Assembly: GCA_016938135.1 (NCBI GenBank)
Contig: JAFGVD010000042.1
Span: forward strand, 1-46,106
Length of the DNA: 46,106 bases
Origin: Coriobacteriia bacterium
GTDB lineage: Bacteria; Actinomycetota; Coriobacteriia; Anaerosomatales; Anaerosomataceae
Direction: 5' to 3'
This document shows positions 1-46,106 of the stretch, in pieces. The notes beneath the pieces are model-generated. The model was given only the letters and a program-made list of their open reading frames with translations. It was not told the origin of the DNA and searched no databases. Every line of letters begins with the position of its first letter. Positions within the stretch are counted from its first letter, which is position 1. The position numbers and the translations under genes were made by a program.

Positions 1-102
1 CGGCGACTGCGGGGTGATGGGATATGCCGCGATGACCTGCACCCGGGCAAGGCGCGCCGCCAGGGCTGCAGCCTCGTTGCCGGTGATGACCTTCGTCGTC
101 AT
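1..102 (-). CDS. porA: 2-oxoacid:ferredoxin oxidoreductase alpha subunit (partial, N-terminus only)
   Basis: Only the first 34 codons are in the window; the gene continues past the left edge. The protein starts MTTKVITGNEAAA and reaches AYPITPQSP, the signature of the pyrimidine-binding domain I in alpha subunits of pyruvate/2-oxoacid:ferredoxin oxidoreductases. The enzyme oxidatively decarboxylates a 2-oxoacid to its acyl-CoA in the cytoplasm and reduces ferredoxin. The ATG overlaps the stop of the delta-subunit gene as ATGA, so the two are translationally coupled. Substrate (pyruvate, branched-chain or aryl 2-oxoacid) cannot be told from this fragment. The beta subunit should lie just outside the window. 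Confidence 0.9.
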   Translation of the reverse strand, partial: MTTKVITGNEAAALAARLARVQVIAAYPITPQSP

Positions 103-410
103 CGGACCTCACCTTCCTCGGTGGCGCAGACGCCGTGCTCGGCCTCGGGACGCATCTCGATGGCGTGGTGCGGGCAGACCTGCGCGCAGATGCCGCATCC
201 CTTGCAGTACACAAGATCGATGACCGGCGGCATCCCCTGCGCTATGCACGCGTCCGGGCAGTGGCCCCAGCAGATCTGGCACGTAAGGGAGCCCTTCTTC
301 GCCGCGACGCACGTCTCGGCCAAGATCACCGGATAGTCGTTGCGCCAGTCACCCGTTGCGCCGGCCTCGCCGATGCTGGGCCTGGACTGTGAGACTTCGT
401 GTTTGCTCAT
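99..410 (-). CDS. porD: 2-oxoacid:ferredoxin oxidoreductase delta subunit (ferredoxin-like)
   Basis: A 103-residue protein with a C-terminal ferredoxin fold that carries electrons from the TPP site of the POR-type enzyme to external ferredoxin. The second cluster is canonical (CKGCGICAQVCP). The first reads CQICWGHCPDAC: the Cys expected three residues before CQIC is Ser, and an extra Cys follows CPDA, so the spacing is CX2CX3CX3C rather than CX2CX2CX3C. The start was chosen at MSKHE because it is preceded by GAGGAG and sits 8 bases after the gamma-subunit stop; an earlier in-frame ATG lies inside the gamma gene. The gene overlaps porA by 4 bases. Confidence 0.88.
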   Translation of the reverse strand: MSKHEVSQSRPSIGEAGATGDWRNDYPVILAETCVAAKKGSLTCQICWGHCPDACIAQGMPPVIDLVYCKGCGICAQVCPHHAIEMRPEAEHGVCATEEGEVR

Positions 411-418
411 CTCGCTCC

Positions 419-985
419 TCACGCTTTCGTGCACTCGAAGGCCAGTCTGGCGGCCTCGGTGTTCTTCGCTGCAGGGCCCGGAGGGAACGCCTCTGCGATC
501 GCCGCCTCCACGCTTTCCATCGTGACCAGGCCGGTAGCTGCAGCGATACTGCCCAGAACGGCCGTGTTGACCATAGGCTGCCCGCCCACAACGACACCTG
601 CCGCAAGGGCTGAGCCGGTGACATCTGCGGTGACGACCCTGATGCCCGCGTCAACGCCCAACTCGGTCACCGGCTTGACCGTGTTGATGATCATCACGCC
701 GCCGGGCTGTATGCCGGCAGCGGCGCGCCCCACACCGATAAGCGAGTCGTCCAGCACAACGACGACGTCCGGTGTGCTGACCTGTGAGAGGATTCGGATC
801 TCCTCGGAGGCTACCCGGGTCGAAGCGGTGATAGGAGCCCCACGACGCTCGGCACCGAACGACGGGGCGCTGGTGACGCCCTTCCACCCGCTGAGAAACG
901 CCGCACCGGCCAAGATCTTGGCAGCTGTGACGGCACCCTGACCGCCCCGGCCATGCCAGCGGATCTCATACATCGACTTATCCAT
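419..985 (-). CDS. porG: 2-oxoacid:ferredoxin oxidoreductase gamma subunit
   Basis: A 188-residue gamma subunit. The opening YEIRWHGRGGQGAVTAAKIL segment is the hallmark of the POR gamma domain (GRGGQG), which contributes to CoA binding in the alpha-beta-gamma-delta enzyme. The start MDKSMYEIRW at 985 has GGTGAAG just upstream; an ATG four codons further in (973) is the alternative. The gene follows the acyl-CoA ligase by 20 bases and precedes porD by 8, so gamma-delta-alpha is one transcript with the ligase and regulator upstream. This order, with separate gamma and delta genes, is the archaeal/anaerobe type rather than the single-chain PFOR. Confidence 0.9.
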   Translation of the reverse strand: MDKSMYEIRWHGRGGQGAVTAAKILAGAAFLSGWKGVTSAPSFGAERRGAPITASTRVASEEIRILSQVSTPDVVVVLDDSLIGVGRAAAGIQPGGVMIINTVKPVTELGVDAGIRVVTADVTGSALAAGVVVGGQPMVNTAVLGSIAAATGLVTMESVEAAIAEAFPPGPAAKNTEAARLAFECTKA

Positions 986-1005
986 GGTCTTCACCGGATC
1001 ACACC

Positions 1006-2685
1006 CTATCGGTTCGCATCGTTCTCGCCGGCAAAGACCGAGAGATTCACACCCAGGTTCTCTTTGGCCATGTCGCGAAGTCTGTACTTCTGGATCTTCC
1101 CGCTTGCAGTCATGGGGAACTCGTCCACGAACCACACGTACTTGGGGCACTTGTAGCGGGCCATGCGCGCACGCGCGAACTCCTGCACGTCACTCTCAGC
1201 CACATCGCTACCCGCCGAAAGACGCACGAACGCGCCCACGACCTCGCCATACTTGGCATCCGGGACGCCTACGACCTGCGCGTCCTCGATGCCGGGCATC
1301 GTGTAGAGGAACTCCTCGATCTCGCGGGGGTAGATGTTCTCGCCACCGCGGATGATCATGTCCTTGATACGACCGGTGATGCGATAGTAGCCGTGTTCGT
1401 CGATCGTCCCCAGGTCTCCCGAGTGCAGCCAGCCATCGCGATCGATGGCGTTGGCGGTCGCCTCGGGCATGTTGTAGTAGCCCTTCATGACGTTGTAGCC
1501 GCGACAGAGCAGCTCGCCGGGAACACCCGGAGCGCAGTCCTCGCCGGTATCCGGATCCACTACGCGCACCTCGATCTCGGGCATCGAAGTACCCACGGTC
1601 TCGCAGCGCCGCTCCATTGTGTCGTCGGTCGACGTCTGCGTGAACACAGGGGAAGCCTCGGTGAGCCCGTACGCGATGGTGATCTCGCTGGCGTGCATCT
1701 TATCGATGACCTGCTTCATCGTGTCGATAGGACACGGCGAGCCCGCCATGATGCCCGTGCGCAGCGAGGTGAGATCGAACATGTCGAACATCGGGTGCGC
1801 CAGTTCGGCGATGAACATCGTGGGTACTCCGTATAGCGCGGTGCACCGCTCCTTCTGGACGGCCGCAAGGACGATGACCGGGTCGAAAGACTCCACCATG
1901 ACCAGGGTCGCGCCATGCGTGAGGATAGCGAGCACGCCCAGGACACAACCGAAGCAATGGAACAGCGGCGCCGGCAGGCAGAGCCTGTCCTCGGCGGTGA
2001 ACTTCTGACGTTCGCCGATGTAGAAGCCGTTGTTCAAGATGTTGCGACTCGTCAGCTGGACACCCTTGGGAAAGCCGGTGGTACCGGAGGTGTACTGCAT
2101 GTTGATGACGTCGTCGGCATCCAGGTTGGCGGTAAGCTCGCGCAAGGCGTCATCGGACGTATGCTCGCCCAGGAGCAGCAACTCGGGCATGGAGTAGAAG
2201 CCGCGGTGCTTCTCGGGACCCATGTAGATGAGCGACTTCAGTTTGGGGAACTCGGCGCTGTTCAGGTGCCCGCGCTGTTGGGTGGCGGCCTCCGGGACCA
2301 GATCGCGCAGGATCTGCACGTAGTCCACGTCACGGAAGGCATCGATGATCGCCAGCGCCTTCATGTCCGACTGCTTGATGACATAGGCCAGCTCATGCGC
2401 CTTGTAGACCGGGTTGACCGTCACGAGCACCGCACCGATCTTGGCGGTCGCAAACATGAATGTGAGCCAGTCGGGCACGTTGCGTGCCCAGATTCCCACG
2501 TGATCGCCGCGACCGATGCCGATCGCCAGAAGGCTGTTGGCGAGCCGGTCGACCCGGTGATCGAACTCCGAGTACGTCCAGCGCAAGTCACGGTCTGGAT
2601 ACACGATGAAGTCGCGGTCAGGATCGGCAGCAACCTGCTGCTCGAAGTACTGGCCGATGGTGAGATCCGAATGTAGCGCCATCAT
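1006..2685 (-). CDS. AMP-forming acyl-CoA synthetase (fatty/aryl acid CoA ligase)
   Basis: A 559-residue member of the ANL superfamily. It activates a carboxylic acid with ATP to an acyl-adenylate and then a CoA thioester. The phosphate-binding loop [11 protein letters not shown], the SGDLG aspartate, the hinge [16 protein letters not shown] and the C-terminal catalytic lysine region [10 protein letters not shown] are all present, so the enzyme should be active. Length and N-terminus ([15 protein letters not shown]) fit medium/long-chain or aryl acid ligases; the acid is not predictable. The start has two adjacent ATGs behind AGGGGG. It overlaps the last codons of nothing but begins 7 bases before the regulator's stop ends. 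Linkage to the POR genes suggests joint action on 2-oxoacid-derived organic acids (inference). Confidence 0.9.
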
Positions 2686-2691
2686 CGCCCC

Positions 2692-3270
2692 CTAGACCGG
2701 TGCGTAGACGACGGCCAGGATGCGCGCGGTCGACTCTCCGGCGGCGCGCACCTCGTGCGGCACGATGGAGTCGTAGTAGATGCTGTCGCCAGCCTCCACG
2801 ACGTGCGTCTGCTTGCCGTACTCCACCTCGACGGCTCCGCTGAGGACGTAGATGAACTCCTCGCCTTCGTGAGAAGAGAGCGTGTGATCTTGCGCCGCGC
2901 TAGGGGCGACATCGATGAGGAACGGCTCCATGTGCCGTGCGGTCTTGCCTGCGGCCAGCGAGAAGAAGTCCAGCACCCCGGCATCGCTGGATGTCTCGAG
3001 CGATTTCACTCGAGAGACCCTCTCGGCCTCGTCTCGACGGGTGATGACAGGGCCCACCTCGGTGTCGTCATCCAGAAGCGTACCCAGCCGCATTCCCAGC
3101 GCGCGAGTGATCTTGATGAGGGGTGCCAGCGATGGCGCCAGTTCACCAGCCTCAAGCTGCTCGATCATCGCGAGTTCGCAGCCACTGCGCTCGGCAAGCT
3201 CAGAGGCCGAAAGCCCCAGAGACTCGCGGACGGTGACTATCTTGGAACCGATTCGGCTGTTCTCGGCCAT
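2692..3270 (-). CDS. XRE-family regulator with C-terminal cupin sensor domain
   Basis: A 192-residue two-domain regulator. Residues about 8-65 form an XRE helix-turn-helix (VRESLGLSASELAERSGCE then IEQLEAGELAPSLAPL). Residues about 105-190 form a cupin 2 barrel with the HEGEEFIYVLSGAVEV and GDSIYYDSIVPHEV motifs. The family usually senses a small molecule in the cupin and represses a neighbouring metabolic operon. Here it is the first gene of the ligase-POR operon, so autoregulation and control by the acid or its CoA ester are likely (inference). The start at MAENSRIG was chosen because GGAAGGGG lies 8 bases upstream; an ATG eight codons earlier lacks a site. Confidence 0.88.
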   Translation of the reverse strand: MAENSRIGSKIVTVRESLGLSASELAERSGCELAMIEQLEAGELAPSLAPLIKITRALGMRLGTLLDDDTEVGPVITRRDEAERVSRVKSLETSSDAGVLDFFSLAAGKTARHMEPFLIDVAPSAAQDHTLSSHEGEEFIYVLSGAVEVEYGKQTHVVEAGDSIYYDSIVPHEVRAAGESTARILAVVYAPV

Positions 3271-3358
3271 CTGTGGGGCCCCTTCCCATCGCACGGGCGC
3301 GTAGAGGAAGGGTACACCATGCCGAAACTATGGGGAAACCAAGGCGACGCGAAAGGCG

Positions 3359-4123
3359 CTACTGCTTGAGCACCCACTCGGCCTTTTCCCAGATGGTGCC
3401 GATCGCGTGGATCTGATCGCCGTCTACCTCGAACGATTCGATGTTGAAACCGGGGATGCGAGAAAGACGATCGTTCACGATCCGGTTGAGGAAGTCAGAA
3501 CCCGGTCCCAGGTACTGTTCGGGTGCCTCGATACCTGCTGCCTCCGCAGATCGGATGGAGGAACTCAACGTGTTACCCATCAGGTCTGCGCTACCGCTCA
3601 CGTAGACGGGCCAATCCCTGCCCGCATAGGTCACCAGTGCCGACGCCTCTGCCTGGTTGCCACCCAAGAGCTTCACCTGCATGGATTTGATGGGCCAGTA
3701 GCCCGAACCATGGTTGAAAGACATGAGCGCGGATACCTCGCTCTGGCTCAGCACGACATCCAAAGGCTTCTCGCCGGTATAGACGCGCTCGTAGTTCTCC
3801 CAATCGCCATCAGGCGGGTCTTTGGGGAACTCAAGACCTATCTTTGCCACAGCGCTGTCGAAATCCGCCTGGGTGGCCACCACGCCAAGATCTCTCTGCT
3901 GCGTAGCTCTGCCGAACAAGAAAGCGACACCTGCGACGACGACAATGAGTATGAAGGCGAGGACGCCAAGGAAGATATTGCGCCCGGTGTGCTTTCTTTT
4001 TGGCGGCGCCGCCGGTGCCGTAGGCGTGGCCTGGTACTGGGGCTGCGGAGGAGCTGTGTAGCCGGGCGGAGGCGGAGGCGGATAGCCTTCAGGAGCATTC
4101 GCGTAGCTGCCGTTGTCTTCCAT
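3359..4123 (-). CDS. Conserved membrane-anchored protein of unknown function, proline-rich N-terminus
   Basis: I do not recognise a family. The 254-residue protein has a cytoplasmic Pro/Tyr-rich N-terminus (about residues 8-40, with YPPPPPPGY), one transmembrane helix (about 48-72, NIFLGVLAFILIVVVAGVAF) and an extracytoplasmic domain of about 180 residues. This architecture is common in actinobacteria for single-pass surface proteins. The extracellular part contains a VLSQSEVSALMSF segment of the kind found in lipoprotein-like ligand-binding folds, but no catalytic motif is visible. The start MEDNG has GAAGGGGGAACG directly upstream. It is transcribed alone; the next gene upstream diverges in function. 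Confidence 0.75.
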   Translation of the reverse strand: MEDNGSYANAPEGYPPPPPPGYTAPPQPQYQATPTAPAAPPKRKHTGRNIFLGVLAFILIVVVAGVAFLFGRATQQRDLGVVATQADFDSAVAKIGLEFPKDPPDGDWENYERVYTGEKPLDVVLSQSEVSALMSFNHGSGYWPIKSMQVKLLGGNQAEASALVTYAGRDWPVYVSGSADLMGNTLSSSIRSAEAAGIEAPEQYLGPGSDFLNRIVNDRLSRIPGFNIESFEVDGDQIHAIGTIWEKAEWVLKQ

Positions 4124-4211
4124 CGTTCCCCCTTCGCGATGTGGTCTCGCCACCACAAATGTAACCTGCGTCACACAGAAGGAGCAACTCAGAGCGACAG
4201 GCGCTTCTCCC

Positions 4212-4835
4212 TTAACCCAGCTGGCCCAGCACGAGCGAACCCGCTATAGACCACATGACCACGCCGATAAGAAGATCGAGCACCCGCCAGGCAACCGGCC
4301 GTGAGAACAGCGGCGCCAGCAGTCTGGCACCGTAGCCAAGTCCCACGAACCAGATGAATGAAGCAGTCATGGCTCCCAGAGTGAACCATGCGCGCTCCGG
4401 TGCCGGATGCTGGGCAGCCAGACTCCCCAGCAGCACGACGGTATCCAGGTACACATGCGGGTTCAGCAGGCTGATCGCCAGGGTAGTGGCAATCACAGCC
4501 CCGACCGTGGCGAGGGCCACGGTGCTGTCGCCCTTCTCGGCATCCAGCGTCTGGTCCGTCATAGCCGAACGAAACGACAGTGCGCCGTAGAAGAACAGGA
4601 ACGCAGCACCACCCCAGGCCGCGATAGCGGTGACCTTGGGGAACATGGCGACGAGCGTCCCAAAACCGGCGGCGCCCAAAGCGATAAGCACCCAGTCGCA
4701 GGCGATGCATATGGCGACGACCGCAAACACGTGTGCGCGCTTGAGCCCCTGCTTTAGAACAAAGGCGTTCTGGGCACCGATCGCGATGATCAGACTTCCG
4801 CCCACCGCAACGCCTTGCAGATATGGTGCGAACAC
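4212..4835 (-). CDS. LysE/ArgO-family amino-acid exporter
   Basis: A 207-residue, six-helix inner-membrane protein of the LysE superfamily. The N-terminal motif GSLIIAIGAQNAFVLKQGL is diagnostic of the LysE/ArgO branch, which exports basic amino acids by proton antiport. A second hallmark, SLLNPHVYLDTVVLLG, lies near residue 125-140. The GTG start (VFAPYLQGV) has AAGGGAG eight bases upstream; the ATG 22 codons earlier lacks a site and would add a polar N-terminus not found in the family. A LysR-type regulator usually accompanies such genes but none is adjacent. Confidence 0.85.
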   Translation of the reverse strand: MFAPYLQGVAVGGSLIIAIGAQNAFVLKQGLKRAHVFAVVAICIACDWVLIALGAAGFGTLVAMFPKVTAIAAWGGAAFLFFYGALSFRSAMTDQTLDAEKGDSTVALATVGAVIATTLAISLLNPHVYLDTVVLLGSLAAQHPAPERAWFTLGAMTASFIWFVGLGYGARLLAPLFSRPVAWRVLDLLIGVVMWSIAGSLVLGQLG

Positions 4836-4888
4836 AGTGCGACTCCCTTGGTAGGTGTTGCAGCAGTATCGCACAGGAGAAACGCGGA

Positions 4889-4914
4889 CGGGTCCCGGCA
4901 TCTACCGGGACCCG
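4889..4914. terminator. Hairpin between SDR and exporter genes, likely terminator
   Basis: A perfect 10-bp inverted repeat (CGGGTCCCGG / CCGGGACCCG) with the 6-base loop CATCTA lies 31 bases past the SDR stop on the minus strand. No T-run follows, so it would be a weak or factor-assisted terminator, or a transcript-stabilising stem. Confidence 0.55.
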
Positions 4915-4944
4915 GATACAAGCGCTGACGCTACGATTCTGCGC

Positions 4945-5709
4945 TTAGGCAGCAGACCAGCCTGCATCTGCCGGGATGATGGCGCCGTTGATCATCTTCG
5001 AGTCATCGGAGGCCAGGAACAACGCAAGATCAGCGATATCTTTCGCCTTGAGCTGGCCTGGTATCGCGGCGTAATACGCCTGACACCTCGCGGTACCCGC
5101 GGGGTCCATCTTGGACTGATCCACGCTTTGAACGATGTTCGTCTCAACAGCGCCGGCAGCGATGGCGTTGCAGCGAACGCCCTCTTGCCCGTAGCGCCAG
5201 GCGGTCTGCCTCGTCATCCCAACCAGCCCGTGCTTCGAGACCGTGTAAGCCAGGCCTGCGGCTCCACCGCCAAGTCCCGCAACCGAAGCGGTGTTAATGA
5301 TCGATCCACCGCCGCCCTTCAGCATCTCCGGGACAGCCTTGCGCGTCAGATACATCGGGCCGTTCAGGTTGATGCCGATGACACGATCCCACATCTCGTT
5401 CGTGATCTCCGCCGCACCCTGGTTGGTATCCATAACCCCTGCGTTGTTGCAGAGCACATCGATCCGGCCGAAGCTCGCGACCGCTGCCTCGACAATCGAC
5501 TCAGCATCCGACTGCTTCGAAACGTCGCCCTGCACGCCGACTATCTCTCCGCCGGCCGCCTTCACCTCGGCAACGACCTCGGTCAGGGTCGTCTCGTTCC
5601 ACTCGCCCGCTACGATCTTCGCGCCCTCGGCGGCGAACAGGTTGGCCATCGCGCGGCCCATCCCCGAACCCGCACCTGTGATCACGACTACCTTGCCTTG
5701 AAGCTTCAT
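4945..5709 (-). CDS. SDR-family NAD(P)-dependent oxidoreductase
   Basis: A 254-residue classical short-chain dehydrogenase/reductase, soluble and cytoplasmic. The Rossmann motif TGAGSGMGRA is at residues 11-20, NNAGV near 88, and the catalytic Ser-Tyr-Lys set is visible as NTASVAGL followed by YTVSKHG. Length is typical. An acidic-free Arg-poor second strand (GEWNE) suggests NAD rather than NADP preference, but this is weak. The start follows GGGGAGG by five bases. Substrate unknown; neighbours (an exporter and a rhodanese lipoprotein) give no hint. Confidence 0.88.
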   Translation of the reverse strand: MKLQGKVVVITGAGSGMGRAMANLFAAEGAKIVAGEWNETTLTEVVAEVKAAGGEIVGVQGDVSKQSDAESIVEAAVASFGRIDVLCNNAGVMDTNQGAAEITNEMWDRVIGINLNGPMYLTRKAVPEMLKGGGGSIINTASVAGLGGGAAGLAYTVSKHGLVGMTRQTAWRYGQEGVRCNAIAAGAVETNIVQSVDQSKMDPAGTARCQAYYAAIPGQLKAKDIADLALFLASDDSKMINGAIIPADAGWSAA

Positions 5710-5805
5710 GAAAACCTCCCCTCAGCTGATGCGCGCAGGAACGATGCAGCACGCATCCTTACATCGGCTGGCACGAGAGGAGTATTCCCAAGAAGCCGAG
5801 AGGCC

Positions 5806-6828
5806 CTAGTCGGTGACCGTAGGATACCCGGAGACTGCGGCTGGGTCGTATCCCGCGTTTCCGCCGAGCTCGGGGTCGACCTGCCATCCGGCTGCACCGA
5901 ACTTGAGGTCCATAGCGGTGTAGCCCAAGAGGTTGAGCATCATGGCTATCTGGCCGGCGCCGTGACCGCTGTGGCAGTACACGACGATCGTCTTGTTGGG
6001 ATCGAGGCGAGCAAGGTTCTCTTCTTTGCCCATCTCGGTCAGATCAGCCTGGATAGCTCCTTCGATGTGCCCCGCGACATACTCCTCTGCCGAGCGGATC
6101 GAGAGGATCTGGTATCCGGGATCCCCGGATTGAACGATAGAGTACAGGTCCTGGGCCGCAATAGTGGGGGAACTGCCTGCCTCGAAGAACGCCGCCATGC
6201 GCGCGATGACAGCCTCCTGCAGACCGACGTAGTCGCCGTCCAGAGTAGGCAGATCATAGGTCGCGCCGGTATCTTCGTCACCGGGAACCATGGGGTAGTC
6301 GCCAGCAACGCGCTCGGGGATAGCGGCGCCCACGATGCTCTCGTCAGTCGTCCAGCCGGTCATGCCGTACTGCATGGGCAGCGCGTCATAGCCCAGCATG
6401 TTGTAGAACATGGCCGTCTCGGCAGCGGTGTGGCCCGTGTAGCAGACCACGACGATCCGCTTGCTGGAATCGAGTTTGGCAAGGTTCTCCTCGGTCCAGA
6501 CCTCGGCGAACGGCGCATTGACGGCGCCCGGTATGTGACCGAGTGCGAAGTGCTCGGCAGACCGGATGTCCACCAACATGTAGCCCGGGTCACCGGCCAA
6601 CACCACGGTGTTGTACACGTCTTCCGGCGTCATCTTGGTGGCGGGTGCGCTGGAAAGGTGCTCATCGGCAGCGGCGATCATCGCCGCCTGCGCGTCGAAG
6701 CTGAGAGCTGCGACTTCAGGCGCTTCCTGCGTCTGCTCGTCTACGGTCGTCGCGCAACCAGCCACTGCCGAAAGCGCCATTGCGCTCACCATCAAGACGG
6801 CCACGCGCCTCGCTACCTTCTCATACAT
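5806..6828 (-). CDS. Lipoprotein with two rhodanese-like domains
   Basis: A 340-residue exported protein. A signal peptide ends in the lipobox LSAVAGC with Cys25 as the lipid anchor, so it sits on the outer face of the membrane. Two rhodanese domains follow, about residues 66-165 and 222-320, each with a candidate catalytic Cys: Cys129 in CYTGHTA and Cys285 in CHSGHGA. Both loops lack the Arg of the classic CxxGxR sulfurtransferase loop. Each domain contains the DIRSAEHFALGHIPGA-type DxRxxxxYxxGHI motif. Periplasmic-side sulfur carriage or persulfide transfer is possible; thiosulfate:cyanide activity should not be assumed. It is monocistronic. Confidence 0.88.
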   Translation of the reverse strand: MYEKVARRVAVLMVSAMALSAVAGCATTVDEQTQEAPEVAALSFDAQAAMIAAADEHLSSAPATKMTPEDVYNTVVLAGDPGYMLVDIRSAEHFALGHIPGAVNAPFAEVWTEENLAKLDSSKRIVVVCYTGHTAAETAMFYNMLGYDALPMQYGMTGWTTDESIVGAAIPERVAGDYPMVPGDEDTGATYDLPTLDGDYVGLQEAVIARMAAFFEAGSSPTIAAQDLYSIVQSGDPGYQILSIRSAEEYVAGHIEGAIQADLTEMGKEENLARLDPNKTIVVYCHSGHGAGQIAMMLNLLGYTAMDLKFGAAGWQVDPELGGNAGYDPAAVSGYPTVTD

Positions 6829-6992
6829 TTGCGAGCCTCCAGAGTCAGTTCGAATGCGAGTGTCGCATACTACTTCGTTCGATGTTTATCAAACTTAAGA
6901 CTATTGCACCCTACCAAGATGAACCGGGATGCACAACCAGCAAGGACGCCATCCGTGCTGGATCGAGAGCGGCGCACAACGTCCGGGGATGC

Positions 6993-7019
6993 AAAAACCG
7001 GAAGCGGATCGCTTCCGGT
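6993..7019 (-). terminator. Intrinsic terminator of the tRNA-Asp transcript
   Basis: On the minus strand a 9-bp perfect stem (ACCGGAAGC / GCTTCCGGT, 5-base loop) is followed by TTTTT. It begins 14 bases after the encoded CCA of tRNA-Asp. This is a textbook Rho-independent terminator. Confidence 0.88.
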
Positions 7020-7033
7020 CTTCAGTGTCTCTA

Positions 7034-7111
7034 TGGCGGGAGTGACGGGGCTCGAACCCGCGACCTCTGGCTTGACAGGCCAGCGCTCTAACCAGACTGA
7101 GCTACACCCCC
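7034..7111 (-). tRNA. tRNA-Asp (anticodon GUC)
   Basis: The 78-base cloverleaf folds completely on the minus strand: acceptor GGGGGTG/CACTCCC with one G-T pair, D arm GCTC/GAGC, anticodon stem CTGGC/GCCAG around the loop CTGTCAA (anticodon GTC), and T arm GCGGG-TTCGAGC-CCCGT. Discriminator G and an encoded CCA end the gene. A terminator follows immediately. Confidence 0.96.
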
Positions 7112-7287
7112 GAGGGTGACGTCCGCTTTCACGGACAGCACGCGGAATGTTACCAGCGACCTGCCTTTGTGTCTACACCTATTCCACCGTCGCTTGCCAA
7201 GCGAGGCTCCCTTCCGGACTTCAGCGTACAAACACCGTGACAACCGATTGGGGAAGGAACATCCTGACAGTATATGAAGGGAGACCC

Positions 7288-7953
7288 ATGCCCGCCGAAC
7301 CATACGACCTCGAGGCTCGAACAGGAGCCTTGCTGGAGACCATCGATAACCTCATCCGCAAGCGCGACCACGACGGCGCGATCGATGCCGCTACCCGCGC
7401 GATCGGGGATGGGATAGTCACCGTCCCTGAGCTTTACACGTTGGTGCTCTCGCCATTGATGGTGCTCACCGGGGCAAGGTGGCAAAAGGGCGATGTCAGC
7501 GTGTGGGAGGAGCACTATACGACGGCGACCGTGCGGACGATCGTGGAGTCTTTGAGTCCCGTGGTGCGCGGGAGGGCTGCCGAGACGACACCCAACGGAC
7601 ACACAGTCGTGCTCGCCTGCCCCGAAGAGGAGTATCACGACCTCGGCCTGCGCATGCTCGCCGACCGGTTCACGCTCGCGGGGTACCGCACTCACTTCCT
7701 CGGCGCGGCGCTGCCGTTGCAAGAACTGCTCTCCGCGATACGCGGACTTGCGGCCGACACGGTGGTCCTCTCGGCTAGCACGCACTTCCACCGGCTGCAG
7801 GTGCGCGAGTACGTGGACGCGATCCGGGCGGCGCAGCCCGACGTGCGCGTTTTGGTGGGCGGCGCGGCATTCGCGCGAGGCCACGACGGCTGGGACGACG
7901 CTGATATACCCGATCTGAACGCGCTGCTTGGCGACGTTGTGCTGGGGGCGTGA
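7288..7953 (+). CDS. Stand-alone cobalamin-binding protein with CarH/LitR photoreceptor motifs
   Basis: A 221-residue soluble protein with a four-helix bundle (about residues 8-95) followed by a B12-binding Rossmann domain (about 104-221). The helix bundle carries W65-x9-E75-H76, the motif that caps adenosylcobalamin in CarH-type light sensors. The Rossmann part has E115-Y-H117-DLG120, the ExHxxG base-off cobalamin motif, plus LSAST and VLVGG. The N-terminal MerR DNA-binding domain of CarH is absent: only about 60 residues precede the Trp. The start MPAEPYD follows AAGGGAG by four bases; upstream in-frame ATGs lack sites. It is first in an operon, three bases before an ABC permease gene. It probably senses light or B12 and acts on a partner rather than on DNA (inference). 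Confidence 0.85.
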   Translation: MPAEPYDLEARTGALLETIDNLIRKRDHDGAIDAATRAIGDGIVTVPELYTLVLSPLMVLTGARWQKGDVSVWEEHYTTATVRTIVESLSPVVRGRAAETTPNGHTVVLACPEEEYHDLGLRMLADRFTLAGYRTHFLGAALPLQELLSAIRGLAADTVVLSASTHFHRLQVREYVDAIRAAQPDVRVLVGGAAFARGHDGWDDADIPDLNALLGDVVLGA

Positions 7954-7956
7954 GGC

Positions 7957-9084
7957 ATGCTGTCACTTACGATCGCTGCCCGCTTCTTGAAGAAGTCGCC
8001 CGGACAATCAGCACTCATCATCGGCGGCATCGCGGTGGGTATCGCCACACAGGTATTCGTGGGATCGCTCATCACAAGCCTGCAAGCGGACCTGGTCGAC
8101 ACGACCGTGGGCTCCAGCGCACACATCACGCTTGAGGCTACCGCCGACGGCGCCACGGTCGACAAGTCGCTTGCCACCGACGCAACCGCCGCTGAACCGC
8201 TCATCAGCACCGCCGTCCCGGTGCGGACGCTCTCCGGCATCTTCACGCAAGGAAGCGAGAGCGTGCCGCTCAGCCTCACCGGCGCGGACTTCGAAGGCCT
8301 CGACACCATCTACAAGCTCTCCGACCGCATCACGTCCGGCTCCCCGGGACTCGACTCCGACGAAGCATTGGTGGGCATCGCCTTTGCCGAGAGATACAAC
8401 GTCTCACCGGGTGACACGGTCGCGTTGCTGCTACCCGACGGCACGTCCGGCGACCTTAAGATCCGCGGGCTCTTCGACCTCGGCGCCGCAGCCGCCAACG
8501 AACGCATCGTCTTCGTGGACGAAGCGTTCGCGGCAGAGGCGCTCGACCTGGCCGACGACGAGTACACCGCCATCCAGATACAGCTCACCGACGTCTTCGC
8601 GTCCACCGATGTCGCCGACCGACTCGCCACAGGGCTTGACGTCAGCGCCACCGACTGGCAATCGCAGAACGCGGAGCTTCTCAGCGGGTTGCAGGCGCAG
8701 TCCGCGTCCTCGGCGATGATCCAGGTCTTCGTGCTTGTCGCGGTCGCTCTTGGCATCGCGAGCACGCTGGCGATCAGCGCGGTGCAAAAGACCCGGCAGA
8801 TCGGCATCCTGAAGGCGATGGGCATGGGCGACGGAGCGGCCGGCCGCATCTTCCTATGGCAGGCGGCGCTTCTGGGCAGCGGCGGCACGCTGGGCGGCAT
8901 CGTGCTGGGATACGCACTGATCTGGGGCTTCTCGCTGGCACCTGTGCCGTTCTCCATCACACCGGAGCCGGTGTTCATCGCCATATCCGGGGCGATCGGC
9001 ATCTCGGTCGCGCTGGCCTCCAGCATCATCCCTATACGAAAAACGTCCAGACTCGACCCGATCGAGGTGATCCAGAATGGCTGA
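7957..9084 (+). CDS. ABC transporter permease, FtsX/MacB type
   Basis: A 375-residue permease with the MacB/LolC topology: an N-terminal helix (about 18-42, after a short cytoplasmic segment), a large extracytoplasmic domain (about 45-245) and three C-terminal helices. The FtsX core is seen in the last 130 residues (RQIGILKAMGMGDGAAGRIFLWQAALLG) and the C-terminus LDPIEVIQNG is typical. Such permeases use mechanotransmission to extrude lipoproteins, peptides or lipids. It overlaps the downstream ATPase gene by 8 bases and starts three bases after the B12 protein stop. The large Ser/Thr/Asp-rich loop has no recognisable partner domain. Confidence 0.87.
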   Translation: MLSLTIAARFLKKSPGQSALIIGGIAVGIATQVFVGSLITSLQADLVDTTVGSSAHITLEATADGATVDKSLATDATAAEPLISTAVPVRTLSGIFTQGSESVPLSLTGADFEGLDTIYKLSDRITSGSPGLDSDEALVGIAFAERYNVSPGDTVALLLPDGTSGDLKIRGLFDLGAAAANERIVFVDEAFAAEALDLADDEYTAIQIQLTDVFASTDVADRLATGLDVSATDWQSQNAELLSGLQAQSASSAMIQVFVLVAVALGIASTLAISAVQKTRQIGILKAMGMGDGAAGRIFLWQAALLGSGGTLGGIVLGYALIWGFSLAPVPFSITPEPVFIAISGAIGISVALASSIIPIRKTSRLDPIEVIQNG

Positions 9085-9787
9085 GCTACTGGTCGCCGAG
9101 CATCTCGAGAAGATCTACGGCGAGGGCGACATCGCCACACGCGCGCTCAAAGACGTGAGCTTCACGCTGCAACAGGGTGAGTTCGCAAGCATCGTTGGGC
9201 AGTCTGGCTCCGGCAAATCCACGCTTCTCAACCTGCTCGGCCTGCTGGACACCCCAAGCAGCGGCAACGTCCGCTACGAAGGACGCGACACGGCGTCTCT
9301 TGGGCGCCAGAGCCTTGCTGCGCTACGCAACGAGCTCATCGGCTTCGTCTTCCAATTCCACTACCTGCTGCCGGAGTTCTCTGTCTGGGAGAACCTGACG
9401 ATGCCCGCGGCCATCGCCGGCCGCGCCATCGACACCGCCGAGAAGGACCGCGCGCTCAAGACACTGGCGCTGTTGGGACTCGAGGGCCTGGAGGACAAGA
9501 ACGCCAACGCGCTGTCCGGCGGACAGAAGCAGCGCGTCGCCATCGGACGCGCGCTCATGAACCGCCCGAAGCTGATCCTTGCCGATGAACCCACGGGGAA
9601 CCTGGACACCGCCAACACAGAGGCCGTCTACAAGCTCTTCCGGGAGATCAGCGCCGAGTACGGCACGACGTTTCTGGTCGTGACCCACGACAGGCGCATC
9701 GCGCAGCAGACCGACCGCATCCTTGAGGTGCTCGACGGAGAGCTCGTGCAAGACGTGCGCAACGAGTACGTGGCCGCAAAGGAGTAG
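9077..9787 (+). CDS. ABC transporter ATP-binding protein, LolD/MacB type
   Basis: A 236-residue ATPase with all required motifs: Walker A GQSGSGKST, Q-loop FQFHYLLPEFSVWEN, signature LSGGQKQR, Walker B LILADEPTGNLD and H-loop VVTHD. The FQ-x-LLPEFSVWEN stretch and EPTGNLDT place it in the LolD/MacB/FtsE subgroup. It powers the permease encoded immediately upstream, with which it overlaps by 8 bases. The operon faces a second MacB-type system convergently at 9795. Confidence 0.93.
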   Translation: MAELLVAEHLEKIYGEGDIATRALKDVSFTLQQGEFASIVGQSGSGKSTLLNLLGLLDTPSSGNVRYEGRDTASLGRQSLAALRNELIGFVFQFHYLLPEFSVWENLTMPAAIAGRAIDTAEKDRALKTLALLGLEGLEDKNANALSGGQKQRVAIGRALMNRPKLILADEPTGNLDTANTEAVYKLFREISAEYGTTFLVVTHDRRIAQQTDRILEVLDGELVQDVRNEYVAAKE

Positions 9788-9794
9788 CCGCCGG

Positions 9795-10487
9795 CTAGAC
9801 GGTGGCGACCTGTCCCTCTACCACGCCGTCGCGCATACGTATGGTCCTGTCGCAAGCAGCGGCAACCTCGGGGTTATGCGTAACAATTAGAAAGGTGGTG
9901 CCATGCTCGCGATTGACCGCGCGCATGGCCGCCACGATCTCCTCGGACGTCGCAGTGTCCAGATCTCCTGTGGGCTCATCTCCCATGACGATCTTCGGCT
10001 GGTTGACCAGTGCGCGCGCGATGGCGACGCGCTGCTGCTGCCCGCCGGACAGCTCGGTGGGCACGTGCCTTGTTCGATCACCCAAGCCCACCAGCTCCAG
10101 CAGCATGGCCGCCTTCATGGATGCCTCACGGCGCGACGCCCCAACGTACTCAGCTGCAAGTGCGACGTTCTCAAGCGCTGACATTGTGCTGATCAGGTTG
10201 AAACCCTGGAAGATGAACCCCACCTCTCGCCCCCGGAGCTGCGCCAACGCTTTGCCGCGCAGACGATCCACGCGCAGACCGTGCAGCCACACCTCGCCGG
10301 CATCCGGCGCATCCAGACACCCAGCGATGTGCATCATCGTCGATTTGCCTGAGCCCGACGGCCCCATGACCGCAACCATCTCGGCCTCTTCGATCTCGAG
10401 TGAAGCGCCGCGCAGGGCGTCCACGTAATTGTTCTTTCCAAGGCGATACCGCTTCTCCAGCCCCATCACTCTTACGATGCTTGCCAT
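9795..10487 (-). CDS. ABC transporter ATP-binding protein, MacB type
   Basis: A 230-residue ATPase. Walker A GPSGSGKST, Q-loop FQGFNLIST, signature LSGGQQQR, Walker B IVMGDEPTGDLD and VTHNPEVA are all in place. It is the second gene of a two-gene exporter, 32 bases after the permease, with GGGAGGACC ahead of its ATG. The Asp in GDLDTATS and Gly in MGDEPTG are small departures from the usual ADEPTGNLD. The operon is likely repressed by the divergent TetR protein. Confidence 0.93.
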   Translation of the reverse strand: MASIVRVMGLEKRYRLGKNNYVDALRGASLEIEEAEMVAVMGPSGSGKSTMMHIAGCLDAPDAGEVWLHGLRVDRLRGKALAQLRGREVGFIFQGFNLISTMSALENVALAAEYVGASRREASMKAAMLLELVGLGDRTRHVPTELSGGQQQRVAIARALVNQPKIVMGDEPTGDLDTATSEEIVAAMRAVNREHGTTFLIVTHNPEVAAACDRTIRMRDGVVEGQVATV

Positions 10488-10519
10488 GATCTAGGTCCTC
10501 CCTTATGGATGGATGTCCG

Positions 10520-11683
10520 CTATTCGTAGCGAAGCGCTTCGACAGGATTGAGACGCGCGGCGTGATATGCGGGATACAGGCCCGACAAAACGCCGAGGAC
10601 GAGGGCGAAGAGCACGGAACCCAGCGCCAGACGCGGAGTCAGCAAGAAGAGTTCGGTGGCGCTGGCTGCACCGGCCTGGTTCCCGGCCATGGCGATCAAC
10701 GCCCCAAGACCAAGACCGAGCACTCCGCCGATAAGACCCATGGTCGCGGACTCGTCGATGAACTGGTGCATTATCGCGAAGTCCGAGGCTCCTATCGCCT
10801 TGCGCACACCGATCTCCCGGGTCCTCTCGGCAACTGACATCGTCATCGTGTTGATCACCGAGAGCCCACCCACCAGCAGTGAGACAGCTGCAATCGCGTA
10901 GATGATCTGGGTGAAGATCTGCAACGGCTCTTTGACGGACTTCTCGAATCCCGCCGGGCCCATGGCCTCTATGTCGGGAACCTCCGCCTGGATGACATCG
11001 GCCAGCTCATCGGGGCTCTCGCCTTCATCGACGTAGACCGCGACTGACGTGATCAGCTTAGCCGGGTCGACCGTGTCCCGGATCGCCGAGGGCATATCCG
11101 CCACTAGCAGCTCCTGTGCATCCGAAAGCGCGATCTGCACGGCCTTGTCAGGAGCGGTCAGCGTCTTGCCCAGGATGCCTATGACTTCGAACTGCCTATT
11201 ACGGATCGTGACCTTCTCGCCCACCTTGGCATCAAGCTTCTGAACAAGATCAGATCCGACGACGACGACGCCCCGGTCGTCCTTCTCGAGCTTGCGACCC
11301 TCCACAACATCGCTCTCGAAGGACTCATATCCTTCATCGCGGAAGTCTCCTGCGTTGATGTTGGCGGGAACGCCCATGTTGACGCTCGAAGTGTCAGTAT
11401 CGAGCAGCATCATCACCGAACCTGAGGCACGGGCGACTCCATCAACCGACTCGATTTGTGCGAGCACATCAGTCGAGAGCGGCTCGGTACTGAAGCCTGC
11501 CATGGCGCTTGGTGCACTCACGATGACTTTGTCCACGTAGTAATCCGTTCCGCCATCAACGAGCAACTGAAGCTTCTCAGCGATGGAGCCCATGACCACG
11601 AGCGCGAGCACCCCGATGGTTATGCCGAAGATGGTCAAGAAAGCTCTAAGCTTCCTCTTGAAGATGCTGCGCAGGACCCTCAT
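10520..11683 (-). CDS. MacB-type ABC transporter permease
   Basis: A 387-residue permease with an N-terminal helix (FLTIFGITIGVLALVVMGSI), an extracytoplasmic MacB-PCD domain (about 45-260) and a three-helix FtsX core ending LNPVEALRYE. ERTREIGVRKAIGASDFAI is the characteristic cytoplasmic coupling segment. Gene order permease then ATPase. GGAGGGG lies just before the ATG. The promoter region carries a palindrome shared with the neighbouring tetR promoter, which points to induction by an exported compound such as an amphiphile or peptide (inference). Confidence 0.9.
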   Translation of the reverse strand: MRVLRSIFKRKLRAFLTIFGITIGVLALVVMGSIAEKLQLLVDGGTDYYVDKVIVSAPSAMAGFSTEPLSTDVLAQIESVDGVARASGSVMMLLDTDTSSVNMGVPANINAGDFRDEGYESFESDVVEGRKLEKDDRGVVVVGSDLVQKLDAKVGEKVTIRNRQFEVIGILGKTLTAPDKAVQIALSDAQELLVADMPSAIRDTVDPAKLITSVAVYVDEGESPDELADVIQAEVPDIEAMGPAGFEKSVKEPLQIFTQIIYAIAAVSLLVGGLSVINTMTMSVAERTREIGVRKAIGASDFAIMHQFIDESATMGLIGGVLGLGLGALIAMAGNQAGAASATELFLLTPRLALGSVLFALVLGVLSGLYPAYHAARLNPVEALRYE

Positions 11684-11705
11684 TGTCCCCTCCAGTCAGA
11701 CCGAT

Positions 11706-11738
11706 AACTTAACACCGTTTAGTGAACAGCGTTAAGTT
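11706..11738. promoter_or_regulatory. Palindromic TetR-type operator over the MacB-operon promoter
   Basis: AACTTAAC at 11706-11713 and GTTAAGTT at 11731-11738 form the ends of an imperfect palindrome; 21 of 27 central positions are self-complementary. On the minus strand TTAACG and TTAAGT are 17 bases apart, giving a plausible -35/-10 pair inside the site. It lies 23 bases upstream of the permease ATG. A related sequence covers the tetR promoter. Confidence 0.7.
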
Positions 11739-11785
11739 TACTCTCAGACTGAGATGCGTCAATACCATTTTCGAGCACTGATTAC

Positions 11786-11817
11786 TTTGACACTGACTAC
11801 AGAACGTTGTTAATTTA
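11786..11817 (+). promoter_or_regulatory. tetR promoter with second operator copy
   Basis: TTGACA at 11787-11792 and TTAATT at 11810-11815 are 17 bases apart and read toward tetR. The same 32 bases align with the site at 11707-11738 at about 20 positions, including GAAC and GTTAA, in the same register. This suggests that one repressor shuts off both promoters. Confidence 0.6.
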
Positions 11818-11845
11818 GGTGTGTAGTCAGAAGAAAGGCACTCAC

Positions 11846-12472
11846 ATGTCAGCTCGTCCGGCAAACCCACACCTCGCAAGCGACATCATCTCAGCAGCCG
11901 CCAGCATCATCGAAGAGAACGGCCCCGAGGGACTGACCATGCGCGACGTGGCAGACCGCGTGGGCTACAGCCCCACCACGATCTACCTCTATTTCAAGAA
12001 CAAGGAGCAGCTCCTTGATGAAACCGTGAATCGTGCCTTTGAGTGGTTCGCCGACTGGTGCGAGAAGGCCCAGACGGGACCCACGCCCATCGATAGGCTT
12101 CGACAGACCGCCCATGCGTACCTGGACTGGGGGCTCCAAAACCCGGGGATGTACCGCCTGATGTTCGAGTGGGGATACCTTGGCGACATCAGCGAGGAGG
12201 CGATCTTCGCTCGCCGCCGCAGCTGGCGAGGGTGTCGACAGCTCGTGGAGATGGGCGCCGAGAAGGGACTGCTGCCCCTCTCGCTCGACAGCGGTCTCGC
12301 AGCAGACGTGATGTGGGTGGCCACACACGGGCTCGTGTCACTGGCTATCTCGGGCAGGATGTTCGGTAATCCAGGAGTGGCTGACCCCGAAGTGGTCCAC
12401 AAGCGATCGCACATGATCATGGATGCCCTCGTCGATGGCTGGCTGAGCGACTGGGCTTCCCCTGGCTCTTAG
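11846..12472 (+). CDS. TetR/AcrR-family transcriptional regulator
   Basis: A 208-residue repressor. The N-terminal HTH is canonical: LTMRDVADRVGYSPTTIYLYFKNKEQLLDE at about residues 31-60. The C-terminal ligand domain contains YRLMFEWGYLGD, resembling the WHG-type TetR C-terminal family. It is divergent from the MacB-type exporter and probably represses it and itself through the two related operators in the 162-base intergenic region. The start MSARPANP was chosen over an ATG nine codons earlier because AGAAAGG lies eight bases ahead and the earlier ATG would lie within the promoter. Its 3' end overlaps the DUF72 gene by four bases, convergently. Confidence 0.9.
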   Translation: MSARPANPHLASDIISAAASIIEENGPEGLTMRDVADRVGYSPTTIYLYFKNKEQLLDETVNRAFEWFADWCEKAQTGPTPIDRLRQTAHAYLDWGLQNPGMYRLMFEWGYLGDISEEAIFARRRSWRGCRQLVEMGAEKGLLPLSLDSGLAADVMWVATHGLVSLAISGRMFGNPGVADPEVVHKRSHMIMDALVDGWLSDWASPGS

Positions 12473-13449
12473 AACCCCAGGTCGAGCTGACCGTCGGAGG
12501 ATTCCGTGGGCGCCGGCTCCACCAGGTCGCCCAGGATCTCAACCATCTCCCGGGCGTTTCTGGGTGCGTAATCGTACTTGCAGTTGTTGAACATCACCCA
12601 GGTGGTGTCAGCCTGCTCGGAGAGCTCTCGCACACGAGGCTCCCACTCATGCAACTCATCAAGTCCGTACAGGTAGTCGAACCTGTCAGCCGCCGAGAGG
12701 TGCGTTCCAAAGTACGTCGAGTGATTGCGCCCGTGCAGGCGGATATACGCCCAAGGAGCGGTGGCGGCGGCAACAGGCGGCATCGTGCTGTGGCCGGGGA
12801 ACTGGGGGGCGTCCACGCTGACGAACGCCAGCTCCCTGTCGGCCAGAAACGCGAGCGTGGGCACGATGTTCTCATCCGACACCCAGGAGGGGTGCCTGAA
12901 CTCCACCAACATGGGAACGCCCTGCAGACGCTCGTGTGCGTACTCGATGTAGCCGAGGTTCTCGTCGCGCTGCCGTTTGTCGGGTGCCGAGAAGCTCGCA
13001 GGGAACTGCATGAGCACCCCGCCCAGCTTGCCCTTCTCTCGGAGAGGACGCACGAAATCGCCAAACAGCTGAAAAGCATGATCGACCATCGCCTGCGGTG
13101 GCTGATGTACCCTGCCCCGCTGGTCTGTCTCGAAGTCGAACTCTCGCAGCTGGGGATGCAGCGTGCGCTGGTCTACAGAATGCCCGGTCATCAGGCCATA
13201 CGCCTTCACGTGAAAGACGAACCCTTCGGGCGTTCGCTTCGCCCAGTTCGCGGCGACAGACGGATCCGGGATAGCGTAGAAGGGCGAGTCCGCCTCAACG
13301 GTACTGAACCGCTGCGCGTAGTAGCGCAACCTGGCTTCAGCGCTGCGCGCTTCCGGCGGGTACCATGCCTCCGCCATCGTCTTGTCCGCCCAGGAGCAGG
13401 TCCCTACGCGTACACCGCCCACGCTCGCCGGCCCTACTCGCTGATCCAT
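12469..13449 (-). CDS. DUF72 (YecE-family) protein
   Basis: A 326-residue TIM-barrel protein of the YecE/DUF72 family. Family marks include VGTCSWADKTM near residue 15, YYAQRFSTVEADSPFYAIP, VFHVKAYGLMTGH, LVEFRHPSW and the C-terminal VMFNNCKYDYAPRNA. No reaction has been firmly assigned to the family; its fold resembles xylose isomerase-like barrels. It is co-transcribed with the beta-solenoid gene, overlapping it by 16 bases. No good ribosome site precedes the ATG, which fits coupling to the upstream gene. Confidence 0.85.
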   Translation of the reverse strand: MDQRVGPASVGGVRVGTCSWADKTMAEAWYPPEARSAEARLRYYAQRFSTVEADSPFYAIPDPSVAANWAKRTPEGFVFHVKAYGLMTGHSVDQRTLHPQLREFDFETDQRGRVHQPPQAMVDHAFQLFGDFVRPLREKGKLGGVLMQFPASFSAPDKRQRDENLGYIEYAHERLQGVPMLVEFRHPSWVSDENIVPTLAFLADRELAFVSVDAPQFPGHSTMPPVAAATAPWAYIRLHGRNHSTYFGTHLSAADRFDYLYGLDELHEWEPRVRELSEQADTTWVMFNNCKYDYAPRNAREMVEILGDLVEPAPTESSDGQLDLGF

Positions 13450-13961
13450 CGAGCGCGCCAGTGGATCGCAAGCGCGACTCCAAGCGCGAACAGGCTACCT
13501 AGGGCCGCGCCGAACACAGCTGCGCTCCTGGGGTCGAAGACCACGCGGGTATCCTCGGCGATCTCGGCGTAAGGACTGGCGATTATGCCGACCCAGCCTT
13601 TTTGGATGCTCACGCTGCGGGCTGCAATGGCAAGCGCTCCACCGGTAGCGACACTGACGTCGCCTGCAGCGAGCATCCACTGCGCTCCACCGGTAGCGAT
13701 ACTCGCGTCTCCGCCCACCACAAGGACGCCGGCACCTGCCTGCTCAAGCTCCACATCGCCTGCAGCCAGTATTCCGCCCGCCCCGGCACGCTCCAGACGA
13801 GCGCCGCCGCTTGCGCTGACCCCGCCAACCGCCGATAGCGACAGGGTGACATCCCTGCCAGAGACAGAGCCTATCGCGCTCGTCTCGATACTGGTGTCTC
13901 CCACCTCAAGCTCGTCGATGGTGACGTTGTACACCTTGTCGTGCCGCTCTCCCTCGGTCAT
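13434..13961 (-). CDS. Predicted beta-solenoid protein with seven 16-residue repeats and a C-terminal membrane anchor
   Basis: I do not recognise a named family. Residues 21-129 of 175 consist of about seven units of 16 residues (for example AGDVELEQAGAGVLVV, GGDASIATGGAQWMLA, AGDVSVATGGALAIAA), with alternating small and hydrophobic residues. This is the pattern of a bactofilin-like or right-handed beta-helix, about 18 residues per turn in pectate-type and 16-17 here. A single hydrophobic helix follows (about 147-168) and the tail HWRARWISE is basic, so the protein is tail-anchored with the solenoid in the cytoplasm or outside. An 18-base DNA repeat (13634-13651 and 13682-13699, 48 bases apart) records recent repeat duplication. 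The gene is followed by DUF72 in the same operon. Confidence 0.75.
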   Translation of the reverse strand: MTEGERHDKVYNVTIDELEVGDTSIETSAIGSVSGRDVTLSLSAVGGVSASGGARLERAGAGGILAAGDVELEQAGAGVLVVGGDASIATGGAQWMLAAGDVSVATGGALAIAARSVSIQKGWVGIIASPYAEIAEDTRVVFDPRSAAVFGAALGSLFALGVALAIHWRARWISE

Positions 13962-14014
13962 GGAACTCCCCTTCCCTCGGCTACCTCAAATGTCATACCC
14001 AGGAGCGAGCAACA

Positions 14015-14890
14015 CTACCAGTCAAGCAGCACGTGATACTCACGCGCGTAGTCCTCGATCGTGAAAGGTTCCGGCGCGGCATGCCACGGCATGGTCCAGG
14101 TGTCCACCGTCAGATTGGTGAAGTTGCGCCGGACAAAACTCTCGCTGACCCCGTAATCAAGAAGCGGGTCGTTGGTGGACATCCCGAACAGACAGGGCAC
14201 GTCGTACGGACCGGCGAACTGTTCGCCAGGCGTGGTCAAGATCTCGTCAACCTGGGCGATAAGGGCATCCAGGGAGTGTGCGGTGAAGCTCTCCAGCCGC
14301 CTTCGCAGATCCGCCGATGTCTCGAACTTGCCGACGGTCTTCATGAACCACGCCAGTGCGGCGGTGCCGGTGGTGGATCTCAACGCGCCTGCCAGACCAC
14401 GCCTGGCCATGCGCGACCGTACCGTGAACAGAGCGCCCTGTAGCGCGAGCAGCTTGCCCCTCGAGTGCCTCAGACACTCAAGCCCCACGTAGGGCGCCAG
14501 CAGACACACCCTGTCGATGCGGTCCGCGTGAAGCTGCAACGAGCGCATGGTCAGAGCTCCCCCAAACGAGAAGCCAAGGAGCGAGAAGCGCTCGGCTCCG
14601 ATGGAATCGGCAAGATGGCCGACCGTCTGGGCCACAAGCGCACTGGAAAAGCGCTCGGCAAACGGCTCACTGCCGCCATAGCCTGGCATCTCGAAGAAGT
14701 ACACGCGATAGCGCTGGCCAACGAAGCGGATGAGCGCATCCCAGTCGTCTATCAGCGATATGGTCGCGGGCACAACGATTACGGGCGGTCCGTCGCCGAA
14801 CACACCCACATTAAGGCGGGTCAGAGGAAGCTCGAAAATCTGATGGACGACCGAATCGTCAGCGGTGTGATCGGCGGGTTCGGCCGGCAT
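14015..14890 (-). CDS. Alpha/beta-hydrolase
   Basis: A 291-residue alpha/beta-hydrolase fold protein. The nucleophile elbow is GFSFGG (Ser about 108), the oxyanion-region MPGYGGSEPF follows strand 3-4, and a C-terminal WHAAPEPF supplies a candidate catalytic His. The acid is probably Asp in TNDPLLDYG. No signal peptide, so cytoplasmic. Substrate unknown: the family includes esterases, lipases, epoxide hydrolases and C-C hydrolases. AAAGGAG precedes the ATG by seven bases. It is monocistronic. Confidence 0.83.
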   Translation of the reverse strand: MPAEPADHTADDSVVHQIFELPLTRLNVGVFGDGPPVIVVPATISLIDDWDALIRFVGQRYRVYFFEMPGYGGSEPFAERFSSALVAQTVGHLADSIGAERFSLLGFSFGGALTMRSLQLHADRIDRVCLLAPYVGLECLRHSRGKLLALQGALFTVRSRMARRGLAGALRSTTGTAALAWFMKTVGKFETSADLRRRLESFTAHSLDALIAQVDEILTTPGEQFAGPYDVPCLFGMSTNDPLLDYGVSESFVRRNFTNLTVDTWTMPWHAAPEPFTIEDYAREYHVLLDW

Positions 14891-14964
14891 CGCGTCTCCT
14901 TTGCGGGAGGGAAACTGCGCCGCCGATTATGGCTTCAAGCAGAGCGGAACGCAAACCATCCAGC

Positions 14965-15276
14965 TCAGCGTGTCGACAGATACTCGATAACAGCGGCCTT
15001 CTCGTCATCATCGAGCCGTGCGCCTTTCTCGATCATGCGCTCCACTTCGGCCTCCCAGCCCACGGCGTCAAGACTGGCATCGTCAACGGGATCGAGACTG
15101 TGACACCCGGTGCACCGCTCGGCGACGAGCATCTCGCCATCGAGGATCTGCGCGCCCACTTCACCCTCGTTGGGCAGCGGGTCTACGGTCTCGTCATCGG
15201 TAGCCGCACAGCCCGCGAGCGCGGACAACACGAGTGCAAGCGCCAACGACATCATGACCACACGGCGATACATCAT
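14965..15276 (-). CDS. Small monoheme cytochrome c lipoprotein
   Basis: A 103-residue exported protein. The signal peptide ends in LSALAGC, a lipobox with Cys at about residue 23. A single heme site CTGCH lies near residues 55-59, and the C-terminus DDDEKAAVIEYLSTR is typical of small class I cytochrome c domains. The usual distal Met is not clear in the 45 residues after the heme, apart from Met in VERMIEKGA. Anchored on the outer membrane face, it would shuttle electrons between membrane complexes. AGGAGG precedes the ATG. It diverges from the membrane protein at 15387. Confidence 0.85.
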   Translation of the reverse strand: MMYRRVVMMSLALALVLSALAGCAATDDETVDPLPNEGEVGAQILDGEMLVAERCTGCHSLDPVDDASLDAVGWEAEVERMIEKGARLDDDEKAAVIEYLSTR

Positions 15277-15386
15277 TCTGTCGACCTCCTGTCCATAGGA
15301 CCACTAGCGGGTGTATACCCTCCGCGTCAGGTATGATTGCGACTACTTAACAGACTCCTCCTGCCCACTGTAAGAAGGGAGCCCTC

Positions 15387-16133
15387 ATGAAGCTCTTCCA
15401 GACATGGCGCGGCCGACTTGGCGCCATCCTCGTAGCCAGCTCTGCCTTCCTCTACTTCATCCACTACCTGATCTTCCATGACTTCCACCACATCGCCATA
15501 TACACGGTCCATGACATCGCCTTCCTCCCGCTGGAAGTGTTGCTGGTCACCATGGTCATGCACGAGCTTCTGGAGCGACGCGCCAAGCGCGAGATGCTCC
15601 ACAAGCTCAACATGGTCATAGGCGCGTTCTTCTCGGAGGTTGGAACCGGGCTATTGGGCATGCTGATGACCTTCAGCTTGAATCTCGACGCCGTCCACGA
15701 TGATCTCATAGTCAAATCAGAATGGACCCGCAAGGAGTTCGCCAACGCTACCGCCAAACTTGGAGGATACGACTTCAAAGTGGATGCAGGCCAAGCGGAT
15801 CTTGTGGCTCTGAGCGAGTTCCTGACTTCGAAGCGCGACTTCTTGCTGCGGCTGTTGGAAAACCCCAACCTGCTTGAGCATGAATCCTTCACTGACTCGC
15901 TTTGGGCGGTATTCCATCTTGCCGAAGAGCTCGAGCATCGCGCTGACCTCACAGACCTTCCCGCAACGGACCTGGCTCACCTGTCCGGCGATATCAAGCG
16001 CGCGACGACCGCCCTCTCCGTTGAGTGGGTCGAGCACCTCGAGCACCTCAAGGACTCCTACCCCTATCTGTTCTCGCTGGCCATCAGGACCAACCCCCTG
16101 GACGCACGGGCGAGCGTGGAGGTCACCGCGTGA
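15387..16133 (+). CDS. Membrane protein of unknown function with coiled-coil-like C-terminal domain
   Basis: I do not recognise the family. Of 248 residues, the first 60 hold two hydrophobic helices (about 11-31 and 43-60), and the second run SEVGTGLLGMLMTFSL (about 84-100) may be peripheral. Helices 1-2 flank a His-rich link (HYLIFHDFHHIAIYTVHD). The remaining 150 residues are strongly helical, charged and cytoplasmic by the positive-inside rule. The His cluster could bind a metal or heme. The stop overlaps the start of the DUF5677-like gene (GTGA), so the two products are probably made together. AAGGGAG precedes the ATG. Confidence 0.7.
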   Translation: MKLFQTWRGRLGAILVASSAFLYFIHYLIFHDFHHIAIYTVHDIAFLPLEVLLVTMVMHELLERRAKREMLHKLNMVIGAFFSEVGTGLLGMLMTFSLNLDAVHDDLIVKSEWTRKEFANATAKLGGYDFKVDAGQADLVALSEFLTSKRDFLLRLLENPNLLEHESFTDSLWAVFHLAEELEHRADLTDLPATDLAHLSGDIKRATTALSVEWVEHLEHLKDSYPYLFSLAIRTNPLDARASVEVTA

Positions 16134-16876
16134 CCAAAGAAGCCGTCAACCGCTTCGCCAGGCTGATCGCCGCCAGCAAGTCGGCGGTGCAGATCGCGTT
16201 CGCCTGGCTCGATGAAGGCCTCGAATTCGAGCGCACGACACAAGCGTTCGTTGGAACGCTCTTCCTGATCCGGGGTGCTCGCAACTTCAACGCCGTACAG
16301 ATCTTGTGCGAAGCAGGATACGCAGTGGAGGCGCAGACCATGTTGCGCACCATGGTGGAAGACGTCGTCACGCTCAGCTACATCTCCACAAAACCCGAGA
16401 AGCTGGCCGAGGCATGGCTGACATTCGAGAATCCCCGACTGGCGCAAAGCCTCGAGCTGCTTGCAAAAGCCCACGGCCAGAACATCCCCGAGGGCAACGA
16501 GCGACCGCGCTTCGCACGATGGACGCGCCTCTCCTTGTTCCAAATGGCCGAGAAGGCCGACCGCGTGACACCCGGGATCGCCGAGTATCTGGACTTCGTC
16601 TACCCGGTCCTCTCGGACAGGGCGCACGGCAACACCTCGAGCAGCACAAGCTACGCAAGAACGTACGCGGACGGGACGATCGAAGCACTCTACAAGCCCT
16701 CGCCCGCGCAGGCCGACATCACATTGAGCAATGCCATCACCATTGTGTTGACCACCGCCGAACGCGCACAGGCACTGGGCGTGACGATCGACCTGACACC
16801 GCTGGAAGCTGCCGAGCGCGAGATCTATGCAGCCTGCGGCCTGGCTGCAGGTCTGCCGCCCGTCGCAGGAGAGTGA
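16130..16876 (+). CDS. DUF5677-like helical protein
   Basis: A 248-residue soluble, all-helical protein. RGARNFNAVQILCEAG followed by AQTMLRTMVEDVV matches the pattern of DUF5677-type proteins, in which an Arg-rich helical pair precedes an Arg-x-x-x-Glu motif. Family function is unknown. The GTG start overlaps the upstream stop and has GGAGG eight bases ahead; longer readings from 16025 would run inside the membrane-protein gene. The pairing with a His-rich membrane protein is the only clue to its job. Confidence 0.65.
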   Translation: MTKEAVNRFARLIAASKSAVQIAFAWLDEGLEFERTTQAFVGTLFLIRGARNFNAVQILCEAGYAVEAQTMLRTMVEDVVTLSYISTKPEKLAEAWLTFENPRLAQSLELLAKAHGQNIPEGNERPRFARWTRLSLFQMAEKADRVTPGIAEYLDFVYPVLSDRAHGNTSSSTSYARTYADGTIEALYKPSPAQADITLSNAITIVLTTAERAQALGVTIDLTPLEAAEREIYAACGLAAGLPPVAGE

Positions 16877-16908
16877 GCACGGCGTCCATGCCCGAACGCG
16901 CCAACCGT

Positions 16909-16934
16909 AGGGGCGCGCCTTTCGGCACGCCCCT
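16909..16934. terminator. Hairpin between convergent DUF5677 and ABC-2 genes
   Basis: AGGGGCG/CGCCCCT (7 bp), one mismatch, then GCC/GGC around a TTTC loop. It sits between two genes that converge, so it could serve both strands. No T-run is present. Confidence 0.6.
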
Positions 16935-16961
16935 GGAAGCTCGATGACCTCTCGGCTTTGA

Positions 16962-18626
16962 TCAGTCCCGCTGCCTGATGTCCCGACGCTGAAAGAGCGG
17001 GAACGAGATGCCGATCAGCACAGCCGCGATCACCGTGAGGACGACTGGGTGTCCCCAGTCCATCCCCTTGTTGAGCGGATCGTTGCCCAGATAGTAGTAG
17101 AACGGCGAGAGCCTCTGCAGGAACGAAAGGCCATCCGTCACGGAGCCGATCGAGTTGAGCACGTGCAACGCAACCATCACACCCGTCGCGCCCCACACTG
17201 CGGCGCCCTTCCGACCCGTACCGGCCCCTATCGCCAGAGCCAGTGCGCCTCCCACGATCCCCACCAATGTGAGCAGCACGCAGGTAGCGGCGATGTTCCA
17301 CATCGACATGTCCAGACCGGCGATGAGCGCGCCCAACGCGGTCCCGGCAAACGTCGCGAACCCTACGATAGAGGCATAGAACACCATGGCCCAGGTGTTC
17401 TCGGCGATCACCCGTGACCGCGTGATGGGGTTCGCCAGAAGCAGACCCATCGTGCGCTTGGATTCCTCGCCGGCGACAGCGGCCGAGCTGATAGCGATGG
17501 TCACGAGCATGACCATGATGGGGGCCATCATGCCGAACGTCTCAATCTGGAAGAAGCCAGCGGGCGTGCTCATATCTCCCCCGCCGAAGAAGGCGAACAG
17601 CACCTCCAGGCCCTCGGGGAGCTGCGCGAGCATCTCAAAGGCCTCCTTGGGCAGCGCGTTGTAGAACGGGCCAAGCATCAGCTGGATGAAGAACACATAG
17701 GAGCACGCCGAGACAAGCGCGATCTGATGCTCGGAGGCGGACTTGAGCCAGATGGACGAGACCCTCGCGGAACCGGCGAGACGATCCGCGATCTTCTTGG
17801 TCATCGGGTTCTCGCGCAGGCGATCGATGATCGTCACGCCCACGGACTGACCCTTCAGATCGCGCCGAAGGAGACCTATAAGTCCCACGACGGCGAAGAC
17901 TGCCGCCGCTCCGACCAGGAGTGCGATATGCCCCCACTCGATGCCGTTGTAGAGGGGCTCACTGCCGTTGAAGTAGTACCAGGGGAAGAGCTTGGCCCAC
18001 TTCTCACCGCCCTCGATCAGGGGCAGGAGACCCGCGCCGAGAAAACCGACAGCCAGGACACCCGTGCTGATCCCGCTTGCGGCGCCCCGCTTGCCGGTGG
18101 CTGCTCCGATGGCCACAGCGAGCAGGCCGTAGAAGAGCGTGCTCGCCAGCATGTGGACATTGAGGGCCATCACGTCAAGATCGCCCAGCGCGATGTCCAT
18201 CATGCTTGCGGTCCCTATCGAGATAGCCCACATGACCGCCGTGGCGAAGATGGTGAGTACGACCAGCGCCGCTACCTTCGACACGTAGACATGAGTGCGG
18301 CTTCTGGGGTTGGCGAGCAGAAGTCCGAGGGTTCCCTTGCGCTCCTCGCCCGCGATCGATGCAGCGCCCATCGCTAGAGCCATCGCGGCGAACGTCAGCG
18401 AACCATAGGTGCCGTAGATCGCTGCGATGGACAGGGCCCCGGCATCCATACCCGGGCGCAGACCGATCATGGTCCGATACGCCTCGGGGAACGTCGCAAG
18501 TATCGACAGGTCCAGGTCGGAGTACGCGGCAAAGCCCAGGAGCACGAAGGACCACACCACACCCAGGGCGATCATCCAGCCAAGCCAACGGTCGCGAACC
18601 GTCTTGAGGAAGACGTTGGCCAGCAT
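16962..18626 (-). CDS. ABC-2 type transporter permease with internal duplication
   Basis: A 554-residue permease made of two homologous halves of about 270 residues, each with about six membrane helices. The repeat is plain from EERKGTLGLLLANPRSRTHV in half one and EESKRTMGLLLANPITRSRV in half two, and from the matching loops FPWYYFNGSEPLYNGIEWGH and FYYYLGNDPLNKGMDWGH. A single gene therefore encodes a pseudo-dimer of an ABC-2 permease, working with one ATPase. The ATG overlaps the upstream ATPase stop as TGATG. Exported substrate unknown; drug or lipid export is the usual role of TetR-linked systems. Confidence 0.88.
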   Translation of the reverse strand: MLANVFLKTVRDRWLGWMIALGVVWSFVLLGFAAYSDLDLSILATFPEAYRTMIGLRPGMDAGALSIAAIYGTYGSLTFAAMALAMGAASIAGEERKGTLGLLLANPRSRTHVYVSKVAALVVLTIFATAVMWAISIGTASMMDIALGDLDVMALNVHMLASTLFYGLLAVAIGAATGKRGAASGISTGVLAVGFLGAGLLPLIEGGEKWAKLFPWYYFNGSEPLYNGIEWGHIALLVGAAAVFAVVGLIGLLRRDLKGQSVGVTIIDRLRENPMTKKIADRLAGSARVSSIWLKSASEHQIALVSACSYVFFIQLMLGPFYNALPKEAFEMLAQLPEGLEVLFAFFGGGDMSTPAGFFQIETFGMMAPIMVMLVTIAISSAAVAGEESKRTMGLLLANPITRSRVIAENTWAMVFYASIVGFATFAGTALGALIAGLDMSMWNIAATCVLLTLVGIVGGALALAIGAGTGRKGAAVWGATGVMVALHVLNSIGSVTDGLSFLQRLSPFYYYLGNDPLNKGMDWGHPVVLTVIAAVLIGISFPLFQRRDIRQRD

Positions 18627-19531
18627 CAGGCGCTCGCCTCCTCGTCCTGGTAGTAGGTCAGGAAGATCTCCTCCAGATCGGCTGACTGCGTGGATATGTC
18701 CACGATGCCGTAGCGACCCTCGGCGACCTTGAGGAGTGCGCCCATGTCACCACCAAAGGTCATGACGACGTGATTGTTCTGCGCACGGACGTCGGTCACG
18801 CCTTCGACAGCCCTGAAGACGTCGACATCCGCTGGCCGGTCGAGCTCGATCTCGACCTGTCGCATCGCCTTGGAGCGAAGCGCCTGCACCGTCTCGAGTG
18901 CGATCAGGCGTCCGTGCCGGATGATACCGACCCTGTGGGCGACGCGCTGCACTTCTGAGAGCGTATGGCTCGAGAGGAAGACGGTACGGCCCTCCGCCGC
19001 CACCTCGCGCATCATCTTCTGAAGTTCCCGCTGCACGAGCGGGTCGAGGCCGGAGCTCGGCTCGTCCATGATGACCACCTCGGGCTTGCTCATGAAGGCC
19101 TGGATGAGTCCCACCTTCTGCCGGTTGCCCGAGGAAAGATCGCCGACCTTCTTGTCCAGCTGCGCATCCAGTCGCTCAGCAAGCGTGTCCACGTACGCCC
19201 AATCGACACCACCGCGCAGGTTCGCGAAGTACATGAGCGTGTCGCGACCAGTGAGGTTTGGGTACATGGCCAGATCACCCGGGACGTACCCGATGTGCTT
19301 GCGTATCTCGACCGACTTCTCATGCGTGTCCATGCCGAGGATGGAGGCGCTGCCCGCAGTCGCGCGGATCTCGTCCATCATCGTCCTGATGGTGGTGGTC
19401 TTGCCCGCGCCGTTGGGTCCCAGGAAGCCGAAGACCTCCCCTGGCGGGATCTCAAGGTTCAGGTCGACAAGGGCCTCTACCTTGCCGTAGTGCTTGGTGA
19501 GTCCCTCGGTGCGGATAGCAGCTTCACTCAT
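18626..19531 (-). CDS. ABC transporter ATP-binding protein (ABC-2 exporter)
   Basis: A 301-residue DrrA/CcmA-type ATPase. Walker A GPNGAGKTT, signature LSSGNRQKVG, Walker B VVIMDEPSSGLDP and H-loop LSSHTLSE are present; SGNRQ replaces the usual SGGQ. A C-terminal extension of about 75 residues after VGIIRHGRL resembles the regulatory domain of drug-export ATPases. The start MSEAAIRTEGLTKHYG lies inside the last codons of the tetR gene and is preceded by GGGAGGAG. It drives the duplicated permease encoded next. Confidence 0.92.
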   Translation of the reverse strand: MSEAAIRTEGLTKHYGKVEALVDLNLEIPPGEVFGFLGPNGAGKTTTIRTMMDEIRATAGSASILGMDTHEKSVEIRKHIGYVPGDLAMYPNLTGRDTLMYFANLRGGVDWAYVDTLAERLDAQLDKKVGDLSSGNRQKVGLIQAFMSKPEVVIMDEPSSGLDPLVQRELQKMMREVAAEGRTVFLSSHTLSEVQRVAHRVGIIRHGRLIALETVQALRSKAMRQVEIELDRPADVDVFRAVEGVTDVRAQNNHVVMTFGGDMGALLKVAEGRYGIVDISTQSADLEEIFLTYYQDEEASA

Positions 19532-20213
19532 CGGCCCTGCTCCTCCCAATCTCGACGGTCGCATCCGCGCCGCCGAACGCATCCTTCATCAAGTCGAACG
19601 CCGTATCTGTAATGAGCCCGTCGTGCATGATCTCCAGCGTCGGATCCATGTAAGCGGCAGCAGCCCTGGGGTCATCAGGCGTCACGGCGATATCCACGCC
19701 AAGCAGCCTATGGATATGTTTGCCCAACACCAGGTTGCCCAAAGACCACATCACGGTGATGACCGCGCGCCCATACGGGTCGGTGGCGGGCTTCATGAGA
19801 CCCGAGGCCACCATCTGCTCCGAATACTCGACGGCGTCACGAACGAGTTCGTTCACAAGAGCATCGACGCTCGAGGACGAGTCGGTCAGCACATTGGCGA
19901 GATAGCCCACGAGCGGTGGCCCGTCCTGCTGCTGCTTGAGCGACTCGATGGGGTCCATACGGGCACCAGCGGCGGCTGCAGCCTCTTTGAGCTCGCGGAT
20001 CACCGTCGCTATGTGCTCGTCGCAGGCGACGCGCAGGCCTTCCATGGACTCGAAATGATGGATGACGAGTGCCGCCGACACACCCGCTGCGGCGGCGACC
20101 GCACGCACGCTTGCCGCGCCGGGGCCGCCCTCGGCGATCACCTGGATAGCCGCATCCCGGATGCGGGCCTTGGTGGAGCGATCGTCGCGTGATGTCGATG
20201 ATGCTGAACACAT
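19524..20213 (-). CDS. TetR-family transcriptional regulator
   Basis: A 229-residue repressor. The HTH is AASVRAVAAAAGVSAALVIHHFESMEGLR at about residues 34-62. It is the first gene of the ABC-2 exporter operon and overlaps the ATPase gene by eight bases. I chose the ATG at 20213 (MCSASSTSRDD) because -35 TTGCCG and -10 TAGTAT, 17 bases apart, end seven bases before it, which fits a leaderless mRNA; no ribosome site is visible. An in-frame ATG three codons earlier and a TTG further out are alternatives. Two 14-base palindromes cover this start, so the protein probably represses its own operon. Confidence 0.88.
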   Translation of the reverse strand: MCSASSTSRDDRSTKARIRDAAIQVIAEGGPGAASVRAVAAAAGVSAALVIHHFESMEGLRVACDEHIATVIRELKEAAAAAGARMDPIESLKQQQDGPPLVGYLANVLTDSSSSVDALVNELVRDAVEYSEQMVASGLMKPATDPYGRAVITVMWSLGNLVLGKHIHRLLGVDIAVTPDDPRAAAAYMDPTLEIMHDGLITDTAFDLMKDAFGGADATVEIGRSRADE

Positions 20214-20238
20214 GTTCAACATACTAAACACTTGTTCA
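20205..20238 (-). promoter_or_regulatory. Twin TetR operators and promoter of the ABC-2 exporter operon
   Basis: TGAACA-TG-TGTTCA on the minus strand (20205-20218) is a perfect palindrome apart from its 2-base centre. A second copy, TGAACA-AG-TGTTTA (20225-20238), lies exactly 20 bases away with one mismatch. The minus-strand promoter TTGCCG-17-TAGTAT (20222-20250 region) is interleaved with both. The first palindrome contains the proposed start ATG. Confidence 0.72.
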
Positions 20239-20260
20239 ATATACGGCAAGAGCGCGCCTG

Positions 20261-20698
20261 CTAGCGCGCAAACACGCTCCCGACTCCTACGCCGTTAGAC
20301 GCGCACCAGCCCTGAGAGACCTCCACCACATACCGTGACGGCGACGGGCTCTGAACCCGTCGATCGCTCTTCCCTGGCACGAGCGACTCGATGGCGCTCA
20401 CCCGCCCGTCCTCGGCAATGAACACGACATCCAGCGGGAACGTGACGTCTTTGATGCCGAAGGTGCGGATATCGGCATCCGGGTAGACGAAGAGCATGCC
20501 CTCGTCCCCGGCCAGCTCATCGAAGCCGTTGAGACCCTCGCTTCGTTCGGCGGGTGTCTCGGCCACCCAGACCTGCAACTCATGGGTCCCCAGCGTCGCT
20601 TCTTCGCGCCGGAGTCCGTCGGACGCGCATCCCGCAAGCAACGGGACGGTCACCGCCAACAGGGCAAGCATGCATCGGCGGGGTACGATACGCCTCAT
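20261..20698 (-). CDS. DUF192-family lipoprotein
   Basis: A 145-residue exported protein. The signal peptide MRRIVPRRCMLALLAVTVPLLAGC ends in a lipobox with Cys24. The mature part is a DUF192 domain: ETPAERSEGLNGFDEL, GMLFVYPDADIRTFGIKDVTFPLDVVFI, and the C-terminal GWCASNGVGVGS region. The family has a beta-barrel fold of unknown function, often periplasmic. The proposed ATG shares two bases with the divergent glycosyltransferase ATG (CATG). No ribosome site precedes it; an internal ATG nine codons on would shorten the signal peptide. Confidence 0.82.
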   Translation of the reverse strand: MRRIVPRRCMLALLAVTVPLLAGCASDGLRREEATLGTHELQVWVAETPAERSEGLNGFDELAGDEGMLFVYPDADIRTFGIKDVTFPLDVVFIAEDGRVSAIESLVPGKSDRRVQSPSPSRYVVEVSQGWCASNGVGVGSVFAR

Positions 20699-21893
20699 GA
20701 GGATCGCATACATATCAGACACGTACCTCCCCGAGACGAACGGCATCGTCACCGCCATCGCCCGTCACTCATCCGCCCTGGCCGAACGCGGCCATGAGTT
20801 CCTCATCCTGTGCCCACGATACGCCACAACCGACCCCTCGGGGCAGAAGCGTATCAGCGTGCGGCGATTCCGCGCAGTCTGCGCGGGAAGCAACCAAGAC
20901 ACTCGTGTCGCCCTACCCTGGCTGCCCTCGATGATGCGGGCGCTGCGTGACTTCAGGCCCGACATCATCCATGTGCACACGCCTCTGGCCATCGGGATCG
21001 CCGGTGTCGCCTCAGCAAAGCTGCTGCGGGTCCCTCTCATACAGACGTATCACAGCTACATGCCGGGCTTCATGCAGTATCTCGATCCGCGCAGATTGCT
21101 CAAGCTCGACACCGGGCCACGCCGCGAGAAGAACAGCCGGCTGTCCTGGCATCTGGGGCGGCTACTGTACAACCGATCCGACCTGGTGCTCGCACCTTCA
21201 AATACGCTTGTGGACGAAGTGCGAGCGCACGGGATACGACCGCCCGTCCGTTATCAGACGAACGGCATCGAGCTCTCGGAGTTCCCTCCCAAGGCGGAGT
21301 ACTCACCGCGCCGACGCATCGTACACATCGGCCGCCTCGGTTATGAGAAGCACGCCGACGTCGTGATACGCGCGTTCGCCGTCTTCTCGGCAGACCACCC
21401 GGACTGGACGCTGCACGTGCTGGGCGAAGGCCCCGCAAAGCCATACCTCCTCCGCCTGACAGATGAGCTGGACATGGCAAACCGCGTGCAATGGAGCGGC
21501 TTCATCCACCGGGCACGACTGGCCGAGACGTACCGCGAAGCGGACATCTTCGCGACCGCCAGCACCATCGAGACCCAGGGCCTCGTCGTCCTGGAAGCGA
21601 TGGCTTCCGGCACGCCCGTGGTCGGCGTGAACGCGCTCGCGATACCGGAGATGGCGCGCGACGGACGTGACGGCATCATCGTTGAGCCGTATGATTCCGA
21701 AGCGATGGCGCGTGCGTTCGCGCGCCTAGCTGACGACGACGGGCTGCGGGAGCGCACAGGACGCAATGCGCGGGAGAGCGTGACGGCGCACCGTCTCTCG
21801 GATGCGGTCGATCGCCTTGAGCGCACGTATGAGGCCGTGGCAAGCGGACAGACAAAGGAACCTGAAGACAGGAGCGACAATGGCATCTGGTGA
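20697..21893 (+). CDS. GT4-family glycosyltransferase
   Basis: A 398-residue GT-B fold enzyme. The N-terminus MRIAYISDTYLPETNGIVTAI is the classic acceptor-domain opening of mannosyl- and glucosyltransferases acting on lipids. Further marks: HVHTPLAIGIAG, QTYHSYMPGF, and the donor-site EX7E region ASTIETQGLVVLEAMASGTPVVG. It probably transfers a sugar from a nucleotide donor to a membrane lipid such as diacylglycerol or a phosphatidylinositol mannoside-type acceptor (inference from family). It overlaps the CDF gene by 14 bases. Confidence 0.9.
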   Translation: MRIAYISDTYLPETNGIVTAIARHSSALAERGHEFLILCPRYATTDPSGQKRISVRRFRAVCAGSNQDTRVALPWLPSMMRALRDFRPDIIHVHTPLAIGIAGVASAKLLRVPLIQTYHSYMPGFMQYLDPRRLLKLDTGPRREKNSRLSWHLGRLLYNRSDLVLAPSNTLVDEVRAHGIRPPVRYQTNGIELSEFPPKAEYSPRRRIVHIGRLGYEKHADVVIRAFAVFSADHPDWTLHVLGEGPAKPYLLRLTDELDMANRVQWSGFIHRARLAETYREADIFATASTIETQGLVVLEAMASGTPVVGVNALAIPEMARDGRDGIIVEPYDSEAMARAFARLADDDGLRERTGRNARESVTAHRLSDAVDRLERTYEAVASGQTKEPEDRSDNGIW

Positions 21894-22812
21894 ATCGAAG
21901 ACCGCGGTCCTTGCAGCGGTGGTAGGAAACCTCATCATCGCGATCATCAAGTTCGTGGCTGCGGGCATCACCGGGAGTTCAGCGATGATCTCTGAAGGGA
22001 TCCATTCCCTTGTGGACACCGGCAACGGCGGTTTGCTGCTGTTCGGCATGAAGCGCTCCACGCGACCGGCAGACACCGAGCATCCCTTCGGGCACGGCAA
22101 GGCGCTCTACTTCTGGAGCCTGGTGGTCGCCGTCTCCATCTTCGGCATCGGTGGCGGCATGTCGCTCTACGAGGGCGTCTCCCACATCCGACACGTGGCC
22201 CCCGGAGCGGTGCTCTCTGACCCAACCGCCAACTACATCGTGCTCGCCATCGCGCTGGCGGTAGAAGGGTTCTCGTTCAGCATCGCGATGAAGCAGTTCA
22301 TGCGCGCGAAGGGCTCACTGGGCGCGTGGGAGTTCATCCGTCAGTCGAAAGACCCCAGCCTCTATACCGTCGTGCTCGAGGACAGCGCCGCGATGACGGG
22401 ACTCGTCTTCGCCTTTCTCGGCGTGTTCTTCGGCCACCTGCTGAACAACCCGTACCTGGACGGGATCGCGTCCATCGCGATCGGGCTGCTGCTCATGGGC
22501 GTTGCCTTCATCCTTGCCGCCGAGACCAAGGGTCTCCTCCTTGGCGAGGGCATGACCGCGGCCGGCATCGAAAGCCTCCGCAACATCGTCGAAGCCGATG
22601 AGGGCGTGGAACGTGCCGGGGAGATCCTCACCATGTACATGGGACCGCACGCGCTGCTGGTGAACCTGGAAGTCGTGTTCAAAGACACGCTTTCCGCCGA
22701 GGAGATCCACGATGCGATCCATCGCGTCGAGACCGGGATCACCGCGAAGCATCCGGACGTGTCGCGCGTCTACATCGAAGTGCAGTCGCTTGCCGGAGAT
22801 CCCGCGGCGTGA
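21880..22812 (+). CDS. Cation diffusion facilitator (SLC30-type) transporter
   Basis: A 310-residue CDF transporter with six helices and a C-terminal cytoplasmic ferredoxin-like domain (about 215-305). Helix 2 has the HSLVDTGNGG metal site. In helix 5 the usual HxxxD is replaced by LEDSAAMTG, as in the SLC30A9/ZnT9-like branch, so metal specificity is uncertain. The start MASGESKT follows AGGAG by four bases and lies inside the glycosyltransferase gene. The best-known substrates of the family are Zn, Fe and Mn, exported against protons. Confidence 0.87.
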   Translation: MASGESKTAVLAAVVGNLIIAIIKFVAAGITGSSAMISEGIHSLVDTGNGGLLLFGMKRSTRPADTEHPFGHGKALYFWSLVVAVSIFGIGGGMSLYEGVSHIRHVAPGAVLSDPTANYIVLAIALAVEGFSFSIAMKQFMRAKGSLGAWEFIRQSKDPSLYTVVLEDSAAMTGLVFAFLGVFFGHLLNNPYLDGIASIAIGLLLMGVAFILAAETKGLLLGEGMTAAGIESLRNIVEADEGVERAGEILTMYMGPHALLVNLEVVFKDTLSAEEIHDAIHRVETGITAKHPDVSRVYIEVQSLAGDPAA

Positions 22813-22819
22813 CAAAACG

Positions 22820-22851
22820 GCGAAGGGCCCCTGACTCCAGGGGCCCTTCGC
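22820..22851. terminator. Strong bidirectional-type hairpin after the CDF gene
   Basis: A perfect 14-bp stem (GCGAAGGGCCCCTG / CAGGGGCCCTTCGC) with an ACTC loop, seven bases past the CDF stop. On the minus strand it is followed by CGTTTTG, so it can also end the transcript coming from the right. Confidence 0.82.
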
Positions 22852-22857
22852 TTGTCA

Positions 22858-22889
22858 GAGTCATCCGCTCAGGCTTGAGCGGATGACTC
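22858..22889 (-). terminator. Second 14-bp hairpin spanning the stop codon of the next gene
   Basis: GAGTCATCCGCTCA and TGAGCGGATGACTC pair perfectly with a GGCT loop. The stem includes the last six sense codons and the stop of the minus-strand gene ending at 22869, and lies six bases from the previous hairpin. It may protect or punctuate the mRNA end. Confidence 0.55.
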
Positions 22890-23267
22890 ATCAGCGTACG
22901 AAAGGAACTCGGCGCGCCGGGCACGATCGGTAGCGTCTTTCAGAGTCTCGACCGCAAGCTCCAACGTCGTGCTGCGCTGCGTGCCATGACGATGCAGACG
23001 ATCCGCGTGCCCCGCAAGGACACGTGTGTCGTGCAGGCTGAGCTTGCTGAAGTGCAGCCTCTCCCACTCCGCCCGGTCCCGGGTAGCCCATATCTCGCCG
23101 AAGAACCACCGCAGGTTCTCGACCTCTTCGCGAGTCAGGAAGTGCCAGTCCGCCTTGAGCCCGGCACGCAGCCGATCCATTGCGCGCTCCACCGCGCGCT
23201 GACGGGTGATCTGGTACATACGCGCACCAAGGGTCTCCTCGGTGGATGTCTTACGGATTGGATCCAT
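22869..23267 (-). CDS. Conserved hypothetical helical protein
   Basis: I do not recognise it. The 132-residue product is soluble, charged and helical, rich in Arg, Glu and Leu, with no signal peptide or membrane segment. HFLTREEVENLRWFFGEIW is a conserved-looking core. The start MDPIRKTS is preceded by AAAGGTG; an ATG 11 codons earlier has no site. Its last codons form one arm of a strong hairpin. Confidence 0.6.
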   Translation of the reverse strand: MDPIRKTSTEETLGARMYQITRQRAVERAMDRLRAGLKADWHFLTREEVENLRWFFGEIWATRDRAEWERLHFSKLSLHDTRVLAGHADRLHRHGTQRSTTLELAVETLKDATDRARRAEFLSYADESSAQA

Positions 23268-23459
23268 CTTGTGACACCTTTCACTAGCGCGTTCGTACAC
23301 ATGGGTTTCGATGCGCTATACGGTGTCCCTGCAAACGTAAAGAAGCCTGTGGGTGTGTTAGCCGCGCTTCGGAAAACCCCTGGTAGAGAGTCTGATAGAC
23401 CGCAAACGGACTTGTGGGATTCTCTGGAAACGGAGTGGCCGGGAAAAGCGCCACCGCCC

Positions 23460-24173
23460 CTACTCGTGGCTGCCACTCATGAGGCGTGCCACCATGGAAT
23501 CGGCCTCTATTCGCAGCAAGACGACCTCGGGATCAAGGCCTAGTGCCTCCTCAAGATACTCCTCGAGCACAGGTCCTTGTAGAAACGACGCGCGACGAAG
23601 CCTGACGGCCACGGGCTCCCAGGGTCCCCGCTTCCGGAGGCACCAGAGTCCCACAGCCAGGATCGCAAGGGCCAGCAGCGGGACCGCCGAGAAGTAGGCG
23701 CTGTATGACCACAGACCGGCGGCGATCACCAACGCTGAGCCGGCCAGCATGAGCCAAACCACCGGGCCGGGTTCGTTCATCACAACGAACATGAGCTTTG
23801 GCACCTCGATCACATCACCCACGGGCTGAAATCCTATCTCAGCCCGACGCAAGCGGATGTAGACAGCCAAAGACCCCCTGCGCCTTCGCATGTCCCAAAC
23901 GGTGACCAGCAGGAAGGTGGCGATGCCCAGACCCAGCCCGAACCGCACCAGGGGTCCATACTCGGAGGTTGCGGCCATGCCGGCGGCTGCCACGAACGCA
24001 GCGAGGAAGTACAGCCAGGGCATGCCCAGGGCCGGCTCGGACATCCGGGCGTCGGCCACCTCGTCAACGTGAGAGGACAGAAGGTATCCCCAGCCGATGG
24101 AGTCGAACATCGAGCCCACCACTGCGAGGAGGAAGAACCCTGCTATCCCTATGGCCATCCAGAACATGGGCAA
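23460..24173 (-). CDS. Predicted four-helix membrane protein, function unknown
   Basis: A 237-residue protein with hydrophobic segments at about residues 5-25, 51-70, 75-92 and 135-175 (the last probably two helices), followed by a charged C-terminal cytoplasmic domain of about 55 residues (EEYLEEALGLDPEVVLLRIEAD). I see no known motif. It is divergent from the multiheme cytochrome gene, 123 bases away, with no shared operator that I can recognise. The 192 bases before the next gene (23268-23459) hold nothing I can identify. Confidence 0.62.
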   Translation of the reverse strand: MPMFWMAIGIAGFFLLAVVGSMFDSIGWGYLLSSHVDEVADARMSEPALGMPWLYFLAAFVAAAGMAATSEYGPLVRFGLGLGIATFLLVTVWDMRRRRGSLAVYIRLRRAEIGFQPVGDVIEVPKLMFVVMNEPGPVVWLMLAGSALVIAAGLWSYSAYFSAVPLLALAILAVGLWCLRKRGPWEPVAVRLRRASFLQGPVLEEYLEEALGLDPEVVLLRIEADSMVARLMSGSHE

Positions 24174-24296
24174 GTCCCAACGTGACGATGTGGCACCCCG
24201 AGTCTACGCGACCGGAGCATGCGCGCATATGCGTATCGAGAAGCCTAGGGGTACCATAACCCCAGGGAGCACCAGTACAGCCGAGGAGAGAACCCG

Positions 24297-25463
24297 ATGG
24301 GACGCAGGCTTTTTGCCGCATTCACCGACCCGAAACGACGCCCGCGCGCGATCATCTGGAGCGGTGTCGTCCTGGTGGGACTGGTGGTCTTCTCGGCGGT
24401 AAGTGTCATCGGGACCTCGGTGAACTGGTTTTGCACCGATCCGTGCCACGTGGTGCATGAGGACAACACGAAGACGTTCGTGGCGGGCACGCACTCGCAG
24501 GTCAACTGCGTCGCATGCCACGAACCCGTCAATGCCAGTCCGCTCATCTTCATCCTCAAGAAGATCGAGGTAGCCCCCGACGCGATTCCCACCATCCTGG
24601 GCACCTTCCATCTGCCGATGAACGAGAACAACGCCATCGCGGTCCAGATGAGCGACCTCTACTGCACGCAGTGCCACTCGCTGGCAACACGTGTGGTCAC
24701 ACCCACAAAGGGCATCATCATCGATCACGACGCACATACCGCCAAGGACATAACGTGCCCCACGTGCCACAATCGCGTCGCTCACCCGGAAGAAGGGATC
24801 GAATACACCCTTCCCGGAGACGAGAAGCACGAGGACTGGGTGACGATGGACGCCTGCTTCCGCTGTCACAGCCTGGAGCCGGGCGGGCAGGCACCGGGAG
24901 CATGCAGCGCATGCCACCCCACCAGCTTCGACCTGGTCCCCGCCACTCACGACACAGCGGGCTGGTATGCGGAGTTCGGTGAGTCAGCCGGACACGCTCA
25001 GGCGGCAGTTGCCGAGGCCGAAACCGTGGCCGAGGCGACCTCCAGGACCGCAGAGCTGCCGGAGATCGAGAAAGCGGTCGGACCGGTGCTTGACCCGGAA
25101 GCCACCGTCAACACCTGCTACACCTGCCACCTGAAGAGCTTCTGCACGGACTGCCACGGCGTGCCCATCCCGCACCCCGAAGCGTTCTACTCGTCACACG
25201 GGCAGGAGGGTCTGGCCGATCCGGCGTCCTGTGCGCGCTGCCATGCGCGCTCTGCGGCAGAGGCAGAAGGCACGCTGTTCTGCTCGGCATGCCACCACGC
25301 CCAGAGCGAACCGGGCAAAGCATGGCTGCCGCAGCACAACGGCGTCGTGCAAAGCGAAGGAGCCGAGCAGTGCTTCGTATGTCATGACACCGTCTACTGC
25401 GCGACGTGCCATGTGAGCGGCAAGGAAGCGGCGGACGCTTGGCTCAAGGCCAACGCACGCTGA
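24297..25463 (+). CDS. Membrane-anchored multiheme cytochrome c, NapC/NrfH-like N-terminus
   Basis: A 388-residue protein with one N-terminal membrane helix (about 19-40, uncleaved) and an extracytoplasmic part with 11 CXXCH sites at residues 71, 123, 154, 187, 203, 274, 283, 312, 329, 359 and 368, plus one C-TDP-CH (CX3CH) site at 46-51: 12 potential hemes. The N-terminal four-site part resembles the NapC/NrfH quinol dehydrogenase; the rest is a separate heme array joined by an Ala/Glu-rich linker (about 230-262). Such proteins move electrons from menaquinol to terminal reductases or to the cell surface. GAGGAGAG precedes the ATG. No partner reductase gene is adjacent. Confidence 0.88.
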   Translation: MGRRLFAAFTDPKRRPRAIIWSGVVLVGLVVFSAVSVIGTSVNWFCTDPCHVVHEDNTKTFVAGTHSQVNCVACHEPVNASPLIFILKKIEVAPDAIPTILGTFHLPMNENNAIAVQMSDLYCTQCHSLATRVVTPTKGIIIDHDAHTAKDITCPTCHNRVAHPEEGIEYTLPGDEKHEDWVTMDACFRCHSLEPGGQAPGACSACHPTSFDLVPATHDTAGWYAEFGESAGHAQAAVAEAETVAEATSRTAELPEIEKAVGPVLDPEATVNTCYTCHLKSFCTDCHGVPIPHPEAFYSSHGQEGLADPASCARCHARSAAEAEGTLFCSACHHAQSEPGKAWLPQHNGVVQSEGAEQCFVCHDTVYCATCHVSGKEAADAWLKANAR

Positions 25464-25530
25464 GTGGCATGAGGTCCTTGCAGTAGCTATGCTGATGACT
25501 CAACGCCCCTGACATGCGATAGGACCCGCT

Positions 25531-26775
25531 TTGAAGAACCGCCGTCTCGCAATCATCTTCGCTGTCGTGCTCGTGGATATGCTCTCATTCAGCATCGTCT
25601 TGCCGCTGCTTCCCTACCTTGCCGAGTCGATCGGCGCGACGGCCACACAGATAGGCCTCCTCACGGCGATGTATCCGCTGGCGCAGGTGTTCGCCGCGCC
25701 GCTGCTGGGTCGTCTGTCAGACAAGGTAGGCCGCAAGCCGGTGCTGGTGCTGAGCATCCTTGGAACGGCCGGTGGCTTCGTCGTCCTGGCGCTCGCCCGC
25801 TTCCTGCCGATCCTGTTCGTGAGTCGCTTCATCGACGGCATCACCGGCGGCAACATCAGCGTCGCGCAGGCCTACATCGCCGACGTCACGGATCCTAAAG
25901 ACCGGGGCAAGGCTCTCGGGCTCATCGGCGCGGCGTTCGGGCTGGGCTTCATCCTGGGACCCATCACCGGCGGACTGCTGTCCGGCTACAGCTACGCGCT
26001 CCCCGCCTGGGTGGGTGCAGGTCTTGCTGTCCTCAACGCGGTGGCGGTCACCCTCTTCCTTCCGGAGTCGCTTTCCACAGACGACCGCGCGCGCCTAGCT
26101 GCACGGGAACGGCGCCACGCCTTCGACCCCCGGTCGCTTCTGGATGCACTAGGCCACAAGCGTGTAGGTCCGCTGCTGTGGATCCGCCTTGCCACAGGAC
26201 TGTCGTTCTCGATCTTCGAGACGAGCTTCGCTTTGTGGGCGCTCGCCGCACTTGGGCTCACCTCGCAGACGAACGGTCTGGTGCTGGGCTACGTGGGGGT
26301 TCTCAGTGTCTTCGTGCAGGCGTTTCTCATCGGTAAGCTGACTGCGCGCTTCAGCGACGACCAGCTGCTGCTCTCGTCGCTGGGCATAGCAGGAACCGCG
26401 CTCCTGCTGTGGGGCTTCGTGCCCAATCTGCCGTTACTCCTCGTGCTGATGCCGGCACTCTCGGTTGGGCTGTCAGTCACCAACACCATCACGACAAGCG
26501 CACTTTCAAAAGCCGTGCACCACGATGAAGTGGGCGGTGTGCTGGGAATGCAGACATCGATCCAGAGCTTCACGCGCGTCCCCGCTCCGGTGCTTGCCGG
26601 GTTGCTGATAGACAAGGTGAGCGTCTGGTCGCCGGGGTTGCTAGCCGGACTCCTGACGCTGGCTATGGTCCCGTTCGCCTACACCGCACTCTGCGTACGG
26701 CCCGGCGCGAGCGGCTGTGCGGAAGATGCCGAGGTGGCGCCAGCCGCCGTCACGAAGGAGGAAGCCGATGCCTAA
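25531..26775 (+). CDS. MFS transporter, TetA/drug:H+ antiporter type
   Basis: A 414-residue, 12-helix major facilitator. Motif A is GRLSDKVGRKPVL between helices 2 and 3, and a motif-C-like stretch GAAFGLGFILGPITGGLLSG lies in helix 5, which marks drug-proton antiporters of the TetA(class) type. The start is TTG (MKNRRLAI) with AGGA seven bases before; no ATG lies near. It overlaps the DinB gene by 8 bases. Substrate unknown. Confidence 0.87.
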   Translation: MKNRRLAIIFAVVLVDMLSFSIVLPLLPYLAESIGATATQIGLLTAMYPLAQVFAAPLLGRLSDKVGRKPVLVLSILGTAGGFVVLALARFLPILFVSRFIDGITGGNISVAQAYIADVTDPKDRGKALGLIGAAFGLGFILGPITGGLLSGYSYALPAWVGAGLAVLNAVAVTLFLPESLSTDDRARLAARERRHAFDPRSLLDALGHKRVGPLLWIRLATGLSFSIFETSFALWALAALGLTSQTNGLVLGYVGVLSVFVQAFLIGKLTARFSDDQLLLSSLGIAGTALLLWGFVPNLPLLLVLMPALSVGLSVTNTITTSALSKAVHHDEVGGVLGMQTSIQSFTRVPAPVLAGLLIDKVSVWSPGLLAGLLTLAMVPFAYTALCVRPGASGCAEDAEVAPAAVTKEEADA

Positions 26776-27283
26776 CGACACCGCACGCGTGGCAAGTGCG
26801 ATGGAGGATGACGCCCGCACGATCCCCGAGCTTCTGGCAGCGTACCGCGGTGGGACTGACCTGCTGGCGGATGCTATCGAAGGGATGTCTGCCGGGCAGC
26901 TGCGCGCGCGCTCGGTCGAAGGCAAGATGAGTTCGCTCGAGGTCGTGGCCCACGTTTGCGACTGCGAGCAGTTCCTCGCCGACCGGATGAAGCGCATCAT
27001 CGCGCTGGATACGCCTCTTCTCGTCGGCGTGAACGGCTCACTGTACCTGGATGCGCTGGGCTATCAAGACCGCGATCCGCAGCTGGACATCGCGATGGCA
27101 CGCGCCACACGCGAGCAGATGGCCGCCGACCTGGAACGTCTGGGTGTCGACGCGTGGTCGCGCACGGGCGTGCACACGGAGGTCGGGGTGGTGACGCTTC
27201 GCCAGCAGCTGCTGCACACGATCCGCCACCTCGAGTGGCACTTGGAGACGATCGCCGAGAAGCGCTGCGCGCTCGGGCTCTAG
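26768..27283 (+). CDS. DinB/YfiT-like four-helix metalloprotein
   Basis: A 171-residue DinB-superfamily protein. The three His ligand positions are visible: His in EVVAHVCDCEQF, then HTIRHLEWH near the C-terminus. Family members are cytoplasmic Ni/Zn-binding proteins, some of which are thiol-dependent transferases. The ATG is preceded by AAGGAGGAA and overlaps the MFS stop. Its stop overlaps that of the small zinc-finger gene on the other strand. Confidence 0.82.
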   Translation: MPNDTARVASAMEDDARTIPELLAAYRGGTDLLADAIEGMSAGQLRARSVEGKMSSLEVVAHVCDCEQFLADRMKRIIALDTPLLVGVNGSLYLDALGYQDRDPQLDIAMARATREQMAADLERLGVDAWSRTGVHTEVGVVTLRQQLLHTIRHLEWHLETIAEKRCALGL

Positions 27284-27459
27284 CGACCGCTACCGATCGG
27301 AAACCGCAGCAGCTTGCGGACGCGACCAGCGGGGGTGAGTTTGGGCTCACACGGACGCGCGTCGATCGAGCGGCCCTGACCCTCGATGCACAGGTTCGAA
27401 CCCGGTTGCCTTCGGCGGACCGGATACTCCTTGCAGTACTTGCACCAGATGACAGCCAT
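27280..27459 (-). CDS. Small four-cysteine (zinc-finger-like) protein
   Basis: A 59-residue basic product with CKYC at residues 6-9 and single Cys at 24 and 37, a spacing suited to one zinc. It starts four bases after the YaiI stop, behind GGTAGGAAG, so it is probably the second gene of that operon. No known family is apparent. The conserved look of the Cys pattern and the tight position favour a real gene; without them it could be noise in a longer overlapping frame. Confidence 0.55.
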   Translation of the reverse strand: MAVIWCKYCKEYPVRRRQPGSNLCIEGQGRSIDARPCEPKLTPAGRVRKLLRFPIGSGR

Positions 27460-27463
27460 CTTC

Positions 27464-27916
27464 CTACCGACCTTCTCGCAAGAGGCGTTCGAGCGAGTCG
27501 CTGAAATGCTCCCGGTCCTCGTCCTCGAACGGTGCGGGGCCACCCGTACGTCCGCCCGAGCGCCGGTGGCGTTGCTCGGCGTGGCGGACCTCCATCTCGA
27601 TGTCGATGGTCGCCTTGCTGAACACACGCCCGCGCACGCTGATGGCACGGGCGTCCCGACCAAGCACCATGGCGGCAAGACCGATGTCCTGGGTCACGAC
27701 GACATCGTCGGGTTTGAGCATCTCTACGATGGCGAAGTCCGCCGAGTCACGTCCGATGCCCACCGTGACCGCTTCCACGCCATTGCGTCGGGTGTAGCGA
27801 TCGAAATTCTGCGTTCCGTTCCCCACAAGCACGACAGCCAGCCCATGCGCACGGGCGACGGTGATCGCTTCGCGGGTCACAGGACATGCATCTGCATCGA
27901 TGAAGAGGGTTCTCAT
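27464..27916 (-). CDS. YaiI/YqxD-family (DUF188) protein
   Basis: A 150-residue protein with the DUF188 signature: IDADACPVTREA at the N-terminus, LVGNGTQ, GRDSADFAIV and VVTQDIGLAAMVL. The family has a PIN-like fold with conserved Asp residues (Asp7, Asp9 and others) and is thought to be a nuclease, although none has a firmly known role. No ribosome site stands out beyond GGTGTCTTCC, so expression level is unclear. The small Cys protein follows in the same direction. Confidence 0.87.
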   Translation of the reverse strand: MRTLFIDADACPVTREAITVARAHGLAVVLVGNGTQNFDRYTRRNGVEAVTVGIGRDSADFAIVEMLKPDDVVVTQDIGLAAMVLGRDARAISVRGRVFSKATIDIEMEVRHAEQRHRRSGGRTGGPAPFEDEDREHFSDSLERLLREGR

Positions 27917-27958
27917 AGGAAGACACCTTACCTGAGGACGGTGCGCACGTCTTGCAGC

Positions 27959-28723
27959 CTACAGCGGCTGCTGCCACCGCTTGACCCACCACGCCCCGGA
28001 TCTGTTCATCTCGCGCATGAAATCCGAGGCGAACTTACGGCGGTAGACGTCTTGCGGCAGGTTCTCGACGCCGGGCTTGAAACCGTGAGGGGCGTGCATC
28101 CGGGCAAGGTCAGCGGAGACCTCGGCCAGCTCCGTTTCGGTCAGTCGATGGTAGCTGTCTTTGTGCACCATGTACCTGGTGTAGTGAGGTGTGGCAGGAC
28201 GTACCTTCGCGGGCCTGCCGAACACGACCATCGCGACTGGGAACACGTGCGGCGGCAGGTCCAGCAGCCGGGCCACGGCCTCGCCGTTTTCCATGATGTC
28301 TCCGATGTAGCACGAGCCTATGCCCAAAGACTCCGCAGCGATGACCGCGTTCTGCGCAGCGACGAGCGCATCGGAACACGCCAGCATGAGGTCGCCCAGG
28401 CCAAGCGCTGGCGGGTGAACGACACCCTCCAACGAGGCGACGTCCGATGCGGCGAACAGGTCCGTCCACTTCTGAAAGTCAGCGACGAACAGCGTGACCA
28501 GTGGCGCCTTGGCGATGAAAGGCTGCTCGTCACAGAGCACAGCAAGCTGGTCTTTAAGATCCTGCCGCTCGATCTCGATGATGGTGTAGAGCATCATGTT
28601 GCCGCCGGTGGGTGCGCGCATCGCCGTCTGCAGGACGACGTCGCGTTCCTCGGCGGAGATCGGTGTAGGCGCGAACGTGCGGGTGGAGGAGCGAGCGTTC
28701 ATCAGCTTGATGGTGGGGTTCAC
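27959..28723 (-). CDS. Nitroreductase-family flavoprotein
   Basis: A 254-residue FMN-dependent oxidoreductase of the NfsA/FRP type. The N-terminus NARSSTRTFAPTPIS with its basic FMN-phosphate-binding segment and RAPTGGNMMLYTII are characteristic, as are the central LGIGSCYIGDIMEN motif and the NfsA-like tail. It reduces nitroaromatics, quinones or flavins with NAD(P)H; the native substrate is unknown. The GTG start follows GGAG by five bases. Confidence 0.87.
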   Translation of the reverse strand: MNPTIKLMNARSSTRTFAPTPISAEERDVVLQTAMRAPTGGNMMLYTIIEIERQDLKDQLAVLCDEQPFIAKAPLVTLFVADFQKWTDLFAASDVASLEGVVHPPALGLGDLMLACSDALVAAQNAVIAAESLGIGSCYIGDIMENGEAVARLLDLPPHVFPVAMVVFGRPAKVRPATPHYTRYMVHKDSYHRLTETELAEVSADLARMHAPHGFKPGVENLPQDVYRRKFASDFMREMNRSGAWWVKRWQQPL

Positions 28724-28798
28724 GTGGGCTCCTGTCCTAAGTAATCATGCCGAGCGGACCACGACGTCCACGATACCACCGGAGCCGGCATACCTGCG

Positions 28799-29632
28799 TC
28801 AGGCGGCGTGCACTCGCACCCAGGCAGGCACCCGCGCCGGATGACGGAGGCGCGCACTCAGACCGGCCGCGTCCGCGGCGGACTGAAGGGCCACCGCACA
28901 CGCGCCTGCCACGACCGCAGCGACCGCAGCAAGCAGATACATGGTGAGTGGGTCCACGCTTCTTGCGAGCAAGATGATCGCCGAGAAGAACGCGACGCCA
29001 CCCCATGAGCCGAGGACCGCGCCGCGAAGCACAGTGTGGACAGCAGCACTCCCGCTGTCGCGGTGAGATGTGGCCGCCATGATCGCTGCGAGGACAGGCA
29101 GCGGTGCTAGAAAACCGCTTATCTCGGCACCAAGGAAACGGGCACTGGTTGTGAGGAGCAGCACCATCGCACCTGCGATCAGCATTCGCACCGCGACGGC
29201 GCCCTTGCCGGGGGTGGCTATCGTCTGCGTGCCGGTCGGCACGTCAATCGAAAGGGCGGTGACCGCAAGCACGAGGGGGACCAAGACGAGTGCCCAGTTC
29301 ATCGTGACGTTGATGACTGAGAGCAGCCCGGTGGTGGCGAAGAAGGCCGCGTACGCCGCGATCAGTGACTGCCACCACGGGCGCCGGAGTGAGGTGAGCG
29401 CGTATGCGGCACAAAATGCGGCTGCAGCTACAAATCCCAGAAGCGTGCCGCGCGCGGCATGGACAGCGAAACGTGAACCGTATTGCACGAAGAGCATCGC
29501 CGAGACGGGGCCGGAGACGAGCGGCAGGCCCACCAGTAGACCTCCAAGCAGGCCGCCCCATTTGTGTGCAGCGAATGTGGATGAAGCAAGAAGCAGCGGG
29601 CTGATCAGTACCTTTGCTAAAACGAGTATCAC
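28799..29632 (-). CDS. Predicted membrane protein of unknown function
   Basis: A 277-residue, Ala/Val/Leu-rich integral membrane protein with about eight to nine helices. Two halves show similar small-residue patterns (GGLLGGLLVGLPLVSGPVSA and FLGAEISGFLAPLPVLAAIMA), hinting at an inverted repeat as in transporters. I cannot name a family. The GTG start follows GGGG by six bases. It is divergent from the LysR gene and is the most likely target of that regulator. Confidence 0.7.
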   Translation of the reverse strand: MILVLAKVLISPLLLASSTFAAHKWGGLLGGLLVGLPLVSGPVSAMLFVQYGSRFAVHAARGTLLGFVAAAAFCAAYALTSLRRPWWQSLIAAYAAFFATTGLLSVINVTMNWALVLVPLVLAVTALSIDVPTGTQTIATPGKGAVAVRMLIAGAMVLLLTTSARFLGAEISGFLAPLPVLAAIMAATSHRDSGSAAVHTVLRGAVLGSWGGVAFFSAIILLARSVDPLTMYLLAAVAAVVAGACAVALQSAADAAGLSARLRHPARVPAWVRVHAA

Positions 29633-29753
29633 TACTGCCCCAATGAACGAGATCTGTGAATCACCACCTGTTCATCTTCGGCAGGAATAAGAGTAGAGTC
29701 TATTTGTTCTTCTTTAGGCTCACAAACAACTTTCTTGATGCTAGGGAGAGATC

Positions 29754-30680
29754 ATGCTCAACACCACGCGACTGAGGATCTTGCGCGAGGTCGCCGAGCG
29801 AGGAACCATAATCGCTGCAGCTGAGGCTTTGTACCTCACGCCACCGGCCGTGTCCCATCAGCTGAAAGTGCTCGAGCAAGAACTGGGCGTCCCGCTCCTG
29901 GAACGCACGCCTCGCTCCATCCGCCTCACTGGAGCGGGCAAGCGGCTCGTCCGTCATGCCGAGACGATCCTGGCAGAGTGCGAGGTGGCCGTGGCCGACG
30001 TGACCGCCTTCGCTGGACAGGTCACGGGGCACCTGAGGCTCTCAACGTTCCAGACCGCCGCGCAAAGCTTCGCGCTGCCCGCTGTGGCTGGGATCATGCA
30101 GCAGTACCCGCATCTGAAGGTCACTGTCGCGGACCTTGAACCTGAACGGGCCATCATCGAGGTCAAGGCCGGACAGATCGACATAGCGCTCTCTCACGAA
30201 TGGGACTTCGTCCCTCGTCCCAAAGACCCGGGGATCGATCGCTACCCTATGCTGGATGAGCCCATCGTGATGGTGCTGCCCAGAAAACACCCGCTTGCGG
30301 GGGGACCGGTGCGCGTGGCGGATCTGACACAGGAGCACTGGTGCGTCGCCCAGAAGAGCACCGCCAGCAGACAGGCGGTCACGCACCTCGCTCGCTCGGC
30401 GGGCTTCTCACCCAAGATCGCCTTCGAGAGCAACTACTTCCGGGCGATCGGCTCGGCGATAGAAGCCGGGCTAGGCGTGGGCGTCGCCCCGCTGATGACC
30501 GACCTTCGCGGCCTCGATATCGTGATCCAGCCGCTTATCGAACCCTCTCTCAAGCGTCACGTGTTTGCAGCGGTCCGTCGTGGCTCCGGTGGGGCGCCCA
30601 CCATCGATGCGGTGCTACAGACCCTGCGGACCGTCGCCGGCACCCTCGGGCCGGAAGGGCCGCTGGAGTTCCGGCCGTAG
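29754..30680 (+). CDS. LysR-family transcriptional regulator
   Basis: A 308-residue LTTR. The winged HTH is GTIIAAAEALYLTPPAVSHQLKVLEQELGVPLLER at about residues 17-51, and the effector domain begins near 90 (TGHLRLSTF). LTTRs usually regulate a divergent gene; here that is the membrane protein at 29632, 121 bases away. The intergenic region is AT-richer and contains TTTGTTC and GCTCACAAACAA as possible half-sites, but I see no clean T-N11-A palindrome. AGGGAGAG precedes the ATG. Confidence 0.9.
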   Translation: MLNTTRLRILREVAERGTIIAAAEALYLTPPAVSHQLKVLEQELGVPLLERTPRSIRLTGAGKRLVRHAETILAECEVAVADVTAFAGQVTGHLRLSTFQTAAQSFALPAVAGIMQQYPHLKVTVADLEPERAIIEVKAGQIDIALSHEWDFVPRPKDPGIDRYPMLDEPIVMVLPRKHPLAGGPVRVADLTQEHWCVAQKSTASRQAVTHLARSAGFSPKIAFESNYFRAIGSAIEAGLGVGVAPLMTDLRGLDIVIQPLIEPSLKRHVFAAVRRGSGGAPTIDAVLQTLRTVAGTLGPEGPLEFRP

Positions 30681-30691
30681 AGCGCGAGCCA

Positions 30692-30916
30692 TCAGGATCG
30701 CGTGCGCCCACCGTGCGTTGCGCTGCCACTGGTCGCATGACAACTGGCGGCCGTACAACCCGTGGCAGGACAGACCAACGCGCTGTCATCGGTCGAGACC
30801 ACTGATTCCGCAAGTGCAGAGGGGACATCTATCGCGCTGCCTCCCACGTACACCATTCCGGCAGTCAGAAGCGTCACGCCAAGCACGGCGAAGGTGTTCT
30901 TCAAGGTGCGTTGCAT
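30692..30916 (-). CDS. Small secreted protein with CX4C and CX4CH motifs
   Basis: A 74-residue protein with an N-terminal signal/anchor helix (about 7-28) and an exported tail holding Cys49, Cys54, Cys59 and His60. Cys54-TAAS-Cys59-His60 has the CX4CH spacing that binds heme in some cytochromes c3; Cys49-PATG-Cys54 could instead form a disulfide or metal site. It directly follows the DUF4405 membrane gene and starts next to its stop, with GGAGGAGAGG upstream. A role as a redox partner of that protein is inference. Confidence 0.6.
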   Translation of the reverse strand: MQRTLKNTFAVLGVTLLTAGMVYVGGSAIDVPSALAESVVSTDDSALVCPATGCTAASCHATSGSATHGGRTRS

Positions 30917-31438
30917 CTACCTCTCCTCCACGGATTTGGGGAGTGAGGCCCCGTCGATACGAATCGGCACCATCTCCGGTGTGCCGAAGAAACCCGGTGA
31001 GGCGTTCCACGCGCGTCTGGTGGTGCTGACGACCCAGCGCCAATGAAGTGCGACGTGAACGAGGGAGAGCAACATCGTGGTCCTGGCGGACAGGGAGTGG
31101 AGCATGTACCACGTCGCGCCGGGAGCAGTAGCTGCACCGGATGCCGCGAGCACGACCTGCGAGATCGCAAGCCCACTGGCCATGACAGTGACCGCCGAGA
31201 GAAACGTCGTCGCGTCTATCAGAAGGTTGATCCGCGAGGCAGTGCGGAGGCGGTCGAAGAAGCGTGCACTCACCTTGAGCACCCACTCCCAGTTGACCAC
31301 CATGTGCACGAGCAGCCCGCCCGTAAGAGCAAGGCTGAGCCACTCATGGATCGCGATCCCGGTGGCCTTCGGGACGAACGCGATCACGAGCAGCACCAGA
31401 AGTGCGGCATCAAGCCCGAGGCGCCTGGTGTTCGACAT
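30917..31438 (-). CDS. DUF4405-family membrane protein, probable b-heme subunit
   Basis: A 173-residue four-helix membrane protein. The His pattern HEWLSLALTGGLLVHMVVNWEWV in the first pair and MLHSLSARTTMLLSLVHVALHWRWV in the second pair matches DUF4405, which resembles cytochrome b561/HydC-type membrane subunits with two b hemes. The start is uncertain: ATG at 31438 (MSNTRRLG) or GTG six codons earlier at 31456, neither with a clear site. A quinol-oxidising or electron-relay role with the small CX4CH protein is inference. Confidence 0.72.
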   Translation of the reverse strand: MSNTRRLGLDAALLVLLVIAFVPKATGIAIHEWLSLALTGGLLVHMVVNWEWVLKVSARFFDRLRTASRINLLIDATTFLSAVTVMASGLAISQVVLAASGAATAPGATWYMLHSLSARTTMLLSLVHVALHWRWVVSTTRRAWNASPGFFGTPEMVPIRIDGASLPKSVEER

Positions 31439-31555
31439 CAAGATCAGTCCATTCACGCGTAGTCGGAACCATATCTGCGCCTAAGGCGCTGGAGCCAGAC
31501 TAACGTCATGGAGTGGAGTAACCGTTGGAAACCCGTGATGATCGTATGGAGGTGA

Positions 31556-32725
31556 CTAGCCGGGCGTACCCCGCCGCCAGCTTTGTGATACCAGCTGCGA
31601 ACCGGGACGATATGCCAGATGCAGATAAGACGGCGCATCCAGCGCCGCCAGATCCGCGTACGCGCCCACAGACAGGCGGCCGACGTCCTCACGATGCAAC
31701 GCCCTGGCGCCTCCGCGCGTGGCGGCATAGAGCGCCTCAGCGGGTGTGAGACCCATCTCTCGGACCGCCAGTGCGATGCACAGCGGCATGGAAGTGATGT
31801 ATGCCGAGCCCGGGTTGCAGTCGGTGGCGATGGCGACGGTCACGCCGGCATCCAAAAGCCTGCGGCCGTTCGCATACGCGGCGCGGGTGGAGAAGTCGGC
31901 TCCGGGAAGCAACGTGGCCACGACATCGCTCGCCGCAAGCGCCTCGACGTCCTCATCAGACAGGTGGTTGCAGTGATCGACGCTGGCCGCGGCGAACTCC
32001 ACCGCAAGCCGGACGCCCGGTCCGTGCTCGAGCTGATTGCCGTGCAGCCGTACGCCTAGCCCCGCCCCCCTGCCCGCCGAGAGGATCCGGCGTGTCTCGG
32101 CCTCATCGAAAGCGCCTGTATCGCAGAAGACGTCGATCCAGCGCGCGAACGGGGCGCACGTCTGCAGCATCTCCCCGCAGACGAGATCGACGTACCCCTC
32201 ACGATCACCAGCGTACTCGGCAGGTATGACATGCGCGCCAAGAAAGGTGGTCTCACGCGTGAAGTCGCGAGCGACCTCGAGGATGAGGACCTCGTGCACT
32301 ACGTCCAGGCCGTACCCGGACTTGATCTCGATGGTGGTCGTCCCCTGCGCGCGCATCTGCTCCACAAGTGATTGCGTGTGCGCCCGCAGCTTCTCAAAAG
32401 ACGCCGCGCGGGTGGCCGCGACTGTCGTGGCGATGCCGCCGCCGGTGTACGGTGCACCCGCCATGCGGGACTCCCACTCCGCGGAACGCTCGCCGGCGAA
32501 GACCAGGTGCGTGTGGCTGTCGACGAAGCCGGGGATGACCGCGCGACCCTCAAGGTCGGTCTGCGTGTCAGTGGCAGGTGCGTGCAGCGCCTCCCCCACC
32601 CACGCGACGCGCTCATCTTCGATGACCAGCGCCGCCTTATGCACGATGCCGAGAGGTGAACCATCCCCCAGCGTCGGGTCACACGTGACAAGCTCTGAGA
32701 TGCCGGTGACGAGCGTCGAGGTCAT
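31556..32725 (-). CDS. hutI: Imidazolonepropionase
   Basis: A 389-residue amidohydrolase that hydrolyses 4-imidazolone-5-propionate to N-formimino-L-glutamate, the third step of histidine degradation. Metal-site motifs include [12 protein letters not shown] near residue 75, the central HGNQLEHG and VDHCNHL segments, and ATDCNPGS near residue 310. It follows hutU by two bases, with GAGGAGTAG as the shared ribosome site, so hutH-hutU-hutI form one operon. Confidence 0.95.
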
Positions 32726-32727
32726 CG

Positions 32728-34386
32728 CTACTCCTCACGCATGGGGATGCGCACGCCGGTTGTCTCGGCCACTTCGACCGCCTTGTCATAGCCCGCGTCC
32801 ACGTGTCGGATGATGCCCATGCCCGGGTCATTGGTGAGCACGCGGCGAGTCTTCTCGGCAGCCAGGGGCGTTCCGTCGGCGACCGTCACCTGGCCGGCGT
32901 GGAGCGAGCGGCCTATGCCCACCCCGCCGCCGTGGTGGAACGACACCCACGTGGCGCCGGACGCGACGTTGATAAGCGCGTTGAGGATCGGCCAGTCGGC
33001 AACCGCGTCGCTCGTGTCCAGCATCGACTCGGTCTCGCGATACGGGCTGGCCACGCTGCCGCAGTCCAGGTGATCACGCCCGATGACGATGGGCGCGCTG
33101 ATGCGGCCGTCGGCGACCATCTCGTTGAAGCGAGCTCCCGCGACGTCGCGCTCGCCGTAGCCCAGCCAGCAGATGCGGGAGGGCAGTCCCTGGAACGCGA
33201 CCTTCTCCTGCGCTTGCGTGATCCAGCGGCGTAAGCCTTCGTTTTCCGGGAAGAGCTCGAGGATGGCCGCGTCGGTCGCGTGGATGTCGGCTGGGTCGCC
33301 GGAGAGCGCGGCCCAGCGGAACGGGCCTTTGCCCTCGCAAAACAGCGGCCGGATGTAGGCGGGCACGAAGCCGGGGAACTCCCAGGCACGCGTGTAGCCG
33401 CCCAGCTCGGCCTCCTTGCGGATGGAGTTGCCGTAGTCGAAGACCTCGGCGCCGGCGTCTTTGAAGCCCACCATCGCCTCCACGTGGCGCGCCATGGACT
33501 CGCGGGCACGGTCGATGAACTCCTCGGGCGCACGACCGGCGTACTCGTGCCACTCGGCCACACTCACGCCGATGGGCAGATACGCGAGCGGGTCGTGCGC
33601 GGACGTCTGGTCAGTCACGATGTCTACCTCGATGCCCCGGCGCAAAAGCTCCGGCAGCACCTCAGCGCAGTTGCCTTCGAGCCCCACGGAGAGCGGCCGG
33701 CCAGCAGCCTTCGCGGCGAGCACGCGTTTCACCGCGTCGTCCAGATCGCTCGTCCACTCATCCAGATAGCGGTCGTGCACGCGACGCTCCAGCCGGGCAG
33801 CGTCCACTTCCACCACGAGCACGACGCCTTCGTTCATCGTGACGGCAAGCGGCTGCGCGCCGCCCATGCCGCCGCACCCGCCGGTGAGTGTAAGCGTCCC
33901 GCGCAGCGAGCCGCCGAAGCTCTTCTCGGCGATTGCCGCGAAGGTCTCGTACGTGCCCTGCAAGATGCCCTGCGTGCCGATGTAGATCCAGCTGCCGGCG
34001 GTCATCTGGCCGTACATCATGAGCCCCAGCGCATCCAGGCGGCGGAACTCCTCCCATGTGGCCCACTCGCCCACCAGGTTGGAGTTGGCGATAAGGACGC
34101 GCGGCGCCCACTCATGCGTCTGCATGACGCCCACCGGCTTGCCCGACTGCACGAGCATCGTCTCGTCGGCCTTGAGCGTGGTGAGCGTGCGCAACAGGGC
34201 GTCGAAGCTCCTCCAGTCGCGCGCGGCCTTCCCGGAACCGCCGTAGACGACGAGGTCATCGGGCCGCTCGGCCACCTCGGGGTCGAGGTTGTTCATCAGC
34301 ATGCGCATGGCGGCCTCTTGTGGCCACCCCTGCGCGGTCAGCTCGCTCCCGCGCGGCGCGCGGACCGGACGTGCTCCCTGGCTCAT
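32728..34386 (-). CDS. hutU: Urocanate hydratase
   Basis: A 552-residue urocanase that uses tightly bound NAD+ as an electrophile to convert urocanate to imidazolonepropionate. Diagnostic parts: [12 protein letters not shown] near residue 45, [43 protein letters not shown] for NAD binding, and [12 protein letters not shown] with the catalytic-region Cys. Length fits the family (about 550-560). GGGGGAGG precedes the ATG and the gene follows hutH by 15 bases. Confidence 0.97.
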
Positions 34387-34401
34387 CGCGATATCCTCCC
34401 C

Positions 34402-35940
34402 CTACTCCAGCTTGCCTACAGCGCTTTCTGCCGCCGAGACGACCGCGCCAGTCGTGACGAGCGTGTACGCCGCCTCGATCTCCGGTGCGAGGTGCCTGTC
34501 CGGTCCGGGTCCGGCAACATGCTCCCGTACCAATGCCCGCACAGCTTCTGTACCCGCCGCCGGCGTGAGCGGTGCGCGGAAATCCAGCGCCCGCGCAGCG
34601 GTGAGCAGCTCGATAGCCAGCACTCGCGACAGCCCATCGACACTGCGCCGCAGTTTGCGGGCAGCGCTCCAACCCATCGAAACGTGGTCTTCTTGCATCG
34701 CCGAGGACGGGATCGAGTCCACGCTGGACGGCATCGCCAGGCGCTTCATCTCACTCACGATCCCGGCGGCCGTGTACTGCGCGATCATGTGGCCCGAGTC
34801 CACACCGGGGTCGTCCGCCAGAAACGGCGGCAGTCCGTGACTGCGCGAGGTGTCTAGCATGCGATCGGTGCGTCTCTCGGCCATAGAAGCGAGGTCGGCA
34901 GCCACAATCGACAGGAAATCAAGCACGTAAGCGATAGGCGCACCGTGGAAGTTGCCGTTCGATTCAACGCGCCCGTCAGGCAGCACCACCGGGTTATCGA
35001 TCGCCGAGGAAAGCTCGCACTCGGCCACGGTCGTCGCGTGCGTGAGCGTGTCACGCACAGCGCCCGCCACCTGCGGCGCGCAACGCAGCGAGTACGCGTC
35101 TTGCACGCGCACGTCGCCCCCGCGATGCGATGCGACTATCTCCGAGCCCGCAAGCAGCTTCATGATGTTTCTTGCCGAGGCGGCCTGGCCGCACTGCGGG
35201 CGCAGCTCCTGCAGCTCCGGCGCAAAGACCCGGTCTGTGCCCAGCAACGCCTCGATGCTCATTGCGGCGGTGATGTCGGCGACCTTCGCAAGAGACCGCA
35301 TGTCCGCGATCGCGAGCACCAGCATGCCCAGCATGCCGTCGGTGCCGTTGATGAGCGCAAGCCCTTCCTTCTCCTCGAACTGAACGGGTGTCAGCCCTGC
35401 CTCGGCGAGCGCCTCTGCGGCACACAACCGACGGCCGTCCTCCATATCCACGACGCCCTCGCCCATCAGCGCAAGGGCGCAATGCGCGAGCGGCGCCAGG
35501 TCTCCGGAGCATCCCAGCGAGCCGTACTCGGGCACGCACGGCGAGATCTGCGCGCTCACCATCGCGGCATACGCGCGAGCGGTGCTCAGCCTGACGCCGG
35601 TCCTGCCCGTAGCCAGTGTGGAGAGCCTCAGCAGCATGAGAGCACGAACGACCTCGGGCTCCACGCAGTCGCCCGTCCCGGCCGCGTGCGATCGCACGAG
35701 CGAACGCTGCAGCTGGTGGCGCTTCTCGGGCTCGATGTAGGTCGTGGCCAGCGCACCAAAGCCGGTGCTGACGCCGTAGACCGGTTGCCCGGAGCCGGCA
35801 AGCCGGTCGATGTGGGTCCTGCTATCCTCTATCGCCGCCACCGCTTCGGCAGAAAGCTCCACCGTGGCATCGCCCCGCGCCACCGCGATCACATCATCGA
35901 ACGCTACCGGACCCGTCCCCACCACGACCGTTGCTCCCAT
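34402..35940 (-). CDS. hutH: Histidine ammonia-lyase
   Basis: A 512-residue enzyme that removes ammonia from L-histidine to give trans-urocanate. The MIO cofactor site is Cys144-Ser145-Gly146 in GSLGCSGDLAPLAH, where the classical tripeptide is Ala-Ser-Gly; other active-site regions YGVSTGFG, NGTDGM, DAYSLRCAPQV and QEDHVSMG are intact. The start MGATVVVG was chosen over one 14 codons earlier because GGGGGAGG lies upstream within a good distance and the family starts there. First gene of the hut operon, divergent from the hutG-like gene. Confidence 0.95.
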   Translation of the reverse strand: MGATVVVGTGPVAFDDVIAVARGDATVELSAEAVAAIEDSRTHIDRLAGSGQPVYGVSTGFGALATTYIEPEKRHQLQRSLVRSHAAGTGDCVEPEVVRALMLLRLSTLATGRTGVRLSTARAYAAMVSAQISPCVPEYGSLGCSGDLAPLAHCALALMGEGVVDMEDGRRLCAAEALAEAGLTPVQFEEKEGLALINGTDGMLGMLVLAIADMRSLAKVADITAAMSIEALLGTDRVFAPELQELRPQCGQAASARNIMKLLAGSEIVASHRGGDVRVQDAYSLRCAPQVAGAVRDTLTHATTVAECELSSAIDNPVVLPDGRVESNGNFHGAPIAYVLDFLSIVAADLASMAERRTDRMLDTSRSHGLPPFLADDPGVDSGHMIAQYTAAGIVSEMKRLAMPSSVDSIPSSAMQEDHVSMGWSAARKLRRSVDGLSRVLAIELLTAARALDFRAPLTPAAGTEAVRALVREHVAGPGPDRHLAPEIEAAYTLVTTGAVVSAAESAVGKLE

Positions 35941-36053
35941 GGGCTGTGCTGCCTCCCCCGTGCTGCGCCGCTGTTGTGGCAACTATGCGCTGTTGGTACA
36001 TACTCGATATAGCGTATACCTTCGACCGCCGTTCGAGGAAAAGGGAGTTCGCC
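35941..36053. promoter_or_regulatory. Divergent hutH / hutG control region
   Basis: This 113-base region is distinctly AT-richer at 35990-36020. On the plus strand TTGGTA (35993-35998) and TATACC (36015-36020) are 16 bases apart and could drive the hutG-like gene. GGTACATAC and GCGTATACC form a rough inverted repeat across the same stretch, a candidate operator. The hutH promoter on the other strand is not resolved. Confidence 0.4.
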
Positions 36054-36968
36054 ATGGTTGCCCCCGTGTTCCAAGACGATCCGCTGTGGCCTAGAGCCGG
36101 ACACTGGATCGAACCGGTGCCCGACGCCATGACGCACGGCGACCTGGCACTTATCGGCGTGCCCGCTCATGAGACCTCGCTCTCCCCGACCGATGCCGAT
36201 GCCACTCCGGCTGCTGTCCGAGAAGCCCTCATGCGCTACTCCACATATTCCGCTATCCGTGATGTGGACGTCTCGGCGCTGCGTGCATACGACCTGGGGG
36301 ATGTGACGGAGCCCGACGGTCCCGAAGGAGAGCAGCGCGTCCGGGAGTCCATAGCCGAAGCGGCCTGGCGCTTCCGCCTCCTGCTGGCGATAGGCGGCGA
36401 CAACTCGATCACATACCCCGTGATGCACGGACTTGTGGGCGAGGGCCTTGGCGAGTGCGGTCTCATCACGGTGGATGCCCACCACGACCTGCGCGACGGC
36501 GCCAGCAACGGCTCTCCGGTGCGGCGGCTGGTGGAAGCAGGGCTGCCTGGCTCTCACATCGTGCAGATAGGCATCGCGGATTTTGCGAACTCCGCGGCGT
36601 ACGCCACCCGTGCCCGGGAGCTGGGAATCACGGTTGTCCCGCGCGCGCAGCTGCGCGACCGCCCGCTTGAAGAGATCGCCGCCCGTGCGCTGGATACCGC
36701 CGGACACGGTGGACGTCCGGTCTTCGTCGACCTCGATGTGGACGTGTGCGACCGAGCCGCGGCTCCGGGATGTCCGGCGTCCGCTCCTGGCGGTATCTCC
36801 GCAGATGAACTGCGTCAGCTCGCCTATTTCTTTGGCCGAGACGAACGTGTTCGTGGCATCGACATCACCGAGGTGGACGCAACCGCGGATACCCCCGACG
36901 GACGCACCGTGCGCCTGGCGGCGCTACTCGTGCTGGAAGCAGCAGCCGGACTCGCAGCGCGAGCGTGA
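36054..36968 (+). CDS. hutG: Arginase-family hydrolase, probable formimidoylglutamase
   Basis: A 304-residue ureohydrolase. Metal-site motifs: AIGGDNSITYP, where the usual GGDHS His is Asn; VDAHHDLRDG; and DLDVDVCDRAAAPG. The partially altered site is compatible with formimidoylglutamase, which would release formamide and glutamate as the last step of histidine breakdown; agmatinase or guanidinobutyrase are the alternatives. The start MVAPVFQDD follows AAGGGAG by six bases. Divergence from hutH supports the hut role. No FTCD or HutF-type gene is nearby. Confidence 0.8.
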   Translation: MVAPVFQDDPLWPRAGHWIEPVPDAMTHGDLALIGVPAHETSLSPTDADATPAAVREALMRYSTYSAIRDVDVSALRAYDLGDVTEPDGPEGEQRVRESIAEAAWRFRLLLAIGGDNSITYPVMHGLVGEGLGECGLITVDAHHDLRDGASNGSPVRRLVEAGLPGSHIVQIGIADFANSAAYATRARELGITVVPRAQLRDRPLEEIAARALDTAGHGGRPVFVDLDVDVCDRAAAPGCPASAPGGISADELRQLAYFFGRDERVRGIDITEVDATADTPDGRTVRLAALLVLEAAAGLAARA

Positions 36969-37012
36969 CCGCCGCCTAAGCTCGGCGCGTCGATCCAGCG
37001 CCGTACGGCCGG

Positions 37013-37651
37013 CTACCCTACCGCGGCGACCGCTCGTACCGGTGAACCGTCTGCGTGGCGGAAACGCAGCGGATAGCACGAGAACGCGAAGTCCTCGCCG
37101 ATCAGCGCATCCAGGCTGCCGAGGTTCTCGATGATGAGGACCTCGGCGCCCAGCAACACGTTGTGCACGCGCATCTCGCTCACCCCTACCGGATCCACGG
37201 AGATCGCATCCACTCCAACGCCTTTGATGCCCAGGCCTACCAGCCACTGCGCGGCTTCAGGCGTCAGCGTGGGAAAGCCCTCGAAGTAGCCGGGCAAGTC
37301 CCACAGCGAGTGCCATCCGGTGTCAAACAGAACGAAGTCGGCGGCCTCGATACGCGCGCGATAGGGCCCCAGCGCCTCAACGCCTATGGTGCCGCCGTCC
37401 ACTCCCCGGGCATCGACCACGCACGCAGGCCCGACGAACGCGTCAACAGGATACTCATCGAGCGTCCTCCCGCCAGCGATCAGGTGCGCGGGAGCATCCA
37501 TATGGGTGCCGGTGTGCGTGAACATCACAATCTCGTGCTCAAGGAACCCCTGTTCCTCGATGGACGCACCCACTCTGAAGCGCGGCGGGTCGGTATCCGG
37601 GTACACGGGCATGGCGGGTTCTATCATTCGGGTGAGATCGTGATAACGCAC
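37013..37651 (-). CDS. Cyclase-family / kynurenine-formamidase-like hydrolase
   Basis: A 212-residue member of the KynB/cyclase family. The signature FTHTGTHMDAPAHL (HxGTHxDxPxH) at about residues 45-60 binds two Zn or Mn ions. DTGWHSLWD and the C-terminal NLGSLDAL region are also typical. The GTG start (VRYHDLTRMIEPAMPVYPD) has GGAG five bases ahead. Members hydrolyse N-formylkynurenine, cyclic amides or lactones; the true substrate is unknown. It follows the membrane protein by 20 bases. Confidence 0.83.
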   Translation of the reverse strand: MRYHDLTRMIEPAMPVYPDTDPPRFRVGASIEEQGFLEHEIVMFTHTGTHMDAPAHLIAGGRTLDEYPVDAFVGPACVVDARGVDGGTIGVEALGPYRARIEAADFVLFDTGWHSLWDLPGYFEGFPTLTPEAAQWLVGLGIKGVGVDAISVDPVGVSEMRVHNVLLGAEVLIIENLGSLDALIGEDFAFSCYPLRFRHADGSPVRAVAAVG

Positions 37652-37671
37652 GCGCGCTCCTTCTTCTGCTG

Positions 37672-38691
37672 TCAGTCTGCGTTGGGATGCAGCCGATTCT
37701 TGACCGGCGGCAGCAGGCTCACAGCCCACAGCGCTGCCGCGGTCACGAACACGAGGCCGTACTCGGTCACCGGGATGAAGCTGACCTGGTAGATCTGCCC
37801 CAGCCGCTCGGTGGAGAAGGTCCCGCTCGGATAGAACGTGTACAGGCCGAGGCAGAGCAACAGATATGCCGCCGAGGCAAGCCGGATAGACCACTTCGGC
37901 AAGCCGAGGCCATAGATCTGCGTGACGATGAAGATGGTCATGAATCCGGTGAGAAACATCGTCCAGATGATGGACTGCTGGGTGTAGAAAGCCACCGACG
38001 CACCGTGGAACATGACCAGGATCTCCAGCGCCAACGTCCAGTACTTGTTGGTGTGAATCCTGGTGCGGGCCAGCGAGAGCTGGATGAACAGCAGGAACAT
38101 GTAGAAGAAGCCCACCACGTGCGCCCACTCGCTCACCACCGGATGGAACCAGAAGGTGTAGATGGCCGCCCATGCGATGTAGTAGGTGTGGCTCATGCTG
38201 GTGAGGCGGACACCGTCTTTGGGCAGCGGCACCTTGCGACCGAAGAACAGCCCTCGCCAGCGGTTCTTCATGATGAGGATCATCACCAGCATGAAGATGA
38301 CCGAGTACTGAGAGCTCCAGATGGGGACGTCTTGGGCCAGACCGTCGTAGAAGAGCGCGGTCTGCGCGAAGTGAGCGACGACGGCGACCGCACTGACGCC
38401 CAGCAGCCACCAGTTCCACTTCGACAGAGAACCGTCGCTGCGCTTCCTGGACGCATTGAGCCGGTAGATGAGGTACCACACGACCAGCTGATGGATCAGA
38501 TACGGCATCCATACCGAGAGCCGGGTGATCCATGTGGGATCAGGAAGCTTCCACAGATACCAGCTGGCGCCCTGATCCGGCAGCAGCCCCACATCAGGCA
38601 CCAGGGTCGCATCGAACAGCGGTATCAACGCGGCAGTCACAAGCGCAACCAGCACAGACCACTTGAGAACGCCTCTGACCGGCTTGCCCAC
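37672..38691 (-). CDS. Polytopic membrane protein of unknown function
   Basis: A 339-residue integral membrane protein with about nine helices and many Trp and Tyr residues at the interfaces. I do not recognise a family. Several His are within or near helices (MSHTYYIAWAA, FWFHPVVSEWAH, LVMFHGASVAFY), which may be for metal, heme or quinone. The start is GTG with GGGAGG upstream. Its link with the cyclase-type hydrolase suggests co-expression but not a function. Confidence 0.68.
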   Translation of the reverse strand: MGKPVRGVLKWSVLVALVTAALIPLFDATLVPDVGLLPDQGASWYLWKLPDPTWITRLSVWMPYLIHQLVVWYLIYRLNASRKRSDGSLSKWNWWLLGVSAVAVVAHFAQTALFYDGLAQDVPIWSSQYSVIFMLVMILIMKNRWRGLFFGRKVPLPKDGVRLTSMSHTYYIAWAAIYTFWFHPVVSEWAHVVGFFYMFLLFIQLSLARTRIHTNKYWTLALEILVMFHGASVAFYTQQSIIWTMFLTGFMTIFIVTQIYGLGLPKWSIRLASAAYLLLCLGLYTFYPSGTFSTERLGQIYQVSFIPVTEYGLVFVTAAALWAVSLLPPVKNRLHPNAD

Positions 38692-38712
38692 GATGACCTC
38701 CCTGATCGCCTT

Positions 38713-39048
38713 CTACGCCCTCTTCACGAACTCCGACTTCAGCGAGATAGCGCCGATACCAGCGATCTTGCAGTCGATGTTGTGGTCGCCTTCGACAAGG
38801 CGGATGTTCCTGACCTTGGTGCCGATCTTGGCTGCCGAGGAAGTGCCTTTGACCTTGAGGTCCTTTATCAGAGTAACCGTGTCGCCGTCGTTCAGCACGT
38901 TGCCGTAGGCGTCGTGTACCACGAGCCCGGCAAGACCCGCATCGGCGCCGATCGGCCAGTCATGTCCGCACTCCGGACACACATACAAGACGCCATCGTC
39001 GTAGACGTACTCCGAGCCGCATGTAGGACAGGTAGGGGTTTCGCTCAA
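38713..39048 (-). CDS. PhnA-family zinc-ribbon protein
   Basis: A 111-residue protein with an N-terminal zinc ribbon (CPTCGSEY then CPECGHDW) and a C-terminal SH3-like barrel with [38 protein letters not shown] and [11 protein letters not shown], all diagnostic of the YjdM/PhnA (alkylphosphonate-utilisation-named) family. Its cellular role is unclear despite the name. The start is taken as TTG (LSETPTC); there is no ATG in frame after the tRNA and no strong ribosome site. Confidence 0.87.
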
Positions 39049-39105
39049 GATGCACCGCTTTCGTGGAGGGATTGCCAGGGACGCCCGCAGATGATAGCAG
39101 ACACA

Positions 39106-39135
39106 AGAGACCGCAGCGTCGCCGCTGCGGTCTCT
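39106..39135 (-). terminator. Hairpin 3' of tRNA-Val
   Basis: AGAGACCGCAGC and GCTGCGGTCTCT pair perfectly (12 bp) around a GTCGCC loop, eight bases past the tRNA-Val CCA on the minus strand. The following TTGTGT is a poor T-run, so termination may be partial and the phnA gene could be read from upstream. Confidence 0.65.
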
Positions 39136-39143
39136 GGATTCAC

Positions 39144-39218
39144 TGGTGGGCGATGAGGGATTTGAACCCCCGACCTTGTGCGTGTAAAGCACCTGCGCTC
39201 CCGCTGCGCCAATCGCCC
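39144..39218 (-). tRNA. tRNA-Val (anticodon UAC)
   Basis: A 75-base cloverleaf: acceptor GGGCGAT/ATCGCCC, D arm GCGC/GCGC, anticodon loop TTTACAC (anticodon TAC) on a stem with a G-A mismatch at its first position (27-43), T arm GGGGG-TTCAAAT-CCCTC, discriminator A, and an encoded CCA. Confidence 0.94.
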
Positions 39219-39260
39219 GTATGATGTTGCTACCCGCTAGGCGGGCTCACGTATTGTATC

Positions 39261-39692
39261 CTACGCACCGCTTTCAAGCACGCCCTTGAGACGTTCGAAA
39301 TCAGCGTCCGCCACGCGGTCGACCGCCTGCTGGATATAGCGCTCCATCATGGTGAGCGCGCCTTTGAGTTCTACCGTGACAGACGCATCGAAGCGTGTGC
39401 CGGTGCCTTCCGCCTTGAAGTCCAGGCAACCATGGGCGTGAACGCCGCCGTGAGCCTTGATGCAGATGCGCTCTCCGGGAACGAAGTCCGTGATCTGGAA
39501 GTTGGCATCAAGGGTGCGGCCCTGATAGGCGATACGCTGACGGATGTGCGTGCCAACGCCCTCTTTGACCTCGCCCACCGTCTGCGTATCAAGCAGCTCG
39601 CTTCTCCACTCGGCATGCCGGGAGAAATCCGCAACGTACCAGAAGACGTCAGCTACAGGCCGGTCGATGTAGACGGACTTCCGTGTCCTCAT
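39261..39692 (-). CDS. SRPBCC (START-like) domain protein
   Basis: A 143-residue polyketide-cyclase/SRPBCC-fold protein: VYIDRPVADVFWYVADFSRHAEW at the N-terminus, a core of beta strands, and a long C-terminal helix (AVDRVADADFERLKGVLE). The fold binds hydrophobic ligands; no catalytic residues can be assigned. It is the last gene of the operon that begins with the HTH gene at 45892 and lies six bases after the small membrane protein. Confidence 0.85.
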   Translation of the reverse strand: MRTRKSVYIDRPVADVFWYVADFSRHAEWRSELLDTQTVGEVKEGVGTHIRQRIAYQGRTLDANFQITDFVPGERICIKAHGGVHAHGCLDFKAEGTGTRFDASVTVELKGALTMMERYIQQAVDRVADADFERLKGVLESGA

Positions 39693-39698
39693 GATGCA

Positions 39699-39926
39699 TC
39701 ATCTGCCTCTGGTTCTCAGGCCAAGGCCTGTGAGAACAAGCCCTGAGCCGAGCGCGATGGTGGCGATGCCGGGACCGGGACACACCAGCATGGGGATACC
39801 CACCAACACCAGCACAACGCCGATGCCAACGATCAGGCAGCCGCATCCGGGACGTTCGATGCCATCGTCTTGCGGCACCTCGTCCTCGATTATCTGGGCC
39901 ACAACGGGTGTCACTTCGGTTTCCAT
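39699..39926 (-). CDS. Small membrane protein (PGPGIA-type)
   Basis: A 75-residue protein with an acidic N-terminus, Cys-Gly-Cys (CGC) at the membrane entry, and two hydrophobic segments (LIVGIGVVLVLVGIPMLVC and IATIALGSGLVLTGLGL) linked by PGPG, a likely tight hairpin. Function unknown. The start METEVT is chosen over a GTG eight codons earlier (39950); neither has a convincing ribosome site. Confidence 0.6.
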   Translation of the reverse strand: METEVTPVVAQIIEDEVPQDDGIERPGCGCLIVGIGVVLVLVGIPMLVCPGPGIATIALGSGLVLTGLGLRTRGR

Positions 39927-39957
39927 ACTCTGATGATACCCGTCGCTCACCCCGCGT

Positions 39958-41589
39958 CTACCGCGTGCCGGAAACAGCCGTCAACAACGCCTCGGCACAA
40001 CGGATCCCGTCCACGGCGGAGGACATGATGCCCCCTGCGTAGCCGGCGCCCTCGCCGCACGGATAGATGCCGCGGATGTTGGACTGGAGCGAGTCGTCGC
40101 GTTGCACGCGTACGGGCGATGAGGAACGGGTCTCCACTCCCGTAAGAAGCGAGTCGGGTTTGGTGAAGCCGCGCATCTTGCGGTCGAAGATGGGCGCCGC
40201 TTCGCGAAGCGCCGCCACTGCAAACTCCGGAAGGCAGCAAGCAAGGTCCGTATAGGCGACACCCAGCGAATACGTGGGCTCAACACCGCCAGCCGCCGAG
40301 GAAGGCACTCCTTGCATGAAGTCGCCAAGGAGCTGCGCGGGCGCACGGAAATCGCGACCGCCAAGCTCGTATGCGGCGCGCTCCCACGTGCGCTGGAACT
40401 CGACGCCAGCCAGCGGATGCGTGCTGGGGAAGTCGGCTGGCCCTACGTTCACCAGAAAAGCCGAGTTAGCGTTGACGCCTTCGCGCGCGAATCGGCTCAT
40501 GCCGTTGGTGACCACACCGCCGGGCTCGCTAGCCGCGGCCACGACCTCGCCACCCGGGCACATGCAGAAGGTGTAGACCGACCGGCCGGAGCGCAGGTGG
40601 CACGAGAGCTTGTACTCTGCCGCCCCCAGCGCGGGGTGAGTGGCGGCACCGCCGTACTGCGCCCGGTTCACGACGCGCTGGAGGTGCTCGATGCGCACGC
40701 CTATCGAGAACGCCTTCTGCGACATCGCAGCTCCGCGTGCGTGCAGCATCTCCAGGGTGTCTCGCGCACTATGACCGACAGCGAGGACAAGCGTGTCAGC
40801 CGCAATCTCTTCTCGGCCGTGGGCGGTCCGGATGACGATGGCCGTGAGTGCACCGTCGGCGCCCAGGACGAGGTCGGCCAGGCGCGTTTTGAAGCGGACT
40901 TCTCCGCCCAGCGACTCGATCTCCTCACGCAAGCGACGCACGGCGCCTGTGAGGTGATCCGTCCCGATGTGCGGCTTGGCCTGCCACAAGATCTCCTCGG
41001 GAGCGCCCGCGTCTGCAAGCGCCTCCAGCACTGTGCGGATGCGCGGATTCTTGATGTTGGTGGTGAGCTTTCCGTCCGAGAAGGTACCGGCGCCACCCTC
41101 GCCGAACTGGATGTTGGAGTCCGGATCCAGCACGCCGTCGCGCACGAACGCGCTCCACGCGCGTATGCGCTCGTCCACCGGCGCGCCCCGTTCCAGCACG
41201 AGCGGCCGTGCACCTGCGCGCGCCAGCGTAAGGGCCGCGAACAGCCCGGCCGGACCGGTGCCCACCACCACTGGGCGCAGCGCGGGGGCGGCGGCAAGCC
41301 GCGGAGCCGCGGGCGCTTGCGGAGCCTCTGCGACGTAGACGTCGCTGTCAGCGATGCGCGCCACGACGGCGGCCTCGCTCTCACCAGCCGCCGCAAGCGT
41401 CACGCCCAGCGTCGCCACGAAGTGCACGTTGGACTTGCGGCGCGCGTCAACGGAGCGCTTGAGGAGCTTCACGAGCTCGATGCGCTCCTCGGCCACACCA
41501 AGGCGACGTGCCGCGGTGGCGCGCATCTGCGTCTCGCCGGTGGGCAGACCCGCCGAGAGGGGCAGCGCGAGGTTGCGGATCTCGATCAC
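39958..41589 (-). CDS. FAD-dependent dehydrogenase (COG2509-type)
   Basis: A 543-residue flavoprotein of the uncharacterised FAD-dependent dehydrogenase group. The first 95 residues form an N-terminal domain, and the Rossmann dinucleotide site is VVVGTGPAGLFAALTLARAG (about 108-127). Further marks: FGEGGAGTFSDGKLTT, HSARDTLEMLHARG, and the C-terminal GIYPCGEGAGYAGGIMSSAVDG, which contacts FAD. The Cys residues (LSCHLRSGRSVYTFCMCPGG) may be redox active. The GTG start overlaps the upstream BaiN-type gene stop. Substrate unknown. Confidence 0.86.
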   Translation of the reverse strand: MIEIRNLALPLSAGLPTGETQMRATAARRLGVAEERIELVKLLKRSVDARRKSNVHFVATLGVTLAAAGESEAAVVARIADSDVYVAEAPQAPAAPRLAAAPALRPVVVGTGPAGLFAALTLARAGARPLVLERGAPVDERIRAWSAFVRDGVLDPDSNIQFGEGGAGTFSDGKLTTNIKNPRIRTVLEALADAGAPEEILWQAKPHIGTDHLTGAVRRLREEIESLGGEVRFKTRLADLVLGADGALTAIVIRTAHGREEIAADTLVLAVGHSARDTLEMLHARGAAMSQKAFSIGVRIEHLQRVVNRAQYGGAATHPALGAAEYKLSCHLRSGRSVYTFCMCPGGEVVAAASEPGGVVTNGMSRFAREGVNANSAFLVNVGPADFPSTHPLAGVEFQRTWERAAYELGGRDFRAPAQLLGDFMQGVPSSAAGGVEPTYSLGVAYTDLACCLPEFAVAALREAAPIFDRKMRGFTKPDSLLTGVETRSSSPVRVQRDDSLQSNIRGIYPCGEGAGYAGGIMSSAVDGIRCAEALLTAVSGTR

Positions 41590-42779
41590 GCGGGGTCACC
41601 CGCTGCGAAGCGAGCGGCGCTCTGACCTGCGACGATCCCCGACGCCCACGCCCAGTGCAGGTTGAAGCCGCCGCAGCGGCCGTCGATATCGAGCACCTCG
41701 CCCGCCGCGAAGAGCCCGGGCACGTAGCGCGACTCCAGGGTGTCCGGGTCGAACTCAGTGACCGACGCCCCACCACGCGTGACTTGCGCCTGCTTGGCAT
41801 CGACGACGCCGTGGACATCAAGCCTGAAGTCCTTGAGGAGTGTTGCGAGGCGCTCGCAAGGCAGTTCCGTAACGGGCGTCTTCGGGTCGACCCCTGCGGC
41901 ACGCAATACGGCCAGGGCCACCCGCGTGTGAAGCATGCCGTCGAAGAACGTCTCGGCAGTTCGCCAAGCCAGAGTGGCACAGCGCCGAGAGATCACATCC
42001 GCAAAGTCGTCTGGTGCGACGCCGGGGAAGAAGTCGATGGACAAGACGTCCGCACGCTCAAGATGACGAGAAAGATCGAAGATCATGATGCCGCTCACGC
42101 CGTAGTCGCGAAACAGCAGCTCGCCGCTCTCGGTCGCTACAGGAGCGCTGTCGGCAGCCAGAAGGCTCGCGGCGCATTTGACGCGCACGCCGGAGAGGCC
42201 GCGGATGGGCCCGGGATCCGTCTTGATGGGCGCGAGCACCGGCCCGCACTCGACGCGGGTATGCCCAGCCCCGGCGAGAATCACCCCACCCCCACCGGTG
42301 GCGACGATCACCGCATCCGCATGGAGTTGCTCGCCGTCTTGCGACGACACAACGAAGCCGACCGGATCAACCGCGTCCACGACATGTGCGACCTTGAACT
42401 CCAGGCGCTCTTCGATGCCGAGATGCGCGCACTCAAGCCGCAGCACCTCAAGGACGGACGCCGCAGCGTTCGTCACGGGGTAGAGCCGGCCATCGGCATC
42501 GGCGTACGTCACAAGCCCCATATCGCCGAAAAACGAGCGAATCTTCTCGCATGGATATGCGGCGAGAACTGGCTGGACAAAATCAGGGTGGTTGTAGGCT
42601 GCGGGCCCCACGGAAAGGTTGGTGAGATTGCAGCGCCCATTCCCGCTGGCGAGGATCTTGCGGCCCACACGAGAGCCCGCCTCAAGCAGCGTCACGGCCG
42701 CACCGAGGCGAGCGGCAGCTATGGCTGCCGATAACCCGGCAGCTCCGCCGCCCACGATCACTATGCTCGGCTTGTGCAT
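41586..42779 (-). CDS. BaiN/YhiN-type NAD(P)/FAD-dependent oxidoreductase
   Basis: A 397-residue flavoprotein of the HI0933 family. The FAD site VIVGGGAAGLSAAIAAARLG is at residues 6-25, with GRKILASGNGRCNLTN close behind, the GGGG(VILAGAGHT) motif and C-terminal GLFAAGEVLDIDGRCGGFN. One member, BaiN, has been proposed to act in bile-acid 7-dehydroxylation, but most are uncharacterised. Start MHKPSIVIV follows GAAGGG; an alternative ATG at 42830 overlaps the upstream stop as ATGA with AGGGAG and would add 17 residues. Confidence 0.87.
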   Translation of the reverse strand: MHKPSIVIVGGGAAGLSAAIAAARLGAAVTLLEAGSRVGRKILASGNGRCNLTNLSVGPAAYNHPDFVQPVLAAYPCEKIRSFFGDMGLVTYADADGRLYPVTNAAASVLEVLRLECAHLGIEERLEFKVAHVVDAVDPVGFVVSSQDGEQLHADAVIVATGGGGVILAGAGHTRVECGPVLAPIKTDPGPIRGLSGVRVKCAASLLAADSAPVATESGELLFRDYGVSGIMIFDLSRHLERADVLSIDFFPGVAPDDFADVISRRCATLAWRTAETFFDGMLHTRVALAVLRAAGVDPKTPVTELPCERLATLLKDFRLDVHGVVDAKQAQVTRGGASVTEFDPDTLESRYVPGLFAAGEVLDIDGRCGGFNLHWAWASGIVAGQSAARFAAGDPA

Positions 42780-42826
42780 GATGCCCTTCGTTGTTGCCCG
42801 GTGTGACGTCTCGGTCGATTGTAGTT

Positions 42827-45550
42827 TCATTCTCCCTGCGTGGCGAAGTGGGCGGCGACGTACTCTCCGTACCACGCCATCGCGGCGAGCGCTCGCACGG
42901 CTGCCACCGGCGAATAGAGAATGACCGGATCGTATCGGCCACCGCCCGGGAAGGTGGCAGCCTCGACCGGCCGTAACGGCACATTGATGATGGGCTTACC
43001 CGTGCTCTCCATGAGCCCGGTCACGCGATCGAGGAAGGCGGCCTCAGCGGGGTTGAAGTTGCCACGGCCGGTTCCACCCGGCACGCCGGCTGCCGCGGGG
43101 TCATCTGACGTCCAACCGGTGGACGGGCTACGCAGGATGCCGAGTGCGACCACGGCGTCCACCTCGTCGCTCTCGGCGAGAATCGTCAGCGCGCGGCTTG
43201 CAGCATCCGAGCCGATAGCCGTCACCAGGTCGACCGGATTGCTTCGGCACCAGTAGCCCGGCAAGAGATCGTCAAGCGCCGAGAGGACCTGCGGCTCCAT
43301 CGAGGCCAGACCGAGGTCGTTGCGGGCGAGCTCGTCCGCCGCCAGCACACCCCATCCACCGCCGAGCGTCATGACGGCCACGCGGCGACCCGACGGTAGC
43401 GGAAGCGCGCTCAAGCACAGCGCCAGATCCAGGCTCTCGTCAGGACCCGTGCGCACCAGGCAGCCCGTCTGGCGGGCAGCTGCAAGAAAGACATCGGTTG
43501 AGCCAGCCATGGCACCCGTGTGTGACGCTGCCGCGCGGCGCCCGTACTCTGTCATACCGCCTGGCAGCACCACTACGGGCTTCTTCAGGGTGATGCGGCG
43601 CATGACGTCGATGAAGCGATGGCCGTCGCCACTGCCTTCGAGATAGACGAGGGCAGCGGTGGTCTGCTCGTCGTCGGCGAGCGCATCCAGCACATCAAGC
43701 GCACTCGTACTCGCCTGGTTGCCTACCGAGACGTACTTGTCGATGCCCACGCCGCGTCGCTCGGCACGTGTGACAAGCTGCACCCCTATGTTGCCGGACT
43801 GGGAGATGATGCTCAGCCCACCGGGCTGCGGTTGCAGCTCCAGGAAGCCGACGGCGTGGAGTTGACTGTGCGTGGAGAGCAGACCCATGCAGTTGGGGCC
43901 GATGAGTGTGACGCCCGAGGCCTTGGCCGTCTTGACCAGCTCCGCCTCAGCGGCGGCTCCCTCTTCTCCCGCTTCCGAGAAGCCCGCAGCCACGACGAGC
44001 GCCGCGGGGATGCCGCGCTCACCGCACTGCTCGATGATGCCGTTCACGTGAGCCGCTCCCAGCGCCACCAGCGCCAGGTCCGGGGCGTCGGGCAGCTCCG
44101 AGATGCTACTGAAGGCGGGCAGCCCCTGCACGGTGCCGCCCCGGCCGTTCACCGGATAGATGGGACCGGCGAAGTCACCTTCGATCACGTTTCTGAGGAG
44201 CGAGCCACCCCACTTGGCGATATCGTCTGATGCACCGATGACCGCGACTGCGCGCGGCGCGAAGAGCGGCGTCAGGTCGGGGGTGGAGACTACATGCGGA
44301 CCGTGCGCTGAGGCGTTCCTCTCGGGATCCAAGATCACAAGCGCGTCAGCGGCGACCGGCGTGCTCCCCTCCACCATGAGCGGGTTCACGTCGATCTCCA
44401 TGATCGCCGGATGGTCCTCGGCGATTTGTGCGAGCACGCGGATAGCGTCTGCGAGCGCTGCGCGATCCACAGACGGCATGCCACGGAACTCGCCCAGCAG
44501 CGCGCTCGCCCTGATGCCGGAGAGCATGCCCTCGATTTCCCGGTCTTCCAGAGGCGTCACACCAAGCGAGATGTCTTTGTGGGCCTCGGCGAAGATCCCT
44601 CCGATGCCGAAGACGACGACGGGACCAAAGAGCGGATCACGTTTCATGCCGATCATGAATTCGCGATCACCCCGGACCATCCGCTCCACAAGGAGCGAGG
44701 CGTCCTGGCCCTCGGTGAGCGCCAACAGCGAGCGGGCAGCGTCGCGGACGGCCTGTTCGCCGAGGAGGTTCAAAGCGACCAAGCCGCGCTCGGTCTTGTG
44801 AGTGATGTGCGCTCCGACCGCCTTGATAGCCACAGGGCCGTCCAGCCGAAGGGCGACGGCAACGGCCTCGTCCTCGTCGCGTGCGAGACCACCCTCGGGG
44901 ACGGTGATCCCATAACCGGCGAGCAGCGCTTTCGCCTGCCCCTCGTCCAACGCGCCGAGTCCGTCAGCCACCGCTGCGGCGACGACCCCTGTTGCATGCC
45001 GTTGAGCGCCCTGCGATCGCACCTTCACCCTATTGATGAGGGACGCAGCAGCGCCCTCTCTTTCGGCCCACAGCGCAAGATCGCCCCAATCAAGCTCATG
45101 ATGTCTGGCGATCATGACTGCCTGGTCCAGCGCTTGGTTGTCGCCCCACGCAACATAACCCGCTAGCCTATCCATGACGCTCTGGGTCGGCGTGAGAATG
45201 CGTAGGCGCCCGTAACCCGTCTGGATGACGACAGCGTCCTCGTGGTCAATGGTAGTCTCACCGAGTCCGAGTGGCCCCGGAGGGAACTCGACGAAGTAGT
45301 CCGTATCTGGATGGGTGAACTCGCGTGTGCCCGGCTGGCACTGAAAGCCCAGCGGGGCCAGTACTTGGGCGATTGTCGAGTTTCGCTCACTGGTGATGAA
45401 ATCTAGATCGTGGCTCTCGTACTCATTAAGCGTGTAGATGGACACCGCTGCTCCGCCCGACAGCGTGCTCGTGACGTTCGCTGCCTCAAGCGCCTCGCTG
45501 ACCAATGTCGCCAGCTCCACAAGCGTCGTATTGCGGTTGATTCTGTCCAT
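42827..45550 (-). CDS. AbiEii-like nucleotidyltransferase domain fused to ADP-forming acyl-CoA synthetase
   Basis: A 907-residue, uninterrupted reading frame with two unrelated parts. Residues 1 to about 175 resemble a minimal/AbiEii-type nucleotidyltransferase: LSGGAAVSIYT (31-40), then SHDLDFI with Asp48 and Asp50, and a C-terminal ARHHELDWGDLALWAEREG. Residues about 197-415 form an ATP-grasp beta domain (VAIKAVGAHITHKTE, EIDVNPLMV) and about 430-900 the CoA-binding and ligase alpha domains (AVAVIGASDD, PNCMGL, SQSGNIG, ASHTGAMAG with the phosphohistidine His677). The latter converts acyl-CoA + ADP + Pi to acid + ATP. A GTG at codon 177 (45022) preceded by AGGGTGAAG could give the synthetase alone. 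The gene starts 3 bases after the HTH stop. Confidence 0.85.
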   Translation of the reverse strand: MDRINRNTTLVELATLVSEALEAANVTSTLSGGAAVSIYTLNEYESHDLDFITSERNSTIAQVLAPLGFQCQPGTREFTHPDTDYFVEFPPGPLGLGETTIDHEDAVVIQTGYGRLRILTPTQSVMDRLAGYVAWGDNQALDQAVMIARHHELDWGDLALWAEREGAAASLINRVKVRSQGAQRHATGVVAAAVADGLGALDEGQAKALLAGYGITVPEGGLARDEDEAVAVALRLDGPVAIKAVGAHITHKTERGLVALNLLGEQAVRDAARSLLALTEGQDASLLVERMVRGDREFMIGMKRDPLFGPVVVFGIGGIFAEAHKDISLGVTPLEDREIEGMLSGIRASALLGEFRGMPSVDRAALADAIRVLAQIAEDHPAIMEIDVNPLMVEGSTPVAADALVILDPERNASAHGPHVVSTPDLTPLFAPRAVAVIGASDDIAKWGGSLLRNVIEGDFAGPIYPVNGRGGTVQGLPAFSSISELPDAPDLALVALGAAHVNGIIEQCGERGIPAALVVAAGFSEAGEEGAAAEAELVKTAKASGVTLIGPNCMGLLSTHSQLHAVGFLELQPQPGGLSIISQSGNIGVQLVTRAERRGVGIDKYVSVGNQASTSALDVLDALADDEQTTAALVYLEGSGDGHRFIDVMRRITLKKPVVVLPGGMTEYGRRAAASHTGAMAGSTDVFLAAARQTGCLVRTGPDESLDLALCLSALPLPSGRRVAVMTLGGGWGVLAADELARNDLGLASMEPQVLSALDDLLPGYWCRSNPVDLVTAIGSDAASRALTILAESDEVDAVVALGILRSPSTGWTSDDPAAAGVPGGTGRGNFNPAEAAFLDRVTGLMESTGKPIINVPLRPVEAATFPGGGRYDPVILYSPVAAVRALAAMAWYGEYVAAHFATQGE

Positions 45551-45553
45551 GTG

Positions 45554-45892
45554 TCACAACCGCTTCCCAGTACGACGAGGGCGCTGCCTCTGGCGATAGT
45601 ACTTCTTGAGCGTTTCTTCGGGCGTCAGCTCAAGCTCGGCAGCCAAAAAAGCACGCAGATTGCGCACCGTCGGGTTCCGCATGTTGAACTCGAACAGGCG
45701 CGTCTTGCCGGCCAATCGGCTGACCAGCACGCCGCTCATTTCGAGCCTGCGAAGTTGCCGCTGGATGGGGCTGACGGAGACCTCATAGGTATTAGCAATC
45801 CTCAGCGCATGGCCTGAACCGTACGCCTCCAAGAACAGCAGCACTTGGACTGCCGAGCGACTGCCGAAAATACCTTCCAGAATGGGTGTCAT
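45554..45892 (-). CDS. Winged-helix (HTH) regulator of the nucleotidyltransferase module
   Basis: A 112-residue winged-helix protein: VQVLLFLEAYGSGHALRIANTYEVSVSPIQRQLRRLEMSGVLVSRLAG spans helix 1 through the wing (about residues 15-62), then a basic tail. It resembles the ArsR-like regulators usually paired with AbiEii-type nucleotidyltransferases. AGGAG lies seven bases before the ATG, and a symmetric operator overlaps its promoter, so it most likely represses the whole operon. The final residues are Arg-rich. A tRNA gene lies upstream. Confidence 0.8.
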   Translation of the reverse strand: MTPILEGIFGSRSAVQVLLFLEAYGSGHALRIANTYEVSVSPIQRQLRRLEMSGVLVSRLAGKTRLFEFNMRNPTVRNLRAFLAAELELTPEETLKKYYRQRQRPRRTGKRL

Positions 45893-45905
45893 CTCAATCT
45901 CCTGA

Positions 45906-45966
45906 ATACCTCGTTGTGGGTCAATAATACCTCATATCGAGGTCATGTAAACCCAAAGTGAGGTAT
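45906..45966 (-). promoter_or_regulatory. Promoter and doubly symmetric operator of the HTH-nucleotidyltransferase operon
   Basis: On the minus strand, -35 TTTACA (45946-45951) and -10 TATTAT (45924-45929) are separated by 16 bases, each one base from consensus. Four GAGGT/ACCTC half-sites surround it: ATACCTC at 45906 and 45927, GAGGTCAT at 45939 and GAGGTAT at 45960. The inner and outer pairs are both centred on 45936, and same-side half-sites are 21 bases apart. The inner pair lies between -35 and -10. Confidence 0.78.
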
Positions 45967-46041
45967 ATCTGCATCGCATAATCGCTCTGCTTGAGTGGAA
46001 CAGCTTCGCCCAGGCCCAGCGCCCGCGCACAAACACGCAGG

Positions 46042-46071
46042 TAGGCCCGCCTGTTTCCACAGACGGGCCTA
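46042..46071 (-). terminator. Hairpin 3' of the right-edge tRNA
   Basis: TAGGCCCG and CGGGCCTA (8 bp), one mismatched pair, then CTG/CAG around a TTTCCA loop, lie ten bases past the tRNA CCA on the minus strand. No T-run follows. Confidence 0.55.
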
Positions 46072-46080
46072 CTCAAACTT

Positions 46081-46106
46081 TGGTGCCCCCAAGGGAATTC
46101 GAATCC
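46081..46106 (-). tRNA. tRNA 3' end, partial (identity not determinable)
   Basis: Encoded CCA, discriminator A, acceptor 3' strand TGGGGGC, T-stem TCCCT, T-loop TTCGAAT and the start of the T-stem GGA read in that order on the minus strand. The anticodon lies beyond the window edge, so the amino acid is unknown. Confidence 0.8.

Follow-up and report, generated by a model that had tools for sequence, protein, structure and literature searches.

Near one end of the 46,106-nt stretch of DNA analysed here (the window, which is the entire contig C23 of a 2.13-Mb genome), a gene for a 112-residue helix-turn-helix (HTH) protein is preceded by four copies of a 5-bp half-site. The question that this locus raises is how these sites are organized, which protein reads them and what is controlled through them. 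A preliminary description placed the half-sites at 45908-45912 and 45929-45933 (ACCTC) and at 45939-45943 and 45960-45964 (GAGGT), with an inner and an outer pair sharing a centre at 45936, a 21-bp step on either side, and the inner pair flanked by TTTACA and TATTAT on the minus strand, all of which is exactly as claimed. The same description took two concentric palindromes to be the unit of organization, and in this respect it had to be revised, as the unit is better described as a 15-bp dyad repeated in tandem with a period of 21 bp, one dyad being perfect and two half-degenerate (Table 1). In O1 the outer half-site (ACCTC) is perfect and the inner one (GGGTC) is degenerate, and in O3 the outer half (GAGGT) is again perfect and the inner half degenerate. 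The shared centre, and with it the impression of a nested palindrome, arises because O1 and O3 both have perfect outer and degenerate inner halves.

Table 1. Features of the operator region and the genes behind it, in window coordinates.
Feature	Position	Strand	Description
O1	45908..45922		15-bp dyad position covering the likely start of transcription, 21 bp from O2 on the downstream side; position kept in L028
O2	45929..45943		Perfect 15-bp dyad, ACCTC-ATATC-GAGGT, within the -35/-10 spacer
O3	45950..45964		15-bp position that overlaps the -35 box, 21 bp from O2 on the upstream side
-35 box	45946..45951	-	TTTACA
-10 box	45924..45929	-	TATTAT
Ribosome-binding site	45899..45903	-	AGGAG, 6 nt before the ATG
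HTH gene	45554..45892	-	Winged-helix protein of 112 aa with an ArsR/MarR-like fold, proposed as autorepressor; start codon at 45892-45890
Recognition-helix codons	45734..45775	-	Residues 40-53; S41, P42 and Q44 co-vary with half-site letters
Nucleotidyltransferase domain	45011..45550	-	180 aa, GG32-33 and D48xD50, MenT1/ANT(2'')-like fold
Fusion ORF	42827..45550	-	907 aa; in-frame fusion of the nucleotidyltransferase and, from about aa 190, an ADP-forming acyl-CoA synthetase

The sigma-70-like promoter formed by the two boxes has a 16-nt spacer and 10/12 matches, and is the only one of its kind in 45850-46106 (shuffles gave a mean of 0.1). When the 100-nt region was put through 5,000 Markov shuffles, 0.04% of them held two 15-bp dyads at 21 bp with a score as high as that of the real sequence, and the perfect inner dyad ACCTCN5GAGGT is present in only two copies in the 2.13-Mb genome. 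An equal dyad-pair score is reached at four positions across the whole 46-kb window, which would suit a chance arrangement of four GAGGT words, and the matter is decided by the promoters of homologous genes.

A profile search of the genome collection with the HTH protein returned 76 loci, which by their record titles come from Actinobacteria/Coriobacteriia, Chlamydiae, Aminicenantes, Geobacter/Desulfuromonadales, Elusimicrobia, Chloroflexi, Cloacimonadota, Acidobacteria, Aerophobetes, Fermentibacteraceae and others. The HTH-nucleotidyltransferase pair occurs in more than 12 bacterial phyla, with the spacing of the binding sites fixed at 15-bp/21-bp. Sequence upstream of each start codon was read for 73 related genes and the window (74 promoters), and 360 combinations of dyad width and step were scanned, blind to the letters, in 42 dereplicated promoters with a pass mark of 22/30. 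Width 15 with step 21 was the best of the 360 geometries (z = 26), and step 21 was common to all of the top 15 combinations. For the 15/21 geometry, 34 of the 42 dereplicated promoters scored at least 22/30, compared with 1.6% of shuffles. Two 15-bp dyads exactly 21 bp apart are found in 61/74 promoters, the remaining 13 scoring below 22, while among 348 equally long control segments downstream of the same genes a single one shows this geometry. Dyad symmetry peaks at positions 1-4 and weakens outside them. A third dyad lies at exactly 21 bp in 7/60 arrays, and shifts of 17-20 or 22-25 gave 0-1. All six promoters found afterwards possess the 15/21 array; these are L123 and L124 from the window's family (half-site ACCAC, 30/30), L122, which is a second copy in genome G410 of the same family (TACAA, 24/30), and promoters on plasmids of Sulfurimonas (score 27), Sulfurospirillum (30, three dyads) and Leptospira (27). 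The recurrence of the geometry in the 61 homologous promoters and in these six refutes a chance arrangement, the probability of which is negligible.

A search for the GAGGT arrangement upstream of orthologous pairs, proposed in the preliminary description as a check, upheld the geometry and not the letters. Literal conservation of GAGGT was rejected; half-site letters vary by clade and include ACCTC, ACCAA, ACCAT, ACCGC, ATCTT, TACAT and GACTA. The exception is the closest relative, L028 (HTH 89% identical), which has three of the four half-sites, O2 and the outer half of O1 being kept and O3 being absent. Dyad arrays overlap a predicted promoter in 38/44 loci. In the L028-L101 promoters the distances between operator and -35 box fall into clusters of 8-10, 16-21 and 27-32 bp, roughly one helical turn apart, although this phasing is given as an observation only because the loci are clustered by clade and AT-rich dyads help to create -10 boxes.

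Were these sites read by the HTH protein, the two would be expected to vary in step. The structural model of the protein (pLDDT 90) has residues 40-53 as the predicted recognition helix, with residues 41, 42 and 44 at its N-terminal start. At 90, 75 and 65% dereplication, the strongest of all residue-base pairs is that of residue 42 and base 4, and residues 41 and 44 come next. Automatic registration went wrong for L028 and a small number of other loci, and seven loci were registered by hand in the all-pairs ranking; the covariation test was therefore repeated on automatic registers only, excluding every locus that scored below 22 as well as the window, L028 and L088. T at base 4 then accompanies P42 in 15/16 loci and other residues in 0/43 (p = 4e-13), and at 65% dereplication in 5/5 as against 0/15 (p = 6e-5), p-values that overstate independence because the loci are related by descent. 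On the same automatic registers, C at base 2 accompanies Q44 in 47/48 loci and other residues in 1/11. Sister loci differ in a like manner, since the window and L028 have P42 with ACCTC and L029 has A42 with ACCGC, while L030 has Q44 with ACCAT and L052 has A44 with TACAT. The loci found afterwards mostly follow these rules (G42 and Y44 with TACAA in L122; A42 and Q44 with ACCAC in L123 and L124; P42 and R44 with GACTA on the Leptospira plasmid). Partial deviations are seen on the plasmids of Sulfurimonas, which has T at base 4 but not P42, and Sulfurospirillum, and the subclade of L058, L094 and L097 breaks the rules.

That the element is an operator for the 112-residue HTH protein over its own promoter, with a spacing of two helical turns, is thus borne out by a spacing that is nearly invariant across phyla and by half-site letters that co-vary with recognition-helix residues. 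This strong, though indirect, comparative evidence argues that the protein binds the sites as dimers and represses its own promoter. One dimer would occupy each 15-bp dyad, and the 5-bp half-site would be read by residues 41, 42 and 44 at the N-terminal end of the helix. Two dimers on dyads 21 bp apart would lie on the same face of the DNA, probably in mutual contact, and would cover the -35/-10 spacer and the transcription start; it is proposed that RNA polymerase would thereby be shut out and the module held at a low level. In the window the array would extend to a third, weaker dyad over the -35 box. A step of two helical turns appears to favour contact between neighbouring dimers, and the fixed spacing is what suggests that the dimers may bind cooperatively.

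Alternatively, the dimers could bind the dyads independently, with the 21-bp step reflecting steric packing or phase to RNA polymerase and involving no cooperativity. Operator offsets from the -35 box that are close to multiples of a helical turn are in keeping with this possibility, so phase to the promoter may matter too, and Rv2827c of Mycobacterium tuberculosis provides a precedent in that it binds four 23-bp repeats with negative cooperativity (PMC7319586). The step between dyads, however, is 21 bp almost always while the offset from the promoter is variable, and third dyads likewise lie at exactly 21 bp, which makes independent binding rather unlikely, if still the most serious of the alternatives. 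It could also be supposed that the repeats are not a protein operator and serve instead in recombination or fold into a structure at the RNA or DNA level, given that some relatives have tRNA-like sequence near the module, which appears to be mobile. Such a role does not predict the covariation between half-site letters and residues of the HTH protein, and the dyads overlap the promoter and not the ends of the module, leaving this explanation highly improbable.

The autorepressor reading raises the question of what is controlled along with the HTH gene. A nucleotidyltransferase gene lies downstream of the HTH gene in 62/73 loci, with the repressor gene first and the nucleotidyltransferase starting at the HTH stop codon (often as an ATGA overlap) or a few bases from it; in the window the distance is 3 nt. 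The conserved residues G32, G33, D48 and D50 presumably form part of a nucleotidyltransferase active site in a polymerase-beta-type fold. The model of the domain (pLDDT 96) resembles ANT(2'')-Ia, LnuA and MenT1, with a TM score of 0.58-0.60 to the MenT1 structure 8an4_B. Sequence searches of Pfam, NCBIfam, PADLOC and the PDB returned no family above cut-off for either protein, a search of phage records with a Geobacter nucleotidyltransferase gave no match, and the literature on DUF6036 and DUF2204 held nothing relevant. The pair is present on plasmids and in three contigs of a viral collection, and its neighbours in three Actinobacteria loci include HigBA, RHH-PIN or Phd genes. In several loci the HTH gene and operator remain and the nucleotidyltransferase is broken or missing. 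Judged from these sequence comparisons, the module fits an autoregulated unit of the toxin-antitoxin type in which the nucleotidyltransferase would be the putative toxin. The end of the contig (46037-46106) resembles the 3' end of a tRNA with a hairpin, as does sequence near the module in L122, and in L123 (1109-1184) the module is close to a tRNA-Phe; these tRNA-like sequences are possible integration sites.

The preliminary description suggested that the HTH protein shuts off a metabolic operon. The fusion ORF has no stop codon between the nucleotidyltransferase (aa 1-180) and the synthetase, and behind it lie overlapping genes for HI0933-type and FAD-dependent proteins followed by two small genes. 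The HTH protein could accordingly be a dedicated regulator of an acyl-CoA synthetase/flavoprotein operon in which the enzyme would carry the nucleotidyltransferase domain as a sensor, and both the in-frame fusion and the overlapping flavoprotein genes speak for this. Elsewhere, however, the conserved partner is the nucleotidyltransferase, which in other phyla is free-standing (about 180 aa) among unrelated neighbouring genes. No second fusion of this kind was seen in 27 genomes of the family, and in most of the others the synthetase matches from about query residue 173 without a fused domain. In G410, from which L028 comes, a full module precedes this synthetase and a second one lies between it and the HI0933 gene; the synthetase thus sits upstream of the L028 operator. 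The downstream module (L028 3001-3705, the other being L122, G410:C1) has a truncated nucleotidyltransferase, and the two modules differ, one having a TACAA operator with G42/Y44 and the other an ACCTC operator with P42/Q44. The nucleotidyltransferase of the window is closer to the downstream copy (79% versus 60% identity), yet lies upstream of the synthetase, suggesting that the module moves around the synthetase gene and that metabolic control is at most a by-product of read-through. Dedicated metabolic regulation is therefore improbable; the fusion in the window looks like a local accident, and read-through into the downstream co-directional genes is possible. In G407, of the same genus (L124, L125), two contig ends each hold part of the nucleotidyltransferase, which points to a region that is either hard to assemble or rearranged. 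Further away in the window, 32728-36968 holds genes judged by eye to be for histidine degradation (urocanase-like, histidine ammonia-lyase-like and formimidoylglutamase/agmatinase-like).

It is very likely, then, that the element serves a mobile winged-helix/nucleotidyltransferase module as its autoregulatory operator. The nucleotidyltransferase would be the effector of this module, which may have a role in toxin-antitoxin function or defence. Fixed geometry, dozens of naturally occurring letter variants and two co-varying residues together allow the proposed recognition code, with residue 42 setting base 4 and residue 44 setting base 2, to be tested directly with single substitutions, and they provide a sequence signature for finding such modules and assigning repressors to operators. 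Autoregulated pairs of a repressor and a nucleotidyltransferase are already known, and in the literature searched, which covered few subscription papers, no description of this operator grammar was found.

ArsR/SmtB and MarR proteins are dimeric repressors that act at promoter dyads, and the model of the HTH protein shares their fold, with CzrA (Z 10.6) and BigR (Z 10.5) as matches. The likeness to ArsR/SmtB is in fold alone (16.4 bits to NCBIfam HTH_metalloreg against a cut-off of 55), and no family model reaches its cut-off for the HTH protein. Neither the HTH protein nor the nucleotidyltransferase belongs to any Pfam or NCBIfam family at its cut-off. In the AbiEi-AbiEii type IV toxin-antitoxin system, a repressor is likewise paired with a nucleotidyltransferase and autoregulated at promoter repeats; in Streptococcus agalactiae AbiEi binds two inverted repeats of 23 bp, 3 bp apart, with positive cooperativity (PMC7319586). 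AbiEi has two domains, whereas the 112-residue protein has a single winged-helix domain, and the sites described here are 15-bp dyads with a step of 21. The AbiE toxin belongs to DUF1814 (AbiEii, PF08843), a Pfam family that does not include the nucleotidyltransferase of the window at its gathering cut-off; the domain gave no match, and 2 of 40 members of its family matched weakly (best E 0.0047). The Rv2827c and MenAT systems of M. tuberculosis resemble the present case in having several graded repeats over the promoter of an antitoxin-nucleotidyltransferase pair, and differ in that the repeats are four in number, 23 bp long and bound with negative cooperativity; the likeness of the window's nucleotidyltransferase to MenT1 comes from the model and not from sequence. 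The logic of AbiEi and Rv2827c is the same as that of the window, while repeat length, spacing and protein families differ.

Fused winged-helix/MNT proteins have a winged helix that is a distant homologue of the HTH protein, and the HTH protein and its relatives match the winged-helix half of PADLOC PDC-M05A, a model with no curated cut-off, weakly (E 7e-7 to 7e-12). These proteins are single polypeptides of about 200 aa whose next gene looks HEPN-like by eye, whereas the module described here has two genes and another nucleotidyltransferase family. Among 27 of their promoters (L129-L157), 11 have the 15/21 array, which is the top geometry (z = 11), and others have a double dyad with a 22-bp step. 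The grammar may therefore belong to a superfamily. The odds appear evenly balanced that split and fused winged-helix/nucleotidyltransferase modules form one superfamily with a common 15-bp/21(-22)-bp grammar, in which half-site letters are exchangeable through a recognition-helix code; if so, paralogous modules within one genome, such as the two in G410, would stay insulated from each other.
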